Positions 1 to 64,000 of a DNA stretch of 64,000 nucleotides are shown here, piece by piece. The notes beneath the pieces are model-generated. The model was not told the origin of the DNA and ran no database searches. It saw only the letters and a list, made by a program, of their open reading frames with translations. Position 1 is the first letter of the stretch. Every line of letters begins with the position of its first letter. Source of the DNA: an uncultured Chloroflexus sp. Its GTDB lineage: Bacteria; Chloroflexota; Chloroflexia; Chloroflexales; Chloroflexaceae. Location of the stretch: assembly GCF_937951745.1 (NCBI RefSeq), contig NZ_CALFBQ010000007.1:62001-126000 (forward strand), given 5' to 3'. The translations under genes and the position numbers were made by a program.

Positions 1-38
1 ACTCAGTAGATGGCGTTTCACCCTTCCGTTTCATGATC

Positions 39-62
39 AGGGGCGACAAGTCTGTCGCCCCT
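39..62 (-). terminator. Hairpin downstream of the DICT-STAS gene
   Basis: A perfect 10-bp inverted repeat with a 4-nt loop (AGGGGCGACA / TGTCGCCCCT) begins 3 bp beyond the stop codon of the minus-strand gene that ends at 65. No clear T-run follows on the minus strand, so termination strength is uncertain. Confidence 0.5.
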
Positions 63-64
63 TC

Positions 65-1162
65 CTACACTTCACCAGATGTCGTGCCACTCTTCCGTTT
101 GCGGCAAATTTCAAGCCCCAGTACCCCAAGCGCTGCCTCTATCCCTTCCCGAAGGTTGTTCTTGGTGGTGACGTCGGCGAGATCAATGCCAAGATTGACC
201 ATCGTCTGCGCCACTGATGCATGAATGCCGGTAAGGATGATCTGTGCTCCAAGCAGGCGGGCAGCACGGATCGCTTGCAGTAGGTAATTTGTGACTGCTG
301 TGTCAACAATTGGCACGCCGGTAATGTCGATAATCGCAACATCAGCCGCTTGCTCGGCAATGCCGGTCAGGAGCTGTTCCATTATTCGTTGAGCACGTTG
401 TGAGTCAATACTGCCAATGAGGGGTAAGAGAAGAACGCCTTTAAGCAGTGGTATTACTGGCACTCCTAGTTGCGCGATGGTTTCTTCTAATGTGCGTTGC
501 CGTTCGTTGAGCTGCTGTAGCTCAATCAGTAGTTGACGCTGCTGATTGTAGCGCCGTTGCATGTGTTCCATTAGCGCACCTACAATTTGGGTGAGGTAGG
601 GGCCTTGCGGCGAGCGAGGTGGAAAGTTCTGCCGTGCTTGGCGGAGTTCGGCTGCTCGATCAGGTCGATAACGTTCAACGGTCGTCATCAGTATATCGAT
701 AACTTTCTCAACAACTTCCGGCTGGAACGTAAGAATGGTTTCAAATGTGCGATCACCTTCGTTATCCACCGCTAGTTGATTGTCAAGCCCACAAAGAACT
801 GCACAAAAATATTCAGTTAACACGAGAACAAACCATTCTTGTCTGAGCGGATCACTTGGTTCGAGGGTGACGGCGATATGTTTTTCTTCGGGTATGGGTG
901 GAGTGCCACCGGCAAAAATGCAGATTGAACTGGCAATGTGGGCTAATTCAAGGTAGCGTTGTGTTTCTTTCCGCCAGTGGCTGCTCTCTTGAAATCCGGT
1001 GAAGATGACGCTTGGTAATTTGTTGCGTAGCACACAGTCTTCTAAGGTGTGACTAAGATCAACTAACGTCGTTTTCGTTGCTGTGAACGGTGGGACATCT
1101 GGCGCTATCGCTTCTTGAATAATACGGTAGAGAGAGGGTAGTCTAGTTGATGCATTGCTCAT
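65..1162 (-). CDS. DICT-STAS sensory/regulatory protein (365 aa)
   Basis: Likely cytoplasmic signalling protein. The N-terminal ~170 residues resemble the DICT sensory domain (motifs FTGFQESSHW and, further on, LTEYFCAVLCGLDN). A coiled-coil stretch (about 200-230, rich in Q, E, L, R) leads into a C-terminal STAS domain (about 235-345, VIPLLKGVLLLPLIGSID and ADVAIIDITGVPIVDT), as in RsbR-type antagonists. The STAS phosphoacceptor position carries a Thr in the region VDTAVTNYLL. The start at 1162 has AGGAG seven bases upstream. It stands alone, with 281 bp before the next gene in which I saw no convincing promoter. The assigned role (partner-switching or stressosome-like signalling) is inferred from domains only. 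Confidence 0.8.
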   Translation of the reverse strand: MSNASTRLPSLYRIIQEAIAPDVPPFTATKTTLVDLSHTLEDCVLRNKLPSVIFTGFQESSHWRKETQRYLELAHIASSICIFAGGTPPIPEEKHIAVTLEPSDPLRQEWFVLVLTEYFCAVLCGLDNQLAVDNEGDRTFETILTFQPEVVEKVIDILMTTVERYRPDRAAELRQARQNFPPRSPQGPYLTQIVGALMEHMQRRYNQQRQLLIELQQLNERQRTLEETIAQLGVPVIPLLKGVLLLPLIGSIDSQRAQRIMEQLLTGIAEQAADVAIIDITGVPIVDTAVTNYLLQAIRAARLLGAQIILTGIHASVAQTMVNLGIDLADVTTKNNLREGIEAALGVLGLEICRKRKSGTTSGEV

Positions 1163-1443
1163 TCTACTGCTCCTACGTAGTCTTTTTTATTTTTGTGTGG
1201 GTTAAACAGTACCATGTTCTCTCTCAGTCTGCTAACAAGTATGATTGTGTTTCGTTAGAGCAATGACCTTTATTCGTCCGATAAGTAGTTGTTGGTAACC
1301 CTAACGCATGGGTAAAGGGATAACCGTTTGGATCACGGCTACTATCACAAAGTGCGAGCCGATACTTGTCCGATCATCCGAGCGCAGATGCTCTATGCTT
1401 GCTTGTTCAGGTTTTGGTGTGGCGAGTCAGGGGTGTTCTGATC

Positions 1444-2193
1444 TTACTCAGCATACTTCTCGCTGATATACACCACCCGCGGCGCATCATCTGTTGCCGG
1501 CGTCCATTGCGGGGTGAGGCGCATAACCAAACGTAATCCACCGGCAGCGAGTGCTGCGGCGATCTGAGCGTCACTCCATGGCCGTTCGCAGTGGGTCTCT
1601 TCCCCGCGCCACCACCGCTCCCCGCGCCGCTGAAACCAGACGAACCGGCCATACGCACGTTGCTGGTGCTCATCGAAGTGCAGTCGGTTGACAACGAGCA
1701 GATCGCGCCCGTCGAAGAGCACCTGATCGTATTCATGCCACGTGCGAAAACCGGCGAGGGTGTTGAGGTCGAAGATGAATTGCCCACCGGGACGCAGCAA
1801 TCGGCCTACTGCCCGGCAGACCTTGGCTAGATCATCATCATCGGTGAGATGGTTAAGGCTGTCAAAGAGGCTGGTGCAGAGGTCGAAACTGCCCGGCGGC
1901 AACCGCGGGTCGTCCGGCAATGCGCGGATGTCAGCCTCGATCCATTCGATCGCCAACCTGCGCTGGTGTGCCTGCTCGCGGGCGATGGCCAGCATAGCCG
2001 GTGAACTGTCAACTCCCACGACTGTTGCGCCGGCAGCCGCCAGCACTAACGCCGCTGCGCCGGTGCCACAGGCGAGATCAAGCGTGCGCTGCGGCAGCAC
2101 CGGCAGGTGGGCAAGGATGATCTGCGCCAGCGCCGTGCCAAAAGCGGCTTGCCCGGCGGCATGGTAGATCGGGGCGTAATCGTGGTAGATCAT
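1444..2193 (-). CDS. Class I SAM-dependent methyltransferase (249 aa)
   Basis: Rossmann-fold methyltransferase. Motif I reads LDLACGTGAAALVLAAAG, followed by the acidic residue of motif II in VVGVDSS, then EADIRALP and the SFDLCTSLFDSLNHL motif typical of the UbiE/Methyltransf_25 group. The substrate cannot be read from the sequence. I start at 2193 (MIYHDYAP) because an AGAGAGG ribosome-binding site lies just upstream; an in-frame GTG at 2214 is the alternative. It lies 30 bp downstream of the ABC-F gene on the same strand and could be co-transcribed with it. Confidence 0.8.
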   Translation of the reverse strand: MIYHDYAPIYHAAGQAAFGTALAQIILAHLPVLPQRTLDLACGTGAAALVLAAAGATVVGVDSSPAMLAIAREQAHQRRLAIEWIEADIRALPDDPRLPPGSFDLCTSLFDSLNHLTDDDDLAKVCRAVGRLLRPGGQFIFDLNTLAGFRTWHEYDQVLFDGRDLLVVNRLHFDEHQQRAYGRFVWFQRRGERWWRGEETHCERPWSDAQIAAALAAGGLRLVMRLTPQWTPATDDAPRVVYISEKYAE

Positions 2194-2223
2194 AGACCTC
2201 TCTGAGCGGTTCACCCTTCCTGC

Positions 2224-4122
2224 TCACGCCGCTAGTTGCTCCCATTGGGCGTATTTTTCCGCCAGCAACCGTTCGAGTTCGGCGTACTGCGCTCCTAGCG
2301 CCGTTAGCCGGGATACGTCTCGCGCTTGACTGGCCGCGTCGAGTTCGCTGCTCAGGCGAGCAAGGTCTTGTTCAAGCGCGGTCACTTCGGCTTCTAAAGC
2401 GGCTAGCCGGCGCTGCTTGGCCCGCTCGGTGTCGTCGGGTCGGGCCGGTTTGGCCGGCGCGGCCTTCGGCTCGGCGGTTTTAGGCGCTGGTGTAGGCGGC
2501 GCGGCGCTCTGGGCGGCCATATACTCGCTGTAGTTGCCGGCGAACTGCTTGATCCGGCCTTGCTCGACAATCCACAACTTATCGGCCAGTGTGTCGATAA
2601 AGTAGCGGTCGTGCGAGACAAACAAGATCGAACCGGTGTACTCTTTCAACACCGCTTCGAGCGCCTCGCGCGCATCAATATCGAGGTGGTTGGTCGGCTC
2701 ATCGAGCAAGAGCAGATTACCCGGCAGCAGCGTCAGTTGGGCCAGTGCCACTCGCGATCGCTCGCCGCCGCTGAGGTCGGCGATGCGCTTGAACACATCG
2801 TCGCCGGTAAAGAGAAAACGGGCAAGCAGGTTGCGCGCCGGCCCCTCACCAAGACTTGGCGCTACCCGCAGCACCTCTTCCAGCACGGTATTGTTCCATT
2901 CCAGCACGTCATGGCCTTGCGCGTAGTAACCCACCCGCACTTCGTGGCCAAAGCGGGCCACGCCTTGCAGCGGCGGCAATTGCCCGATTAGCGTGCGGAG
3001 CAGGGTGGTCTTGCCGCAGCCGTTTGGTCCGAGCAACCCGACCCGCTCGCCGCGCCGGATGGTCAAGTCATCGGCCCGCAACAGCGGCTTGCCGTCGCCG
3101 TGCGGCCCGTGATAGCCAACCACCAACCCATCGAGCCGCAAGACTAGCTCCCCCGACCGCAATTGGCTGTCGAGCGCAACGCGCAGTTTGGCCGCCTCTT
3201 TTGGACGGTCGAGCAACTGCTCGCGTTTGAGCCGCTCTAACCGTTTTTCGCGCCCTTTGGCCTCGCGTGCGCGCTGGCCGGCCTTGTAGCGCCGGATGAA
3301 CTCTTCAGTGCGGGCGATGAACGCTTGCTGGGCTTGGTACTCTTTCAGCCGCCGTTCCATCCGTTCGGCCTTGAGCGCCAAATACTTTTCATAGCTGCCG
3401 GGGTAATCCTCCAGCCGGTTAAAGCTGATCTCTAGCGTGCGTTTCGTCACCCGCTCGAGGAAGTAGCGGTCGTGCGAGACCACGATCAGGGTGCCATCCC
3501 AATTGCGCAAGAACTGTTCGAGCCATTCGAGCGCCTGCATATCGAGATGGTTGGTCGGCTCGTCGAGCAGCAGCAAATCGGGGTCGCTGAGCAGAGCGGC
3601 AGCCAGCGCGGCCCGCGTCTTTTGCCCGCCCGAAAACTGGCCCATGCGCTGGTGGAACTGTTCAGGCCGGAAGCCGAGACCGTGCAGCGTGCGTTCGATG
3701 CGATGCTCGATCTCGTAGCCGCCGGCATGCTCAAAACGAGCGCTCAGTTCGCCGTAGTGTTCCATTACTGCTTCCCAATCGGGGGCGGACGTATCGGCCA
3801 GCCGGCCCTCAAGGGCGGCCAGTTCGGCGCGCCAGTCGCGGATCTCGGCCAGCGCCGCTTCCATCTCTTGCCAGAGGGTCAGATCGTCGCTGAAGCGCGT
3901 CTCTTGGGCAAGATAGGCGACGCGGGTGCCGCGGGCAAGGCTAAGACTGCCACTATCCGGCGTCTCATAGCCGGCGATTATGCGCAGCAAGGTGCTCTTG
4001 CCGGTGCCGTTCATGCCGACAATTGCCACCTTTTCACCTCGCGCGATTTGGAAGCTGACATCGTGGAAAATCAGCTCAGCGCCGTAGTATTTGCTGAGAT
4101 TCGTTGCGTTGAGCAGAGTCAT
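2224..4122 (-). CDS. ABC-F family ATP-binding protein (632 aa)
   Basis: Soluble tandem ATPase of the ABC-F family (EttA/Uup/YdiF-like), which acts on ribosomes rather than in membrane transport. Two nucleotide-binding domains are seen: Walker A GMNGTGKST and GPNGCGKTT, signatures FSGGQKTR and LSGGERSR, and two LLLLDEPTNHLD Walker B motifs. Between them sits the charged interdomain linker (about residues 230-310, rich in K, R and E), the part that reaches the ribosomal P/E site in characterised members. The C-terminus has a proline/alanine spacer and a coiled coil (about 565-632) as in Uup. No transmembrane segments. The open frame extends 32 codons upstream but would run into the tRNA-Gly gene, so MTLLNATNL at 4122 is chosen. 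Confidence 0.9.
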   Translation of the reverse strand: MTLLNATNLSKYYGAELIFHDVSFQIARGEKVAIVGMNGTGKSTLLRIIAGYETPDSGSLSLARGTRVAYLAQETRFSDDLTLWQEMEAALAEIRDWRAELAALEGRLADTSAPDWEAVMEHYGELSARFEHAGGYEIEHRIERTLHGLGFRPEQFHQRMGQFSGGQKTRAALAAALLSDPDLLLLDEPTNHLDMQALEWLEQFLRNWDGTLIVVSHDRYFLERVTKRTLEISFNRLEDYPGSYEKYLALKAERMERRLKEYQAQQAFIARTEEFIRRYKAGQRAREAKGREKRLERLKREQLLDRPKEAAKLRVALDSQLRSGELVLRLDGLVVGYHGPHGDGKPLLRADDLTIRRGERVGLLGPNGCGKTTLLRTLIGQLPPLQGVARFGHEVRVGYYAQGHDVLEWNNTVLEEVLRVAPSLGEGPARNLLARFLFTGDDVFKRIADLSGGERSRVALAQLTLLPGNLLLLDEPTNHLDIDAREALEAVLKEYTGSILFVSHDRYFIDTLADKLWIVEQGRIKQFAGNYSEYMAAQSAAPPTPAPKTAEPKAAPAKPARPDDTERAKQRRLAALEAEVTALEQDLARLSSELDAASQARDVSRLTALGAQYAELERLLAEKYAQWEQLAA

Positions 4123-4173
4123 AGGTTTGGTTCTTACAATAGAAAAGACCAGCGCTCCGGCGCCGGTCTTGAT

Positions 4174-4249
4174 TGGAGCGGGAGACGGGATTCGAACCCG
4201 CGACCTACACCTTGGCAAGGTGTCGCTCTACCAACTGAGCCACTCCCGC
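4174..4249 (-). tRNA. tRNA-Gly (anticodon GCC)
   Basis: On the minus strand a 76-nt cloverleaf can be drawn. The 7-bp acceptor stem is GCGGGAG/CTCCCGC, the D-arm contains GGCTCAGTTGGTAGAGC, the anticodon arm contains CCTTGCCAAGG with anticodon GCC, and the T-arm is GCGGGTTCGAATCCCGT. The discriminator base is T and the CCA end is encoded. It lies directly upstream of the ABC-F gene. Confidence 0.97.
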
Positions 4250-4292
4250 ATCGCGCTTAGAGTATAGCACGATCTGCCGATTCGTGCAAGTG

Positions 4293-4301
4293 TGGTAGGA
4301 T
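4293..4301 (+). promoter_or_regulatory. Candidate extended -10 promoter
   Basis: TGGTAGGAT, an extended -10 element (TGn plus hexamer), lies 41 bp before the start at 4343. No convincing -35 box. Confidence 0.4.
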
Positions 4302-4342
4302 CGTAGAGAGGAAGCCTTGCTCATCGTTCATTGTGGAATGCT

Positions 4343-4969
4343 ATGACATCATCCCTGCGTCAACGCCTCGGTCGCCGTCTCGGCCTCACCCCGTACTATC
4401 AAGTCATTGTTGCTGAACCTGATCGGTTGCATTTACGGTCATACCCGCAGGCGAATCGCGCTGCGGCTCTTCCGCTCTTTGCCGGTGGCGGGGTATTAAT
4501 GGCCATTGCCATGGCCGCGTTACTCGCTGGCGTGTTAGCATCGCTGCAAGAGTTCGGTTTTGCCACGGCTGCCCTCAGCGCTGCTGCCGGCGGGTTGTTT
4601 GGCGGCTTGGCGATCCAACGCTTGGTGGGAGGCTACGCGATTGCCACCACCGCCAATGAAATCATGCTCGATGCCGAGACCTTCACGATTCGCCAATCCA
4701 GCCGGGTCGGGCGGCCACGGGAGCAACAGATCGATCGCACCGCGATCACGGGTTTGCGCTTGCGCCCCTACCGGATCGTCGCCGGCGGTCTGATTCGCCG
4801 TTTGCAGCCCGTGCTCGCGTTTGAGTTGCTGGTTGGCGATGAAGTGTGGATTATTGATAGCGCCGCCGTACCAGCGGCGCTGCAACCACTGGTCAATGCA
4901 ATGGTGTTAGCGTTGGGGATGCCGGTCGAGCGGGTGGCTGAAACTGTTAATACGAGCGCCAAGGTGTGA
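4343..4969 (+). CDS. Uncharacterised membrane protein (208 aa)
   Basis: I do not recognise a named family. The protein has a short basic N-terminus, a pair of hydrophobic segments (about residues 45-70 and 75-95, LFAGGGVLMAIAMAALLAGVL and a Gly/Ala-rich second helix), then a hydrophilic C-terminal half with alternating strands (ANEIMLDAETFTIRQSS, FELLVGDEVWIIDSAAV). This layout resembles membrane-anchored PH-like (bPH) proteins, but that is only a structural guess. A TTG 12 bp upstream is an alternative start. Single gene between the tRNA and the puf operon. Confidence 0.6.
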   Translation: MTSSLRQRLGRRLGLTPYYQVIVAEPDRLHLRSYPQANRAAALPLFAGGGVLMAIAMAALLAGVLASLQEFGFATAALSAAAGGLFGGLAIQRLVGGYAIATTANEIMLDAETFTIRQSSRVGRPREQQIDRTAITGLRLRPYRIVAGGLIRRLQPVLAFELLVGDEVWIIDSAAVPAALQPLVNAMVLALGMPVERVAETVNTSAKV

Positions 4970-5086
4970 AGAGATGAAAATCTAGTTGCCTTACCACGCT
5001 GAAAAAGCCCACAACGCGCAGAGGTATGGAGAGGAGTGAAGACAGCGATCCTCCCTTCGCGTTTTTGCCTCTGTCGCGCTGTCACA

Positions 5087-5124
5087 TAAAAACCCCTCAC
5101 CTGCCACACAGCAAGTGAGGGGTT
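5087..5124 (-). terminator. Rho-independent terminator of pufLM
   Basis: Inverted repeat AACCCCTCAC / GTGAGGGGTT (10 bp, 14-nt loop) followed on the minus strand by a run of five T. It lies 25 bp beyond the pufM stop codon. Confidence 0.8.
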
Positions 5125-5148
5125 GGAGGAAGGTGGGCGGTGTATAGG

Positions 5149-6063
5149 TTAGGGCAAGGGTGTTGGACCCTGCGGATAGGCAATACCAGCCTCAATACCC
5201 CACTGGAACCAGTTATTCACGAAATCGGGCATCGAGAAGAAAACGCCAAGCGCACCGGTGATACCACACAGCCACGCAAACCAGAAAGCCCACAGGTGGA
5301 TCGAGTAGGCATTGGCGTTGAAGCCCATACACCAGCGCCAGAAGAGTTGCGCCCGCTCGGTACCAGTACCGGGCGCCTGAATCTCATCCCACTCTTCGTG
5401 GGCAGCATACTTCTCGAGTGCCCAAATCGTACCGGCGTGCATTGCCAGCAAGAGTGTCGAACCGAGTAAGAAGAAGATTGAGAGCATGTGGAACGGGTTA
5501 TAGTAGAAATTGCCGTAGCGCACGCTCACGTTGTTTGTCCAATCGAGCAGAGCTTTGATCCCGTGAGCCGGCGCTTCCGACCAATCACCCATCCACATTG
5601 GGCGAATAATGTAGATCACCAGATAGAGCGCAATTGCGCCGGTGAAACCATAGGCCAGATAAGGCTTAATACCGAGCGCCTTGGCGCGGGTATAGATATG
5701 CATATACCACGCGAAAATCGACACCGTCAGGAAGAACGTAGCGATCAACCACCAACCGCCCTCATTCAGCGGCGGGAAGCTCAGGCCGTAGCGTGACGAC
5801 GGCGGATCGATCTGCAGCACGACAAAGTATTTGATAAACGCCACCGGATTATAGTTCACCTGTGCCAGCATCACTACCAGCCAAATGAAGGTGAAGATGC
5901 CGCCGGTGACATAGGCCACTGTATTCCAAAAGCCAAGGTAGAACGGGCCAAGCTGGCTATCGAAGCCGAAATTCTCGAGCAGAGGAACCTCAATCGGTTT
6001 GCCAATGCGACCGCGATCCCGGCCCAGTTCCAGATCGCCCGGCGTCATGTTGATTGTTGCCAT
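5149..6063 (-). CDS. pufM: Photosynthetic reaction centre M subunit (304 aa)
   Basis: Integral membrane subunit of the type-II (quinone) reaction centre. Five transmembrane helices are evident. The special-pair histidine is in NPFHMLSIFF, and iron-ligand histidines are in LAMHAGTIW and SIHLWAFW. The position that in purple bacteria ligates the M-side accessory bacteriochlorophyll is Leu here (IKALLDWTNN), in line with the known Chloroflexus centre, which has three bacteriochlorophylls and three bacteriopheophytins. Family members from Chloroflexus are about 306 aa. It lies 16 bp downstream of pufL and a good ribosome-binding site (GAGGAG) precedes ATG 6063. A terminator follows, so the operon here is pufLM only; Chloroflexus is known to lack an H subunit. 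Confidence 0.98.
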   Translation of the reverse strand: MATINMTPGDLELGRDRGRIGKPIEVPLLENFGFDSQLGPFYLGFWNTVAYVTGGIFTFIWLVVMLAQVNYNPVAFIKYFVVLQIDPPSSRYGLSFPPLNEGGWWLIATFFLTVSIFAWYMHIYTRAKALGIKPYLAYGFTGAIALYLVIYIIRPMWMGDWSEAPAHGIKALLDWTNNVSVRYGNFYYNPFHMLSIFFLLGSTLLLAMHAGTIWALEKYAAHEEWDEIQAPGTGTERAQLFWRWCMGFNANAYSIHLWAFWFAWLCGITGALGVFFSMPDFVNNWFQWGIEAGIAYPQGPTPLP

Positions 6064-6079
6064 ACCAATGCGCTCCTCT

Positions 6080-7015
6080 CTAGACGCCGCTCCAGAAGGG
6101 GAGGTTGTTCCAGAAATTCCAGAAACTCACCCAGTCTTGCACCGGCCAGCCTGATAGCAAGATGCAGAGATCAGCCGACAGAATGCCGCCAATGGCGAAG
6201 ATATAGCCAAGACGGTGGACACCCGACTCACCGACTGAATAGTACTGCACATCGCGGAAGAAGACGTTTTCGATGTCACCGCCTTCTGGTCCACGGTACT
6301 GTGCTGCGCTCAGGATCAGCGAGCCGTGACAAGCAAGTAACCATGTAGAGGCAAACAGACCGGTAATGCCAATCGCATGGAATGGGTTATAGAAAAAGTT
6401 GTTGTAGCGGTAGCCGAAGTTCGACACCCAGTCAAGGTGGGGCATGACGCCAAGGACGAAGCCTTCATGCCACATTCCTAACGCGATCGGCCGAATAACT
6501 TGCAGCACTAACCACGCTGAAAAGGCGACGCCGAATGCGATTGGTACATGGTAGCCCATATCGAGCTTCATGCTGATGTCAACCTGCCGCATCATCCAGC
6601 CGAAGAAGGCGATCGTAGCGAAGAGCACCGTCATCTGCCACTCAAACCCTTGCTGGCCCGGCATAGCGAAGCCGAGACCAATTTCGGCTGGCGGTGGGTC
6701 GAGTCGCCCAGCAAAGAAGTTTTGGGGGATAGAGTAGGGGCCATTTAGAATAGTGCCATTCACGTAAAAATACGTCCCAAAAATAATGCCGATCACCGAC
6801 ACAAATCCCCAGAACCCGACGTAGAACGGACCTACCCAGAAATCGAAGGGATCGTAGCGGAAGAGTGCGCTAAAGGTTGTGCGCCCTTTGATTTTGTACT
6901 CCGGCTCGATTTCCTCGATCGTGCGCCCTCCCGGTACCCGCGTCGATCGCGCACCCTCAACGACGGTGAACGAAAAATCGGGAAAGCGGGGGTCTTTCGC
7001 TTTTGCTCTGCTCAT
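6080..7015 (-). CDS. pufL: Photosynthetic reaction centre L subunit (311 aa)
   Basis: Partner of the M subunit in the reaction-centre heterodimer; it holds the active electron-transfer branch. Five membrane helices. Accessory bacteriochlorophyll ligand His in MPHLDWVSNF, special-pair His in NPFHAIGITG, iron-ligand His in LLACHGSLI. A long polar N-terminus before helix A (MSRAKAKDPRF onward) is characteristic of Chloroflexus L. The frame is open 80 codons further upstream, but those codons are unlike the family and contain the promoter, so MSRAKAK at 7015 is the start. This gives exactly the 311 aa known for C. aurantiacus. First gene of the operon. Confidence 0.98.
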   Translation of the reverse strand: MSRAKAKDPRFPDFSFTVVEGARSTRVPGGRTIEEIEPEYKIKGRTTFSALFRYDPFDFWVGPFYVGFWGFVSVIGIIFGTYFYVNGTILNGPYSIPQNFFAGRLDPPPAEIGLGFAMPGQQGFEWQMTVLFATIAFFGWMMRQVDISMKLDMGYHVPIAFGVAFSAWLVLQVIRPIALGMWHEGFVLGVMPHLDWVSNFGYRYNNFFYNPFHAIGITGLFASTWLLACHGSLILSAAQYRGPEGGDIENVFFRDVQYYSVGESGVHRLGYIFAIGGILSADLCILLSGWPVQDWVSFWNFWNNLPFWSGV

Positions 7016-7130
7016 AGCGACTCCCTCTGCTGACGGTTGGCGCGGCGACCGCCTGTCTCCATCGCGCCTGTCCACTGCCCTGACATTGACAGCGTGTAAT
7101 GATAAGCAAAATATCGCGCCCTTTTCGGCC

Positions 7131-7159
7131 AGTATAATACGCTTGACAGGCATTGTCAA
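7131..7159 (-). promoter_or_regulatory. Consensus sigma-70-type promoter of pufLM
   Basis: On the minus strand TTGACA (7159-7154) and TATACT (7136-7131) are separated by exactly 17 bp. Predicted transcription start is near 7124, about 110 nt before pufL. It is the best match to the sigma-70 consensus that I saw in the window. Confidence 0.75.
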
Positions 7160-7160
7160 G
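7142..7160. promoter_or_regulatory. Candidate operator palindrome over the puf -35 box
   Basis: CTTGACA-ggcat-TGTCAAG, a perfect 7-bp inverted repeat with 5-bp centre, covers the -35 hexamer and the start of the spacer. A repressor bound here would block polymerase. It does not match the TGT-N12-ACA site of PpsR/CrtJ from purple bacteria. Confidence 0.5.
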
Positions 7161-7265
7161 CAAGAGGTGTTGATATTTAATTTTGCATTATAAAGCCTCA
7201 AACCACGTTGCTTGCACCTTGAACATCTCTTGTTCACTTCTTGCATATAAAACAAGAGGGACTTG

Positions 7266-7274
7266 TGGTATACT
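7266..7274 (+). promoter_or_regulatory. Extended -10 promoter of the glycosyltransferase gene
   Basis: TGGTATACT, 42 bp before the start at 7317 and divergent from the puf promoter. No good -35 box. The stretch 7016-7316 holds only these two promoters and the palindrome. Confidence 0.55.
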
Positions 7275-7316
7275 GAGGGTGCGTCAGCAAGCTAAAACTG
7301 ACCGAACGGGCGTGCA

Positions 7317-8216
7317 ATGACCAGTCTTGCCGTTGTCATTCTCAACTATAACCGGGCCGATCTGCTCACTGATTGTTTGGCCTCGATCGCCGCTGCTCCC
7401 ACTCGTTGTACGTTGTCGGTATGGGTGGTTGACAATGCCTCGACCGATGACAGTGCAGCGCTCGTGCGGGAGCGGTTTCCGTGGGTGCATTTGCTTGAAA
7501 GTCCGGTCAACGGTGGCTTTTCCGCCGGCAATAATCTGGCCTTGCGCCAAATACTGGCCTTGCCCGATCCGCCGGTCTATATTCTGTTGCTGAATAACGA
7601 TACGATTGTGCCGCCGGGTGCGCTTGACGGCTTGGTTGATTATCTTGAGTACCATCCGGCGGTAGGGGCGGTAGGGCCAAAGTTGCTCTTGCCCGATGGC
7701 TCGCTCGATTTAGCCTGCCGGCGCAGCTTTCCCACCCCGGCCATCGCTTTCTACCGCCTGTTCGGTCTGTCCCGCCTCTTCCCGCGCAGTCGTCGTTTTG
7801 CCGCCTACAACATGACCTACCTCGATCCTGATGTTGAAACCGAAGTCGATTCGGTAGTGGGGGCATGCATGATGGTGCGCACAGCGGTGGTGCGCGAAGT
7901 TGGCCTGCTCGACGAGACGTTTTTTATGTATGGCGAAGATCTCGATTGGGCCTACCGGATCAAGCAGTATGGCTGGAAGATCGTCTATTATCCTGCGGTG
8001 ACGGTCTACCATTACAAGCGGGCCGCTTCCAGTCGCCGCCCGATCCCGTCGATTCGCGCCTTTTACGATGCGATGCGGCTGTTTCATCGCAAACATTACG
8101 CCGCAACTACGCCGGCGCCGCTCAATGGCCTGATCGAGCTGGGTATCACTGTAAAGGAGCTGTGGGCGCTTGGCCGCAATCTCCTCCTCCCATCCAACGC
8201 GCACCGCGTCAGTTAA
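7317..8216 (+). CDS. Glycosyltransferase family 2 (299 aa)
   Basis: GT-A fold, inverting glycosyltransferase. The nucleotide-sugar site starts VVILNYNRADLL and continues VVDNASTDDS. NGGFSAGNNLAL and LLLNNDTIVPP (the DxD-like metal site appears as NNDT) follow, then VGACMMVRTAVV and FFMYGEDLDWAYRIKQYGW, a signature of the rhamnosyltransferase-like WbbL/RfbF subgroup. No membrane segments; acts at the inner face of the membrane on lipid-linked sugars. The following sugar transferase overlaps its 3' end, so both probably build an exopolysaccharide or cell-surface glycan. The acceptor and sugar cannot be told. Confidence 0.9.
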   Translation: MTSLAVVILNYNRADLLTDCLASIAAAPTRCTLSVWVVDNASTDDSAALVRERFPWVHLLESPVNGGFSAGNNLALRQILALPDPPVYILLLNNDTIVPPGALDGLVDYLEYHPAVGAVGPKLLLPDGSLDLACRRSFPTPAIAFYRLFGLSRLFPRSRRFAAYNMTYLDPDVETEVDSVVGACMMVRTAVVREVGLLDETFFMYGEDLDWAYRIKQYGWKIVYYPAVTVYHYKRAASSRRPIPSIRAFYDAMRLFHRKHYAATTPAPLNGLIELGITVKELWALGRNLLLPSNAHRVS

Positions 8217-9657
8217 AGTGCGGTCGTTGCTGCGCCCGCGCTCGTGGCGCGCGTTGCTACGCTTGCTGCTAGTTGTTCTTGATATGGCGGCGCTGAATCT
8301 GGCAGCGCAGCTTGCTTATGCCTTCGGCACCGATTCGCTCGCCGCTGCCGGGTTTCGCATGCCTGCCGATCCACTGACTCCCCTCCGCCTGAGTGTGCTT
8401 GGCAGCGTGACCGCTCTGATCGTGTTTGCTAGCCATGGCCTCTACGAGATGAAACGCGGCGCCTCACGCCTTGATGAAGCAGTGAAGGTGGTGACGGCAG
8501 TCTCGTTTACGATGGTCTTGGTCATTTTCATCAATGCCCTCATCGGCGAGTTCGGCGGCGAAGAGATGCCATGGACGCGCGATATTCTCGTTCAGGGTTG
8601 GGGGTTGGCAGTGGCGGTCTGTCTGCTTGGCCGCTTCCTGCATCGCGCGTTGGTTTATGCGTTGCGTCGTTATTTTGACATTGATACCCGCCGGGTGTTG
8701 ATCGTCGGCGCGCGCGAACCCGGTCGCTTGGTGTGGAATACCATCCGCCGCCGGCCCGAATTGGGCTATCGCGTGCAGGGCTTTCTCTCCGATACCGTCC
8801 CGATTGGTGAGATTGTCGATGGCTTGCCGGTGCTCGGTCGCACCGAACATATTTGCCGCGTGATCCGGGCAACGCGCGCCGATGAGGTGATTATCGCCCT
8901 CTCGGGTCGTTCCTCGCAGGATCTGGTGGAAGTGATTGCGCTGGCCGAAGATGAGTCGGTCGAGATTAAGGTCTACCCTGATACTTTCCAACTGATTACC
9001 AACAATGAGGTTTCGATCGGCGATCTGCGCGATTTGCCGCTAGTCAGCGTCAAGAATGCTGCACTCGATAATCCGTGGAATCGGGCGCTGAAACGTGGCC
9101 TCGATCTAGTGGTGGCCTCGTTGGTGTTGTTGTTTGCGGCGCCGGTGATGCTGTTGATCGCGCTCGCTATCAGGCTTGAGTCGCGTGGCCCGGTTTTCTT
9201 TTTACAAGAGCGCGTGGGCCTCGATGGCAAGCCGTTCTGGATGATTAAGTTTCGTACAATGCGCCCCGATGCTGAACAGTTTGGTACATGGACGGTGCAG
9301 AACGATCCGCGGGTGACGCGCGTTGGCCGGTGGTTGCGCCGCACAAGCCTCGACGAGTTACCGCAGTTGATCAATGTTCTGATCGGTGAGATGTCAATCG
9401 TTGGCCCCCGTCCCGAACAGGCGCGCTGGGTTGAACAGTTCCGCCAGCAGATTCCGCGCTATATGCGCCGTCATAAAGAGAAGGCCGGTCTGACCGGTTG
9501 GGCGCAGGTGAATGGCTTGCGTGGCGATACCAGCATCGAAGAACGCACCCGCTACGATCTCTATTACGTGGAAAATTGGTCGCTGCTATTCGATATTAAG
9601 ATCATTTTGCGCACAATTATTAACTTCATCACTGGCCGGCAAGAGAATGCGTATTGA
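8170..9657 (+). CDS. Polyprenyl-phosphate sugar-1-phosphate transferase (495 aa)
   Basis: WcaJ/WbaP-type initiating enzyme that moves a sugar-1-phosphate from UDP-sugar to undecaprenyl phosphate. Four N-terminal membrane helices (about 20-160), then a Rossmann-like CoA-binding_3 domain (RRVLIVGAREPGRLV to GLPVLGRTEHICRVI, 170-260), a further membrane helix (VVASLVLLFAAPVMLLIALAI) and the catalytic bac_transf domain with FFLQERVGLDGKPFWMIKFR, RRTSLDELPQLINVL, GPRPEQ and KAGLTGWAQVNG. The start is uncertain. TTG 8170 has AAAGGAG upstream and overlaps the previous gene by 47 bp; GTG 8218 directly follows the previous stop but has no ribosome-binding site. Confidence 0.92.
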   Translation: MAAISSSHPTRTASVKVRSLLRPRSWRALLRLLLVVLDMAALNLAAQLAYAFGTDSLAAAGFRMPADPLTPLRLSVLGSVTALIVFASHGLYEMKRGASRLDEAVKVVTAVSFTMVLVIFINALIGEFGGEEMPWTRDILVQGWGLAVAVCLLGRFLHRALVYALRRYFDIDTRRVLIVGAREPGRLVWNTIRRRPELGYRVQGFLSDTVPIGEIVDGLPVLGRTEHICRVIRATRADEVIIALSGRSSQDLVEVIALAEDESVEIKVYPDTFQLITNNEVSIGDLRDLPLVSVKNAALDNPWNRALKRGLDLVVASLVLLFAAPVMLLIALAIRLESRGPVFFLQERVGLDGKPFWMIKFRTMRPDAEQFGTWTVQNDPRVTRVGRWLRRTSLDELPQLINVLIGEMSIVGPRPEQARWVEQFRQQIPRYMRRHKEKAGLTGWAQVNGLRGDTSIEERTRYDLYYVENWSLLFDIKIILRTIINFITGRQENAY

Positions 9658-9691
9658 AGGGCGCTATTCCACACCCCTCCTGTCAAGGCGA

Positions 9692-9706
9692 GCCGCCTCC
9701 GGCGGC
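9692..9706 (+). terminator. GC-rich hairpin after the sugar transferase gene
   Basis: GCCGCC-tcc-GGCGGC, 34 bp after the stop codon. A second similar hairpin, GGGCGC-tcc-GCGCCC, lies at 9776-9790. Neither has a clear T-run. Confidence 0.35.
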
Positions 9707-9845
9707 GAAGGAAGCTCCTGCGAGTATGGGAAGGGCCAGTTTTAGCCATTGGTGGCGCGAAAGAGAGATTGCTTCGGGCGCTCCGCGCCCTTGCACTGAC
9801 AGCCGTCATCATCTCAAGTGAACTTGCATCAATCGGTGTGAAGTG

Positions 9846-9854
9846 TGATATACT
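9846..9854 (+). promoter_or_regulatory. Extended -10 promoter
   Basis: TGATATACT, with a weak TTGCAT at 9824 (19-bp spacing), 78 bp before the gene at 9933. Confidence 0.5.
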
Positions 9855-9932
9855 GAGCACGAATCTCCCCCATCAGCGTAACGCCCCGTCGCCCGCGTGC
9901 GAGACCAGTGTCCTCAATGGAGGAGGGTAACG

Positions 9933-10298
9933 ATGGATGTAGTCGCTCGTGAAGCCGCCGCCCATGCCCGCCGGCTTGGCTATCAGGTTATCACTGCCGA
10001 ACAGTTGCGTGCGACGCGCTGTTTGTTGGTCTTGGCCGAACCATCTGGTCAAATGGTTGCGGTGCTGGTTCAGCGCCGCGCGCTCATTACCGCTGCTGAT
10101 GTGCAAGATTTTGCTGAAATGCTCTTCCTCCGGCGCCTAACCCGCGGGTTGCTAATTGCCGTTGACGGCGTCTTTAGCAATGAAGCTCGCCGTACTGTCC
10201 AAGAGTTGCGTCACGCGACGATGACGCTTGCCACTGATCTCCCCCCGGCCAGCACAAATGCGGCTACTGGTCTTAACCCGGCAGTTGACCTCGGATGA
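9933..10298 (+). CDS. Small protein with Mrr-like nuclease-fold signature (121 aa)
   Basis: No certain family. The central part (MVAVLVQRRALITAADVQ, then FAEMLFLRRLTRGLLIAV and a segment like FSNEARRTVQEL) follows the beta-alpha-beta pattern of Mrr/restriction-endonuclease-like domains, where a Q-x-K strand is followed by a helix and a strand ending in a Thr/Asp-rich turn. The usual catalytic Lys of QxK is Arg-Arg here and no upstream catalytic Asp is obvious, so activity is doubtful. I start at ATG 9933, which has a strong GGAGGAGGG ribosome-binding site; the frame is open 12 codons further upstream. Confidence 0.6.
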   Translation: MDVVAREAAAHARRLGYQVITAEQLRATRCLLVLAEPSGQMVAVLVQRRALITAADVQDFAEMLFLRRLTRGLLIAVDGVFSNEARRTVQELRHATMTLATDLPPASTNAATGLNPAVDLG

Positions 10299-10315
10299 TA
10301 AAAGATGATCGCGGG

Positions 10316-10342
10316 GACGGGCGGGTTGCCAACCCGCCCGTC
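10316..10342 (+). terminator. Strong 12-bp terminator hairpin
   Basis: GACGGGCGGGTT-gcc-AACCCGCCCGTC, followed by a T/C-rich tract, lies between the 121-aa gene and tsaE. It separates two transcription units. Confidence 0.7.
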
Positions 10343-10351
10343 TTGCTATCC

Positions 10352-10379
10352 TTGTCTGTCTCCTCCCCTATGGTAGAAT
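10352..10379 (+). promoter_or_regulatory. Promoter of tsaE, apparently leaderless
   Basis: TTGTCT at 10352-10357 and TAGAAT at 10374-10379 (16-bp spacing, TGg extension). The expected transcription start falls at about 10386, the A of the tsaE start codon. Confidence 0.55.
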
Positions 10380-10385
10380 AGTGCT

Positions 10386-10907
10386 ATGACCGAATCATTG
10401 TTACCGGCGGCGCAAACGCCGCACGATCTCGATTTTATCAGCCATAGCCCGGTGCAAACCGAACGGATCGGTGCCCGGCTCGGCCATTTGTTGCGCGCCG
10501 GCGATGTGGTGCTGTTGTCGGGGCCGCTTGGCGCCGGCAAGACTCATCTGATCAAGGGGATTGCGCGCGGGTTGGGGTATGACGGCCCGGTGACCAGCCC
10601 CACCTTTGTGCTGATCAATGAGTATCGCGCCGACGCCGCGCATGGCCGGTTGCCGATCTATCACGTTGATCTCTACCGCGTTAGCGGCGTGACTGAGTTG
10701 GCTACGATTGGCCTTGATGAACTTTGGCTGACCAATGGCGTGTGCCTGATCGAATGGCCTGAACGAGCGGCAGCGGCATTGCCGCCCGACCATGTGCATA
10801 TTACGCTGAGTTATGTGAGCGAGACCAAGCGGCGGGTGCGGTTGGCGCCGCACGGCGCTCGCTACCGCGAGCTGCTGGCAATGTTTAAGGAGGCAACGTT
10901 CGGCTAA
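10386..10907 (+). CDS. tsaE: tRNA t6A biosynthesis ATPase TsaE (173 aa)
   Basis: ATPase that works with TsaB and TsaD to add threonylcarbamoyl to A37 of ANN-decoding tRNAs. Walker A GPLGAGKTHLIKGIARGLG, then VTSPTFVLINEY and IYHVDLYRV, with LIEWPERAAAALP near the C-terminus, are diagnostic. Length is slightly above the usual 150. The start is the only ATG near the promoter, and no ribosome-binding site precedes it. The stop overlaps the tsaB start (TAATG), which suggests translational coupling. Confidence 0.93.
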   Translation: MTESLLPAAQTPHDLDFISHSPVQTERIGARLGHLLRAGDVVLLSGPLGAGKTHLIKGIARGLGYDGPVTSPTFVLINEYRADAAHGRLPIYHVDLYRVSGVTELATIGLDELWLTNGVCLIEWPERAAAALPPDHVHITLSYVSETKRRVRLAPHGARYRELLAMFKEATFG

Positions 10908-11593
10908 TGTTGCTCGCGATCGATACCGCTACCACCCTCACCGGTCTGGCGCTCTATGGCCCTCATGGCCCGCTCGCCGAAAGCGTATGGGAGTCAGGGC
11001 GGAATCATACTGCCCAGCTGTTGCCGCAGATCGATGCGTTGTTGCGCTATGCTGGCGCGGCGCCGCCTGATATTACCGTGCTCGCCGTGGGGCTGGGGCC
11101 GGGGAGCTGGAGCGGCTTGCGGGTTGGTTTGAGTCTGGTAAAGGGGATGGCCTTGGCTGCTGATCTCCCGTTGATCGGTATCCCGACGCTCGATGCGTTG
11201 GCGTATCAATATGTGCCCACAACGTTGCCTGTCTATCCCTTGATCCGGTTAGGCCGGGAACGTTATGCGACCGCGCCTTTTGCTGCGCGTGACCGGCTCG
11301 AACGCCTTGCTCCTGACCGTAATCTGACCCTCAGCGAGCTGTGTGCCGAGGTGAGCGGGCCGGCGTTGTTTTGCGGCGATCTGGACGCTGCTACAATCGC
11401 TGGGTTGCGACGCGGTTTAGGTGATCAGGCGGTGCTGCCGCTGCCCGCCGCTCGTCTGCGCCGGCCCGCTTTTTTGGCCGAGCTAGCATGGCAACGCCAC
11501 CTCGAACAGCGTTACGACGATCTGACCACTCTCGAACCAATCTACCTTGGCGAACCGGTGCGCGCGCCTGCCGCTGGGGCGCGGCCAAGCTGA
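10907..11593 (+). CDS. tsaB: tRNA t6A biosynthesis protein TsaB (228 aa)
   Basis: Scaffold partner of TsaD in the t6A complex. It has the ASKHA-type N-terminus MLLAIDTATTLTGLALYG, the motif SGRNHTAQLLPQIDALL, and GLGPGSWSGLRVGLSLVKG followed by a leucine-rich IGIPTLDALAYQ. The C-terminal part is less conserved, as usual. It overlaps tsaE by one base; tsaC and tsaD are not in the window. Confidence 0.92.
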   Translation: MLLAIDTATTLTGLALYGPHGPLAESVWESGRNHTAQLLPQIDALLRYAGAAPPDITVLAVGLGPGSWSGLRVGLSLVKGMALAADLPLIGIPTLDALAYQYVPTTLPVYPLIRLGRERYATAPFAARDRLERLAPDRNLTLSELCAEVSGPALFCGDLDAATIAGLRRGLGDQAVLPLPAARLRRPAFLAELAWQRHLEQRYDDLTTLEPIYLGEPVRAPAAGARPS

Positions 11594-11612
11594 TGTTCTG
11601 CGGGGGGAAGCT

Positions 11613-12329
11613 ATGTCTGCCCTACGTCGCTTTGAACAGTTTATGGAGCAGATGGTTGAAGGATCAGTGGCGCGGATGTTCCGCAGCCCGATCCAGCCCA
11701 TCGAAATTGCCCGCCGGCTTGAAAGGGCAATGGAGAGCAATCAGAAGCTTAGTTTCAAGCGGGTGATTGTGCCGAGTTTCTACCGCGCCTATCTGCATCC
11801 GCAAGATTTTGCCGCATTCCAACCGGTGCGCCAGCAGCTCGAACAAGAGATGGCGACCTATCTGAGTGAGCTGGCTGCTGAACGCAACTTTAGCCTGCTT
11901 GACCGGCCGCGGGTTGTGCTGGCTGAAGACCCCTCGGTGCCGCGCCGTTCGATCCAAGTGGTGGCTGAAATGAGCGATAGCCAAGCCGACCAGCCAAATA
12001 TGACGATGATTTTGCAGGCTGATCGGGGCGTTGGCCGCTCATCCGGGGCGTTTCTGCTCTTGCATACCGGCCACGAACCACAGGCGCTGCCGATCGAGAC
12101 CACCATGGTGACGATTGGCCGTGGCCTCGACAACGATATTATTCTGGAAGATACGCGAGTGTCGCGCAAGCATGCCCAGTTGCGTTACCGCCAACGCCAG
12201 TTTTGGCTGTCTGATCTCGGCAGCACCAACGGTACGTTTGTGAATGGTGAACGGATCGCTGAACGCGCGTTGCGCGATGGTGATGTCGTCTCGCTAGGTG
12301 GGCTTGAGTTGACCTTTCGCGAGGGCTAG
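11613..12329 (+). CDS. FhaA-like protein: DUF3662 plus FHA domain (238 aa)
   Basis: Phosphothreonine-binding regulator. The N-terminal ~125 residues (RFEQFMEQMVEGSVARMF, IEIARRLERAME, VPSFYRAYLHPQDF) match the FhaA N-terminal domain found in actinobacteria and Chloroflexi. The C-terminal FHA domain (about 150-236) has TIGRGLDNDIILED, RVSRKHAQL and GSTNGTFVNGERI, including the Arg, Ser and Asn that contact phosphothreonine. The open frame begins at 11547, overlapping tsaB; ATG 11613 preceded by GGGGGGAAG is preferred. Followed 3 bp later by a second FHA gene. Confidence 0.9.
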   Translation: MSALRRFEQFMEQMVEGSVARMFRSPIQPIEIARRLERAMESNQKLSFKRVIVPSFYRAYLHPQDFAAFQPVRQQLEQEMATYLSELAAERNFSLLDRPRVVLAEDPSVPRRSIQVVAEMSDSQADQPNMTMILQADRGVGRSSGAFLLLHTGHEPQALPIETTMVTIGRGLDNDIILEDTRVSRKHAQLRYRQRQFWLSDLGSTNGTFVNGERIAERALRDGDVVSLGGLELTFREG

Positions 12330-12332
12330 CCG

Positions 12333-12797
12333 ATGTTTTTCGATATCGCCAGCATCTCGATCGGCATTATCTTGCTCTTACTGCGAGTCGCGGTCGTCTT
12401 TCTGCTGTACTTCTTTCTCTGGCAGGTCGTGCAGGTGATCCGGCGCGATCTAGCTCGTCCCGCCATAACCCCGACTGTTGCGAGTCCTTATGGTCAGTTG
12501 GTGGTGACGATTTCTGGCCAGAGCGGGGTGGCGGTTGGCAAGACCTTTCCCCTTAATCCCGACACCTTGATCGGGCGCAGCCCGCACTGTGATATTGTGC
12601 TGAATGATACCTTTCTCTCTAGCGAGCATGCGCGCCTCAAGCGTCGCGGTAACGTCTGGATCCTCGAAGACCTCAATAGCACCAACGGCACCTTCCTGAA
12701 TGGCTTTGAAGTGACCGAGCCGACCGAAGTCCATCCCGGCGATGCGATTCGGGTTGGCCGGGTCGAACTACGTTTCGAGCCGTCAGCCGGCACATAG
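12333..12797 (+). CDS. Membrane-anchored FHA-domain protein, FhaB-like (154 aa)
   Basis: An N-terminal transmembrane helix (about residues 8-35, IGIILLLLRVAVVFLLYFFL) is followed by a short linker and a C-terminal FHA domain (60-152) with LIGRSPHCDIVLND, LSSEHARLKRR and NSTNGTFLNG. In actinobacteria FhaA and FhaB pair with PknB-type kinases and cell-wall proteins. No kinase is in this window, so that link is only by analogy. The three-base gap to the previous gene indicates one operon. Confidence 0.9.
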   Translation: MFFDIASISIGIILLLLRVAVVFLLYFFLWQVVQVIRRDLARPAITPTVASPYGQLVVTISGQSGVAVGKTFPLNPDTLIGRSPHCDIVLNDTFLSSEHARLKRRGNVWILEDLNSTNGTFLNGFEVTEPTEVHPGDAIRVGRVELRFEPSAGT

Positions 12798-12874
12798 TTG
12801 TCATTTCGCTACCAACTATGATTAATACTCATTAAAATTCTGGCCGGAAGGTTGCGCCGGTTGGTACGTATTTG

Positions 12875-12883
12875 TGATATACT
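12875..12883 (+). promoter_or_regulatory. Extended -10 promoter of the nuo operon
   Basis: TGATATACT, 44 bp before nuoA. No -35 of quality is present. It is the only good promoter seen before the 12-gene cluster. Confidence 0.6.
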
Positions 12884-12927
12884 TCTCATCGCCTTTTTCG
12901 TTTCACCCGCCCAACGGAGGATAGGCA

Positions 12928-13284
12928 ATGCTTGCCGACTATGCTCTGATAGGCATCTTTCTGCTTGCTGCAATCAGCTTCCCGCTGATCCCGCTTGTGC
13001 TCGCCTTCTTCCTACGCCCGAAACGCCCGACGCCGCTGAAAACCAGCACCTACGAGTGCGGGTTGGAAGCAATCGGCGATGTCCACGTTCAATTCAAGGT
13101 GCAGTATTATCTCTACGCCCTCGCCTTCGTGATTTTCGATATTGAAGTAATCTTCTTGTATCCGTGGGCGGTAGCATTCAATGTAGTGGGTCTCTATGGC
13201 CTGATTGCGGCAGCGATCTTTCTCCTCATGCTGTTTGCTGGCTTGCTCTACGAATGGCGCAAAGGCGCTCTAGAGTGGGTGTGA
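12928..13284 (+). CDS. nuoA: NADH-quinone oxidoreductase subunit A (118 aa)
   Basis: Small membrane subunit of complex I at the quinone-module junction. Three transmembrane helices. The loop [21 protein letters not shown] and the acidic helix [16 protein letters not shown], both hallmarks of NuoA, are intact. Good GGAGG upstream of ATG 12928. First gene of the cluster; nuoB starts 2 bp after its stop. Confidence 0.96.
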
Positions 13285-13286
13285 TT

Positions 13287-14081
13287 ATGGCTGATGTCGA
13301 TCCGACCCAGCTCGAACTTGAGCGGCAGGGTGTGTTGTTGACGACCATCAATCGGTTTTACAACTGGGGCCGCCGTTCGTCGATCTGGCCAATGGCGTTT
13401 GGGTTGGCCTGTTGTGCAATCGAGATGATGGCGTTTGGTCTGAGTCGCTACGACGTGGCCCGGTTTGGCGCCGAGTTGTTCCGCGCGTCGCCCCGCCAAG
13501 CCGATCTGATGATCGTGGCCGGCACTGTGACCAAGAAGATGGCTCCGCAGGTGGTGCGGCTCTATAACCAGATGGCCGAGCCGCGCTATGTGATTTCAAT
13601 GGGGGCCTGCGCTACGTCTGGCGGCCCGTTTCGCGATGGCTACAACGTGTTGCGTGGAATCGATTTGCTTATCCCAGTTGATGTGTATGTCCCCGGTTGC
13701 CCGCCGCGCCCCGAAGCTCTCCTGCACGCGCTGATGACGCTGCAAGAGCAGATCGATCAGCAGAAACTAGGCCGGGTGCGTTGGTACGGCAGTGGCGACA
13801 AGCCGCAAACCAGCGATTTTCCAGTGCCTACGTTCGGCCCCAAGGGGCTTGAGATTGACGGTAAGCTGGTTGATCCGGTCGGCGGCTTGCCGCTGCTCAG
13901 CTCGTATACCTCGCCGAGCCACGGCGAACGGCGGTCAGGCCAGATCGAGCATCCTGAAGTGGTGCGTCAGTTCCCGATTATGGATCCGGAAGTTGAATTG
14001 GAGCATGCCTTGAAGGCACGCGGTATCTCGCCTGAGATCGCCGCCGATGATTTGAAGCGGAGCGGGGTGAGCGATGCCTGA
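13287..14081 (+). CDS. nuoB: NADH-quinone oxidoreductase subunit B (264 aa)
   Basis: Carries the terminal [4Fe-4S] cluster N2. Cysteine motifs are [17 protein letters not shown] and [12 protein letters not shown]. The C-terminus extends about 80 residues beyond the common core, is hydrophilic, and has no recognisable domain. The start at MADVDPTQL (13287) follows the nuoA stop at once; the open frame further upstream is a shadow of nuoA. The last 8 bases overlap nuoC. Confidence 0.95.
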
Positions 14082-14601
14082 GATGACTCCTGCCGAGCTG
14101 CGTGCCCGCCTTGCCACGGCATTGCCGGCTGCGTTGGTCGAGGCGGAACCGCTGGCGATAACGCCGCCGCCTGCGCATGGGCCACAACCCGGTTTGTTTA
14201 ACCCGCCCGACCCCCTTGTGCGGCCTGATTATCTGGTTTCAGCGGCGCTCTGGGTGCGTGATACGCTCGGTTATGCCTATCTGTCGGATATTGCCGTGGT
14301 TGATTACCTCTATGCCGGTTGTTTTGAGCTGGTCTATCGCTTCTACCATCCGACCGGCGGTTCGAGTGTCGTGTTGCGTGTGCGTGTGCCACGCGATGAG
14401 CCGGTAGTGCCGTCGTTGACGCCGCACTGGCCTGCCGCCAACTTCCACGAGCGTGAGGCGTTCGATTTATTTGGGGTCGAGTTTACCGGGCATCCCTTCT
14501 TGCGCCGCATCTATATGTGGGATGAGTTTGAAGGTTTCCCCATGCGCAAAGACTTTCCCCGGCAGGGGGATAAGTATTTGGGTGGCGAGAGCGAGGGGTA
14601 A
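14074..14601 (+). CDS. nuoC: NADH-quinone oxidoreductase subunit C (175 aa)
   Basis: Peripheral-arm 30-kDa subunit. The family core is visible as FEGRISIAVV-like DIAVVDYL, then [24 protein letters not shown] and [20 protein letters not shown], the classic NuoC signature. A separate gene, not fused to nuoD. It overlaps nuoB by 8 bp. A 212-bp non-coding gap then precedes nuoD. Confidence 0.95.
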
Positions 14602-14813
14602 TAGAGCAGTGATGCCGATGTATTTTACTATGAACAGCGTCGTGTATGCACTAAGCGCGCCGAATGCAGGCTGCAACGTATAGCGTGAGCCTTTCTACCG
14701 CCTTCGGCAAAAAACCGCTACGCTCATAGATTCGGTTTGAGGCTAAATCAATCAATGTAGCCTGATCTCGCCAGAGGCGAATGGGCTATCAGCATAGAAA
14801 AACCGGTGCTGCT
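14602..14813. other. Non-coding gap inside the nuo operon
   Basis: This 212-bp stretch is unusual in an otherwise tightly packed cluster. I find no gene, clear promoter or full terminator in it. Confidence 0.5.
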
Positions 14814-15923
14814 ATGCTCCAGACTCAAGAGCTGCAAGTCAATATCGGCCCGCAACACCCGTCAACCCACGGCGTGTTTCGCATGCTGGTGACGGTTGAC
14901 GGCGAGACGGTGGTTGATCTGAAGCCGGTGTTTGGCTATCTGCATCGCAACCACGAGCAGATCGCCGAGGCTAATTCGTATTTGCAGAATATGCCCTACA
15001 CCGACCGGCTCGACTATTTCAATTCCATGGCCAATAACCATGCCTACGCCATGGCGGTCGAGCGGCTGGCCGGGATTGAGGTGCCCGAACGGGCTGAGTA
15101 TATCCGGGTGTTGATGGTCGAGCTGACCCGGATTCTTAACCATGCCAGCGCGGTTGGCTTTATGATCAACGATATGGGAGCCTGGCAGACGCCGCTGGCA
15201 TTTGGGATGCGCGAACGCGAGAAAATTCTCGATCTCTTTGAGATGGCGAGTGGCGCGCGCCTTATGTGTAACTATTTTCGTTTCGGTGGCGTGGTGCGCG
15301 ATCTGCCCCCAGAATTCATTCCCAATTTGCGCGAATTGCTGCGCGCGCTGCCGGCGTATATCGATGAGCTGGAGCGGTTGCTGCGCGATAACGAGATCTT
15401 GTTACAACGGGCGATCGGGATCGGCATTCTGCCGCCGGAAGTGGCTCTGTCGTATGGCGTCAGCGGCCCGGTCTTGCGCGGTTCGGGCATTCCGTATGAT
15501 GTGCGCAAGGCCGAGCCGTACAGTGTTTATGACCGGTTCGATTTTGATGTGCCAATTGGCAAGGTGGGCGATGTGTATGACCGCTTTCTGGTGCGGATCG
15601 AGGAGATGCGCCAGAGCAAGCGGATTATCGAGCAGGTGCTTGAGCAGTTGCCCGATGCTAAGGGTGGTCATATTAACCCCAAAGCGCGCCAGAATGTGCG
15701 TCCACCGGTTGGCGATGCATATGCCCGTATAGAGTCGCCTAAAGGCGAACTCGGCTTTTATCTGGTGAGTGATGGCAGTACGAAACCGTACCGCTACAAG
15801 GTGCGCGCGCCGTCGTTTATCAACCTCACGCCGCTCGCCGATATGTGCCGCGGCTATAAGGTGGCTGATATTGTGGTCATCCTTGGCAGTATTGATATCG
15901 TGATGGGGGAGGTGGATCGATGA
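14814..15923 (+). CDS. nuoD: NADH-quinone oxidoreductase subunit D (369 aa)
   Basis: 49-kDa subunit, descended from the large subunit of NiFe hydrogenases, that forms the quinone cavity with NuoB. Starts with [16 protein letters not shown], then [35 protein letters not shown] and, at the C-terminus, [18 protein letters not shown] and [19 protein letters not shown]. The hydrogenase metal cysteines are absent, as expected for complex I. MLQTQELQ at 14814 is chosen over an in-frame ATG at 14781. Stop overlaps the nuoI start (ATGA). Confidence 0.96.
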
Positions 15924-17041
15924 CAGCCTCACCGTTTGAGATAGAGATTCCGCGTGGGCGGGTAATCGAAGTGCAGCGCGACGATACCCGCGTGCGGTGG
16001 GGTGGTGGGTTGTTGCGTGGGATGGCGGTGGTCTGGAAGCACTGGAAGGAGTCGTTTAAGCTTAATCGCAGTTATAGCCAGATTCACGGCACCTTTACCA
16101 TTGAATATCCAGAGGAGCAGCCGCGCATTCCAGAAGCCTACCGCAACATGCCGATCCTGCTCTACGATGACGAGACGGGTCACGAACTTTGCACCTCGTG
16201 CTTTCAGTGCGAACGGATTTGCCCGCCGCAGGTTATTCACATGACACAGGCCAAAGACCCTGCGACTGGTAAGCCGGTGCCGGCAGTAGCTGAGTTTATC
16301 ATCGAGTACGATGCCTGCATGAGCTGCGGTTTTTGCGCTGAAGTCTGTCCGTTCGACGCGATCAAGATGGATCACGAGTTTGAGTTGTCCACCGACGATC
16401 ACACTCGGTTGACGGTGCATAAAGAGCAGTTGCTCCGGCCAATCAGCTACTACGCTAAGATTGCGCCGACGATGTGGGCTGAGGTACGCGAGAGTGCGTT
16501 GAAGAAGTTGCAGGGCAACGTGCGCCGCCGGCCTGACGTTATTGGCTTGGCGCCGCAGCTAACCGAGAAGATCGCGGCGCGGCGGGCTGAGTTGGCGGCA
16601 CAAGCGGTGCAGGCAGCGCAAGCAGCGGCGGCTGCGCCGGCAGCTCCAGCGGCTGCGCCAGCGGAAGGACGCAAGTTGACGCCAGAAGAGAAGGCGGCGA
16701 AGCTAGCGGCGATTCGCGCTGCCAAAACAGCGCAGGCCGGCGAGAGCGCAACGCCAGCGGAGGCTGCGCCGGCGCCACCATCACCGGCCCCGGCTGGCGA
16801 AGCTGCGCCGTCGGCTGACAAAGCGGCGAAGCTGGCGGCCATCCGCGCCGCCAATGCGGCCAAGAAAGCCGCTGCTGGCGAAGCGCCGGCCACGCTGCCT
16901 GTCGCGCCCGCTGATGGCATGGCAGGCGACACGCCAGCGGATGCACCACCCGCCGCCCCGCCGGCTGACAAAGCCGCCCGGCTGGCGGCCATCCGCGCCG
17001 CCAATGCGGCCAAGAAACAACAATCCGGCGACGGTTCGTAG
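15920..17041 (+). CDS. nuoI: NADH-quinone oxidoreductase subunit I with long C-terminal tail (373 aa)
   Basis: Carries clusters N6a and N6b: two 4Fe-4S motifs are seen, [12 protein letters not shown] and [16 protein letters not shown] (residues about 93-140). Standard NuoI is 160-220 aa; this one continues with about 170 residues of Ala/Pro-rich sequence holding three copies of a Lys-Ala-Leu-Ile-Arg motif (like [17 protein letters not shown]), spaced 43-50 residues apart. The tail looks flexible with short amphipathic helices and resembles the C-terminal repeats of RnfC. It overlaps nuoD by 4 bp. Confidence 0.93.
16685..17017 (+). repeat. Three direct repeats encoding the NuoI tail motif
   Basis: Copies begin near 16685, 16814 and 16964. 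The last two are 54 bp long (16814-16867 and 16964-17017) and differ at only 4 positions. The first is more diverged. They encode the repeated K/A/L/I/R helix motif. Confidence 0.85.
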
Positions 17042-17128
17042 AGCTGCACGTTCGTGTGGCTCCTGATAATAAGTCAGAGAGAGGGATGTAAAGCCGCACG
17101 GCAGTGTGGCTCTATGACGGAGACATCC

Positions 17129-18451
17129 ATGTACGACATGCTCACTGCCTTAATCAACGGCGCTTTAGGTTGGGGATGGCCGGAATGGGCGCTGAACCTA
17201 CTCAGCTACATACTGATCGTCACGATTGTGTTGGTCGTTGCGCCGCTCCAGATGCTCTTCTTTACCTATTACGAGCGCCGAGTGATCGCGCGCATGCAAG
17301 ATCGTGTCGGCCCGAATCGGGTCGGCCCCGAAGGCATTTGGCAACCAATTGCTGATGGCGTCAAGATGTTCACTAAGGAAGACATCGTGCCGCAGGCTGC
17401 CGACCGGATTGTGCATTTCCTCGCTCCGTGCGTGGTTGTGGCGCCAACAGTCTTGATGTTTGCGGTGGTGCCGTGGGGGCCGGGGATGGTGCCGGTTGAT
17501 CTGCCGACCGGCTTGCTCTTCTTTTTTGCGATCTCGTCGATCAGTGCAGTCGGCTTGATGATGGCCGGTTGGGCGAGCAACAACAAGTTTTCGCTGTTAG
17601 GGGCGATGCGGGCCGTGGCCCAGATGGTGTCATACGAAATTCCGGCGGTGTTGTCGCTGATCGCGATAGTGATTATAGTTGGCTCGCTCTCGATCAATGA
17701 GATTATTGCCTATCAGGCCGGCTTGATCATCAGCAACCGCGATCTGCCCGGCGTTCCCGATCTAGGGTTAGGTTGGTTTGTATTTACCCCGGTTGGCTTT
17801 GTAGCCTTCGTCGCCTTCTTTATCGCTGCGCTGGCTGAAGGCGAACGCACCCCGTTTGATATTCCCGAAGCCGATTCTGAGATTGTCGCCGGCTACATGA
17901 CCGAGTATAGCGGCATGAAGTTTGGTCTCTTCTATCTTGCCCAATATGTGTTGAATTTCCTGCTCTGCGCGATCACCGCAATCATCTTTTTCGGTGGCTG
18001 GCAAGGGCCGGGGGTCGGCTGGCTCTACGCGCAAGGCATTACTCCGGCGAATCCCAACGGTAACGGGTTGTTCAATGTGCTGGCCGGTATTTTGGGCGTG
18101 TTTTACTTCTTGCTCAAAACCTACATCTTCTTCTTTGTGATGGTCTGGCTGCGCGGTGCCTTCCCCCGGCTGCGCATCGATCAGTTGATGGATTTCGGCT
18201 GGAAGTTTCTCATTCCGTGGACACTGGCCAATCTGTTTAGCGCGGCGTTGTGGGTAGCTTTCACCCGCTGGGGTCCTGCCGAAGGGATGTTGATCACGGT
18301 CGGTTGGTCGCCAGTGCTGCGCTGGTTAGCGGCGTTTGTGGTGACGTTGGCGATCAATCTGGGGGTCTATTTGTGGCTGACGCGCGTCTATGCGGCGTCG
18401 CAGGCCGAACGGCGCCGGGCCGAGCTGGAAGAGTTGAGCGCGGCGGCGTAG
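17129..18451 (+). CDS. nuoH: NADH-quinone oxidoreductase subunit H (440 aa)
   Basis: Membrane subunit at the quinone entry site. Eight or nine helices. Signatures include YYERRVIARMQDRVGPNRVG, WQPIADGVKMFTKEDI, AEGERTPFDIPEADSEIVAG and FFMVWLRGAFPRLRIDQLM. Longer than the usual 320-400 aa because of a longer periplasmic loop (about 300-330) and a charged C-terminus. ATG 17129 with GGAGA five bases upstream is preferred to ATG 17114. Confidence 0.95.
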   Translation: MYDMLTALINGALGWGWPEWALNLLSYILIVTIVLVVAPLQMLFFTYYERRVIARMQDRVGPNRVGPEGIWQPIADGVKMFTKEDIVPQAADRIVHFLAPCVVVAPTVLMFAVVPWGPGMVPVDLPTGLLFFFAISSISAVGLMMAGWASNNKFSLLGAMRAVAQMVSYEIPAVLSLIAIVIIVGSLSINEIIAYQAGLIISNRDLPGVPDLGLGWFVFTPVGFVAFVAFFIAALAEGERTPFDIPEADSEIVAGYMTEYSGMKFGLFYLAQYVLNFLLCAITAIIFFGGWQGPGVGWLYAQGITPANPNGNGLFNVLAGILGVFYFLLKTYIFFFVMVWLRGAFPRLRIDQLMDFGWKFLIPWTLANLFSAALWVAFTRWGPAEGMLITVGWSPVLRWLAAFVVTLAINLGVYLWLTRVYAASQAERRRAELEELSAAA

Positions 18452-18511
18452 TTGTACAATCGCTGCGCGACGCGCCTTTGCGTTACGCAATTCAGACAGC
18501 AGGAACGTGTG

Positions 18512-19165
18512 ATGGAAGTCGTTGTCCAAATGGTGTTTGGGCTAATCGCCCTCTTTATTCTGGTTGCGGCGGCGATGGTGGTCTCGGTGCGCAATGTGAT
18601 CCACTCGGCGCTGTGGCTGATCGCCTGTTTCTTCGGTGTGGGCGCGCTCTATCTGCTGCTTGAAGCTGAGTTTCTGGCAGTGGTGCAGGTGCTGGTCTAC
18701 GTTGGCGCGGTGTCAGTGCTGATCTTGTTTGCGATTATGCTCACGCGCCAGATCAGCGGCGAGGGGGTACGCCAACTGACTTCGCGCTGGCCAGTGGTGC
18801 TCGTTGTCACTGTGTTGCTCTTTGCTACCGTGATGACGCCAACCTTGATTAACCAGCAGTGGAATGTGCCGCCAGCCCCGCCGTTGGGTACGCCGGAACC
18901 GATTGCTGGTCCCGCCGAGTTGGGTCGTGGGTTTGTGAACGAGTTCCTGATCCAGTTTCAAGTGGTTGGGGTGCTGTTGACGGTGGCCCTGATCGGCGCG
19001 ATCGTGATTGCGTTTGAAGAGCGGGCGCGGCGGCGCAAAGTGTTGACGTTGGCGGAGGAATTAGAGTTGAAGCGCCTGCGTGAACGTACAACCCAGACCG
19101 AAACGCCTGAACCGGTTGAGGCCGAGCCGGTGGCGCGCGAGACGCGCCCCGCCAGTGAGGGGTGA
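18512..19165 (+). CDS. nuoJ: NADH-quinone oxidoreductase subunit J (217 aa)
   Basis: Membrane-arm subunit with five helices. The core motif is NVIHSALWLIACFFGVGALYLLLEAEFLAVVQVLVYVGAVSVLILFAIML, shown here as one continuous conserved region at about residues 28-77, including the pi-bulge helix 3. A hydrophilic C-terminal tail (about 180-217, EEL..KRLRER..TE) is added. Start at ATG 18512, after AGGAA. Confidence 0.95.
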   Translation: MEVVVQMVFGLIALFILVAAAMVVSVRNVIHSALWLIACFFGVGALYLLLEAEFLAVVQVLVYVGAVSVLILFAIMLTRQISGEGVRQLTSRWPVVLVVTVLLFATVMTPTLINQQWNVPPAPPLGTPEPIAGPAELGRGFVNEFLIQFQVVGVLLTVALIGAIVIAFEERARRRKVLTLAEELELKRLRERTTQTETPEPVEAEPVARETRPASEG

Positions 19166-19168
19166 CAG

Positions 19169-19486
19169 ATGCTGAATGCAGTGCCATTGCCGGCGGTGCT
19201 GACGCTGGCCGCCGCCCTCTTTTGCATTGGGTTGTTTGGCGCCCTATCGCGCCGTAATCTGATTGGGGTGTTGATGGGTGTTGAGTTGATGCTCAATGCC
19301 GTCAATGTCAATCTGGTCGCGTTTTGGCGCTATTTCGAGCCGCGCTACATCACTGGCCAGACCTTTGCCATCTTTATTATTGCGGTGGCTGCTGCCGAGG
19401 CAGCGGTCGGTTTGGCGATGGTGATTGCGGTCTATCGCCATTATGCGACCGTCAATGCCGACGAAGTGGATCAACTGCGTGGGTAA
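19169..19486 (+). CDS. nuoK: NADH-quinone oxidoreductase subunit K (105 aa)
   Basis: Three-helix MrpC-like subunit. It contains [25 protein letters not shown] with the conserved membrane Glu, and a second Glu in [19 protein letters not shown]. Starts 3 bp after nuoJ. Confidence 0.96.
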
Positions 19487-19531
19487 CGGTACGTGCGAAC
19501 GAGAGTGGTGTTGATCTAACCCGGAGCGCGT

Positions 19532-21724
19532 ATGGCATTTTTCTTGCAAAATGCATGGCTGATTCCGCTGTTGCCGTTATTGGCCAGTGCCATCATCACG
19601 TTGACGCCGATCCGGCGGCAGGCGATGGCGAGCGCGTGGCTGGCCACCGGCCTGATGATGGTCGCGACGGTGTTGGCGCTCGGCTTGTTGGCGGCGGTGT
19701 CCGGCGGGTGGGCCTTGCACCACGGTGAGCTGGTGCAACTCGCGGCCCATCATAGTGAGCACGGCGCGTTTGCCTTCCCTGAACCGAACGTGGTGCAGCG
19801 TTTCGTATGGGCGCCAACCGGCGATACCGCCTTGCAGATGGGTATCTATATTGATGGCGCGGCGGCGGCGATGCTGGCTATGGTGACAATCACCTCAACC
19901 TGCATTCACCTCTTCTCAATCGGGTATATGGCTGCGCACCCGCGCCAGAGCCGCTTCTTTAGCTTTATCGCACTCTTTACGGCGGCGATGTTGCTGATGA
20001 GCATGGCCGATAACCTGCTCCTCTTCTTTATGGCGTGGGAGATTATGGGTCTCTGCTCGTACCTGCTGATCGGTTTCCTGTACGAGCGGCCCAGCGCGGC
20101 CCGCGCCGCCGTGAAGGCGTTTATCACCACCCGCATCGGCGATGTCTTGCTGCTGCTGGGGATCGTCTATCTCTATGCGCAGGCTGGCGGGATTTCCTTT
20201 GGTAATGAGGAGGGCGGCATCTTCCACCCGCCGCTGCTTGAGCGGCTGGCGAGCGAGACCGGTGCGCTCGGTCTGAGCCACGCCGCCGGGATTGCGTTGC
20301 TGATCTTTGGCGGCACAGTCGGCAAATCGGCCCAGTTCCCGCTGCACGTCTGGTTGCCCGATGCAATGGAAGGCCCGACACCGGTGTCGGCCCTCATTCA
20401 CGCCGCGACGATGGTAGCTGCCGGCGTCTTTTTGGTGGCGCGCACCTTCCCCCTCTTCGCCGCCGACCCAACCTCGTTGGGAGTGGTGGCCTTTATCGGT
20501 GCGTTTACCGCCCTCTTTGCGGCGACAATTGCGCTGGCCCAGTTTGATATCAAGCGCATTCTGGCCTACAGCACGCTCTCGCAGCTCGGCTTTATGGTGG
20601 CGGCTCTCGGTGTGGGCGGTTGGGTGGCGGCGATGTTCCATCTGATTACCCATGCCTTCTTTAAGGCGTTGCTCTTCCTCGGGTCAGGATCGATTATTCA
20701 CGCGATGGAGCAGCAGCCCTCGATCCAGCGCATTCATCACCACGACGAATACGCTGCCCAGCAGACGGCGCAAGACATTCGCAACATGGGCGGGTTGCGC
20801 ACCCGCTTGCCGTGGACGTTTTGGACGTATACCGCCGGCTATCTGGCGCTGGCCGGCATTGTGCCGTTTGCCGGCTTCTGGAGCAAAGACGAGATTTTGC
20901 TCGATGCCTTCAAGCATAATCTGGCGGTTTATCTTACTCTGAGTGTTGCTGCCTTCCTAACGGCTGTATATATGACTCGCCAGTGGTGGCTCGTCTTCTT
21001 TGGTGAGTATCGCGGCGCGCATCCGGTGGTGTTTGAGAACCCGGACGCTCCCGCCAGCCATGCTGGGCACGGGCACGAGGATCATCACCACGATCACGAT
21101 CACGGTGAGCACTGGCACGAAGACCCGCGTATGATCGCGGCGCTGGTGGTGCTAGCCAGCTTTGCCGTTACTGCCGGCGCGTTTAATCTACCGTTCGACG
21201 GCCCCGGCGGGCATTGGCTGGCCAGCCTGTGGGGGCAAGAGGCGGCTAAGCTCAATCCGCTAGTGGCTGGGTTGTCGTTGCTGATTGCGTTGGTCGGGAT
21301 TGCGCTGGGCTGGTATGGCTACCGCAACGCCTTCGCGACTGCGATGGATACCGACCCGCTGGCGGCGCGCGCGCCGGGGTTGTTTGCCGTGCTCAACGCT
21401 AAGTACCGAATCGATGAGTTGTACGCGGCGACGATTGGTCGGCTAACGACGAGCCTTGCGACGGCGTGGTCGCTGCTCGACCGCTCGGTGATTGACCGGC
21501 TGGTTGATGGTATGGGCCGCTTTACCTTCGGCTTGGGCAAGGTCAACTTCATCATTGATGACACCTTGCTCAATGACGGGCCGGATGGCTTGGCGAGCGG
21601 TACTCAAGGCACTGGCCGCCAAGCGCGCCGGTTGCAGACTGGCAAGGCCCAAGATTACTTGATCTATGTCTTTAGCGGTCTCTTGGCGCTGGCTGTGTTC
21701 TGGCTGTATGTGATTGGGCGGTAG
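19532..21724 (+). CDS. nuoL: NADH-quinone oxidoreductase subunit L with His-rich insert (730 aa)
   Basis: Proton-pumping Mrp-like subunit and bearer of the lateral helix. Conserved parts: FFMAWEIMGLCSYLLIGF, KAFITTRIGDVLLLLGI, SAQFPLHVWLPDAMEGPTPV, SALIHAATMVAAGVFLV and DIKRILAYSTLSQLGFM. Family length is about 610-680. The extra length includes a cytoplasmic or periplasmic loop near residues 509-530 with ten His in about 20 residues interspersed with Asp and Glu. The C-terminal lateral helix and anchor are present. Confidence 0.95.
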   Translation: MAFFLQNAWLIPLLPLLASAIITLTPIRRQAMASAWLATGLMMVATVLALGLLAAVSGGWALHHGELVQLAAHHSEHGAFAFPEPNVVQRFVWAPTGDTALQMGIYIDGAAAAMLAMVTITSTCIHLFSIGYMAAHPRQSRFFSFIALFTAAMLLMSMADNLLLFFMAWEIMGLCSYLLIGFLYERPSAARAAVKAFITTRIGDVLLLLGIVYLYAQAGGISFGNEEGGIFHPPLLERLASETGALGLSHAAGIALLIFGGTVGKSAQFPLHVWLPDAMEGPTPVSALIHAATMVAAGVFLVARTFPLFAADPTSLGVVAFIGAFTALFAATIALAQFDIKRILAYSTLSQLGFMVAALGVGGWVAAMFHLITHAFFKALLFLGSGSIIHAMEQQPSIQRIHHHDEYAAQQTAQDIRNMGGLRTRLPWTFWTYTAGYLALAGIVPFAGFWSKDEILLDAFKHNLAVYLTLSVAAFLTAVYMTRQWWLVFFGEYRGAHPVVFENPDAPASHAGHGHEDHHHDHDHGEHWHEDPRMIAALVVLASFAVTAGAFNLPFDGPGGHWLASLWGQEAAKLNPLVAGLSLLIALVGIALGWYGYRNAFATAMDTDPLAARAPGLFAVLNAKYRIDELYAATIGRLTTSLATAWSLLDRSVIDRLVDGMGRFTFGLGKVNFIIDDTLLNDGPDGLASGTQGTGRQARRLQTGKAQDYLIYVFSGLLALAVFWLYVIGR

Positions 21725-21727
21725 CGT

Positions 21728-23392
21728 ATGAATCTGCCAGAGTATCTTCTTCCTGCCGCCGATGGCGTGCCGTGGCTGACCTTGTTGGTGCTGTCGCCGC
21801 TGGCCGGCATTGCCTTGATCGGGTTGGCATGGCTGCTCAAGCTCGATGAGCGGACGATCAAGACCGGTGTGCTGGCGTGGACGGGGGTGCCGCTGTTGTT
21901 AGCCGGTCTGATCTGGGTGCGGTTCGATCCGAATGCGGTGGCGAGCGGGCAAGCCGTGGTGCAGTTGGTCGAGCGAGTACCGTGGATTCAGGCCATCCGG
22001 GTTGATTACTTTCTTGGTGTTGATGGTCTGAGCATGCCGCTGGTGTTGCTGACCGCGGTGATGACGCCGGTGGCAGTGATCGCCAGTTGGGGCGTTAGCG
22101 CGCGGGTGCGGGCGCATCTGGCGTTGCTGCTCTTGCTCGAAGCGGCGATGCTCGGCTACTTTGTCGCGCTCGATTTCTTCTTCTTCTTCATCTTCTGGGA
22201 ATTCAGTCTCGTGCCGGCCTTCTTCCTGATTCAAAATTGGGGCCGCGAACAGCGCCGCTACGCCGCATTTAAGTTCTTTGTCTACACAATGGCCGGCTCA
22301 CTTGGCATGCTGCTACTCTTCCAACTAATCTACCTATCGGTGCGGCAGGCCGGCTATCCGACCTTCGATCTGATCGCGCTGGGCCGATTGGGGCAAGGCT
22401 TGCCGGTGGCTGGCGTCGAAGGCAATCTGCGCGATATTCTCTTTGCTTATCTTGAGCAGCTCGGCGTGACCAATGCGCTAGGCCGCTATCCGCTGCTCTA
22501 CAGCAGCATCGCGATGTGGGCGATTTTCATTGCCTTTGCGATTAAGCTGGCGGTCTGGCCGTTCCACACGTGGTTGCCCGACGCCTACGCCGAGGGGCCG
22601 ACTGCGGCCAGCATCTTGCTCTCGGCCGTGATGAGCAAGATGGGGGCGTATGGCATGTTGCGGTTGCTGTTGCCTTTCACTCCCGACGCGGCGCAGTATT
22701 TTGCGCCAGCGTTGGCGGCGCTGGCGGTGATTGGCGTGGTGGCCGGGGCCTTCGGCGCATTGAACCAAGTCAATGGCGACATCAAGCGCCTAATCGGCTA
22801 CACCTCGATTAACCACATGGGCTATGTGATGCTGGCGATTGCTGGGGCAGCGGCGGCAGGCGAGGCGGGTGTTGCGGCGCGGGCCAGCGCGATCAACGGC
22901 GCTTTGGTGCAGATGGTGGCGCACGGCCTCAGCACCGGCGCGCTGTTCTATCTGGCGGGGGCATTGTACGAGCGGACCGGACGTTGGGAGCTGAGCGGTT
23001 TGGGTGGCTTGCGCGCCAGCGCGCCGGCCTTTGCCGGGGTGATGGGGATCGCCCTCTTTGCCAACCTCGGCTTGCCGGGATTGGCCGGCTTCGTCGGCGA
23101 ATTCTTCATCTTCCGCGGCGCATGGGCGACGCTGCCCTTCTTTACTGCGCTGGCGGTGATCGGGTTGGTGGTGACGGCGCTGGCACTACTGCTGATGTTC
23201 CAGCGCATCTTCCTCGGCCCGGCCACCGGCAACCCGCGCGCAATCGCCGATCTACGTCCGCAAGAGTTCTGGACAACGGCGCCGATCTTGCTCTTGTCGT
23301 TGTTGATTGGTGTCTATCCGGCGCCATTGATGGCCTTGGGCAACGCTGCCGCTGGGCAATTGGTCGCTATCTTTACGCGCGTGTTGGGGTAG
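21728..23392 (+). CDS. nuoM: NADH-quinone oxidoreductase subunit M, first copy (554 aa)
   Basis: Antiporter-like proton-pumping subunit. Seen: VDYFLGVDGLSMPLVLLTA, FFIFWEFSLVPAFFLI (conserved membrane Glu), KFFVYTMAGSLGML, AVWPFHTWLPDAYAEGPTAAS and GDIKRLIGYTSINHMGYVM. About 50 residues longer than the second copy, with an extra loop around residues 200-250. Starts 3 bp after nuoL. Pairwise resemblance to the next gene is clear but distant. Confidence 0.93.
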   Translation: MNLPEYLLPAADGVPWLTLLVLSPLAGIALIGLAWLLKLDERTIKTGVLAWTGVPLLLAGLIWVRFDPNAVASGQAVVQLVERVPWIQAIRVDYFLGVDGLSMPLVLLTAVMTPVAVIASWGVSARVRAHLALLLLLEAAMLGYFVALDFFFFFIFWEFSLVPAFFLIQNWGREQRRYAAFKFFVYTMAGSLGMLLLFQLIYLSVRQAGYPTFDLIALGRLGQGLPVAGVEGNLRDILFAYLEQLGVTNALGRYPLLYSSIAMWAIFIAFAIKLAVWPFHTWLPDAYAEGPTAASILLSAVMSKMGAYGMLRLLLPFTPDAAQYFAPALAALAVIGVVAGAFGALNQVNGDIKRLIGYTSINHMGYVMLAIAGAAAAGEAGVAARASAINGALVQMVAHGLSTGALFYLAGALYERTGRWELSGLGGLRASAPAFAGVMGIALFANLGLPGLAGFVGEFFIFRGAWATLPFFTALAVIGLVVTALALLLMFQRIFLGPATGNPRAIADLRPQEFWTTAPILLLSLLIGVYPAPLMALGNAAAGQLVAIFTRVLG

Positions 23393-23459
23393 GTCTGAAA
23401 CCAGCGCGGTGGTTGGGATAAACGCTCTGACCACTGCCGGATTGCGCAAAGGTGATTGC

Positions 23460-24971
23460 ATGGGGTTGATAACACTTCCCGCCGATGTGCCGTGGCTGAG
23501 CCTGATCTGGCTAAGCATGCTGGTACCGGCGATCATCATCGCCGTCATTCCCGATCGCTACCCCGACCTTATGCGGTGGGTAGGAGCGGGATTCGCGCTA
23601 CTGTCGCTCATCTTGTCGTTGTCGGTCTTTTTGGCCTACGATCCGGTGAAGGGTGGCTTCCAGTTTATCGAACAGCTCGATTGGATTCCGCAGCTCGGCA
23701 TTAGCTACTTGCTCGGTGTTGACGGGATTAATTTGCCGATGCTGCTGCTCAACGGAATCGTGATTTTCACCGGCTCGCTGATGAGCTGGAATATTGACGT
23801 GCGCACCAAAGAGTATTGGGTGTGGCTGCTCTTGCTTACTACCGGCGTCTACGGTGTTTTCAGCGCGCTTGACCTCTTCCTCTTTTTTGTCTTCTATGAG
23901 CTGGCGGTACTGCCGATGTATTTGCTGATCGGCATTTGGGGCAGCACGCGCAAAGAGTACGGCGCAATGAAGCTGACCCTGTTTTTGATGGCCGGCAGCG
24001 CGTTGGTGATCATCGGCATGATTGGTCTCTATTTTGGTAGTGGCCTGCGCACCTTCAACATGCTGGTGCTGGCCGAGCAAGGCTTTATCTCCGGCAACCT
24101 GCAATGGCTGCTCTTCCCGGCACTGTTTGTCGGGTTTGGCGTGTTAGCCGGCATGTTCCCCTTCCATACGTGGAGTCCGACCGGCCACGTGGCTGCGCCG
24201 ACGGCGGTGAGTATGTTGCACGCCGGCGTGCTGATGAAGTTGGGCGCGTATGGCTGTCTGCGGGCGGCGATGTGGCTGATGCCAGTGGGGGCGCGTGATT
24301 GGCTGCCGATTATTGCCGTGCTCACCATCTTTAACGTTGTCTATGGCGCGAGCATCGCGATGGTGCAACGCGATGCCAAGTTCATTATCGGCTACTCGTC
24401 GGTAAGCCACATGGGCTTGGTGGTCATGGCACTCGCTGCCGGCACACAGATTGCGCTGATGGGGGCAGTGTTACAAATGTTTGCCCACGGTATTATGACG
24501 GCCCTCTTCTTCGCGGTCGTGGGGCGGATGATCTACGACCGCACCCACACCCGCCAATTGCCCGAATTGGGCGGGTTGGGCCGGGTGATGCCGTTTGCGG
24601 CAGCGATGTTCATTCTCGGCGGTCTCTCCTCGATGGGTATGCCGGGGTTAGCCGGCTTCTGGGCCGAATTTAACATCTTCATCGGCGTCTGGGAGCGGTA
24701 TCCGCTGATAGCGGTGATTGCGGCACTGAGTATTCCGATCACTGGTGCGTATATCCTGCGCGCGGTGTGGTCGGTGTTTTACGATGAGGTGAAGAATCCC
24801 GAATTTCTGCACCTACCCAAACTGACGTGGCAAGAGTATACCGGCGCGTTGATACTGGCGGTGGTGCTGGTTGGGCTGGGGTTGTATCCGGCATGGATGA
24901 CCGAGCTGATCGATACCGCGGTGCGCCCGCTGGCGGCGCGGTTGAGTGAGGTGGCTGTGGCGTTGCGGTAG
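23460..24971 (+). CDS. nuoM: NADH-quinone oxidoreductase subunit M, second copy (503 aa)
   Basis: Second NuoM in tandem. Motifs: SYLLGVDGINLPMLLLNG, FFVFYELAVLPMYLLIGIWG, MFPFHTWSPTGHVAAPTAVSM, LMKLGAYGCLR and DAKFIIGYSSVSHMGLV. Start at ATG 23460, which follows a GG-rich purine stretch; the frame is open 17 codons earlier without a good ribosome-binding site. The tandem NuoM genes suggest either an extra pumping module or alternative complexes. Confidence 0.93.
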   Translation: MGLITLPADVPWLSLIWLSMLVPAIIIAVIPDRYPDLMRWVGAGFALLSLILSLSVFLAYDPVKGGFQFIEQLDWIPQLGISYLLGVDGINLPMLLLNGIVIFTGSLMSWNIDVRTKEYWVWLLLLTTGVYGVFSALDLFLFFVFYELAVLPMYLLIGIWGSTRKEYGAMKLTLFLMAGSALVIIGMIGLYFGSGLRTFNMLVLAEQGFISGNLQWLLFPALFVGFGVLAGMFPFHTWSPTGHVAAPTAVSMLHAGVLMKLGAYGCLRAAMWLMPVGARDWLPIIAVLTIFNVVYGASIAMVQRDAKFIIGYSSVSHMGLVVMALAAGTQIALMGAVLQMFAHGIMTALFFAVVGRMIYDRTHTRQLPELGGLGRVMPFAAAMFILGGLSSMGMPGLAGFWAEFNIFIGVWERYPLIAVIAALSIPITGAYILRAVWSVFYDEVKNPEFLHLPKLTWQEYTGALILAVVLVGLGLYPAWMTELIDTAVRPLAARLSEVAVALR

Positions 24972-25082
24972 TCAACAACCGTAGCGACGGCCGGCTGTCG
25001 CCGACCCCACCAAGAAACATTTTGGATTGAATTGTTTCAGTATCAACACGGCTGGGTTTGTGAGCATCACAACGAGGGACGT

Positions 25083-26669
25083 ATGTTTCAACTAACCGAC
25101 ATCCCGCGCCTCTTGCCAGAGATTTTGCTGCTGGTGCTGGCGCTGTTGGTGCTAGGGTCGGATATTCTCGAAAAATGGGGACGCACGCCGGAAGCACAGC
25201 TTGAACGGGTCAAGTCATCGGCGTCGCTCACCTCAATTGGGTTGGTGATGGTGCTGGCCGTGGCGCTGTTGCAGAGTGGCTACCTCTATCAATTGCCAGA
25301 GACAGCGCCGGTCAATTTCTTTACCAACATCATCCGCAACTTGCAGAGCGGCGGGCCGGGAGGCGATCCGGTGGCCGGTGTGTTTGTGGTCGATCATCTG
25401 ACCATGATCGCGCGGCTACTGATAATTGGCTCGGCTCTGCTCATCAGTCTGCTCTGTCTCGATGTGCGGCCCACTGCGCACCCCGGCGAATTCTATGCAC
25501 TCATTGTTTTTGCCACGCTCGGCATGTGCCTGATGGTGGGGGCCAAAGAACTGTTGCTAGCCTATTTGGCGATCGAGCTTACCTCGATCCCGCTTTACTT
25601 GCTAGCCGGTTATTTCCGCAATGAAGCTCGCTCGGCGGAAGCGGGGTTGAAATATTTCCTGTTTGGGGCTATCTCGTCGGCGATTTTGCTCTATGGGATG
25701 AGCATAGCCTTTGGCGCGGCGCTGAATGGGGTGAGCGGAGCCGCCAACATGAACGATCTCACCCGTTTTGACCGTATCGGTGCATTTACGCCGTCAGGCG
25801 GCGGACTGATCACGTTGGCGATGTTGTTTATCGTTGCCGGGATGGGGTACAAATTGGCGGTCGTGCCGTTCCACGCTTGGTCGCCGGATGTCTACGAAGG
25901 CGCGCCGACACCGATCACGGCCTTTATCTCGACTGCCTCGAAGGCGGCGGGTTTCATTCTACTCTTCCGTCTGCTAACTGAGACCTTCCCGGCGATGGCC
26001 GGTGCGCCAGTGTTGGGTGAGGCAGCGGGCGGTTGGACAGGGGTGCTAGCGGTGCTGGCCTTGCTGACGGTGGTGTTCGGCAATCTGGCGGCGTTGCCGC
26101 AGAATAATGCCAAACGTCTGCTGGCCTATTCGAGTATTGCCCACGCTGGGTTTGTCGTGCTGGGCTTGCTGGCTTGGGCGGCGGCGCAGCAATTCGACCG
26201 CGAGCAAGGCTTGGTCGCGCTGCTCTATTACCTGATCATCTACAGCCTAACCAACATCGGCGCGTTCGGTGCGTTGGCGCTGATCGGCCAGCAGGTGGGG
26301 GGCGATGATTTCGAGCATCTGCGTGGTCTGGCGCGGCGTAACTTACCCTTGGCGCTGCTCTTCACCGTCTGCATCCTCTCGCTGGCTGGTATTCCGCCGC
26401 TCGGCGGCTTCTTCGCCAAGTTCTATATCTTCATGGCCGGTTGGCAAAGCGGTGCAACGTGGCTGGTCGTTATCGCGGTGGTAATGACGATTGTCAGCCT
26501 CTACTACTATCTGCGCTTGCTGAAGGTCATGTTCATCGAACCGGCAGTTGACATGACGCCGGTGCCGATGTCGCGCGGAGTGGCGGCAGCGTTGACGATT
26601 ACGGCGGTAGGAGTGCTGGCATTGGGTATTTTCCCGAACGTGATTTTGAGTGTGTTGGAACGGGCGTAG
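25083..26669 (+). CDS. nuoN: NADH-quinone oxidoreductase subunit N (528 aa)
   Basis: Third antiporter-like subunit. It has [64 protein letters not shown] and [16 protein letters not shown]. Last gene of the cluster; 111 bp separate it from nuoM, more than elsewhere downstream of nuoD. ATG 25083 after GAGGGA is chosen. Confidence 0.95.
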
Positions 26670-26758
26670 TAAGAATGGGAAACCCGCTGCTTTCATAGGT
26701 GAGAAGAGTAGACTGTAAATATCGGTATCCGATAAGACAGTGGGTGTATCGCTATAGA

Positions 26759-26793
26759 GATGGAGTGCGGCGGTTACACGGTCGCACTCCATC
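26759..26793. terminator. Bidirectional terminator between nuoN and the SDR gene
   Basis: Perfect 11-bp stem GATGGAGTGCG / CGCACTCCATC with a 13-nt loop, followed by ACTGTTTTC. It lies between convergent genes, about 90 bp after nuoN and 40 bp after the minus-strand SDR. Confidence 0.75.
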
Positions 26794-26832
26794 ACTGTTT
26801 TCGGAATGTCTGTTGTAAAGCGTGTCAAAACG

Positions 26833-27591
26833 TCATTGGGCAATCAAGCCGCCATCTACCACCATAACGTGACCGGTGACATACGAAGCCGCGTCTGAGC
26901 AGAGCCACACCGCCGCTGCTGCAACTTCTGCGGGTTGGCTAATCCGTCCAAGCGGGATCGTAGCCAGCATACCGGTCTCGGCTCCCGGCTGCGCTAATAG
27001 GCGGTTCAGCATTGGCGTATAGGTAGCGCCGGGGCAAATCGCATTCACGCGAATACCGGCCTTTGCATATTCGAGGGCCGCAGCTTTCGTTAATTGGATG
27101 ACCCCGCCTTTCGATGCACAATACGCAGGCAGCCCCATCGTACCAACCAACCCGACCACTGATGCCGTATTCACAATCGCACCGCCGCCTTGGTGCAGCA
27201 TTTGTAAGATTTCGTACTTCATGCAAAGCCATGTGCCTTTAAGATTGACATTGATGGTGCGATCCCAGTCTTCCTCGGTGTACGAGGCCGTAGGCGCGAG
27301 CGCACCTTCAATAGCGGCGTTGTTGTGGGCAATATCGAGCCGGCCATAGTGAGCGACCGTGTGACGAATGAGTGCTTCTACCTCAGTTGACCGAGAAACA
27401 TCGGTGGCAATAAAGAGTGCATCACCGCCGATCTCCTTGATCATACGAACGGTTTCTTCTCCACCTTCGACGGATACATCGGCAACAACGACCTTTGCTC
27501 CTTGCTGTGCGAAGGCTAACGCGCTCGCTCGCCCGATACCAGAAGCAGCACCGGTCACAAGAGCTACCTTGCCTGCAAATGATGGGTGCAT
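26833..27591 (-). CDS. Short-chain dehydrogenase/reductase (252 aa)
   Basis: Classical SDR. Cofactor motif TGAASGIGRA, Asp in VVVADVS at the end of strand 2 (suggesting NAD preference), NNAA, the Ser of TASVVG and the catalytic YCASK, then CPGATYTPM. The C-terminal VTGHVMVVDGGL is typical. Substrate cannot be assigned. Start at 27591 with GGAGTATCCACA upstream; the frame opens ten codons earlier. Confidence 0.9.
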   Translation of the reverse strand: MHPSFAGKVALVTGAASGIGRASALAFAQQGAKVVVADVSVEGGEETVRMIKEIGGDALFIATDVSRSTEVEALIRHTVAHYGRLDIAHNNAAIEGALAPTASYTEEDWDRTINVNLKGTWLCMKYEILQMLHQGGGAIVNTASVVGLVGTMGLPAYCASKGGVIQLTKAAALEYAKAGIRVNAICPGATYTPMLNRLLAQPGAETGMLATIPLGRISQPAEVAAAAVWLCSDAASYVTGHVMVVDGGLIAQ

Positions 27592-27717
27592 TGTGGATAC
27601 TCCTCTGCTCAACGGTTCCAAGGTTGGACTATGAAACCACGTACTATAACTGGAGAAAATAACTGCTGACAGTCTCGGCGTGTCTCTCGTTGGGCGCTAA
27701 CCTACCCTCAGCCAGCG

Positions 27718-28593
27718 TCATCGTTCTAACGGTTTTTCAGGATCGTTCCCCCATTCATTCCACGAGCCATCGTAGATCGCGACGCGGCGACCGCTAACGA
27801 TCTCGAAAGCGATGGCAACAGGAGTAGCCGAAACGCCGCCGTTACAGTAGGCGACCACCTCTCGATCAGCGACAGCAGCGGGATCAATTCCGGCGGTGAG
27901 AAAGCGTTCGCGGAGCTGATCGGGTGAGAGGTAGGTTTGGTGTGGCCCACTAACCAGACTCTGGTAGAAGACGTTGTGCGCGCCGGGGATATGGCCGCCG
28001 CGGGTAGCGCGTGATTCCAAGCCGCGATACTCCTGTTCGTTACGGGCGTCGATCAAGAGCAGATCGCTGCCCAGCGCCTGCAATACTTGATCGGCGGTCT
28101 TGCGCAGATGCGGTTGCGGACGCGGAGTGAAGGTTGCCGGCGGGTAGTTGGGTACGTCAGTAGTGAGCGGGCGGCCTTCGGCAAGCCACTTAACCAAGCC
28201 GCCGTTCAAAATCCGCACCTGCTCGAAACCGTAGTAGCGCAGCACCCACATCAGGCGACCGGCGAACATCGAATACCAGTCATCGTAGGCGACCACCACC
28301 GTATCATCGCCAATCCCCCGTTGACCAAGCTCGTGGGCGATTTTGGCGGGCGGCGCAACCTGCACCAACACCGGATCGTCGAGATCAACAATGTCGCGCG
28401 TCCAGTCAATATAGACTGCACCGGGAATGTGACCAGCGGTGTAGTCTTCGTGACGGGGGAAGTAATGGGGTTTGGGAGCAGTCGGCGGCAAGACGACGCC
28501 GCGCATATCGACAATGCGCAGGCTGGGATGGCCGAGGTGAGCGGCCAGCCAATCGGTTTCAACTAGCGGGCCGGATGGCAGGTCGAGCGTCAT
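27718..28593 (-). CDS. Sulfurtransferase with two rhodanese domains (291 aa)
   Basis: Thiosulfate or 3-mercaptopyruvate sulfurtransferase. N-terminal inactive rhodanese domain (SLRIVDMRG, HIPGAVYIDWTRDI, VVAYDDWYSMFAGRLMWVLRYYG) and C-terminal active domain (LLIDARNEQEYRG, GHIPGAHNVFY) with the persulfide cysteine in VAYCNGGVSATPVA. The CNGGVSA loop matches neither the classic CRKGVT (rhodanese) nor CGSGVTA (mercaptopyruvate) exactly, but is closest to the latter. Start at 28593, preceded by AGGAGG. Confidence 0.92.
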   Translation of the reverse strand: MTLDLPSGPLVETDWLAAHLGHPSLRIVDMRGVVLPPTAPKPHYFPRHEDYTAGHIPGAVYIDWTRDIVDLDDPVLVQVAPPAKIAHELGQRGIGDDTVVVAYDDWYSMFAGRLMWVLRYYGFEQVRILNGGLVKWLAEGRPLTTDVPNYPPATFTPRPQPHLRKTADQVLQALGSDLLLIDARNEQEYRGLESRATRGGHIPGAHNVFYQSLVSGPHQTYLSPDQLRERFLTAGIDPAAVADREVVAYCNGGVSATPVAIAFEIVSGRRVAIYDGSWNEWGNDPEKPLER

Positions 28594-28649
28594 AGCAATC
28601 CTCCTATGGGGATGAAGGTGCAAAGCGGGCGAAGGTGCGGAGGGATTTT

Positions 28650-28755
28650 AACGCAAAGATGTAGAGTATGTAAAGCTCGCAAAGGGTTGTTGGATGAGTA
28701 CCCTCCACCAAAGACGGTCATCCAAAACCCTTTGCGCACTCTGCGTCTTTGCGTT
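28650..28755. repeat. Long inverted-repeat element
   Basis: Outer arms AACGCAAAGA (28650-28659) and TCTTTGCGTT (28746-28755). Inner arms GCAAAGGGTT-gt-TGGATGA (28679-28697) and TCATCCA-a-AACCCTTTGC (28718-28735). The whole can fold into one hairpin between the sulfurtransferase and pdhC genes. Related sequence recurs at 56.07-56.28 kb. Confidence 0.7.
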
Positions 28756-28762
28756 TTCCTTT

Positions 28763-30082
28763 TCAGACGATGATCGTCATCGGCGCTTCCAGCAACTTGC
28801 GCAGCTCTTGCAGATATTGCGCAGCCACGGCGCCATCGACGATGCGATGATCGGCGCTGAGGGTCAGATTCATCACCTGCCCGATCACGATCTGATCATC
28901 GCGCACCACCGGCACTTTACGCACTGCGCCGACGGCCAGCGAAGCGGCCTGCGGCACTGAGATGATCGAGCCAAACTCGACAATGCCGAACATGCCGAGA
29001 TTGGTGACTTGGAAGGTCGCGCCTTCAAGTTCGTTCTGCTTGATTTTGCCTTCGCGAGCGCGCAAAGCCATATCGCGGATTTCGGCGCTGATCACGCTAA
29101 TGCTCTTCTTGTCGGCGTCGCGCACGACCGGCGCCATCAATCCATCATCGAGGGCGACGGCCACGCCGATATTGATCTGGCTATGGCGCACAATCCCCGG
29201 CTGGCCGTCAGCAGTCTGGCTAAAGCTGGTATTAACGGCGGGCACTTTGGCGAGCGCCTTGGCCGCCGCTTTCACCACCAGATCGTTGACCGAGACACGG
29301 GTGCCGCTGGCGGCGATCTGGTCGCGTAGCGCCATTAGCGCATCGACATGAACCTCGATCGTGAGGTAGATATGAGGCACGCCGGGTTTGCTCTCGTTCA
29401 TCGCGCGCGCGATCGCCTTGCGCATCCGGCTTAGTGGCTCAGCGCCAGCCAGCGTAGGAGCGGGGGCGAGGGCCGGCGTGCGAGTTGGGGCGGGGGCGGG
29501 CGCAGGGGCTGGTGCAGCAACTGGGGCAGGGGTTGGCGTAGCGACTGGCGTGGGGGCCGGTGCAGCCGTACCACGGCGAGCGGCGAATTCCTCGACGTTC
29601 TCCTTGATAATCCGGCCACCGGGGCCAGTACCGACCACTTGCCGCAGATCGATCCCTAGTTCTTCTGCCAAACGACGGGCAACCGGTGATGCTTTGATGC
29701 GACCGTTCTCATCAGCGGTAGCAACGGTGACGGGCGTAGGCGGCACAGCCACTGCGGCGGGCGCTGCCGGGGCTGGGGCGGGCGTTGCCGTCGTGGGCGC
29801 TGCCGCTGCGGGTGCCGGCGCAGCCGGGGCAGCCACTACCGGCGCTGAGCTATCGCCAATAATCGCGATCGGTTGCCCGATCGGCACAGTCTGCCCTTCA
29901 GGCACCAAAATCTGCTGGAGCACACCGGCCTCGAATGCCTCCAATTCCATCGTGGCCTTATCGGTCTCGATCTCAGCGATAATATCGCCCACGGCGATCG
30001 GATCGCCGATCTTCTTCAACCAACGGCCCACCGTACCTTCCGACATAGTGTCGGAGAGACGAGGCATGGTTACTTCACCCAT
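28763..30082 (-). CDS. pdhC: Pyruvate dehydrogenase E2, dihydrolipoamide acetyltransferase (439 aa)
   Basis: Core of the 2-oxoacid dehydrogenase complex, transferring acetyl from E1 to CoA. Lipoyl domain 1-80 with the lipoylated Lys in EIETDKATMELEAFEAG. An Ala/Pro-rich linker follows, then a peripheral-subunit-binding domain (KASPVARRLAEELGIDLRQV, GGRIIKENVEEF), a second Pro/Ala linker, and the catalytic domain (210-439) with SVNDLVVKAAAKAL and the active-site DHRIVDGAVAAQYL. Start at 30082 with GGGAGG just upstream; ATG 30094 is in frame. E3 is not in the window. The two linkers explain the heavy compositional bias at 29.4-29.8 kb. Confidence 0.93.
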   Translation of the reverse strand: MGEVTMPRLSDTMSEGTVGRWLKKIGDPIAVGDIIAEIETDKATMELEAFEAGVLQQILVPEGQTVPIGQPIAIIGDSSAPVVAAPAAPAPAAAAPTTATPAPAPAAPAAVAVPPTPVTVATADENGRIKASPVARRLAEELGIDLRQVVGTGPGGRIIKENVEEFAARRGTAAPAPTPVATPTPAPVAAPAPAPAPAPTRTPALAPAPTLAGAEPLSRMRKAIARAMNESKPGVPHIYLTIEVHVDALMALRDQIAASGTRVSVNDLVVKAAAKALAKVPAVNTSFSQTADGQPGIVRHSQINIGVAVALDDGLMAPVVRDADKKSISVISAEIRDMALRAREGKIKQNELEGATFQVTNLGMFGIVEFGSIISVPQAASLAVGAVRKVPVVRDDQIVIGQVMNLTLSADHRIVDGAVAAQYLQELRKLLEAPMTIIV

Positions 30083-30139
30083 GGAGCCTCCCATGATTGA
30101 TACTATGCATATGCATCTTTATAGATGGGGGGGTGTAAT

Positions 30140-30180
30140 CCCTCACCCTAGCCCCTCTCCCTGCAGGCGGGGAGAAGGTG
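30140..30180. repeat. Short C-rich/G-rich inverted repeat between pdhB and pdhC
   Basis: CCCCTCTCCC ... GGCGGGGAGAAGG forms a short hairpin preceded by CCTCACCCTAG. It resembles a dispersed repeat common in intergenic regions of this and other bacterial groups. Only one clear copy is present here, so the family assignment is from memory. Confidence 0.45.
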
Positions 30181-30206
30181 TTTCGTTTCGCCTCACATCG
30201 CTGCGT

Positions 30207-31202
30207 TCAGCGCATACGCTTCGTGCCGCGCATAACCTGCCGGATGGCATAGATTAGGCTATTGGCATTCGGCTTCGAGGCCGCCGACAGGTCTTTGGCG
30301 TAGGGAAGTGGCACCTCGAGGCCGGCGACCCGATAGACCGGCGCATCGAGATAATCAAATGCCTCTTCCTGAATGGTCGCTGCAATCTCGGCGGTCACGC
30401 CATACGAATACCAATCCTCGGCGATCACTACGGCGCGATTGGTCTTCTTGACCGACTCGATAATCGTTGGGCGGTCGAGCGGGCGCAGCGAGCGCAAATC
30501 CACCACCTCAACGCTTATCCCCTCTTGCTCCATACGCTGGGCGACTTGCAAAGCGATAGCGGTCATGCGCGAATACGACACAACCGTCACATCGGTACCC
30601 TGCCGCTTCACCTCGGCGACGCCGATTGGCACCACGAAATCATCGTCTTCCGGCACCTCGCCTTTAGTGTCGTAGAGGGCCAGCGACTCGATAAAGATCA
30701 CCGGATCGTCATCACGGATCGCGGTGCGGAGTAAGCCCTTGGCATCGTAGGGGGTTGCTGGGGCGACGACCTTGAGACCGGGGCAGTAGGCGAACCAATT
30801 CTCGAACGACTGCGAGTGGGTGGCTGCCAGTTGGCCAGTGCCGCCCGAGGGCGTGCGGATCACCAGCGGCACGCTCACCTGCCCGCCGAACATATAGTGG
30901 ATTTTCGAGGCATGGTTGACGATCTGGTCAATCGCAACCAGAATAAAATTGATGGTCATAATCTCGACCACCGGGCGCAGACCCAGCATCGCTGCGCCGA
31001 TGGCGACGCCAACGAATCCCTCCTCGGCGATTGGGGTGTCAACCACTCGCTTAGGGCCAAATTCGGCCAACAGGCCCTCGGTCACACGGTACGAACCTTG
31101 AAAAACCCCGATCTCCTCGCCCATCAAGAGCACATTCGGATCGCGGGCTAACTCCTCGCCAAGCGTATCGTTTAACGCCTGACGGTACGTAATCACAGGC
31201 AT
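30207..31202 (-). CDS. pdhB: Pyruvate dehydrogenase E1 beta subunit (331 aa)
   Basis: Transketolase-like pyrimidine-binding and C-terminal domains. ITYRQALNDTLGEELARDP, LMGEEIGVFQGSYRVTEGL, DTPIAEEGFVGVAIGAAM and GGTGQLAATHSQSFENWF identify the beta chain; VVDLRSLRPLDRPTIIESV is the C-terminal domain. Start at 31202 after AGAGG; an upstream ATG at 31229 is possible. Works with the alpha chain 63 bp upstream and E2 124 bp downstream. Confidence 0.95.
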   Translation of the reverse strand: MPVITYRQALNDTLGEELARDPNVLLMGEEIGVFQGSYRVTEGLLAEFGPKRVVDTPIAEEGFVGVAIGAAMLGLRPVVEIMTINFILVAIDQIVNHASKIHYMFGGQVSVPLVIRTPSGGTGQLAATHSQSFENWFAYCPGLKVVAPATPYDAKGLLRTAIRDDDPVIFIESLALYDTKGEVPEDDDFVVPIGVAEVKRQGTDVTVVSYSRMTAIALQVAQRMEQEGISVEVVDLRSLRPLDRPTIIESVKKTNRAVVIAEDWYSYGVTAEIAATIQEEAFDYLDAPVYRVAGLEVPLPYAKDLSAASKPNANSLIYAIRQVMRGTKRMR

Positions 31203-31265
31203 AGAGCAACCTCTTACTTGTTTAGACACGCCGGATCATCGTTATAGCTGTGCTCCACCCAACCG

Positions 31266-32333
31266 CTAAAACTCGCCGCGATTAATCTTCACAGCGCGGA
31301 TTGCGTCTTCGGCGGTCGGTGTATTTGGCACCGGCGTCGCATACATATACTTATAGAGATCTTCAAACTTCGGATCGGGGCTATTGTTGGCGAAATCGAT
31401 CGCCTCTTGCACCTCGCGCTCAACCCGATCGGCCACGCTCTTCAGCCATGTATCGTCAACAACGCCATGATCGAGCAGGAGCGCGGCAAACTTACGGATC
31501 GGATCGTACAGTTCGCGTCCGCGGCGTACCATTTCAGGGTCGCGGTAACGATCAGCGTCAATCACCGAGTGGCCGCGAAAGCGGAAGCTAACCGCATCAA
31601 TAATTGCTGGCTCGCCTTCGGCTTCGGCGCGGGCGCGCAAGCGACGCACCACATCGCGCACCGCCAGCACATCGGTGCCATCGACCCGTTCGCCGTAGAC
31701 GCGGAACGAAGCGCCCTTCTTCCATAGATCCGGCTCGGATGAACCGGACTCCACCGAGGTGCCCATACCGTAACCATTATTGACGATAAAGAAGAGCACT
31801 GGGCACTTCCAGATCTTAGCTAGATTCAACGACTCGTAGAACGCGCCAATGTTCGTGGTACCATCACCCATTTGGGCGATGACCACACCCGGCTTGCCCT
31901 GATAGCGCAGCGCATACGCGGCGCCAACGGCGAGCGGCACTTGCCCGCCGACGATCGCATAGCCACCCATAAAGTTGGTTTTACGGTCGAACAGGTGCAT
32001 CGAACCGCCGCGCCCGCCGGAAACGCCGGTCTCTTTGCCGAACAGTTCGGCCATCACCGGGCCGGGTGGCACGCCACGGGCAATAATGTAACCGTGCTCG
32101 CGATAATTGGTGAAGATGTAGTCGTCGGGAGTAAGGGCGGCCATGAGGCCGACGATAGTGGCCTCTTCGCCGAGATTGAGGTGGCAGTATCCGCCAATTT
32201 TCGCTTTCACGTACATTTCGCTGGCGCGCTCTTCAAATCGCCGCAACAGGAGCATCTGATAGTAGTAATGCTTCAATTCATCGGCGGTAGCGCGCTCAAG
32301 GAGGGGCTGAGCCGATTCGGCTACTTCGGCCAT
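31266..32333 (-). CDS. pdhA: Pyruvate dehydrogenase E1 alpha subunit (355 aa)
   Basis: Thiamine-diphosphate-binding chain. MLLLRRFEERASEMYVKAKIGG, HLNLGEEATIVGL, NYREHGYIIARGV, and the ThDP motif GDGTTNIGAFYESLNLAKIWKCPVLFFIVNN (residues about 160-195) are seen. RFRGHSVIDADRYRDPEM is the phosphorylation-loop region of the eukaryotic family. Order alpha-beta-E2 fits a pyruvate or acetoin dehydrogenase. Pyruvate is preferred because no acetoin genes are nearby. First gene of the operon; ATG 32333 with GAGGAG upstream. Confidence 0.94.
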   Translation of the reverse strand: MAEVAESAQPLLERATADELKHYYYQMLLLRRFEERASEMYVKAKIGGYCHLNLGEEATIVGLMAALTPDDYIFTNYREHGYIIARGVPPGPVMAELFGKETGVSGGRGGSMHLFDRKTNFMGGYAIVGGQVPLAVGAAYALRYQGKPGVVIAQMGDGTTNIGAFYESLNLAKIWKCPVLFFIVNNGYGMGTSVESGSSEPDLWKKGASFRVYGERVDGTDVLAVRDVVRRLRARAEAEGEPAIIDAVSFRFRGHSVIDADRYRDPEMVRRGRELYDPIRKFAALLLDHGVVDDTWLKSVADRVEREVQEAIDFANNSPDPKFEDLYKYMYATPVPNTPTAEDAIRAVKINRGEF

Positions 32334-32617
32334 AGTAAAGACTCCTCTCGTATGCTGGGCGCTTCGCTTCGGCACAGGTTAGTATTGCCATATGCCGCGG
32401 CGACGCGCCATCTGGTATGTTCGCCACGCCCCCGTGGGCGTGTAACGCGCTTGAAATGAACCAGACGCGCACCTAGTCTGGCGGGACGCAATTGTTTGAT
32501 GAACGTCAGGTCAACAGTCTACTGCGTGATGGCACAGCAGCAGCTTGGTGACCGATCAATCGGTTGCGAGTATGACGTGAGCGCAAACGGCAACCGCTGC
32601 CCCACGCCACATCACGG

Positions 32618-33085
32618 TTACATACCCGGCGGCACCACTTCGTGGGTGAAAGCGCTGGCGTCAGCGCCGCAGCGCGGGCAATGTTTGGGCGATTCGAGCG
32701 AGCGCACGATCTCACCGCAGACGCCGCACACCCAACGCATTGCGATCTGGCGCACAAGATCTGACCGGCTGACAATGCCAACCACTTTGCCGTTTTCGAC
32801 CACCGGCACCCGCCGGATGCGCTGGTTGGTGAGGAGGTGCTGGATCTGTTCGACTTCGGTGTCGGCGCTAACGCTGATCACGCTGCGGGTCATAATCTCT
32901 TTGACCGTGCGCCCCTCTTTGGCGATCAGATCGTGCTCGGTGACAAGGCCGACCAAGATGCCATGACCGTTAATCACCGGCAAGCCACTGATTCGGTTGC
33001 GCGCCATTAGGCGGGCGGCATCTTCGACCGAGGCGTCATCAGTGATGCAAATCACATCACGGGTCATGATCTCGCGCGCTTTCAT
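32618..33085 (-). CDS. CBS-pair protein with C-terminal rubredoxin-like domain (155 aa)
   Basis: Two CBS domains (residues 1-120: IMTRDVICITDDASVEDA, ISGLPVINGHGILVGLVTEHDLI, then IMTRSVISVSADTEVEQI, RRVPVVENGKVVGIVSRSDLV) are followed at once by a small metal site WVCGVCGEIV...KHCPRCGADASAF. The CxxC...CxxC spacing and sequence match the rubredoxin-like domain of rubrerythrins. CBS pairs usually bind adenosyl nucleotides; the metal could be Fe or Zn. The function of the fusion is unknown. Single gene. Confidence 0.9.
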   Translation of the reverse strand: MKAREIMTRDVICITDDASVEDAARLMARNRISGLPVINGHGILVGLVTEHDLIAKEGRTVKEIMTRSVISVSADTEVEQIQHLLTNQRIRRVPVVENGKVVGIVSRSDLVRQIAMRWVCGVCGEIVRSLESPKHCPRCGADASAFTHEVVPPGM

Positions 33086-33221
33086 TCCGCTACACCTTTC
33101 GTTTCGTTATGTTCTATTCGTGATGTTCTTCACGAGAGTAGTTGCACAAACAACTCTTCCTTAGTATAGCAGAGATTGCCAAGCTGGCGGTGTGGTGGGA
33201 ATGTTAGGCACAGCGGTGCGT

Positions 33222-35054
33222 TTAGCGACCGGTGCCGCGTACAAAGATGTCGGGCCATGGTTGGAAGGTGGTGGGGATCGTATCGCGCCGGTTGATTTCG
33301 CCGTTGGTATAGACGGTGCGATAGACTTCGACCCGCAACCCACCGCGCGCGGTATCGGTTTGCCGGATCACGCCAGCCGGCAGGGTGGGATCGTCAATGT
33401 AGATTGGCTGGGTCGGGGCCGGGGTGCGTTCGAGAATGCGGTAAGCATATTCTACCCGGCGGTTGCTCGGCGGGCCGTAGAGGATCATCGTTAATTGTTG
33501 GCGTTGCAGATCAACCTTGCTGGTCAAGAGCAGCCAGCCACCGGTATCGTTGACAAACCGTAGATCGTGGACGCCGGTAAAGATGGCGGCATCGAGGCCG
33601 GGCGGTTCGCCAAGCTCTTCGTACCAGCCGATGCGGAACGAGTGCTCGTGGCGTTCGGTGATCGGCAAGCCAGCGAAAAAAGCGGCGCGGAAGACAGTGG
33701 TGCTGACTTGGCAAAGGCCGCCGCCCCACTCTTTTTGGGTGCGGTTGGCGATGATAGCCAGCCCCTCGACGAATCCGCGTTCTGGGGTGACGGGGCCGAG
33801 AGTTGTATTAAACGAGAACGTTGCGCCGGGAGAGATGAGTACGCCGTCCATCTGGCGTGCGCCAGCTTGAATATTAGTAATGCGGTACTCGGCTGAGTTG
33901 CGGAACGAGCTCACCCCAACGCCAACCGGCGCGGTAATCCCCAGCGCGGCGAGGTTATCAGCAGTAACCGGTGGGGGTAATTCGCGCATGGGCAAGTTTA
34001 CGGTGCGCTCGTGGCTATAGAGCGCGCCATTAATACGGGCCAGCGCCTCTTCGACTGCGAGACCGCGTCCGGGTGTGCCGGGGGTGCGGATACGCAAGTT
34101 GCCGTTATTCCAATCAACGCGGGGCAAGCCGCCCTCTTCGCGCAGTACGGCGGCGATGGGGGTGAGTGCGGCGCGGATAGCGGCCTGATCGATCATCACT
34201 GCCATAGCCGGGCGGCCATCGATCGCGGTGAGACTGCGAAGCTTGATCCACGCGGCGATGTGCGAGACCGGCCATTCCCAGCGGCAACCGGCGGGGCACT
34301 GGCCGCCCCGGCCTTCGAGCTGGATCGGGCCATGCAGCAGTAATTGCAATTCGGCGACGGTGGGGGCGAGGTCAGCATCGCGCACTCGCGGTTCGAGTAG
34401 GCGGGTGCGGATCACCACCTCTTGCGGTTGCAGACTCTGCACGGCGGCGGTCATATCGGCGATCGTGTCATCGATCAGCGTTTGCCGACCCCACTGCTCT
34501 TCACCAACGAAGATGATCCCATCGCGCAGTTCTACGCTGGCCTCAACCGGTGTGCGGTCGATCTCGGCAGCGATGGCGCGTAACGTTTGCTGGGCAATGC
34601 GCTGATCGAAGCGCAGGCGCAGCGGCAGATCAACGCCGTATTGCCATGTGGCGGCGGCGATGCGGGTATTGGCTTGCCAATGAAGATCGTGACCGAGGGC
34701 AAAGGCAGCGTCGAGCGCCTCGTCAATCGCCAAACTGAGGCCAAGGTCTTCAGCCGCCGGTCGCCAGAGCTGACCATCGAAGCTCAGGGTGACCGGCGCG
34801 GCAAGGAAATCGGCATAGCGGCGCTGGAGAACAGCGCGGGCTTCGGCGCGGGTCAGACCGCCGATTGGCAAGCCACGCACGCTAATGTTAGGATAGATCC
34901 GTTCGGCCAGCAGCCGTTCGCCCAACAAGATCGCGCCATAGCTAAGCAGTGCAGCCAAGCCGGCTAGTGCGGTGAGCACGAGCACCCATTCCATAATGCG
35001 CCACGGCCATGAACGGCGCGCGCGGGGCACCCGGGCTGGCAGCGGACGATCCAT
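33222..35054 (-). CDS. VanW-family cell-wall-associated membrane protein (610 aa)
   Basis: Membrane-anchored extracytoplasmic protein. A basic N-terminus and one transmembrane helix (about 15-45, MEWVLVLTALAGLAALLSYG) are followed by two putative peptidoglycan-binding modules (GLTRAEARAVLQRRYADFLAAP and a second copy around 280-360) and the VanW domain (about 385-520: SSFRNSAEYRITNI, GATFSFNTTLGPVTPERGF, EWGGGLCQVSTTVFRAAFFAGL, ERHEHSFRI). Its biochemical role is unknown in all families. The open frame runs 95 codons upstream into a GC-rich non-conserved stretch; MDRPLPARV at 35054 is chosen because the membrane helix follows. Confidence 0.88.
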   Translation of the reverse strand: MDRPLPARVPRARRSWPWRIMEWVLVLTALAGLAALLSYGAILLGERLLAERIYPNISVRGLPIGGLTRAEARAVLQRRYADFLAAPVTLSFDGQLWRPAAEDLGLSLAIDEALDAAFALGHDLHWQANTRIAAATWQYGVDLPLRLRFDQRIAQQTLRAIAAEIDRTPVEASVELRDGIIFVGEEQWGRQTLIDDTIADMTAAVQSLQPQEVVIRTRLLEPRVRDADLAPTVAELQLLLHGPIQLEGRGGQCPAGCRWEWPVSHIAAWIKLRSLTAIDGRPAMAVMIDQAAIRAALTPIAAVLREEGGLPRVDWNNGNLRIRTPGTPGRGLAVEEALARINGALYSHERTVNLPMRELPPPVTADNLAALGITAPVGVGVSSFRNSAEYRITNIQAGARQMDGVLISPGATFSFNTTLGPVTPERGFVEGLAIIANRTQKEWGGGLCQVSTTVFRAAFFAGLPITERHEHSFRIGWYEELGEPPGLDAAIFTGVHDLRFVNDTGGWLLLTSKVDLQRQQLTMILYGPPSNRRVEYAYRILERTPAPTQPIYIDDPTLPAGVIRQTDTARGGLRVEVYRTVYTNGEINRRDTIPTTFQPWPDIFVRGTGR

Positions 35055-35147
35055 GATAGTCTCGCAACAGCATTCCAATGCACAAAACAGCAATGACACC
35101 TTCAGTCTAACGCGCCGTAGTAGCCGTGTCAAGTCGCCGCGCCCGGC

Positions 35148-35232
35148 GGCGGCCCGGCGCTGCCGGGCCCGGGCAGGGAGCGTCCGTAACGGGATGGGCC
35201 GCGCCGTGCGCGACCTTGGCGGCCCGGCGCTG
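35148..35232. other. Highly structured GC-rich intergenic segment
   Basis: A perfect hairpin GGCCCGGC-gct-GCCGGGCC (35151-35169) lies in it, and the 15-mer GGCGGCCCGGCGCTG occurs twice (35148-35162 and 35218-35232). No known RNA family (SRP, RNase P, tmRNA, 6S) could be matched by eye. Confidence 0.4.
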
Positions 35233-35290
35233 AGCTGCGGCCACAGGCGCAACAACGTTGTACCCATACCGGGGAGGCGATGCGTTGGCG

Positions 35291-35950
35291 CTATCCATTG
35301 CGTTTGTTCGCGGCGCTGGCGCGTTGGCGCGCTTGCCATTCGCTAATCAAGGTTGCCGCCTGCTCGTTAGTAAGCTGATCAACCGCAGCGTTGAACCGGC
35401 GTTGGGCTTCGGCGTCGGCGTCGAGCGTGAGTTCGCGCGCCAATGATAAGATAGCGTTGCGCTGTTTGTCAGAAACCGGTTGGTTCGCGTAGCGAGCGCG
35501 TTCTTCGGCGACCGCCAATCGCTGCTGTTCTTCTTGCACGCGCCGCAATTCGTCAATAAATGCCGAGGCTTGGCCTTTGTTGAGGGCAACCAGATCGTAG
35601 CCGTGCTCTTGGGCGAAGGCAGCTAACTTTTCACCCGACCAACCCAGCGCTTGTTGGAGCGAGGCGATAAAGTTGCGCTGACGTTCGCTGGCCGGCGCGT
35701 CGGGGTCGCGCACGGTAATAGCGGTGGCTGCGGTATGTTGCTCACGAATCTGCGCAATTTGTTGCTCAACCGCCTCGCGCTGGCTGCGGAAGATGCGCCA
35801 GCCGAGATCAACCGCTTGCTGCACCATCTGCTCGTCGGCATCAATTGGTAGGGTGATAGTCTCTTCAATGGTGATAAAATCGTCGCCAAGTTTGATCGCG
35901 GTGCGATACGTGCGGGTGACGCTCCGCTCGCTTTGGGGTTTGGCCGGCAT
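35291..35950 (-). CDS. Uncharacterised helical protein with two similar modules (219 aa)
   Basis: No named family recognised. After an N-terminal part with beta-like sequence (TYRTAIKLGDDFITIEETITL) and a helix, two modules of about 50 residues follow. The first begins SERQRNFIASLQQALGW and ends KGQASAFIDEL; the second begins SDKQRNAILSLARELTL and ends NEQAATLISEW. Similar [ST]xxQ-x-x-x-I-x-x-L helical modules occur at the ends of single-strand annealing proteins (RecT/Rad52-like) and phage proteins, so nucleic-acid binding is a guess. It ends close to a GC-rich structured segment. Confidence 0.65.
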   Translation of the reverse strand: MPAKPQSERSVTRTYRTAIKLGDDFITIEETITLPIDADEQMVQQAVDLGWRIFRSQREAVEQQIAQIREQHTAATAITVRDPDAPASERQRNFIASLQQALGWSGEKLAAFAQEHGYDLVALNKGQASAFIDELRRVQEEQQRLAVAEERARYANQPVSDKQRNAILSLARELTLDADAEAQRRFNAAVDQLTNEQAATLISEWQARQRASAANKRNG

Positions 35951-36033
35951 AGTGTTCCTCCTCCGACTCTCCGTACTGAGTTCTTCCCGCCGCGCCCGAT
36001 TTCTGTCGTTTATACAGTGCCGGCGCTAGAATA

Positions 36034-36062
36034 AGGATAGCACAAATGTTCGTTTTTGACAA
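36034..36062 (-). promoter_or_regulatory. Promoter of the 219-aa protein gene
   Basis: On the minus strand TTGTCA (36062-36057) and TATCCT (36039-36034) are 17 bp apart, with a TGc extension. TGACAA-gcag-TTGTCA (36057-36072) forms a perfect palindrome over the -35 box, in the same position as the one at pufL. Confidence 0.55.
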
Positions 36063-36137
36063 GCAGTTGTCAGAAGTTGGTATTCCACTTACAATGGATA
36101 TACGATCCGCTATGCAATAGTTTAATTGTGAAGCGCA

Positions 36138-37475
36138 ATGTACGATCTGCTCATTCAGCGCGTTGATGTCCTTCAGATCGCCAATGGCACGCCTGCGATC
36201 TTGCCGCAGCATGATATTGCTATCGCCGGGCAACGCATTGTCGCGATAGCCCCGGCCATCAGCCCCGGTCTTGCCCGTGAGACGCTGAATGGTGCGGGCC
36301 AGTTAGCCATTCCCGGCCTGATCAATAGCCATGCCCACATTGCGATGAGCTTGTTTCGCGGCGTGGCCGAAGATGTGCCGATCGCAGAGTGGTTTAATAG
36401 CTTTATCTGGCCGCTGGAGACGAATCTAACGCGAGAAGATGTCTATTGGGGGGCCTTGCTGGGGATAGCCGAGATGATTGAATCCGGCGTAACTTGCGTG
36501 GCCGATCATTATTTTGTCGCCGACGCGATCGCGCAAGCGGTGCAAGAGTCGGGCATGCGCGCGCTGCTGGCGTGGACGCTCTTCTCTGGCGCTGATGAGC
36601 ACGAGCAATTGGCTCGCGCCCGCCAGTTTACCGAACAGTGGCACGGCGCCGCTGGTGATCGGATCCGGGTCTGGATGGGGCCGCATGCGCCGTATACTTG
36701 CACGCCGTCGTTCTTGCGCCGGGTGGGGCAGACGGCGCGTGAGCTGGGTGTTGGCATCCACATTCACCTCGCCGAAACGGCGGCGCAAGTCGCCCAGAGT
36801 ATAGCTGCGCACGGCCAATCGCCGGTGCAGCTCGCGCGCGACACCGGCCTGTTTGATGTACCAGCGATTGCGGCCCACGTCGCCCATGTCTCGCCGGAAG
36901 ATATTGCGACCCTGGCTGCCTATGGGGTGGCAGTGGCGGTCACTCCAAAGACCGAGATGAAGCTGGGGATTGGAGTGGCGCCGGTGACGGCCATGCGGGC
37001 CGCTGGGGTTACGGTGGCAATTGGCAGCGATGGCGCGGCCAGCAACAATACCTATGATGTGCTTGAGTCGGCGCGTCTGTTGGCCCTGCTGGAAAAGCTG
37101 CGCAACAGCGATGCGCGCGTCTTACCGATCGGCGTGACGCTTGAGTTGGCGACCGCCGCCGGCGCGCGCGCATTGCGATGGGATGATATTGGCGTGTTAC
37201 AGGTGGGTGCGCGCGCCGATCTGGCGCTGGTGCAATGTGCGACCGCGCATATCCAACCGCTCCATAATCCGGCGGCGGCCTTGCTCTATAGCGCCCAACC
37301 TGCCGATGTCAGCACGGTGATCATTGATGGCCGGATCGTAATGCGCGATCGAGTGTTGCTAACGATTGATAAGCCACGAGTGTTGCGCGAGGTGGCGGCA
37401 CGGATCGAACGCCTTACTCAACGCCAAACCGAGCAACGGATGGCCGTTTATCCTGAGCTGGCGGCTGGCGAATAG
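36138..37475 (+). CDS. mtaD: Amidohydrolase, S-adenosylhomocysteine/MTA deaminase type (445 aa)
   Basis: TIM-barrel metal-dependent deaminase. HxH motif in GLINSHAHIAMSLFRG, substrate-region AEDVPIAEWFNSFIWPLE, metal His in IHIHLAETAAQ, the His of AAHVAHVSPED and Asp in IGSDGAASNNTYDV, all as in 5-methylthioadenosine/SAH deaminases. The likely reaction is deamination of the adenine moiety to inosine derivatives. The usual NTH[TA]H is NSHAH and the usual AHC[VT]H is AAHVAH, so related amidohydrolases (e.g. guanine or hydroxyatrazine type) cannot be fully excluded. Stand-alone gene. Confidence 0.85.
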   Translation: MYDLLIQRVDVLQIANGTPAILPQHDIAIAGQRIVAIAPAISPGLARETLNGAGQLAIPGLINSHAHIAMSLFRGVAEDVPIAEWFNSFIWPLETNLTREDVYWGALLGIAEMIESGVTCVADHYFVADAIAQAVQESGMRALLAWTLFSGADEHEQLARARQFTEQWHGAAGDRIRVWMGPHAPYTCTPSFLRRVGQTARELGVGIHIHLAETAAQVAQSIAAHGQSPVQLARDTGLFDVPAIAAHVAHVSPEDIATLAAYGVAVAVTPKTEMKLGIGVAPVTAMRAAGVTVAIGSDGAASNNTYDVLESARLLALLEKLRNSDARVLPIGVTLELATAAGARALRWDDIGVLQVGARADLALVQCATAHIQPLHNPAAALLYSAQPADVSTVIIDGRIVMRDRVLLTIDKPRVLREVAARIERLTQRQTEQRMAVYPELAAGE

Positions 37476-37506
37476 GGCATCGTCAATCTTTGGTCCTGAC
37501 GGTGCT

Positions 37507-37671
37507 CTATTTGAACAGCGTTGCTAATCCACACAAGAGGCTGCCTGCCACCCCAATGGCAAGCGCATGCATCCACAGCGGCTCACCGGCGAGCGCAACG
37601 CCAATGATAGTGGCCGTTACCCCGACCGCACTGCCGATGATAACTGCTTCTCGTTCGCGCTGACTGAGCAT
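37507..37671 (-). CDS. Small two-helix membrane protein (54 aa)
   Basis: MLSQREREAV followed by two hydrophobic segments (VIIGSAVGVTATIIGVALA and MHALAIGVAGSLLCGLATLF). Start chosen at 37671 because AGAGGAG lies just upstream, although the frame is open to 37719. Ten bases separate it from the next small gene upstream. Function unknown. Confidence 0.6.
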   Translation of the reverse strand: MLSQREREAVIIGSAVGVTATIIGVALAGEPLWMHALAIGVAGSLLCGLATLFK

Positions 37672-37681
37672 AGGTCTCCTC

Positions 37682-37873
37682 TTAACGCTCGCGCTCGCTG
37701 ATATCACGCCCTTGATCAAGCGAATAGCTGCCGTAGTCTTGGGTCGGCGGTTCAGCCGCTTTTTGCACGATCACGCCGATCTGCACCAAAAACCAGAAAA
37801 TGCCCGATCCGATGAGGGCTACCACAATGAGACCCACGATGATCATTGCGATCATAAATATGCTACTCATCAT
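37682..37873 (-). CDS. Small single-pass membrane protein (63 aa)
   Basis: MMSSIFMIAMIIVGLIVVAL plus a Gly/Phe-rich continuation forms one long hydrophobic segment, followed by a polar tail (PTQDYGSYSLDQGRDI). AAAGGAA lies upstream of the tandem ATGs at 37873. It probably forms an operon with the 54-aa gene. No recognised family. Confidence 0.6.
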   Translation of the reverse strand: MMSSIFMIAMIIVGLIVVALIGSGIFWFLVQIGVIVQKAAEPPTQDYGSYSLDQGRDISERER

Positions 37874-38046
37874 AAGCGTTCCTTTCATTCTATAGCTATG
37901 ACTGCGCCTACGCGCATTGGGCAAGGCGGCAGCCGGATCGCGTGGTCGTTTGCTACGTTCCATGATACGAACGATAGCGGCATAGCGTTTCGCCTACGCC
38001 GCTATGATTGCTTTGTCAAACGGTTGTCACTAAATGGTTGCGGGTA

Positions 38047-38055
38047 TGGTATACT
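38047..38055 (+). promoter_or_regulatory. Extended -10 promoter of the RodZ-like gene
   Basis: TGGTATACT, about 82 bp before the start at 38138; a weak TTGTCA lies at 38024 (20-bp spacing). Confidence 0.55.
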
Positions 38056-38137
38056 GCCCGCAGGACAAAAGGCATCTAATAGGCGATACCATAGGGAGGG
38101 TGGTAGCACGTCACTGGTGCGGTGGAAGGGTGGTATT

Positions 38138-38950
38138 ATGAGTGAGCTGGGCGCGCGTCTCCGGCGAGCGCGAGAGGCAAATGGTATTTCATTAGCGCAG
38201 GCGGCGGCGGACACCCGTATTTTGTTGCAATCGTTGCAGGCATTGGAAGAAGGCGCGTTCGAGCGATTGCCGAGTGATGTGGTTGCTCGCGGTTTTGTGC
38301 GGAATTATGCGCAATACCTCGGCTTGCCCGTTGATGAGATGATCGAGCTCTACCGGCGCGAGCGCGGTGCAACCGATAAGATCCGCATTGTTCCGGCAAC
38401 CAATCCGCCCCGCACCCGAATGTATGTCCTCCCCGGTTTTTTTGCCATCTTCTTCATCACCTTAACGTTGATCGGGCTTGCGTATGTAGGTCTCAGCGCC
38501 CTTGGCCGCATTGGCGAACGTGCGACGCCGTCGGCCGGCGTCGCAGCCTCTCCCACCATTGAGCCGCTTTCGCCATTGCCGACGCCAAGCCCGCTCCCGA
38601 CCGAGATCAGCCTCATCGCAACGCCTACCCCGTCGCCGGTGGCGGTCACGCCTTTCGTACTAGTGCTGCCTGAGCCAAGCCCAACCCCGGCAGCGCCGAT
38701 CGTGATCGAGGTACGGGTGCCTAATGTGCGTGGCAATGAGAATTCATGGGTGCGGGTGCAGGTTGACGGCACAACCGTCTTTGAGGCGATCATGCGTGCC
38801 GGCGAGCAACAGGTCTTCGCCGCGCAGCGCCGGGTCTTTATCCGTGCCGGTAATCCGACCGATGTCGAGGTCACGGTGAACGGGTTACAGCAAGGGCCGC
38901 TCGGCACCGTGCCCGGCCAGCCGGTGAATTGGTCGTGGCCGCCGAATTGA
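38138..38950 (+). CDS. RodZ-like protein: HTH, membrane helix, DUF4115-like (270 aa)
   Basis: Cytoplasmic helix-turn-helix domain (1-75: LGARLRRAREANGISLAQAAADTRI, LEEGAFERLPSDVVARGFVRNYAQYLGL) matching RodZ/HTH_25, one transmembrane helix (about 95-120), a Pro/Thr/Ser-rich extracytoplasmic linker and a C-terminal beta-rich domain (about 190-268, ENSWVRVQVDGTTVFEAIMRAGEQQVF) as in RodZ. RodZ links MreB filaments to cell-wall synthesis; no mreB is in the window. ATG 38138 is the start, since upstream codons overlap the promoter. Followed 39 bp later by yajQ. Confidence 0.88.
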   Translation: MSELGARLRRAREANGISLAQAAADTRILLQSLQALEEGAFERLPSDVVARGFVRNYAQYLGLPVDEMIELYRRERGATDKIRIVPATNPPRTRMYVLPGFFAIFFITLTLIGLAYVGLSALGRIGERATPSAGVAASPTIEPLSPLPTPSPLPTEISLIATPTPSPVAVTPFVLVLPEPSPTPAAPIVIEVRVPNVRGNENSWVRVQVDGTTVFEAIMRAGEQQVFAAQRRVFIRAGNPTDVEVTVNGLQQGPLGTVPGQPVNWSWPPN

Positions 38951-38989
38951 TCGGTCAAACCTGCGTTTCTCTGGTTGTGGGAGGTAACA

Positions 38990-39487
38990 ATGCCTAGCGA
39001 AAACAGCTTTGATATTGTTTCAGATTTTGATCAGCAAGAGTTGGTGAATGCGGTTGATCAGACGTTGCGCGAAGTGCAGACGCGCTACGATCTGAAAGAT
39101 GCAGGCGTGACCATCACCTTGAGCAAGACCGAATTGGTGATCGAAGCTGATAGCGAGCTGTCATTGCGCAGTGTGCGCGATGTGCTGGAAACGAAAGCTG
39201 TGCGTCGGAAACTGTCGTTGAAGATTTTTGATTACGGCAAACCGGCTGATGCGAGTGGCGGACGAGTGCGGCAGGTGGTGACGTTGCGCCGCGGGATCGA
39301 TAGCGAACTGGCGAAGAAGCTGAGCAAAATGATCCGCGATCGCTTTCCTAAAGTGCAGCCGCGGATTCAAGGCGATACACTGCGCGTAGTGGGCAAGAGC
39401 CGCGATGAGTTACAGGCGGTGATTGCGTTTCTGCGTGAACGCGAGGGTGAGATTCCGGTGCCGCTGCAAATGACCAATTATCGCTGA
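38990..39487 (+). CDS. yajQ: YajQ family nucleotide-binding protein (165 aa)
   Basis: DUF520 family of two ferredoxin-like folds. MPSENSFDIVSDFDQQELVNAVDQ, RYDLKDAGVTITL, LEIKIFDYGK-like LSLKIFDYGKPADASGGRVRQ, GIDSELAKKLSKMIRD and QIQGDTLRVVGKSRDELQ-like regions are intact. Some members bind cyclic di-GMP or regulate transcription; that is family knowledge only. ATG 38990 after GGGAGG is preferred to the in-frame ATG 38975. Confidence 0.93.
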   Translation: MPSENSFDIVSDFDQQELVNAVDQTLREVQTRYDLKDAGVTITLSKTELVIEADSELSLRSVRDVLETKAVRRKLSLKIFDYGKPADASGGRVRQVVTLRRGIDSELAKKLSKMIRDRFPKVQPRIQGDTLRVVGKSRDELQAVIAFLREREGEIPVPLQMTNYR

Positions 39488-39510
39488 GTAATCCTATTTG
39501 GTGGCAGGAG

Positions 39511-39547
39511 AGGACGGTGCTCGCGATGAGCGCTGTCCTTTCTTTTT
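39511..39547 (+). terminator. Terminator of the RodZ-like/yajQ unit
   Basis: Imperfect stem beginning AGGAC and ending GTCCT, followed by TTTCTTTTT. Confidence 0.75.
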
Positions 39548-39678
39548 GGTATAGCTGCAACCCGACACAAATATCAACCAACGCGCTTCACCGTGGTACT
39601 GCCCAACTCGATCTATAATGCAGAGAGATTGCTGATTAGCTAGATAAACAAAACAAAGGAATCACGAGTACATCACCA

Positions 39679-41049
39679 ATGAAATACCATATCGTAACGC
39701 TGGGCTGTCCGAAAAATGCGGTTGATAGCGAAGGAATGGACGGCCTGCTCAGCGCGCAGGGGCATCAAGCCGTGGCTACCGCTGAGGATGCTGATGTGAT
39801 TATCGTCAATACATGCAGTTTTATTGCCGCAGCGCGGGCCGAGACCCTCGGCGTGCTGAAGGAATTGGGTGAGCGCAAACGGCCCGACCAGCGCCTGATC
39901 GCCGCCGGCTGCATGGCCCAGAGCCATCCGGGTGAGGTGGCGAAGGTGCAAGGTGTTGATGCGACGCTCGGTACCCAACAGTGGACGCAGATCGGCGCGG
40001 TGGTTGGTCAACTAGCGCAGCCGGTGATCCCGTTGGCGTCTGCGCCGGCAGCGGCCACGATTCCCCTGATCCTGACCTCTGCTGCTGAGCAGCCGGTCTC
40101 GTATGCCGATTGGCGCACGACGCAAATCCGGCGCACGCGCCACACTCCTTCCGCCTATCTCAAGATTTCGGATGGCTGTAACCTGCGCTGCGCCTTCTGC
40201 ACCATTCCCAGCTTCAAGGGTGATATGCGCTCGAAGCCGGTTGGGGCCGTGTTGGCCGAGGCGCAAGAATTGGTGGCGCAAGGTGCGCGCGAAATTGTGC
40301 TGGTCGCGCAGCATCTGACTGACTACGGCCGTGATCTCGGCTTGCAAGACGGGTTGGCGATTCTGCTTGAAGAGCTGTGCCAAGTGACGCCGCCGGATAT
40401 CTGGATCCGGCTGATGTACGCTTACCCGCACGGCATCAGCGAGCGCCTAATCGCAACGATGGCCGCGCATCCCCAGATCTGTCATTATCTCGATATGCCT
40501 TTGCAACACGCCCATCCGGCTACGCTCCGTCGCATGCGGCGCCCGCCGGATACCGATCGCACGTTGCGTCTCATCGCCGAATTGCGCGCTGCGATGCCCG
40601 ATATTGCCATCCGCTCGACGTTCATTGTCGGCTATCCCGGTGAAACGACTGCCGAGTTTAACGCGCTGCTCGAATTTTTGCAGACTGCGCAACTCGATCG
40701 AGTGGGAGTCTTCCGCTATTCACGCGAACCGGGTACGCCGGCCGCTGAGTTGCCCGATCAAGTGCGGCCACAGGTGATCGAGCGGCGCTGGCATGAAGTG
40801 ATGCGCTTGCAGCAAGCGATTTCGTATGCGCGCAACCAGCGCTGGATCGGCCGCACCTTAACGGTCTTGATCGAGGGCAATGGGGCAACCGATGATGGCA
40901 GTCCGCTCAGCGTGGGCCGTTCGTTCCGCGACGCGCCTGAAATTGATGGTCAGGTCTTTGTGTGGGGATCGCATCCAGCAGGAAGCGTGGTACCGGTGCG
41001 GGTAACGCAGGCGACCGCCTACGATCTGTGGGGAGAGGCAGCCGGGTAA
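39679..41049 (+). CDS. rimO: Ribosomal protein S12 methylthiotransferase RimO (456 aa)
   Basis: Radical-SAM enzyme that methylthiolates Asp88 of S12. UPF0004 domain with three cysteines (TLGCPKNAVDSEGM, VNTCSFI, AAGCMAQ), radical-SAM motif DGCNLRCAFCTIPSFKGDMRSK (CxxxCxxC at about residues 170-177), VLVAQHLTDYGRDLG-like and FIVGYPGET, and a C-terminal TRAM domain (380-456). ATG 39679 lacks a close ribosome-binding site; AAAGGA is 20 bases away. TATAAT at 39614 may be its -10 box. Confidence 0.95.
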   Translation: MKYHIVTLGCPKNAVDSEGMDGLLSAQGHQAVATAEDADVIIVNTCSFIAAARAETLGVLKELGERKRPDQRLIAAGCMAQSHPGEVAKVQGVDATLGTQQWTQIGAVVGQLAQPVIPLASAPAAATIPLILTSAAEQPVSYADWRTTQIRRTRHTPSAYLKISDGCNLRCAFCTIPSFKGDMRSKPVGAVLAEAQELVAQGAREIVLVAQHLTDYGRDLGLQDGLAILLEELCQVTPPDIWIRLMYAYPHGISERLIATMAAHPQICHYLDMPLQHAHPATLRRMRRPPDTDRTLRLIAELRAAMPDIAIRSTFIVGYPGETTAEFNALLEFLQTAQLDRVGVFRYSREPGTPAAELPDQVRPQVIERRWHEVMRLQQAISYARNQRWIGRTLTVLIEGNGATDDGSPLSVGRSFRDAPEIDGQVFVWGSHPAGSVVPVRVTQATAYDLWGEAAG

Positions 41050-41055
41050 ACGAGC

Positions 41056-41096
41056 GCCAACCTGCGGGTTGCTTGGGTGGCTGCCCGCAGGTTGGC
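41056..41096. terminator. Bidirectional terminator between rimO and the BlaI-type gene
   Basis: 13-bp perfect stem GCCAACCTGCGGG / CCCGCAGGTTGGC with a 15-nt loop, located between convergent genes. Confidence 0.8.
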
Positions 41097-41109
41097 CAAG
41101 CGAGGTGGT

Positions 41110-41529
41110 TTAGGCATTCAAGCGCTGGGCAATTTCACGCTGCAGACGGCGGAGTTCCGAGGGATTGTTGTGCGCGAGATAATCGACCATGTACGAGATG
41201 GCGGTGTCACTATAATCATCGAGTAACCCGTCGAGCACTTGCCGTACCACTAGATTGACAAACTCGTCTTCACTGATGACCGGGGTGTAGACATAGGCTA
41301 GCCCATCACGCTCGCGGTTGAGCACACCTTTATCGGCCAGCCGGCTCATCGTCGTCATGACGGTGGTGTAGGCAATATCGCGCTGTTGAGCCAATTTGCG
41401 ATGCACTTTCTTGACGGTGCTTGAACCTTCTTGCCAGAGGATCTGCATAATCTCTGTCTCGAGCGGGCCTAATACCTTGACGAGACCATCTTTAGTGGGG
41501 CTAAAGCGAAAGCGCAGGTTAAATGCCAT
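41110..41529 (-). CDS. BlaI/MecI-type winged-helix repressor (139 aa)
   Basis: Dimeric DNA-binding protein. LGPLETEIMQILWQEGSSTVKKVHRKLAQQRDIAYTTVMTTMSRLADKG (about residues 20-70) followed by a wing VLNRERDGLAYVYTP is typical. The C-terminal helix region (DEFVNLVVRQVLDGLLDDY) contains the dimerisation part that BlaR-type proteases cleave. No BlaR/MecR partner is next to it. A TGTAGTA half-site lies at 41645, about 115 bp upstream. ATG 41529 after GAGGTG. Confidence 0.9.
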   Translation of the reverse strand: MAFNLRFRFSPTKDGLVKVLGPLETEIMQILWQEGSSTVKKVHRKLAQQRDIAYTTVMTTMSRLADKGVLNRERDGLAYVYTPVISEDEFVNLVVRQVLDGLLDDYSDTAISYMVDYLAHNNPSELRRLQREIAQRLNA

Positions 41530-41774
41530 AACAACACCTCGTTCGTTTGCGTCAATGAAACGTGGTAATCGGTCAGTTCTTACATGGCGAGTGTACGCTG
41601 CGTAGCACAATTAGAGAAGATATGAACATTACACGATGATGACATGTAGTACTATTGTCTAAACATCTATACGATGTTCTGTCGTAAAAAGGGAGTAAAT
41701 TCTCAGAAAACCTTACTTTTGTTGTTTTTGGGTCACTGATTGGCAAGTTTATCGCGAATTGTAATGGAATTGTA

Positions 41775-42812
41775 ATGCTTATGACGCTAGAACATGACGT
41801 TAGATTGCAGATTCAAGCGGAAATGCGGGCAGTGTTTCCGGTGGTCGAAGGGCGGTTGCATCGGTTTTACGCCATGCAGGAGTACCATCTCGGCTGGCGG
41901 AACGAGGATTTGACTCCGGCGGAGGCCGATCCGGGCAAGCTGATCCGGCCGCAGTTGGTGTTATTGGCGTGCGCGGCTGCTGGCGGCGATCCGCAGCAAG
42001 CCTTGCCCTTGGCCGCCGGCATCCAGCTCTTGCATGACTTCTCGCTGATCCACGACGACATCGAAGATGACAGCGCGCTGCGACGGGGCCGACGTACACT
42101 CTGGAATATCTGGGGTCTAGCCCATGGCATCAATGCCGGCGATGCGATGTTTGTGCTAGCTCACCTCGCCATTCACCGGCTAGCCGAGGCTGGCTTGCCG
42201 GCTGAGCGCGTGTTGGCCATTCTGCGCCGGTTTGATGAGGTCATTCTGCGCATCTGCGAAGGGCAGTACCTCGATCTGAGCTTCGAGGGCGATTTGAGCA
42301 TCACGCCAGAGGATTATCTCGCTATGATCGGCGGGAAGACGGCGGCGCTGATTGCCGGTGCCGCCGAACTGGGGGCGCGGGCTGCGGGTGCGCCTGACAC
42401 CACGGTGGCGGCGCTGGCTGATTTTGGCCGCGCGTTGGGGCTAGGGTTCCAAATCGAAGATGATATTCTGGGTATTTGGGGTGCGCCGGAACAGACGGGC
42501 AAACCGTTTGCTGCCGATCTCTACCGGCGCAAGGTGAGCTTGCCGGTGGTGCATGCCCTGACCCATAGCCCAGATCGGGCACGGCTGGTCGAACTTTATC
42601 GCCAACCGGCGCTCGATGATGCGGCCGTTGCCGAGGTGTTGGCGATCCTTGACGCTGTCGGTTCACGCGCCTATTGCGCGGCGATCGCGAACGACCACCA
42701 TCAAGCTGCCTTTGCCGCGCTGGAGGTAGTGCAACCGCCGACAGCAACCGCGGCTGCCGCGCGCGACCGCTTGCGCGCGCTTACCCAAAGCTTGATCGGG
42801 CGGCAGTATTAA
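41775..42812 (+). CDS. Polyprenyl (geranylgeranyl-type) diphosphate synthase (345 aa)
   Basis: All-trans prenyl chain elongating enzyme. First Asp-rich motif HDDIEDDSALRRGRRTLW (DDxxD with two-residue gap), second motif QIEDDILGIWG, plus KLIRPQLVLLACAAAGG and GKTAALIAGAAELG. The region before the first motif (LPLAAGIQLLHDFSLI) sets chain length; its residues do not allow a firm choice between C15, C20 or longer. It could serve carotenoids, bacteriochlorophyll or quinone side chains. ATG 41775 and 41781 are both possible; no strong ribosome-binding site. Confidence 0.9.
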   Translation: MLMTLEHDVRLQIQAEMRAVFPVVEGRLHRFYAMQEYHLGWRNEDLTPAEADPGKLIRPQLVLLACAAAGGDPQQALPLAAGIQLLHDFSLIHDDIEDDSALRRGRRTLWNIWGLAHGINAGDAMFVLAHLAIHRLAEAGLPAERVLAILRRFDEVILRICEGQYLDLSFEGDLSITPEDYLAMIGGKTAALIAGAAELGARAAGAPDTTVAALADFGRALGLGFQIEDDILGIWGAPEQTGKPFAADLYRRKVSLPVVHALTHSPDRARLVELYRQPALDDAAVAEVLAILDAVGSRAYCAAIANDHHQAAFAALEVVQPPTATAAAARDRLRALTQSLIGRQY

Positions 42813-43294
42813 AGGGCTGGCGCGAGCGTGGCTCGTCGGAGACGTGGCATCTCCCTCAGGCATAGCGCCGCGATGCCCTACCGCCCCTCGCAATAACAGG
42901 AGCGAGTAGGAACCGTCCGTTCAGGGATTATGAACGTACCAGCGGGAGACGGCGTCGAGCGCGTTGCGCCTACACAATGCCAACAAGGGGATGGCAAGAA
43001 TTTCCGTAACTATCTATTAACTGAAACTTCAAAGGTCTTTTCATCTCGCGGCGAATGTGCTACACTATAGCCGTTACACAGCGTCACGTCGCCGCGAGAG
43101 TCTGTTCGTCCGTCTGGGCCCGATCGACTCCCTTGTCCGCACGACCTCCACGCCCGAGGATCAGCACGCGGCGCTGTGGACCGCTACCCGCTGTGAGGCG
43201 AAGTGAGTAGCGTGCAGTTTTGGAGGCGTGGTTTGTGGGCGCAAGCCCCGTGAGTGACTGCGTTGGGCAAGCAACGCGGAGGGAGTGGGACCGG
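42813..43294. other. Long intergenic region and leader of the RRM gene
   Basis: The first half holds short GC-rich inverted repeats (such as CGAGC-gtg-GCTCG) that may end the prenyl synthase transcript. A promoter lies at 43058, so about 220 nt upstream of the RRM gene would be leader RNA. Near its end, GCGTTG/CAACGC (43260-43277) forms a hairpin just before the GGAGGGAG ribosome-binding site. No ORF of note. Confidence 0.5.
43058..43066 (+). promoter_or_regulatory. Extended -10 promoter of the RRM protein gene
   Basis: TGCTACACT. The transcription start would be near 43073, giving an unusually long 5' leader. Confidence 0.5.
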
Positions 43295-43606
43295 ATGTAC
43301 GTGAAGCTCTTTGTTGGCAATTTGGCGTGGAGCGTTGATGATGCAACGCTCGAGACCTTCTTTCAGGCTTATGGCGATGTGCGCAGCGCGCGGGTGATCA
43401 ATGATCGTGAGACGGGCCGGTCGCGCGGTTTTGGCTTTGTCGAGATGGAAGTTGCCGATGTGGCGAAGGTGATTAGCCAAACGAACGGCCAGCCAATTAA
43501 CGGTCGTGAGATTCGGGTCAATGAAGCCGAGGATAAGGGTTCGCGCGGCCCTCGTTCCGGCGGTGATCGCGGTGATCGCGGCGGCTTCGGCGGTCGGCGT
43601 TATTAA
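43295..43606 (+). CDS. RRM-type RNA-binding protein (103 aa)
   Basis: A single RNA recognition motif: RNP2 KLFVGNLAW and RNP1 RGFGFVEM are complete, followed by a Gly/Arg-rich tail (GDRGDRGGFGGRRY). This matches the small cold-responsive Rbp proteins of cyanobacteria and Chloroflexi. ATG 43295 with GGAGGGAG upstream; the open frame starts earlier. The long leader suggests post-transcriptional or temperature control. Followed by a strong terminator. Confidence 0.93.
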   Translation: MYVKLFVGNLAWSVDDATLETFFQAYGDVRSARVINDRETGRSRGFGFVEMEVADVAKVISQTNGQPINGREIRVNEAEDKGSRGPRSGGDRGDRGGFGGRRY

Positions 43607-43658
43607 CGCTTCCCTTCGAGCCGGTCGCGCCTCAACTGGCTCGTGCGCGGGACTCCTC

Positions 43659-43683
43659 CGCCCCCTGTCATTGACAGGGGGCG
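43659..43683 (+). terminator. Terminator after the RRM gene
   Basis: Perfect 11-bp stem CGCCCCCTGTC-att-GACAGGGGGCG, followed by a G/T-rich tract. Confidence 0.75.
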
Positions 43684-43703
43684 CGTTGTGTTAGGAAGGA
43701 CGT

Positions 43704-44786
43704 ATGGTCATCGCTCTCTTTGGGGCCGGGATTGTGTTGTTGGTGTTCGGCGCTGATCTGCTCGTGCGCGGCGCCGCCAGCTTTGCCGCCAGCCTTGGCG
43801 TTTCGCCCTTGATTATTGGCTTGACGGTAGTGGCGGTAGGGACGAGTTCGCCTGAAATTGCTGTGAGTCTGCAAGCAGCATTCAATGGGCAAGGTGCTAT
43901 TACACTTGGCAATATTGTGGGCAGCAACATCGCTAATGTTATGCTGATTTTGGGTGTAGCGGCGATGTTTGGCCCGCTGCCGGTCGATCGTCAGATCTTT
44001 CGCCGTGATCTGCCGGCCATGATTGGTGCGTCGGTCTTGACCTTGCTGTTGGCGCTTGATCAATCGCTGTCGCGGGTTGACGGCGTGATTATGCTGCTCG
44101 GATTGATCGTGTATCTTTGGGTGATATGGCCGCGTGGCGTGCATCTTAGTCAGCCCCATCCACAACGCGCTCATCACCATCACTGGAGGGTGCGAGTGTG
44201 GCAGGTGGCGATGATGGTGGGCGGTCTTGCCCTGTTAGTATTAGGGGCGAATTGGCTGGTAGATAGTGCGGTGACTTTTGCGACGTGGTTTGGCGTCAGC
44301 GAGCTGATCATTGGCTTGACGATCGTGGCTATCGGCACCTCGTTGCCCGAAATTGCTACCTCGGTGATTGCCGGTATGCGTGGTGAGCGCGATATTGCGG
44401 TGGGGAATGTGATTGGCAGCAATGTGCTCAACCTGCTCTTTGTGCTGGCGCTAACTATGGTGTTCTCGCCCCAGCCAATTGCAGTGCCTGCCGAAACAAT
44501 CCGGCTCGATCTGCCGGTGATGGTTGGGGCGGCCCTCATCTGTGTGCCCATTTTTATCACGCGCCGGATCGTTTCGCAGCGCGAGGGGAGCTTGTTGCTG
44601 GTCTATTACCTTAGCTATACGCTCTACCTGATCCTGAGCGCGAATGGCAGTGACAAATTGCCAGTCTACAGCGCGGTGGTCGGCCTCTTATTAGTGCCAC
44701 TCACGGTCGTATTGCTGGTCGTGCGAGCACTGCGTTGGCTGGGTGAAGAGCGTCGGCGAAAAGCTACTGTGAGTATGGTTGAATAA
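43704..44786 (+). CDS. Na+/Ca2+ exchanger-family antiporter (360 aa)
   Basis: CaCA superfamily, YrbG-like. Two inverted membrane repeats each bear an alpha motif: VVAVGTSSPEIAVSL followed by GNIVGSNIANVMLILG, and VAIGTSLPEIATSVIAG followed by GNVIGSNVLNLLFVLA. About ten transmembrane helices, with a His-rich cytoplasmic loop (LSQPHPQRAHHHHWRV) in the middle. Exchanges Na+ or H+ for Ca2+. Its stop codon abuts the start of the next gene (TAAATG). Confidence 0.92.
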   Translation: MVIALFGAGIVLLVFGADLLVRGAASFAASLGVSPLIIGLTVVAVGTSSPEIAVSLQAAFNGQGAITLGNIVGSNIANVMLILGVAAMFGPLPVDRQIFRRDLPAMIGASVLTLLLALDQSLSRVDGVIMLLGLIVYLWVIWPRGVHLSQPHPQRAHHHHWRVRVWQVAMMVGGLALLVLGANWLVDSAVTFATWFGVSELIIGLTIVAIGTSLPEIATSVIAGMRGERDIAVGNVIGSNVLNLLFVLALTMVFSPQPIAVPAETIRLDLPVMVGAALICVPIFITRRIVSQREGSLLLVYYLSYTLYLILSANGSDKLPVYSAVVGLLLVPLTVVLLVVRALRWLGEERRRKATVSMVE

Positions 44787-45683
44787 ATGCGGGTCTTCTA
44801 TTCTGACACTTTTGTCTTACCATTGCCGCCGGGCCACCGCTTTCCAATGGAGAAATACGCGCTGTTGCGTGAGCGGGTATTGGCAGAGGGAATCGTATCG
44901 CCTGAACGATTGCACGTACCTGAACCGGCGCGTGTGGTAGAACTAGCCCATGCCCATCTTCCGGCCTACATCGATCGAGTGCTAAACGGGCAACTCAGTA
45001 GTGCCGAATTACGCCGCATTGGCTTTCCGTGGTCGCCGCAGATGGTCGAGCGGTCACGTCGGTCGGTAGGGGCAACAATAGCTGCCTGCCGCGTCGCCTT
45101 ACGTGAGGGGGTTGGTGTCAATCTGGCCGGCGGCACGCACCATGCCTTTGCCGATGCCGGCGCCGGCTATTGCGTCTTTAATGACGCAGCAGTTGCCGCG
45201 CGCGTCATGCAAGCCGAAGGTCGCGCGCGCCGTATCGCCATTATCGATTGCGATGTCCATCAGGGTGATGGCACGGCCGCTATTCTGGCCGGCGACCCGA
45301 CAATCTTTACCTTCTCGATCCACGGTGCGCACAATTTTCCTTTCCGCAAACAGCAGAGCGATCTCGATATAGCGTTGCCTGACGCGACCGGTGATTCGGC
45401 TTACCTTGATGCCTTAGAATGGGGGTTGCGCCAAACCTTCGCTACTATTACACCCGATCTTGTCATTTACCTCGCCGGGGCCGATCCGTACTATGATGAC
45501 CGGTTAGGGCGGCTCAGCTTGACAAAAGCCGGTCTGGCCGAGCGTGATCGGTTAGTCTTTGCCTATTGTCGATCGGTGGGGGTGCCGGTTGCAGTGACGA
45601 TGGCCGGCGGCTATGCTCGTCAGGTGAGCGATACGGTTGATATTCACGCGCAAACAGTCGCGCTAGCTGTGGAAATAGGCTAG
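44787..45683 (+). CDS. Histone deacetylase-family hydrolase (298 aa)
   Basis: Arginase-fold Zn-dependent deacetylase (AcuC/HDAH-like). Catalytic features: LAGGTHHAFADAGAGYCVFND (His-His pair and Tyr loop), IIDCDVHQGDGTAAIL (Zn ligands Asp and His) and YLAGADPYYDDRLGRLSLT (Zn-ligand Asp). Acts on acetylated lysine or polyamines in the cytoplasm; the exact substrate is unknown. Directly follows the exchanger gene with no gap, so translation may be coupled. Confidence 0.92.
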   Translation: MRVFYSDTFVLPLPPGHRFPMEKYALLRERVLAEGIVSPERLHVPEPARVVELAHAHLPAYIDRVLNGQLSSAELRRIGFPWSPQMVERSRRSVGATIAACRVALREGVGVNLAGGTHHAFADAGAGYCVFNDAAVAARVMQAEGRARRIAIIDCDVHQGDGTAAILAGDPTIFTFSIHGAHNFPFRKQQSDLDIALPDATGDSAYLDALEWGLRQTFATITPDLVIYLAGADPYYDDRLGRLSLTKAGLAERDRLVFAYCRSVGVPVAVTMAGGYARQVSDTVDIHAQTVALAVEIG

Positions 45684-45868
45684 AACGGATCTCGTTTCGG
45701 GTAACGGTAGTCTGCTAAGAGAGCTGACGCTATACTCGCACCCACTGTGGATAGTCTGGTCTCATTTTGGCAGTTCGATACATCCAAAAGCACGTATCCT
45801 TCGCATAGATATGGTGAAGGGGCATACAAGGGTATGCGCCAATCACACATCTCAGTGGAGGAACCATC

Positions 45869-46606
45869 GTGACAGCAGAACACACGCAGCAGAGTGTCTT
45901 CTCTCGCCGAAGTCTGATCAAGGGGGTGGCCGGTCTTGGTGGCGGACTCGTGGTAGCAAGCTTTGCAAATCTGTTTGGCGTTCGTCCTGCCTCTGCCAGT
46001 GGTCATGATCGCAAAGACGAACCGCAACTCATTTTGAATCTCGCGGCGACAGCCGAAACACTCGCTACGACATTCTACTATGCCGCACTGACAGCCGCTA
46101 AGTTTCGCCTAGATGACGAAGACGTGCTTTATCTCAAGTTAGCACTCGATGCCGAGAAGTATCACCTCGACTTTTTGGTGTCTAATGGTGGGCGAGCACT
46201 CACCAATCAGTTTTACGTACCTGCCAATCTGTTGAGCGATCCGGCGCTGTTTGTGCAGGTAGGCGCTGATGCCGAGACAGCATTTGTGGGTGCGTATCTG
46301 GCTGCAACGCGCCGGTTTGCCGAGCTGGGCTTAGATCGTATTGCCGGCACGACTGCCCAACATGCGTGTAGCGAGGCGCAGCATTTGGCGTTAATCCGCG
46401 AGATTGGCGGTTTTGCACCGAATAATCTGGCGCTGCCACTGCCAATCTACTACAACGTCTCGGATGCGGTGCCAACGCTAGCGCCATTCTTGCAGGGTGG
46501 TCAAGGTTTCATTGGGCCGGTGAGTGCTCCGTCAGCGGCTCAGATTACTGCCGTACTTGGCAACGTAAAATCTGATCCGACACAACCGTACACAAAGGTG
46601 TTCTAA
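45869..46606 (+). CDS. Tat-exported ferritin-like protein (245 aa)
   Basis: Twin-arginine signal SRRSLIKGVAGLGGGLVV at residues about 12-30, ending near ASASG. The mature part is a ferritin_2-type four-helix bundle: ETLATTFYYAALTAAKF, LALDAEKYHLDFL and CSEAQHLALIREIGG provide the Glu/His pattern of a di-iron site. GTG start at 45869 with GTGGAGGAA upstream. Precedes the sigma/anti-sigma pair with a terminator between. Confidence 0.85.
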   Translation: MTAEHTQQSVFSRRSLIKGVAGLGGGLVVASFANLFGVRPASASGHDRKDEPQLILNLAATAETLATTFYYAALTAAKFRLDDEDVLYLKLALDAEKYHLDFLVSNGGRALTNQFYVPANLLSDPALFVQVGADAETAFVGAYLAATRRFAELGLDRIAGTTAQHACSEAQHLALIREIGGFAPNNLALPLPIYYNVSDAVPTLAPFLQGGQGFIGPVSAPSAAQITAVLGNVKSDPTQPYTKVF

Positions 46607-46629
46607 CGTAGACAAGCCGAACCGGATTG

Positions 46630-46672
46630 ACACAGGCCTGTCAGAGCGTTTAAGCTTATGACAGGCCTGTGT
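46630..46672 (+). terminator. 14-bp hairpin terminator
   Basis: ACACAGGCCTGTCA / TGACAGGCCTGTGT, 15-nt loop. A third copy of the TGACAGG arm lies just downstream. Confidence 0.75.
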
Positions 46673-46813
46673 GTCTGTCATGACAGGGTTTATCTGGAAT
46701 AACAACCTTGTGCGGTGATGGAAGAGACAGGCAGAGACAGATTTTGAGCAATCGCGCTTCCGCTACAATACACCAACGTAATCGTGCGACTGAAAAAAGA
46801 GGTCTCGCATCCG

Positions 46814-47404
46814 ATGCCGCTTGAACAGTCTGAAGAATCCGGTTTGCGTACTCTGACCGATGAACTGCTGATCGATTTAATAGTGCAGCGTGAAGAGGCC
46901 GCCTTGGGCGTATTGTATGATCGATACGCATCACTTGTCTACGCGATTGCGTTGCGGGTGACCGGCGATCGCCAGACTGCTGAAGAGGTGATGCAAGATG
47001 TCTTTCAGAGCATCTGGCAGACGGCAGGAGGTTTTCAGCGCCAGACCGGTGTGGTAGCGGCATGGATTATCGGGATTACGCGACACCGAGCTATCGACGT
47101 CTTACGGAGTAAGCGTGAACGAGCGCGTCATCGCGAAGTTACCGGTATTGACGTAAGGACGTTGCCACCATCAGCAGGCGGCGTAGAAGGCGATGTTGAG
47201 CAGCGTATCCTGTATGAGGCGGTGCGGGCGGCGCTGGCCGATTTACCGTCAGCACAACGTCAAGCGATAGAAATGGCCTACTATGGTGGTCTCACCCAAA
47301 CTGAAATTGCCGAACGGCTTGGGGAACCACTCGGTACGGTGAAAACCAGATTGCGACTTGGGTTAATCAAACTACGCGATATACTGCGGTCGCGATGGGA
47401 GTGA
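46814..47404 (+). CDS. ECF-type RNA polymerase sigma factor (196 aa)
   Basis: Region 2 (LGVLYDRYASLVYAIALRVTGDRQTAEEVMQDVFQSIWQ, about 25-65) and region 4 (LPSAQRQAIEMAYYGGLTQTEIAERLGEPLGTVKTRLRLGLIKLRD, about 145-190) are complete and resemble SigK-type ECFs. GTG 46784 would add ten residues; ATG 46814 with AAAGAGG is chosen. A candidate -10 TACAAT lies at 46764. The anti-sigma gene follows almost at once. Confidence 0.93.
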   Translation: MPLEQSEESGLRTLTDELLIDLIVQREEAALGVLYDRYASLVYAIALRVTGDRQTAEEVMQDVFQSIWQTAGGFQRQTGVVAAWIIGITRHRAIDVLRSKRERARHREVTGIDVRTLPPSAGGVEGDVEQRILYEAVRAALADLPSAQRQAIEMAYYGGLTQTEIAERLGEPLGTVKTRLRLGLIKLRDILRSRWE

Positions 47405-47409
47405 TTCGT

Positions 47410-48192
47410 ATGGAGCAATTATCAGGGGAACCTGACGAAATAGTTGATCTGCTGGCTGCGTATGCACTCGATGCGTTAGCGCCGTCTGAACGGGCACGGG
47501 TGCAGCACTTGTTAGCGGAGCGCCCCGAATTATACCAGACGTTAACAGAATTGCGTGCTGCAGCCGATCTCTTGCCATACGGTCTTGATCGGCCCGCGCT
47601 ACCGCCGGAGTGGCGGCAACGGACAATAGATTATGCGCTGGGGCGTCGTTCACCCACAGAGCAATCGACTTCCCGACAACGATCAAGTCGTTGGCGAGCT
47701 TGGACGATTGGTCTCGGCAGTCTATCAACGTTCCTACTCATCGTTCTGCTGGTTTTAATTGGATCACTCAATAGTTTGCGTAATGAACTAACTATTGTGA
47801 CCCAGCAGCGCGATCAATCACAATCGTTAGCGGCAACGGCACAGGCCTCAGCGCAGCAAATGATGGTGGTACTTACCAATCCTACGCCGTTGGCTACGCT
47901 TGTTGGTGATGCCGGAAAGGGTGCCATCTTCCGCGATACAGCCGGGAATGTATTCTTAATCGTTTCATTGCCGCCGTTAGCCGATCATATAGTGTACCAA
48001 CTTTGGTTGATCGAGAACAATGCTGCACCGGTAAGCGGTGGTATCTTTACGGTTGATGCCAGTGGTTATGGTGTAATACCTTTGCCGAACGAAAGCGCTC
48101 GACAAGGTATAACGTTGGCGATAACAGCCGAGCCAGCGCCCGGTAGTCCCGGTCCGACTGGAACAATCGTGATAGCCGGACAAATTACGTGA
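47410..48192 (+). CDS. RskA-type anti-sigma factor (260 aa)
   Basis: Membrane anti-sigma factor. Cytoplasmic N-terminus (EIVDLLAAYALDALAPSERARVQHLL) has the sigma-binding helices without zinc cysteines, as in RskA. One transmembrane helix (about 100-122). The extracytoplasmic domain has GKGAIFRDTAGNVFLIVSLPP and HIVYQLWLIENNAAPVSGG, the RskA C-terminal signature. It should hold the ECF factor at the membrane until regulated proteolysis. ATG 47410 follows the GGGAG of the sigma gene end. Confidence 0.9.
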   Translation: MEQLSGEPDEIVDLLAAYALDALAPSERARVQHLLAERPELYQTLTELRAAADLLPYGLDRPALPPEWRQRTIDYALGRRSPTEQSTSRQRSSRWRAWTIGLGSLSTFLLIVLLVLIGSLNSLRNELTIVTQQRDQSQSLAATAQASAQQMMVVLTNPTPLATLVGDAGKGAIFRDTAGNVFLIVSLPPLADHIVYQLWLIENNAAPVSGGIFTVDASGYGVIPLPNESARQGITLAITAEPAPGSPGPTGTIVIAGQIT

Positions 48193-48212
48193 TGCTGTTT
48201 TCATTGTTACTC

Positions 48213-48243
48213 TTGAGAATACAGTTCCTAGGCATGCTATACT
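48213..48243 (+). promoter_or_regulatory. Promoter of the cyclase gene
   Basis: TTGAGA at 48213 and extended -10 TGCTATACT at 48235-48243, 19-bp spacing, 33 bp before ATG 48277. Confidence 0.6.
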
Positions 48244-48276
48244 TAAGCAAAGATACAGGCGTGTCTGGGAGTGACT

Positions 48277-51219
48277 ATGCCCGAGCCGGCTCATATTCTG
48301 GTGGTTGAAGACGATCCTGATATCCGTCGCATCTTTCAGGCAGTGCTTGCCCGTGACGGTTTCCGCGTCTCGGTGGCGGTTTCGGGTGAAGAGGCGTTAA
48401 GCTTCTTGCAATTAATCACTCCCGATCTCATCCTACTCGATCTGGCGCTGCCGGGTGTTGATGGCGCCGAAGTAACCCGGCGGATCAAAGCGGATCGTTC
48501 CAAACCCTTCATCCCGATCATTATTGTTTCGGCCCATGCCGATCTTGATACGAGCGTCAGCAACCTCGATGCTGGTGCTGATGATGTGCTGGTCAAGCCG
48601 GTTGATTTCAACCTCTTGCTCGCACGGGTGCGGGCATTGTTACGGTTACAACGGGCGCAACGCAGCTTGCAGCAAGAGCAGCGCAAAACCGAGCTATTAC
48701 TTCACTTATCGCGTGACCTCAGTTCCAGTATTGATCTCGATGTGTTGTTGACCGGCTTTCTCAACCACCTCGCCGATGCAGTCGGTGCGATTCGAGCCAG
48801 CATTATTCTGACCGGTTTTGTCGAAGAGAAGGTGCTCCTCTATTCGAGCAGCCGCCATCCGGCGACAGCCGAATTACAAGATATCTTACGGTATGGCGTG
48901 GCCGGGTTTGCGTTACGCGATCGCGGCCCCATTTTGATCAACGACACGCGGCTTGATTCGCGCTGGCTGGTGACTTCTGATCTGCACAATGATGTGCGTT
49001 CAGTGGCAGTGATGCCGATCGTCCGCGATAACCGCGCGTGGGGCGTGATTACGCTCGTGCATCATACGCCGGGATATTTTACGGTTGAACATCTCGAATT
49101 ACTGGCCTCAGTTGCAGCCCAAAGCGCGTTGGCACTGGAAAGCGCCCGCCTCTACCGGCTCAGCGAACAACAGAAAGAGTTGCTGGCGTGGCGCGCGGAG
49201 GAATTACGCCGGATCAACGATATTAACCGGCTGTTGTCAGAATTGATGCAGATGGATCAACTAGGCCGGCTATTGGTGCAGATGATCCATTACCAGTTTG
49301 GCTACCCGCTAGTCGCGCTTGTTATTCGACAGCATGATCGCCTTGTGGTACAGGCGGTTGCCGGCGCATACCGGTTAGATGCTAACCATATTTCGTTTAG
49401 GATCGATCAAGGGGTTAGCGGATGGGTGTGCCGTCATCGTGAGCCGTTGCGCATTGATGATTTGGCCCAAGATGTGCGGTTTGCACCGGTGCTGCCCGAG
49501 GAAGATCGCATGCGCTCGGCGCTCAGCGTGCCGGTGTTGTTGCCGCGTGAGGTGTTAGGTACGATTGAGGTACGCAGTCTGCATCCATCTGCCTTTAGCG
49601 CCAACGATGAAGCGATCTTGCTGGCGATTGCCAACCAACTTGCGATTGCGATCGGCAATGCTCGTCTGTTTGAGAGTGAGCAGCGCCGGATTGATCAATT
49701 GAGTGAGATTAATCGCCTGTCATTAGCATTGACAGCTCAATTTGCTGCCCCAGAGAATCTGCACCATACGATCGAGACGGTGGCGCACATCTTTCGGGTC
49801 GAGCAGGCCGCGATCTTGCTCTTTGGCCTGCAACCTAGCGATACGGTGGTCGCGTTGAGTGGGATGGTAGCGCTGCATGATGCTGATCTAGCCAAGTTTG
49901 TTCAACAACATCCGTTTCTAGCTGCGCAAGTGGCCGCTTTACAGCAGCCGCAGCACATTGAGAATTTGCCCGAACGAGCCGATTTGGCGCCATTACAGGC
50001 ATTTCTAGCGGGGCGAGGCGTGCGCGACGTGTTGTTGGTGCCGCTCGTGGTCAATGGCCAAACGCAGGGAGTGCTTTGTCTTGACACGACGAAGCGCGGG
50101 CCGTTTGAAAAGACCGAATTAGAGATGGCGTCTACCGTCGCGAGTCTGATCGTGCAAATTCTTGAGAATGCCCGTCTGTATCGGGTGGTGAATGATGAGC
50201 GATCAACCCTCGATGCGGTGTTGCGCAGCGCGACCGATCCGATCGTGCTGATCGACCCTAATGCGCGCTTGCTGCTGGCGAATCCGGCGGCGCGTGAGCG
50301 CTTGCAGATTGATCCGGCGTTGCATCACGGGCAAGGAGTGGAAGTGTGTCCGGCGCTGCGCTCGATTATGCCGCTCCTTGAACGCAATGCGCCGACCACA
50401 GTGGAAATTGAGCCGCAACCAAACTTGCACTATAGCGTTAGCATTGCGCCGGTGTGCAGCAGTGAAGCGAAGGAGCTAGGGCGAGTAGTCGTATTCCGTG
50501 ACATCAGCGCGATCAAACAGCTCGAACGACAAGAGCGCGAGCGGGTGCGCAGCGTCTTTCGCCGCTATGTTTCGCCGCAAGTGGCCGAACGGCTGCTTAG
50601 CGCCGGCAGTGATTTCGGCGCGCCGACTGAACGCACCGTGGCGGTACTCTTTGCCGATATGCGCGGCTTTACCACCTTGACCGAGCAGATCGATGCGCGG
50701 GTGCTAGTCGAGCGTATTCTTAACCGCTATTTTACCTCGATGACCGATGCGCTTTATGCCTACGACGGCACGATTGATAAGTTCCTTGGCGATGGTTTAA
50801 TCGGGGTGTTTGGCTCGCCAATCGCGCATCCTGACGATCCGCAACGAGTGGTATTGGCAGCCGTGGCGATGCAGCAAGCCTTTGCGCGGTTGACCAAGAG
50901 GTGGCAAGAAGAGCTGAATCTACAGATCGGGATGGGGATTGGGATTAGCTATGGGCCGGCAGTGGTTGGCAATATTGGTTCCGAACAACGCCAAGACTAT
51001 ACGTTGATCGGTGATGTGGTCAACACTGCCTCGCGCTTGTGCGGGATTGCGCAAGCCGGCCAGATTATCGTCTCGTCGCATCTGGTCAACGCGCTCGGCG
51101 GCCAGTCGCCGTACCCGCTGCGAGAATTGGGGGCAACCCGTCTCAAAGGCAAACAGGAAGAACACCTCATTTATGAGGTAGTGATCGAGCAGCCGGCGCC
51201 GTTCGTGCAACGCGTGTAG
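48277..51219 (+). CDS. REC-GAF-GAF-GAF-PAS-class III adenylate cyclase (980 aa)
   Basis: Soluble multi-sensor cyclase. Receiver 1-125 (VVEDDPDIRRIF, phosphoacceptor Asp in ILLDLALPG, Lys in VLVKPVD), three GAF-like domains (about 145-295, 330-465 and 480-620), a PAS domain (about 638-745, ATDPIVLIDPNARLLLANPAA), then the CHD cyclase domain (from about 780). The cyclase shows LFADMRGFTTL, DKFLGDGLIGVFGSP and DYTLIGDVVNTASRL. Metal Asp residues, the transition-state Asn/Arg pair (NTASRL) and an adenine-type Lys (IDKFLGDG) are present, so cAMP is the likely product. No histidine kinase is nearby. Confidence 0.92.
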   Translation: MPEPAHILVVEDDPDIRRIFQAVLARDGFRVSVAVSGEEALSFLQLITPDLILLDLALPGVDGAEVTRRIKADRSKPFIPIIIVSAHADLDTSVSNLDAGADDVLVKPVDFNLLLARVRALLRLQRAQRSLQQEQRKTELLLHLSRDLSSSIDLDVLLTGFLNHLADAVGAIRASIILTGFVEEKVLLYSSSRHPATAELQDILRYGVAGFALRDRGPILINDTRLDSRWLVTSDLHNDVRSVAVMPIVRDNRAWGVITLVHHTPGYFTVEHLELLASVAAQSALALESARLYRLSEQQKELLAWRAEELRRINDINRLLSELMQMDQLGRLLVQMIHYQFGYPLVALVIRQHDRLVVQAVAGAYRLDANHISFRIDQGVSGWVCRHREPLRIDDLAQDVRFAPVLPEEDRMRSALSVPVLLPREVLGTIEVRSLHPSAFSANDEAILLAIANQLAIAIGNARLFESEQRRIDQLSEINRLSLALTAQFAAPENLHHTIETVAHIFRVEQAAILLFGLQPSDTVVALSGMVALHDADLAKFVQQHPFLAAQVAALQQPQHIENLPERADLAPLQAFLAGRGVRDVLLVPLVVNGQTQGVLCLDTTKRGPFEKTELEMASTVASLIVQILENARLYRVVNDERSTLDAVLRSATDPIVLIDPNARLLLANPAARERLQIDPALHHGQGVEVCPALRSIMPLLERNAPTTVEIEPQPNLHYSVSIAPVCSSEAKELGRVVVFRDISAIKQLERQERERVRSVFRRYVSPQVAERLLSAGSDFGAPTERTVAVLFADMRGFTTLTEQIDARVLVERILNRYFTSMTDALYAYDGTIDKFLGDGLIGVFGSPIAHPDDPQRVVLAAVAMQQAFARLTKRWQEELNLQIGMGIGISYGPAVVGNIGSEQRQDYTLIGDVVNTASRLCGIAQAGQIIVSSHLVNALGGQSPYPLRELGATRLKGKQEEHLIYEVVIEQPAPFVQRV

Positions 51220-51343
51220 CGTGGCAATGCGCTTCATGAATCAACTGTTCCAATGTTTGACATTCGCTCATCAACCTTTTAAGATACCCCCAACCGGTGA
51301 GACCTGACACCCGGCTCATTCCACCTAGAGGAGTCTGGCAACC

Positions 51344-53422
51344 ATGACGTTGTTTACCCAGCGCATTGTGCGCTTCTGGATTCTCTGCGCACTGATTGTC
51401 GCAGTGTTGGCTGGATGTGCTGCCCAGCCTGTTGTCTTGACCGGTGTTGTGACCGATGCGTATACCGGCGCTCCCCTGTCTGGCGTAACGGTGGCAATTG
51501 GCGATCAGACGCTGACCACCGATGAGCAAGGCCGCTTTCAGACTGAACGCTGGCGGCCCGAAGATACCTTGGCGCTGCAAGCTCCCGCTTACGAGCCGCT
51601 CAACCTGCCCCTCGCCGATCAACCCGGTGTCGGCCAGAGCGGGGTTTTGACCGTGACCATCACGACGGCATTGCGCCCGAATGTGCTCAGCGGCGTAGTG
51701 ACCGATCTCTATACCGGCCAGCCGATCAGTGGTGCGCAAGTGCGGTTGGAGGGCAACGAGGCTACGCAAGCGGTGACTAACAGTTTTGGCGCGTATACCC
51801 TTACCGGTGTGCCGGAATCGTTTACGGTCACGGTGAGCGCACCTGATTACGCGCCGGTTACGGAGACCATAGCGCGGGCGACGGCGCTCGATGTCAGTTT
51901 ACGTCCAAATACGCTGAGCGGGGTGGTGACGAATGTCTACACTGGCCAGCCGGTGGCCGGGGCGAAGGTGACACTGGGTGAACTGAGCGCAACGACTGGT
52001 GTTGATGGCAGCTATCTGTTGCGCGAGATACCTGAACGCGGTGAAATCACCGTTGAGGCTGAGGGCTTTGCCGCGGTTACGCAGCCGTTTGCCCGGACGA
52101 CCGCGCTTGATGTGACGCTCCGGCCTGACACCCTCTTTGGCCGGTTGGTTGACGCCACAACCGGCCAGCCGGTGCTGAACGCAGCAATCATCGCGACTGA
52201 AACACTGACGTCAACCGCCGTCGCTTTTGTACGGATCAACGACAGCCGGGAAGGTCGATTCCGCTTACCCAACCTGCCTGAACGTGGTTTCGTGCAAGTA
52301 CTGGCGCCGGGGTACGCCAAGAAGGTCATCCCGATTGAGCCGGGCAATATGCCGGAGCAGATCGAGCTGGACCCCTTCTACGTGCGTGGTATCTATATCA
52401 CGGCGGCGGTAGCGTCGGTACCGCGCTTGGTCGATCGTTTCCTCGACCTGATCGATCGCACCGAGCTGAATACCATAGTGATCGATATTAAGAGTGATCT
52501 CCGCGATGATCTTGGCATGGTCTACTACGACTCGCAAGTGCCGCTAGCCCGTGAATTGGGTCTGAGCACGCCAAGGATTGATTTCGCTTCAATACTAGCC
52601 AAAGCAAAAGAACGCGGCATCTATACTATTGCGCGAGTTCAGCTCTTCTCGCATGACAATGCCTTGTCAGATGCCCGGCCCGAATGGTCGATCCGGCTGC
52701 GTTCCACCGGCGAAGTCTATGCCGATTATCCGGGGCCGGGAATTCGGTACGCCTACCTCGATCCAACCAACCAAAATGTATGGGATTACAACATTGCGTT
52801 AGCCGTAGAAGCGGCCCAAATGGGCTTTGACGAGATCAATTTTGACTACATCCGCTTCCCCGATTGGTTTGGGCCATACACCGAGTTTAGCGAAAAGCTG
52901 CTCTTTAGCGAGCCAATCGATCCAGTGACGGATCCGGGCCGGATGTATGAAGTGATTCTGGAGTTTATGCAGCGTGCGCATTATGCGGTCAACGCTGCCG
53001 GCGCGTTTATGTCGGTTGATGTCTTCGGACGGGTAGTTAATGGCCCGTCGCTGACAATTGCGCAAGATATGGCCCGGATGGGTGAGTTTGCCGATTACGT
53101 CTGCCCGATGCCGTATCCGTCGTTATGGTGGGGTGGGCTAGAGAACATCGCGGTCCCAGTGAAGTTTCCTTATGAAACGATCCAAATTGCGGTGCGTAAC
53201 GGTGGTCGGCAGATGATGGCGAGCTACGGCAAACAGCGGCCATGGTTGCAAGACCATACCGACCCGTGGGCGCCGGTGGTGGTTGAGTATGGCCCGGCTG
53301 AGGTACGGGCGCAGATTGATGCAACCGAAGAGCAGCCGGAAGCAGCAGCAGGATGGTTATTGTACGACTCGGCCAATATTTACAAAGGTGCGTTTAATGG
53401 TGCGGCGCGGCCTGCGCCGTAA
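51344..53422 (+). CDS. Lipoprotein with carboxypeptidase-like repeats and GH-like domain (692 aa)
   Basis: Lipobox LAGC at about residue 23-26 ends a signal peptide. Four carboxypeptidase-regulatory-like beta modules follow (LTGVVTDAYTGAPLSGV, LSGVVTDLYTGQPISGA, LSGVVTNVYTGQPVAGA, LFGRLVDATTGQPVLNA; about 30-340). From about 345 a DUF4015-type putative glycoside hydrolase barrel begins (YVRGIYITAAVA, TIVIDIKSD, GFDEINFDYIRFP, MSVDVFGRV, YVCPMPYPSLWW). Substrate unknown; surface glycans are possible. It probably sits on the outer face of the cell. Confidence 0.88.
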   Translation: MTLFTQRIVRFWILCALIVAVLAGCAAQPVVLTGVVTDAYTGAPLSGVTVAIGDQTLTTDEQGRFQTERWRPEDTLALQAPAYEPLNLPLADQPGVGQSGVLTVTITTALRPNVLSGVVTDLYTGQPISGAQVRLEGNEATQAVTNSFGAYTLTGVPESFTVTVSAPDYAPVTETIARATALDVSLRPNTLSGVVTNVYTGQPVAGAKVTLGELSATTGVDGSYLLREIPERGEITVEAEGFAAVTQPFARTTALDVTLRPDTLFGRLVDATTGQPVLNAAIIATETLTSTAVAFVRINDSREGRFRLPNLPERGFVQVLAPGYAKKVIPIEPGNMPEQIELDPFYVRGIYITAAVASVPRLVDRFLDLIDRTELNTIVIDIKSDLRDDLGMVYYDSQVPLARELGLSTPRIDFASILAKAKERGIYTIARVQLFSHDNALSDARPEWSIRLRSTGEVYADYPGPGIRYAYLDPTNQNVWDYNIALAVEAAQMGFDEINFDYIRFPDWFGPYTEFSEKLLFSEPIDPVTDPGRMYEVILEFMQRAHYAVNAAGAFMSVDVFGRVVNGPSLTIAQDMARMGEFADYVCPMPYPSLWWGGLENIAVPVKFPYETIQIAVRNGGRQMMASYGKQRPWLQDHTDPWAPVVVEYGPAEVRAQIDATEEQPEAAAGWLLYDSANIYKGAFNGAARPAP

Positions 53423-53459
53423 ACCAGCCGTTCCCACGGTGTAGAACTTACACGTTGCA

Positions 53460-53482
53460 GAGACGGCCTCACAGGCCGTCTC
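53460..53482 (+). terminator. Terminator after the lipoprotein gene
   Basis: 10-bp stem GAGACGGCCT-cac-AGGCCGTCTC. Confidence 0.7.
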
Positions 53483-53632
53483 TTCGATGTGATTGTCATT
53501 CATTTTTGCGAAAAAAAGTGGACGAAATCGCGTTGCTGCCAGTATAATTATTTGCACAAATCACACGCATGGTTGACAACAGCCTATCTGGGCCGAGTGG
53601 CATTGGTCGCTCTGGCAGCGGGGCACAAGGTT

Positions 53633-56029
53633 ATGATCCGACAAGTAGCGCTGAGGATTGGTCTGCTGATCGCGCTTGCAGCGATGGTAGCGGCGACGTA
53701 TTCGGTGGCGGCGCGACCAAGCAGTCTGGCGGCGCAAGTATCGAGTTGGCGGTTGAGCAGTGTGCGCGATTGGCAAGCCGGCGCTATCACTGGCTTGCTG
53801 GTGACGAATAATGCCGGCGGTGAATTGCGGCTCGATGCCGAAGCGCGTGAAGGCAGCTTCATCTCGGCGCCGTTTGAAACGGCGTTTGCTACGAATGCTG
53901 CCGGCGCTGTCTGGCGTGCCGAACTGGTTGAGGGCACCGATCTCCGGTTGGAGCTACGGGCGCGGGCGACACCGCCAGCCGATGGTGACGAGGGGTGGGG
54001 GCCGTGGCAGCCGCTGGTGGTGGCCGATGAACCGCCCGCTGCCGATCCTGATGCACTGACCACAGCCGTGCCGCTGGCCTTACCGGAGGATAGCCGCTAT
54101 TTGCAACTGCGGGCGACGTTTACCAGCCAAATCCCGCGCGCTTCGGCAGTGCTGAATGATGTGACCGTCTCGTATTTGGCGACGCAGATCACGCCGCCAA
54201 TCTTTGCTGCCGGCCTGCCGCAACGCCCGATTATGTTCGGTCTGCCGGTACTGACGCCGCGCCCGTTGCAAATTGCGCGCACCGATTGGGCGGAACCGGC
54301 GGCGGCCCGACCTGACCGGCGCGATCCGCAGGGGATTGTGATTCACCAAGTGCCGGTTGATGCCTCGCCGGCGACGACACTTGCCTACCTGCGCGCCTTG
54401 CTGGTCTATCAGACCAAGGTGCTCGATTGGGACGATCTGATTTACCATTACATTATTGATAGCGAAGGCAATCTATTTGAGGGGCGCTTGGGCGGGCCGA
54501 CCTCGCTGGTGCGGCGGGTAGCCGGCAGCGCGGCTGATGTACAGATTGCCTTGCTCACCCCGGCTGATCAACCGCCGGCGCCGGCGGCCCAAGCGCGGTT
54601 GGTGGCGCTGCTGGCGTGGCTCACTCAGACCTACAACATTGCGCCAAACGGGCAGCAACTGGCGGCGGGCGGCGGGTTACGCCCAACGATTGCCGGCCAC
54701 TATGAGGTGTACGCCGCTGCGCCTGACCCTTATCCCGCCTTCCGCGCGCTCTTGCCGGCGCTGCGCGCGCAAGCCGATAGCGCGACGGTGCGCGCGCGCT
54801 GGTATTTCGCCGAGGGTAATACTGCCGGCTATAGCCAACGTCTCAGCTTGTACAATCCGGCGTCACGGCCTGCTACCGCTCGTATCACCTTCTTCCCGCC
54901 TACCGGCCAGCCAGTGGTGCGCGACGTGCAAGTGCCGGGCGGCGGTAGAGCTGATTTGAATGCGAACGAGGTTGTGCCCGGCGCAAATGCGTTGCCAGCT
55001 ATCGTTGAAGCGAACGAGCCAATCTTAGCCGAGCGCTCGATGGCGTTGACCAGTGATATTGACAGTGGGCCGGGTATCGACCGGCTCTCGCGGGTGTGGT
55101 ATTTTGCCGAGGGCAGCACCACCGAGCAGACGCAGACCTACTTGATCATCTTTAACCCGCAGCCGAGCGACACCCGCGCTCAAATCACTTACATGCAGCG
55201 AGACGGGAAGGTCTTTGCGCAAGAGGTGCAGATCGGGGCGCGCAACCGCTTGGTGGTCGCGGTACATGATATTACCTTGTCCGACGGCACTCGCCCGTTG
55301 GCCGATGCCAGCTTTGGCATTCGGGTGATCGCCGGCCAGCCGGTCGCCGTTGAGCGCACGATGCGGTTTGGCCCCGGTGGGAGCGGGTTACATAACGGGC
55401 GAGGCATTGATACGCTCTCGCGGCGCTGGCTATTTGCCGAGGGCACTACCGAAGGCGGGTTTCGCACCCAGTTGTTGGTGTTGAATCCCAATAACCAACC
55501 GGCCAATGTCGAGGCCATCTTCCGCGACCCGCAAGGAGTGGCAGCGACGCGGCGCTACGCCATCCCGCCGCGGGCGCAATTGGTCATTGACGCCAACGAA
55601 GTCGTGCCCGATCTTGGCTTTGCTACAGAAGTGGTTGCCGACCGGCCCGTCGCGGTTGAGCGTGCGATGCGCTTTGCTGGCGGCACGGTGGGGACGATTG
55701 GCGTCGGAGCGTATGCTCCGGCCTATCGGTGGGCCTTCATTGATGGCCGCACCAGCGATGCAGCGTATTACCTTTGCCTCAGCAATGTGAGTCCGCTGGC
55801 GGCAATTGTGACGGTTGAAGCGATCTTCGGTGACGGTACCAAGACCGAGCTGAGCGTGCGGATTCCGGCAGGCGCGCGGTATACGCTAGCGATGCACGAA
55901 GCCTTCCCGAACGAAACTGCGGTGGCCGCGATCGTGCGCAGCAACCAGCCCATTGTGGCCGAGCGGTCGATCTTTCCCGGTGGCGGGGCGCGTGGCGGCA
56001 GCACAACGCTTGGTATACCGTTGCCGTGA
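53633..56029 (+). CDS. Exported amidase/PGRP-like protein with WYFAEG repeats (798 aa)
   Basis: Signal peptide (IRQVALRIGLLIALAAMVAA). N-terminal beta-rich part to about 215, then a PGRP/N-acetylmuramoyl-amidase-like domain (about 233-380: GIVIHQVPVDAS, WDDLIYHYIIDSEGNLFEGR, IAGHYEVY). In active amidases the first site reads IVIHHT and the last HxxxxxxCPG or similar; here the second His is Gln and the last motif lacks Cys, so zinc binding may be lost. C-terminal four repeats of about 100 residues begin WYFAEGNT, WYFAEGST, WLFAEGTT and WAFIDGRT. The start is weak (AAGG two bases away). A TATAAT at 53543 may be the -10 box. Confidence 0.8.
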   Translation: MIRQVALRIGLLIALAAMVAATYSVAARPSSLAAQVSSWRLSSVRDWQAGAITGLLVTNNAGGELRLDAEAREGSFISAPFETAFATNAAGAVWRAELVEGTDLRLELRARATPPADGDEGWGPWQPLVVADEPPAADPDALTTAVPLALPEDSRYLQLRATFTSQIPRASAVLNDVTVSYLATQITPPIFAAGLPQRPIMFGLPVLTPRPLQIARTDWAEPAAARPDRRDPQGIVIHQVPVDASPATTLAYLRALLVYQTKVLDWDDLIYHYIIDSEGNLFEGRLGGPTSLVRRVAGSAADVQIALLTPADQPPAPAAQARLVALLAWLTQTYNIAPNGQQLAAGGGLRPTIAGHYEVYAAAPDPYPAFRALLPALRAQADSATVRARWYFAEGNTAGYSQRLSLYNPASRPATARITFFPPTGQPVVRDVQVPGGGRADLNANEVVPGANALPAIVEANEPILAERSMALTSDIDSGPGIDRLSRVWYFAEGSTTEQTQTYLIIFNPQPSDTRAQITYMQRDGKVFAQEVQIGARNRLVVAVHDITLSDGTRPLADASFGIRVIAGQPVAVERTMRFGPGGSGLHNGRGIDTLSRRWLFAEGTTEGGFRTQLLVLNPNNQPANVEAIFRDPQGVAATRRYAIPPRAQLVIDANEVVPDLGFATEVVADRPVAVERAMRFAGGTVGTIGVGAYAPAYRWAFIDGRTSDAAYYLCLSNVSPLAAIVTVEAIFGDGTKTELSVRIPAGARYTLAMHEAFPNETAVAAIVRSNQPIVAERSIFPGGGARGGSTTLGIPLP

Positions 56030-56067
56030 TCGAAAGGCGCAAAGGGTAGCGACGCAAATGATTTAAA

Positions 56068-56280
56068 CGCAAAGACGCAAAGAGCGTGGAGTTTTTGGAT
56101 CATTTCGTAACTGTGCATGCGGTATGTCTCTTCAGCGTCTTTGCGGTAATGTTTTCATCGTACAATATGAAATAGTCTCCCAGTACACTTGGGAGACCAT
56201 CTAAACAACCTTTGCGTTCTCTGCGCTCTTCGTCCCTTTGCGTTTCAATACTTGGCGTCCTTTGCGCTCTCTGCGCCTTG
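56068..56280. repeat. Intergenic repeats with GCAAAGACGC arms
   Basis: CGCAAAGACGC (56068-56078) and GCGTCTTTGCG (56135-56145) form an inverted repeat. A hairpin GTCTCCCA / TGGGAGAC lies at 56175-56197. CTTTGCG/CTCTGCG-rich copies follow to 56280. Related to the element at 28.65 kb. Confidence 0.65.
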
Positions 56281-56283
56281 ATG

Positions 56284-56901
56284 TTACCGCGAGTCGCGGC
56301 GGCGGAGGGCGAGGATGCCGGCGACGGCGGCGACCACCGCAGCAACTATCGTCGCACCGGGCACAATTAACGGCGGCAACATTGCGGTCAGCTCGGCTGG
56401 CGGCTCGGTAATCACGCGCACATCGTCTGGCGGCGGGGCATTGACCATGCGGGCCAGATTATCGAGCGTCGGGAGCATCGAATTGGCATAGCCTTTGGCC
56501 ATCTTCCTGCGCAGCAACGAGAATGGGAAGAAGGTCGGCAGCGCGTAAATCAGGGCGACGCCATTTGTGACGCGGGTGCCATTGGCTTCCGGTTGGAGCG
56601 TAAACATCCAGATTTGGGCAATGCCGGGCGCGCTCGGCAGGCCAACGCGCCACGCAAAACGGTACGGCGGATCCCATATCACGATCCGGTTAGCGGTGAC
56701 ATAATGAATGCCACGCATAAATTGTTGTGACTCAAACACTGCGCCAACCTCGAGCGGTCGCCCGTTGCGGATGGTCACGGCCTGCACTTCGCCGCTGCCG
56801 GCGATCTGCGGATGGCGCTCGACATCGCTGACCAGTTCCCAAATGGCCTCGACCGGAGCGTAAATCCGCCCACTTACCGAAGCGCCTGTGTAACGAATCA
56901 T
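56284..56901 (-). CDS. SRPBCC-fold protein with C-terminal membrane anchor (205 aa)
   Basis: START/Bet v1-like ligand-binding domain of the polyketide-cyclase group: SGRIYAPVEAIWELVSDVERHP, EVGAVFESQQFMRG, RIVIWDPPYRFAWRV and TRVTNGVALIYALP. The tail has a hydrophobic segment (PLIVPGATIVAAVVAAVAGI) and ends in a basic RRRDSR, suggesting a C-terminal anchor. Ligand unknown. ATG 56901 with AGGAGAAGACGAGGT upstream. It follows NAD kinase in the same direction. Confidence 0.82.
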   Translation of the reverse strand: MIRYTGASVSGRIYAPVEAIWELVSDVERHPQIAGSGEVQAVTIRNGRPLEVGAVFESQQFMRGIHYVTANRIVIWDPPYRFAWRVGLPSAPGIAQIWMFTLQPEANGTRVTNGVALIYALPTFFPFSLLRRKMAKGYANSMLPTLDNLARMVNAPPPDDVRVITEPPAELTAMLPPLIVPGATIVAAVVAAVAGILALRRRDSR

Positions 56902-56980
56902 ACCTCGTCTTCTCCTTATGCCCTCTCCACTATACTTGTAGTGTAACGCATATCGTGCTGTTGAGCGTAATCGGCGCATC

Positions 56981-57811
56981 TTATGAGCGACGCAAACGGG
57001 CAACTAATTGAGTGTAAAACTGATTGCTCGGGCGCAGGCGTACAAAAGTGCAGACTTGTGGGCTGCGGCGCACTACCACTTCGTCTCCTTCGATCAGATC
57101 AATGTTCTCGCGGCCATCAACTGCCAATAACGCATGATGACGCGAACGGAGCTGCATCGTCACCACGGCGTCCTCGTGCAATACCATTGAAGGAATGTTT
57201 GTAAGGTGAGCCGCGATTGGCACCAACACCAGCGCCTGCGAACGAGGATCAACAATCGGGCCGCCGGCGGCGAGCGCATACGCCGTCGAGCCAGTGGCCG
57301 TTGCGACAATCACTCCATCGGCGTGGTAGGTGGTCAGCGGGCTATCATCGATCGTTACATGCACATTGACGATCCGGCTTAGATCGCTGCGCGAGATGAC
57401 CACCTCGTTCAGTGCGGTATGCTGGCCGAGTTTTTGTCCGTTTCGCCAATGTTGCGCGCGCACCAGTGCCCGCTCATCGAACCATCCGCCGCCATTGATA
57501 ATCTGTTCGCAGCCGCTATATATCTCGTCGGGGCCGATTTCGGCCATAAAACTGAGATGCCCGAGCGCGACGGGCAAGACAGGAATGTTATGGGGAAAGC
57601 AGAGCCGGGCGGCGCGCAAGACAGTGCCGTCACCACCGAGGGCGATCATCAAGTCGCAATCGGCGACTAGTTGCGGCTGATCGCGAAACTCTTGCGAGAT
57701 ACCTCGCGTTGCGTTGATACCACGAGCGCTAAACCAGTCAACCACTTCGCGTGATAACTGGATCGAGATATCACTTAATGGGTTGTAGAGAACCGCCACG
57801 CGCTCAAGCAT
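56981..57811 (-). CDS. nadK: NAD kinase (276 aa)
   Basis: ATP (or polyphosphate)-NAD 2'-kinase that makes NADP. GGDGTVLRAARL (catalytic Asp), NEVVISR and DGVIVATATGSTAYALAAGGPIV are diagnostic. The usual GxxLGFL is ALGHLSFMAE. ATG 57811 is the first start of a full-length protein. Confidence 0.95.
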   Translation of the reverse strand: MLERVAVLYNPLSDISIQLSREVVDWFSARGINATRGISQEFRDQPQLVADCDLMIALGGDGTVLRAARLCFPHNIPVLPVALGHLSFMAEIGPDEIYSGCEQIINGGGWFDERALVRAQHWRNGQKLGQHTALNEVVISRSDLSRIVNVHVTIDDSPLTTYHADGVIVATATGSTAYALAAGGPIVDPRSQALVLVPIAAHLTNIPSMVLHEDAVVTMQLRSRHHALLAVDGRENIDLIEGDEVVVRRSPQVCTFVRLRPSNQFYTQLVARLRRS

Positions 57812-57935
57812 TGCTAGACCTCCGTATCATACTGTTTGCATCAGAATACCATAGGAATAGTGAGAAGGGAGTAGGGATCGGGCTGGTGGTTGAACAGGTT
57901 TATCGAGTGAGCGCCCGGCTTGCGCGCAGTGATCG

Positions 57936-57944
57936 TGGTATACT
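57936..57944 (+). promoter_or_regulatory. Extended -10 promoter of the moxR unit
   Basis: TGGTATACT. Transcription would start near 57951, about 35 nt before GTG 57986. Confidence 0.6.
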
Positions 57945-57985
57945 GCTGTTGCATCAAGATGACAATAATCCGAATTGAGGTGCAT

Positions 57986-58960
57986 GTGGAACATGTTCAG
58001 CAAGTAGCTACGCGCATTGTGGCGAATGTCGAACAAGTGATTATCGGCAAGCGCCGGATTGTCGAGCTCGTGCTGGTAGCTCTCTTGTGCCGCGGCCATG
58101 TCTTGATCGAAGATGTGCCCGGCACTGGTAAGACGATGTTGGCCAAGAGTATTGCTCGCTCAATCGGTTCGAGTTTCAAACGGATTCAGTGTACGCCCGA
58201 TTTGTTACCCGGTGATGTCACCGGGGTCTCGATTTTTAACCAGCAAACCCGCGAATTTGAGTTTCGGCCCGGCCCGATCATGGCCCAGATTGTGCTGGCC
58301 GATGAGATCAACCGCGCTACCCCCAAAACGCAGTCGGCGTTGTTGGAAGCGATGGAGGAGCGTCAAATCACGGTTGATGGCATTACCCATCCGCTGCCGC
58401 AACCGTTTGTGGTACTGGCAACGCAAAACCCGATCGAGTACGAAGGCACCTTTCCATTGCCGGAAGCGCAACTCGATCGCTTTTTGCTGCGGGTGCATCT
58501 TGGCTACGCCGATCGGATCGACGAGATTGCAATTCTCAAACGGCAGCGCGAAGGCCACCCGCTGGAAACGTTGCCAAAGGTGGTTGAAATCGACGAGTTG
58601 CTGGCCCTCCAAGACGAGATTAAGCAGGTTCACGTTGATGATCTGATCGTCGAGTATATTGTGGCGTTGACGACGGCGACCCGCACCCATGCCGACATCT
58701 ACCTTGGCGCAAGTACCCGTGGCGCGTTGGCGTTGTACCGCTCGGCGCAAGCGTGGGCGGCGTTGAACGGGCGTGATTATGTGATGCCTGATGATGTGAA
58801 GGCGCTGGCGCAGCCGGTGCTTGGCCATCGCCTGATCGTCAGCCCGGCAGCGCGGGTGCGCAATGTGACTGCGAATGCGGTGATCGATGAAGTGCTGGCA
58901 TCGGTGCCAGTTCCGGGAGCGCGGCCCGGGCGGCGGTTTGAGCGGATGGTTGCCAATTGA
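57986..58960 (+). CDS. MoxR-family AAA+ ATPase (324 aa)
   Basis: Chaperone-like ATPase. Walker [18 protein letters not shown], Walker [24 protein letters not shown], sensor 1 [25 protein letters not shown], and lid region [27 protein letters not shown]-like. Start is uncertain: GTG 57986 has GAGG five bases upstream and gives the usual length; ATG 57959, nine codons earlier, is the alternative. No DUF58 or VWA gene, the usual companions, follows; instead a small ORF and the sigma-like protein do. Confidence 0.93.
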
Positions 58961-58975
58961 TGTGGTGGTATCGCT

Positions 58976-59185
58976 ATGACGACCGAGAATATTGACGAAA
59001 TGATAGCGCAACGGCGCGCTCTCTTGCGTACCGCCTTGCAACGGATCGTCCTGTTGCGTGAGACTGGCCCCAAGAGCGCGGCGTGGCATCGAGCGCGGAT
59101 TAAGACAATGTGGCGGTTGCAGCAACAACTGGCAGATGATGCCGCTGCGTCGAGGCACTCTGAGCAAACCCATGATCGAAGCTAA
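58976..59185 (+). CDS. Small basic helical protein (69 aa)
   Basis: Predicted from position: it lies 15 bp after moxR and overlaps the next gene by 14 bp. Sequence is helical and charged (IDEMIAQRRALLRTALQRIVLLRETG and RARIKTMWRLQQQLAD). No recognised family. No strong ribosome-binding site. Confidence 0.5.
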   Translation: MTTENIDEMIAQRRALLRTALQRIVLLRETGPKSAAWHRARIKTMWRLQQQLADDAAASRHSEQTHDRS

Positions 59186-61154
59186 TCTGGCACGTTGGTT
59201 GGCGCAAACGGGCGATACGCTGTATAGCATTGCCTTGGCACTTGCGCCGGACGAACAGGCAGCGCAGCGGTTATTGCGGCAATGGGTGGCCGATCTCGGC
59301 AAGCATCAGCCTGAGCGCTGGCAATCTAATGAACTGATTGCCCGTCTTTACCGGCTTGCAGTTGCCAACTATACCGATCGCCCGCTGGAACGGCGACCGG
59401 CGCCGGCAGCCGCGCCGGTGCTGGGGCCGTTGCGGGCGATGCCGTTGCCGCAGCGGATGGCCGTGTTGGCGTATGGCGGGTTGGGAGTGGATGGCGTCTG
59501 GTTGGCTAAGATGCTCGGCCAAGAACCGGAGGATGCGATCCACACTCTTGAGCAAGCCGTGCATACGTTGGCTCCCATGTTGCGCCATTCGCTGCCGGCG
59601 GAGGTAAGCAGTGATGAGTGCGTGCCGGTGCGGCAAGCGTTGATCGATCCGGCCCAGCATCTCCGCGCATTTGAACAGGTACGGCGGCATCTGGCTGGAT
59701 GCGCACATTGCCGGATCTTCGAGCGCGAATGGCAGGCGGCGACGCGCGAGCTGACGCTTATTCTGCGTCACTATGTGCAGACGTTCCCAATGCCGGTGAA
59801 GCTGACCGATCGGTTGCTACGCGCAGCGGCGACACCGAGCCAGCGCATCGCTCCAGTTGCGCTGGTGGCGCCGGTGGTGGCGCTGGTGGCGCTTGTTGCA
59901 ATACTCATAGTGCCCGGTAGAAATCCGGTGACGGTCGTGACCACCAGCGCAAACGAACCGGTAGTACGGGCAGACGATTTAGTGGCGTGGGCCTTGGCTC
60001 ATGGCGGCATCCCCGAACCGGAAGGCCCACCGGTGTGGTATGCGCGTTATCAAACCCTGTGGTACTTCAACAATCGCACCGTCGCCCCATTATATGCCGA
60101 AATCTGGCACGACCGCGACAATCTGGCCCGCCACCGCTTGCAATTGCGCCACGTTGACGGCGGCGCGCCGTATGAGTTTCAGTTAGGCGATGGCGCGAGT
60201 CGTTTGTATTACGCGATTGACGGAGCATATGCGCCGGCGCTGTATGGTGACCTGCCGGTACCGGCACTGCCAAACGAACCGGCTTTAGCGGTGCATTCAG
60301 CCAGTCTGGAACAGCAACAGGCTGCATTTTTAGCCCGCCGTGCCAGCGGGCCGTGGAATATCCCGCCTAACTACTTGCAACAAGCCGCAGCGGCGCCTGA
60401 TCTGCGCTTGCTGGGCCGGCAACGGATCGGTGAGCGGTTAGCGTATATCGTCAGTTTTCGCGGGATGAGTCCGGTTGATTTTCCTGCTGATGTAGCTGAT
60501 CCGGTGACCGTGCTGATGGCAATAGGTGTGGATGACGGTCATGTGTTGCGCATTACCGAACTGTTTGAGCCGTCCGGCGGCACACAGACTAGCCGGGTGG
60601 TCTGGCAGTTGGTTGAATTCAATTGGTTGGTTACCAATGAGCAGATCCGCGACGCCTTCACCTTCGAGCGGGCATGGAATGGCAGAGCCGAAGCAACCGG
60701 GCTAGAGGTGCAATCCCTGATCGATCCTGAATGGACACTTATTCGTTTCCAAGATTTGGCCAGTTTACCACCAACGGACTCATTAGTATTACCGGCGAAA
60801 TCACCCCCCGGGATCGAACGATGGCTATTCCTCCGCTTGCATGGTAACAATGGCTCGGGCGCAATCTATGTTGGTCGTGGGAAGCGGCTTATCATTACCT
60901 TTGACCGGCTGCCGGGAATCGATAGCTCCATCCCAAATGAGATTATCGGTTCGTGGCGAGTACGGATCGAGCCGACACGTGGGCAACGCTATCGGATAGC
61001 TGTTGAATCAAATACGGATCGCCGTTATACCAGTGTGCGTCTCGCACTTGACGCAACTGGTTATACGCTTGACGAGGTGCGTGCTATCGTAGCCTCCTTA
61101 CAGCCTATCTATCGTCCTGATGTCCGCACGCCGACGCCAAAGGCGTATCCGTAG
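59172..61154 (+). CDS. Sigma-like/zinc-finger membrane protein (660 aa)
   Basis: The first ~130 residues look like a degenerate ECF sigma: YSIALALAPDEQAAQRLLRQW and NELIARLYRLAVANY resemble region 2, and LPQRMAVLAYGGLGVDGVWLAKMLGQ region 4. At about 172 RRHLAGCAHCRIFEREW matches the anti-sigma zinc motif HxxxCxxC. One transmembrane helix (about 230-252, VALVAPVVALVALVAIL) precedes a large extracytoplasmic domain with no known family. This layout resembles a sigma and its anti-sigma joined in one chain. Start at ATG 59172; the frame is open upstream, but that part is a shadow of the small ORF. Confidence 0.75.
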   Translation: MIEANLARWLAQTGDTLYSIALALAPDEQAAQRLLRQWVADLGKHQPERWQSNELIARLYRLAVANYTDRPLERRPAPAAAPVLGPLRAMPLPQRMAVLAYGGLGVDGVWLAKMLGQEPEDAIHTLEQAVHTLAPMLRHSLPAEVSSDECVPVRQALIDPAQHLRAFEQVRRHLAGCAHCRIFEREWQAATRELTLILRHYVQTFPMPVKLTDRLLRAAATPSQRIAPVALVAPVVALVALVAILIVPGRNPVTVVTTSANEPVVRADDLVAWALAHGGIPEPEGPPVWYARYQTLWYFNNRTVAPLYAEIWHDRDNLARHRLQLRHVDGGAPYEFQLGDGASRLYYAIDGAYAPALYGDLPVPALPNEPALAVHSASLEQQQAAFLARRASGPWNIPPNYLQQAAAAPDLRLLGRQRIGERLAYIVSFRGMSPVDFPADVADPVTVLMAIGVDDGHVLRITELFEPSGGTQTSRVVWQLVEFNWLVTNEQIRDAFTFERAWNGRAEATGLEVQSLIDPEWTLIRFQDLASLPPTDSLVLPAKSPPGIERWLFLRLHGNNGSGAIYVGRGKRLIITFDRLPGIDSSIPNEIIGSWRVRIEPTRGQRYRIAVESNTDRRYTSVRLALDATGYTLDEVRAIVASLQPIYRPDVRTPTPKAYP

Positions 61155-61170
61155 GCGGTGTATTCATAAG

Positions 61171-61199
61171 TTGCGAGATTAGAACAAATGTATTATCAT
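61171..61199 (+). promoter_or_regulatory. Candidate promoter of the DarT-DarG region
   Basis: TTGCGA (61171-61176), 17-bp spacer, TATCAT (61194-61199). About 57 bp before ATG 61256. Confidence 0.4.
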
Positions 61200-61255
61200 T
61201 ATACATCATTTTGTTATCAGCGAGTTTGGAAATAAGAGTTACATTGTGCTTCACA

Positions 61256-62437
61256 ATGCCAAGAAATAAACCAACCATCAGAAGCCTTTTCTACATCACC
61301 CATCTTCATAACCTCCCTTCTATTGTCGAACATGGCATCTTGTCCCATGCGCAAGTAGAGACGAAAAATCTCTCGCCAACCCCAATATATGATATGCACA
61401 TCGTTTCACGTCGCCGTGAACGGCGCGCTCCCGATGGACGAAGCTTGTAGGAATTCGCTAATCTCTACTTTCAACCGCGCAATCCGATGCTTTATCGCGT
61501 CGTTCGTGAAATGGGTAAGCGGAATGTAGTTGTGATTGGAGTAGATCCGAGCGTGATGGAGGTACCGGGTTGTTTTGTTTCTGATGGGAATGCCGCCCAT
61601 TCGTTATCAAGCATCCTGCCGATAGCTGAAGGATTACAGCGTATCGCTTCGTTAAGGAACATCTTAGATAATGAGTGGTGGAATGTTGCTGATGGTTCAA
61701 AACGTCAGATAATGGCTGAATGTTTAGTTCCAGATCGCATCCCGCCGTCGTATCTGCAAACTATTTACACCTCAGACCAAGAAGTTGCTGAAAGCGTTCG
61801 TAAGCTTCTGGGCGTTTTTTCAGGTAACGTTGTACCTGAACCAAAAATGTTTTTCCAACCAAACTATGCAAAACGCCTTACCGATACAATCAGTTTGGTT
61901 GATGGTGACATGTTCTTCTCGCACCAACAAACGCTGACGATCAGCGTCAATACCGTTTGTGTGATGGGAAAAGGGTTGGCATCGCGGGCCAAATATCAAT
62001 TTCCTGACGTCTACGTGGTCTATCAAGCTGCTTGTAGGAAGAAGCAGTTACAGATAGGAAAGCCATATCTTTATCGGCGTGAAGCGTTGATTGAAGAAGA
62101 ACTAGCTGATGATCCAGTTTTACTAACTAATCCCAATGTAAATAAATGGTTTTTGCTCTTTGCCACCAAGCGCCATTGGCGGGAAAAATCAGACCTCAAA
62201 GGCATTGAGCGTGGTTTGCAATGGTTGCAAGAAAACTATGCGGCCGAAGGCATACAGTCATTGGCAATACCAGCACTCGGCTGTGGTTTAGGTGGTCTCT
62301 CGTGGCGGGAGGTTGGACCGCTTATGTGTCAATATCTTGCTCCTTTGTCGATCCCAGTCGCTATTTATTTGCCTCGTGAACAAGTGATTGCACCCGAGCT
62401 ACTGACACCAGAATTTCTGCTCGGTCAAGCATCTTAA
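61256..62437 (+). pseudogene. DarT-DarG (toxin-macrodomain) fusion split by an in-frame TAG
   Basis: Frame 61256-62437 would encode about 393 residues with one TAG, at 61448-61450 (codon 65). Before it: DarT NAD-binding start SLFYITHLHNLPSIVEHGILS, TPIYDMHIVSRRRERRAPDG. After it, in the same frame: EFANLYFQPRNPMLYRV and AECLVPDRIPPSYL, which includes the catalytic Glu region of the DNA ADP-ribosyltransferase. Then a DarG-type macrodomain (about 210-375: SLVDGDMFF, VNTVCVMGKGLASRAKYQFPDVY, PALGCGLGG). Toxin and antitoxin are thus one chain. The TAG most simply replaces a Trp or similar codon. The tract is AT-richer than its neighbours, which suggests horizontal transfer. Confidence 0.85.
61487..62437 (+). 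CDS. Downstream ORF: rear half of DarT plus DarG-like macrodomain (316 aa)
   Basis: The remaining open frame after the TAG has an ATG at 61487, 36 bp downstream, without a convincing ribosome-binding site. If translated it keeps the toxin's catalytic Glu region but not its NAD-binding N-terminus, plus the full macrodomain with the Lys in VMGKGLA that is important in DarG. Such a product could be an antitoxin remnant that removes ADP-ribose from DNA. Confidence 0.6.
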   Translation: MLYRVVREMGKRNVVVIGVDPSVMEVPGCFVSDGNAAHSLSSILPIAEGLQRIASLRNILDNEWWNVADGSKRQIMAECLVPDRIPPSYLQTIYTSDQEVAESVRKLLGVFSGNVVPEPKMFFQPNYAKRLTDTISLVDGDMFFSHQQTLTISVNTVCVMGKGLASRAKYQFPDVYVVYQAACRKKQLQIGKPYLYRREALIEEELADDPVLLTNPNVNKWFLLFATKRHWREKSDLKGIERGLQWLQENYAAEGIQSLAIPALGCGLGGLSWREVGPLMCQYLAPLSIPVAIYLPREQVIAPELLTPEFLLGQAS

Positions 62438-62569
62438 TAGGTACGATACTTTCTTCTGAACAATGGTTAACCGCTTGCCTCTTCCTCATTTTGTTCACTA
62501 GCACTTACCAGCGGAGACGGGTGTTACCAACACTACTCTGATCGTGCTTACAATCGCCCCTCCAACTCG

Positions 62570-62578
62570 TGGTATACT
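62570..62578 (+). promoter_or_regulatory. Extended -10 promoter of the split photolyase operon
   Basis: TGGTATACT, 31 bp before ATG 62610. Confidence 0.6.
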
Positions 62579-62609
62579 CGATAAAGAAGAGAAATATCGA
62601 AACAAAACA

Positions 62610-63425
62610 ATGCAGCTTCGGACCGATCTGACAACTCGTGCTGAGCAGGTGGCGTATCTCGCCGGCGCGCTCGATGGCTTGTACGCTGGCCCGGCGACGC
62701 CTGCGCCAATCCGGGGTGGGCGGCGGGCGGCGTTACGCCGGCTGCGCGCGTTCGATGCGCGCGGCTATGCCCGGACCCGGAATGATGTTGCGAAACGCGG
62801 CGTTTCCGCCCTCTCGCCATACATCCGTCACGGGGTGCTGACGCTAGCCGAAGTGCGCGATTCGATTCTGAGTCGGTTTGGACACACTCCTGATACAGAA
62901 AAGTTCGTGAATGAACTGGCATGGCGTGCATTTTGGCAGCTCGTCTACGCTCAGCTTGGTGATCGGATCCATCAGGACATTGAGCCGGCCAAACAGCGTG
63001 CGCGGGTTGCACGCCGACGGTTGCCACCAGAAGTGATCGAGGCAGCTACCGGTCTCGTGTGTATCGACGAGTCGTTGCATGAGTTGTACACCACCGGTTA
63101 TATGCACAACCATGCCCGCATGTGGGTGGCTGCCTACCTGCAACACTGGCTCGGCGTGGATTGGCGCGAAGGGGCTGACCTCTTCTACCGCCACCTGCTC
63201 GACGGCGATCCGGCCTCGAACAGCTTGTCGTGGCAGTGGGTCGGGAGCACCTTTAGCCATAAACCGTATATCTTCAATCGCCAAAATGTCGAACGGTTTA
63301 GCGGCGGCGAGTTTTGTGCGCGTTGCCCGTTAGCATCCGGCGGTTGCCCGTTCGACGATAGCTACGAGAATCTGGCTCTGCGCCTGTTTGGCGTGTCACT
63401 AGCGGAACTTGAGGGGCGGCGATGA
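62610..63425 (+). CDS. Photolyase/cryptochrome FAD-binding half with Fe-S-type cysteines (271 aa)
   Basis: Covers only the C-terminal FAD-binding domain: NELAWRAFWQLVY, TTGYMHNHARMWVAAYL, GVDWREGADLFYRHLLDGDPASNSLSWQW, VGSTFSHKPYIFNRQN. Four Cys at 151, 236, 239 and 246 (TGLVC, then CARC and CPF) have the arrangement of the [4Fe-4S] site in iron-sulphur bacterial cryptochromes/photolyases, where spacings of about 88, 3 and 13 are known; here 85, 3 and 7. The N-terminal photolyase domain is missing and appears as the next gene. ATG 62610 follows the promoter closely. Confidence 0.88.
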   Translation: MQLRTDLTTRAEQVAYLAGALDGLYAGPATPAPIRGGRRAALRRLRAFDARGYARTRNDVAKRGVSALSPYIRHGVLTLAEVRDSILSRFGHTPDTEKFVNELAWRAFWQLVYAQLGDRIHQDIEPAKQRARVARRRLPPEVIEAATGLVCIDESLHELYTTGYMHNHARMWVAAYLQHWLGVDWREGADLFYRHLLDGDPASNSLSWQWVGSTFSHKPYIFNRQNVERFSGGEFCARCPLASGGCPFDDSYENLALRLFGVSLAELEGRR

Positions 63426-63895
63426 ACGGCGCGGTCGTGTGGCTCCACGGTGATAGCCTCAGCCCAACCGATCCGGCGCTGCTGGCCAACCCGGTTGCAC
63501 CGGCGATCTTTGTGTTTGACGAGCCGTTCTTGGCAGCAGCCCAACTGAGCTTCAAGCGGCTTTTCTTTCTGTACGAATGCGCGCTGGAGGCGATCGCCGG
63601 GAGGACGGGTAGCATCCGGCGCGGAGTGGTGGTGGAGGAAGTACGGGCGTTTGCCGCCGAGCAGCAGGCGACGGCGGTACATGTGACAGCGAGCGTTGCG
63701 CCGCGCTTTCGCCAGTATGTGGCAGAGTTGCGTGCCAGCGGGTTGCAGGTAGTGGTGCATGAACTGCCGGCGTTTGTGACGTGGCGCGGCGAGCCACCGC
63801 GCCGGTTTAGCTCCTTCTGGCGGCGGGTCGCCGCTGAGGCGCTGCGCCCAACCGGAACTGGACCGGTCTTGCCTGCTGAGCACGATGTGGAGTAG
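63422..63895 (+). CDS. Photolyase N-terminal domain-like protein (157 aa)
   Basis: Resembles the alpha/beta domain of DNA photolyases: [18 protein letters not shown] (cf. WFRNDLRLxDNPAL), [29 protein letters not shown] and [22 protein letters not shown]. It starts inside the stop of the FAD-binding gene (ATGA), so the two are co-translated. Together they would equal one ordinary photolyase, but with the domain order reversed. The tail is Arg/Pro-rich. Confidence 0.75.
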
Positions 63896-63900
63896 GTCGT

Positions 63901-64000
63901 ATGGAATTTCAAGGCAAAGTCGCCATTGTCACCGGCGGCGCGCAGGGGATCGGGCGGGCAACGGCGTTGGCGTTAGCCCGCGAAGGCGCAGCAGTCGTCA
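63901..64000 (+). CDS. Short-chain dehydrogenase/reductase, truncated by the window edge
   Basis: ATG 63901 opens a frame reading [20 protein letters not shown] and [11 protein letters not shown], the SDR cofactor motif TGGxxGIGR. Only 33 residues are visible. It starts 5 bp after the photolyase-like gene and may be co-transcribed. Confidence 0.85.

What the first reader, a model, noticed from the sequence alone, without database searches (positions are those of the whole stretch)
61256..62437. Single-chain DarT-DarG toxin-antitoxin interrupted by one amber codon
The same reading frame contains, in order, the DarT N-terminus, a TAG at codon 65, the rest of DarT with its catalytic Glu region, and a DarG-type macrodomain. 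Most known DarTG loci are two separate genes. Here a DNA-ADP-ribosylating toxin and the enzyme that reverses it would be one polypeptide, so the toxin would carry its own eraser. Codons on both sides of the TAG stay in frame and family-like, so decay is recent, or the TAG is read through, or it is an assembly error. Readthrough would give toxin; its absence gives only a macrodomain.
Basis: partly seen in the sequence, partly recalled or inferred. Interest (0 to 1): 0.88.

Follow-up and report, generated by a model that had tools for sequence, protein, structure and literature searches.

The report
Disabled single-chain DarT-DarG toxin-antitoxin gene
This Chloroflexus gene is a copy of an already known one-piece toxin-antitoxin protein (a DNA-tagging enzyme joined to the domain that removes the tag), and a single stop codon near its start has most likely switched it off recently, so it is ordinary gene loss, not a new mechanism.

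Summary
The + frame 61256-62437 reads DarT (Pfam PF14487), then a DarG-type macrodomain, with one TAG at 61448-61450 (codon 65). Both domains are real and in one frame.

The fusion itself is not new. A full-length match (E 3e-137) is a solved structure, PDB 7OMU: one 406-residue chain holding both domains, matching a Thermosipho gene fetched here. Nineteen intact single-frame homologues were checked, in Chloroflexota and in contigs labelled Acidobacteria, Sumerlaeota, Thermosipho and cyanobacteria. Two close relatives carry the intact gene at the same chromosomal place.

All 19 have the same sense residue where this gene has TAG, in the active-site region. No tRNA reading TAG was found among 48. 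Protein change is low on both sides of the stop. The best reading is a recent nonsense inactivation of the toxin half, possibly followed by early decay of the antitoxin half: a macrodomain glycine invariant in intact copies is changed here and in an independently broken copy. A sequencing or assembly error cannot be excluded without reads. Regulated readthrough has no support.

The fusions lack DarG's toxin-sequestering C-terminal domain, so neutralisation would rest on the attached hydrolase.

The parts
61256..62437 (+). darTG fusion frame, 393 codons plus stop, interrupted by one TAG; probable pseudogene
61256..61447 (+). DarT N-terminal part (codons 1-64), including R53, which aligns with catalytic R51 of Thermus DarT
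   Evidence: Pfam DarT 8.1e-11; alignment to 7omv
61448..61450 (+). in-frame TAG; the same residue (Trp) is invariant at this column in all intact relatives; aligns with active-site H65 of Thermus DarT
61451..61867 (+). rest of the DarT domain with Y71, M78 and catalytic Glu E155 (MAECLVP)
   Evidence: Pfam DarT 1.2e-27; E155 aligns with the Glu changed to Ala in 7OMU
61889..62386 (+). DarG-type macrodomain (residues 212-377) with catalytic Lys K305 (= K80 of T. aquaticus DarG); G235 replaced by Cys
   Evidence: NCBIfam NF048014 2.7e-43; alignment to 5m31
61487..62437 (+). longest open frame after the TAG (316 aa); would need internal initiation; lacks the first part of the NAD+ site

Best explanation
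The locus is a single-chain DarTG gene that has recently been inactivated by a nonsense mutation. In intact relatives one polypeptide carries an N-terminal DarT ADP-ribosyltransferase that tags bases in single-stranded DNA using NAD+, and a C-terminal DarG-type macrodomain that removes the tag. Here translation from ATG 61256 stops after 64 codons, giving a fragment without the catalytic Glu. Any product started downstream lacks the region of catalytic Arg R53. So no active toxin is expected, and the attached macrodomain is no longer needed and may be starting to decay. Shown: the domains, their single frame, the stop, intact fused relatives including two at the same chromosomal site, and past purifying selection. 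Inferred: that the TAG is real in the organism, that it abolishes the toxin, that the change is recent, and the biochemical activity of the intact fusions.
For: DarT profile unbroken across the TAG and DarG macrodomain in the same frame. Full-length match to the single chain of PDB 7OMU, E 3e-137. Intact fusions in several phyla and in 10 other of 400 Chloroflexota genomes. All 19 intact fused copies checked have Trp at codon 65. Closest relatives L002 and L003 have the intact gene between the same flanking genes, collinear over about 9 kb. Nonsynonymous change is low (dN 0.10-0.26) against near-saturated synonymous sites on both sides of the stop. Outside the stop only one column invariant in the 12 aligned relatives is changed, G235C. 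No CUA-anticodon tRNA among 48. An independently broken copy in the same family (L073: frameshift plus two stops) shows that loss recurs, and it also lost this glycine.
Against: No reads or second strain were available, so an assembly error cannot be excluded. Apart from the stop and G235C the frame looks intact, so decay rests mainly on one base. One hit at an invariant column is not exceptional: L003 and L004 have one each and are intact.
Confidence: 0.82

Rival explanations
1. Sequencing or assembly error, or a minority allele in a mixed sample: the living organism has an intact fusion.
For: A single-base difference in an otherwise family-like frame; the assembly is a 94-contig draft; all relatives have a sense codon there.
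Against: Single-base substitution errors are uncommon in a finished consensus (general knowledge); a second change at an invariant macrodomain position (G235C) fits real relaxation, weakly.
Confidence: 0.11
2. The gene now works as an antitoxin-only allele: internal initiation (for example at ATG 61487) makes a truncated, toxin-dead protein whose macrodomain still removes ADP-ribose from DNA, protecting against other DarT enzymes.
For: A 316-aa open frame persists after the TAG; macrodomain residues N232, K239 and K305 are retained.
Against: By eye, no Shine-Dalgarno-like sequence precedes ATG 61487; the glycine G235 in the substrate loop, invariant in all intact copies, is changed; no other DarT is in the genome to protect against.
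Confidence: 0.04
3. The TAG is read through at low level or on a signal, making toxin production conditional.
For: The frame after the TAG is preserved and conserved.
Against: No amber-reading tRNA found; no relative shares the stop; a toxin fused to its own antitoxin gives no obvious need for such control (inference).
Confidence: 0.03

Closest known systems
Single-chain DarT-macrodomain protein of PDB 7OMU (same sequence, over the aligned part, as a Thermosipho gene, L010, but for the mutated Glu)
   Same: Same two domains in the same order in one chain, aligned end to end (query 6-389, E 3e-137)
   Different: The crystallised gene is uninterrupted (catalytic Glu mutated to Ala in the construct); the window gene has a TAG at codon 65 and G235C
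Two-gene DarTG (DarTG2: DarT plus macrodomain DarG), e.g. Thermus aquaticus, Mycobacterium tuberculosis, EPEC (PMC5179494, PMC7003065)
   Same: DarT with aligned R51, Y71, M78 and E160 equivalents; macrodomain with the K80 equivalent
   Different: Fused in one frame; DarG's C-terminal DarT-binding domain is missing (profile match only 1-152/338)
DarTG1 (guanine-specific DarT1 with NADAR antitoxin; PMC11543638)
   Same: DarT sequence similarity (8baq)
   Different: The antitoxin half is a macrodomain, not NADAR

Membership tests
DarT (DNA ADP-ribosyltransferase, PF14487) | full-length DarT profile match above curated cut-off | tested here: met
   153.6 bits vs cut-off 22.5, profile 1-201/201, read across the TAG
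DarT (DNA ADP-ribosyltransferase, PF14487) | catalytic residues equivalent to Thermus R51, Y71, M78, E160 | tested here: met
   R53, Y71, M78, E155 by alignment; residue roles from PMC9967889
DarT (DNA ADP-ribosyltransferase, PF14487) | uninterrupted coding frame | tested here: not met
   TAG at codon 65
DarT (DNA ADP-ribosyltransferase, PF14487) | passes the NCBIfam toxin_DarT equivalog cut-off | tested here: not met
   95.8 bits vs cut-off 150; a diverged subfamily
DarT (DNA ADP-ribosyltransferase, PF14487) | ADP-ribosylates ssDNA and is toxic unless antitoxin is present | not testable with these tools
   needs biochemistry
DarG antitoxin | DarG-type macrodomain with catalytic Lys (K80 in T. 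aquaticus) | tested here: met
   NF048014 2.7e-43; K305 aligned with K80 of 5m31
DarG antitoxin | C-terminal DarT-binding domain | tested here: not met
   match ends at profile position 152 of 338; 148.5 bits vs equivalog cut-off 250
single-chain DarT-macrodomain family (7OMU type) | both domains in one frame, aligned end to end with the family | tested here: met
single-chain DarT-macrodomain family (7OMU type) | open frame across the DarT domain | tested here: not met
   unique TAG; 19 of 19 intact relatives have Trp

The most novel reading that the evidence does not exclude
The amber codon is a regulatory stop in a single-chain toxin-antitoxin: rare readthrough makes a self-erasing toxin, while internal initiation makes a toxin-dead macrodomain protein from the same gene.
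Probability: 0.03. Interest if true: 0.7.

Novelty: new member of a known kind. Interest (0 to 1): 0.15.

Why it matters
Such dead copies give natural examples of how a one-gene toxin-antitoxin can be lost: the toxin half must fail first, or together with the antitoxin half. The absence of DarG's sequestering domain in the fusions raises a testable question about how a fused toxin is restrained.

Tried and rejected
(1) Amber suppression: all 48 predicted tRNAs were typed; none has anticodon CUA. (2) A stop at the same codon conserved in relatives: none in 19 intact fusions. (3) A guanine-type specificity, suggested by the near-invariant GNAA motif resembling DarT1's Asn104 region: rejected as an inference, because a 'DNA ADP-ribosyl transferase' (7yk3), probably the M. 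tuberculosis DarT, has the same GNAA motif. (4) Dating the TAG from dS: synonymous sites are near saturation even to the nearest relatives, so only 'recent relative to that divergence' can be said. (5) Promoter- and terminator-like sites near the gene are at shuffle level. (8) The main paper on DarT structure (Nature 2021, 10.1038/s41586-021-03825-4) is not held; that it reports 7OMU is from my own knowledge. (9) A plasmid search with the Thermosipho fusion found only distant two-gene systems.

Full report
Observation. The frame 61256-62437 (+) holds 393 codons and one internal TAG at codon 65, 61448-61450. Read with X at the stop, it matches Pfam DarT over its whole length (7.5e-45) and a macrodomain (2.4e-6); the pieces before and after the stop match DarT independently. 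NCBIfam gives DarG 2.7e-43 (only profile positions 1-152 of 338) and DarT 2.7e-27; both scores are under the equivalog cut-offs. PADLOC gives DarT and DarG. The genome has no other DarT.

The fusion is a known kind. phmmer against solved structures gives 7OMU, one 406-residue chain aligned with residues 6-389 (E 3e-137). The conserved MAECLVP reads MAACLVP in the crystallised chain, so the catalytic Glu was mutated. Over the aligned part that chain is otherwise the sequence of the Thermosipho gene L010. A genome scan returned ten full-length single-frame homologues and one cut off by its contig end, from contigs labelled Chloroflexota, Acidobacteria, Sumerlaeota, Thermosipho and Cyanobacteria; the labels are those of metagenome bins and were not checked. 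Five of 8 Chloroflexus genomes have the gene, counting this one. Among 400 Chloroflexota genomes, 11 have a strong end-to-end match in one frame (E below 1e-170), and this genome's is the only one of the 11 with a stop. A viral contig also encodes a full-length relative at 58% identity; its frame was not inspected residue by residue. The held papers that I searched describe two-gene operons only; one review says DarG is found strictly in a two-component operon (PMC7050489). The fusions are therefore under-described, but they are not new.

Two-gene relatives exist too. In L075 and L076 DarT and DarG lie in the same frame with a stop at the junction, and in G248 and G214 the two are separate adjacent genes. 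An in-frame stop at the junction is a plausible starting point for fusion (inference).

Orthologues at the same site. L002 is collinear with the window over 9 kb: the same upstream gene, the fusion gene, then the split photolyase-like pair; L003 likewise. Both have an intact fusion.

The stop. Every intact relative inspected has Trp at the TAG column: 12 by multiple alignment, and 19 in the wider set that includes them. The column aligns with H65 of Thermus DarT, listed among its active-site residues. The other key residues are kept: R53 (Thermus R51), Y71, M78 and E155 (Thermus E160) in DarT, and N232, K239 and K305 (T. aquaticus DarG K80) in the macrodomain. A 64-residue product has no catalytic Glu; a product begun at ATG 61487 has no R53. 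Neither should be an active toxin (inference from PMC9967889 and PMC5179494).

Selection. dN to L002 and L003 is 0.10-0.26 against pS 0.66-0.87 on both sides of the stop, so the protein was conserved for most of its history. Outside the stop, the window copy differs at one column invariant in the 12 others: G235C in the NTVGVMGKG loop. Intact copies of similar branch length have 0-1 such hits, so this is only weak evidence of decay. The independently broken copy L073 has Asp at the same glycine, which fits relaxed constraint on the antitoxin once the toxin is dead; the comparison was made after the fact.

Readthrough. The 48 tRNAs of the genome (99.4% complete) include no CUA anticodon. Nothing else points to recoding.

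Likely function of intact members (inference). DarT tags ssDNA bases; DarG's macrodomain reverses this and is sufficient as an antitoxin in T. aquaticus (PMC5179494). In two-gene systems DarG also binds DarT through its C-terminal domain (PMC7003065). The fusions have no such domain, so restraint would rely on the attached hydrolase.

Composition and history. The gene is 46% G+C between flanking genes of 59-61%. Its synonymous divergence from L002 (pS 0.74) greatly exceeds that of the flanking genes (0.16-0.41). This suggests that the gene has been exchanged at this site between lineages, or diversifies unusually fast.

Verdict. A genuine member of a known single-chain DarTG family, most likely inactivated recently by a nonsense mutation. 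Interest is low.

Noticed in passing
window 62544-63425 and 63422-63895 (+): A photolyase-like enzyme seems split and in reversed domain order: the FAD-binding domain (PF03441, 3.6e-25) is encoded first, and a weak photolyase N-terminal domain match (PF00875, 1.6e-4, under cut-off) follows in an overlapping frame. Both frames are conserved in L002 and L003.
   Followed up: partly
window 61256-62437 compared with L002 and L003: Synonymous divergence of the DarTG gene (pS 0.74) is far above that of its neighbours (0.16-0.41 vs L002), although the gene order is the same: possible allele replacement at a fixed site.
   Followed up: partly
L073/L091 (genome G194, same family): A second broken single-chain DarTG: frameshift in the DarT half, two stops in the macrodomain, and G-to-D at the same glycine that is Cys in the window.
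   Followed up: partly
L005:722-1252: A second, diverged DarT-like segment (33% identity, Leu at the R53 position) lies just upstream of the intact fusion in an Acidobacteria-labelled MAG contig.
   Followed up: no
window 61241-61259: Inverted repeat ACATTGTG-CTT-CACAATGC overlaps the presumed start codon at 61256; not seen in the upstream regions of L002 or L003, and such sites occur at chance level.
   Followed up: partly
L092:1-1173: A full-length relative of the fused DarTG (58% identity) is encoded at the end of a contig listed as viral (IMG/VR).
   Followed up: no
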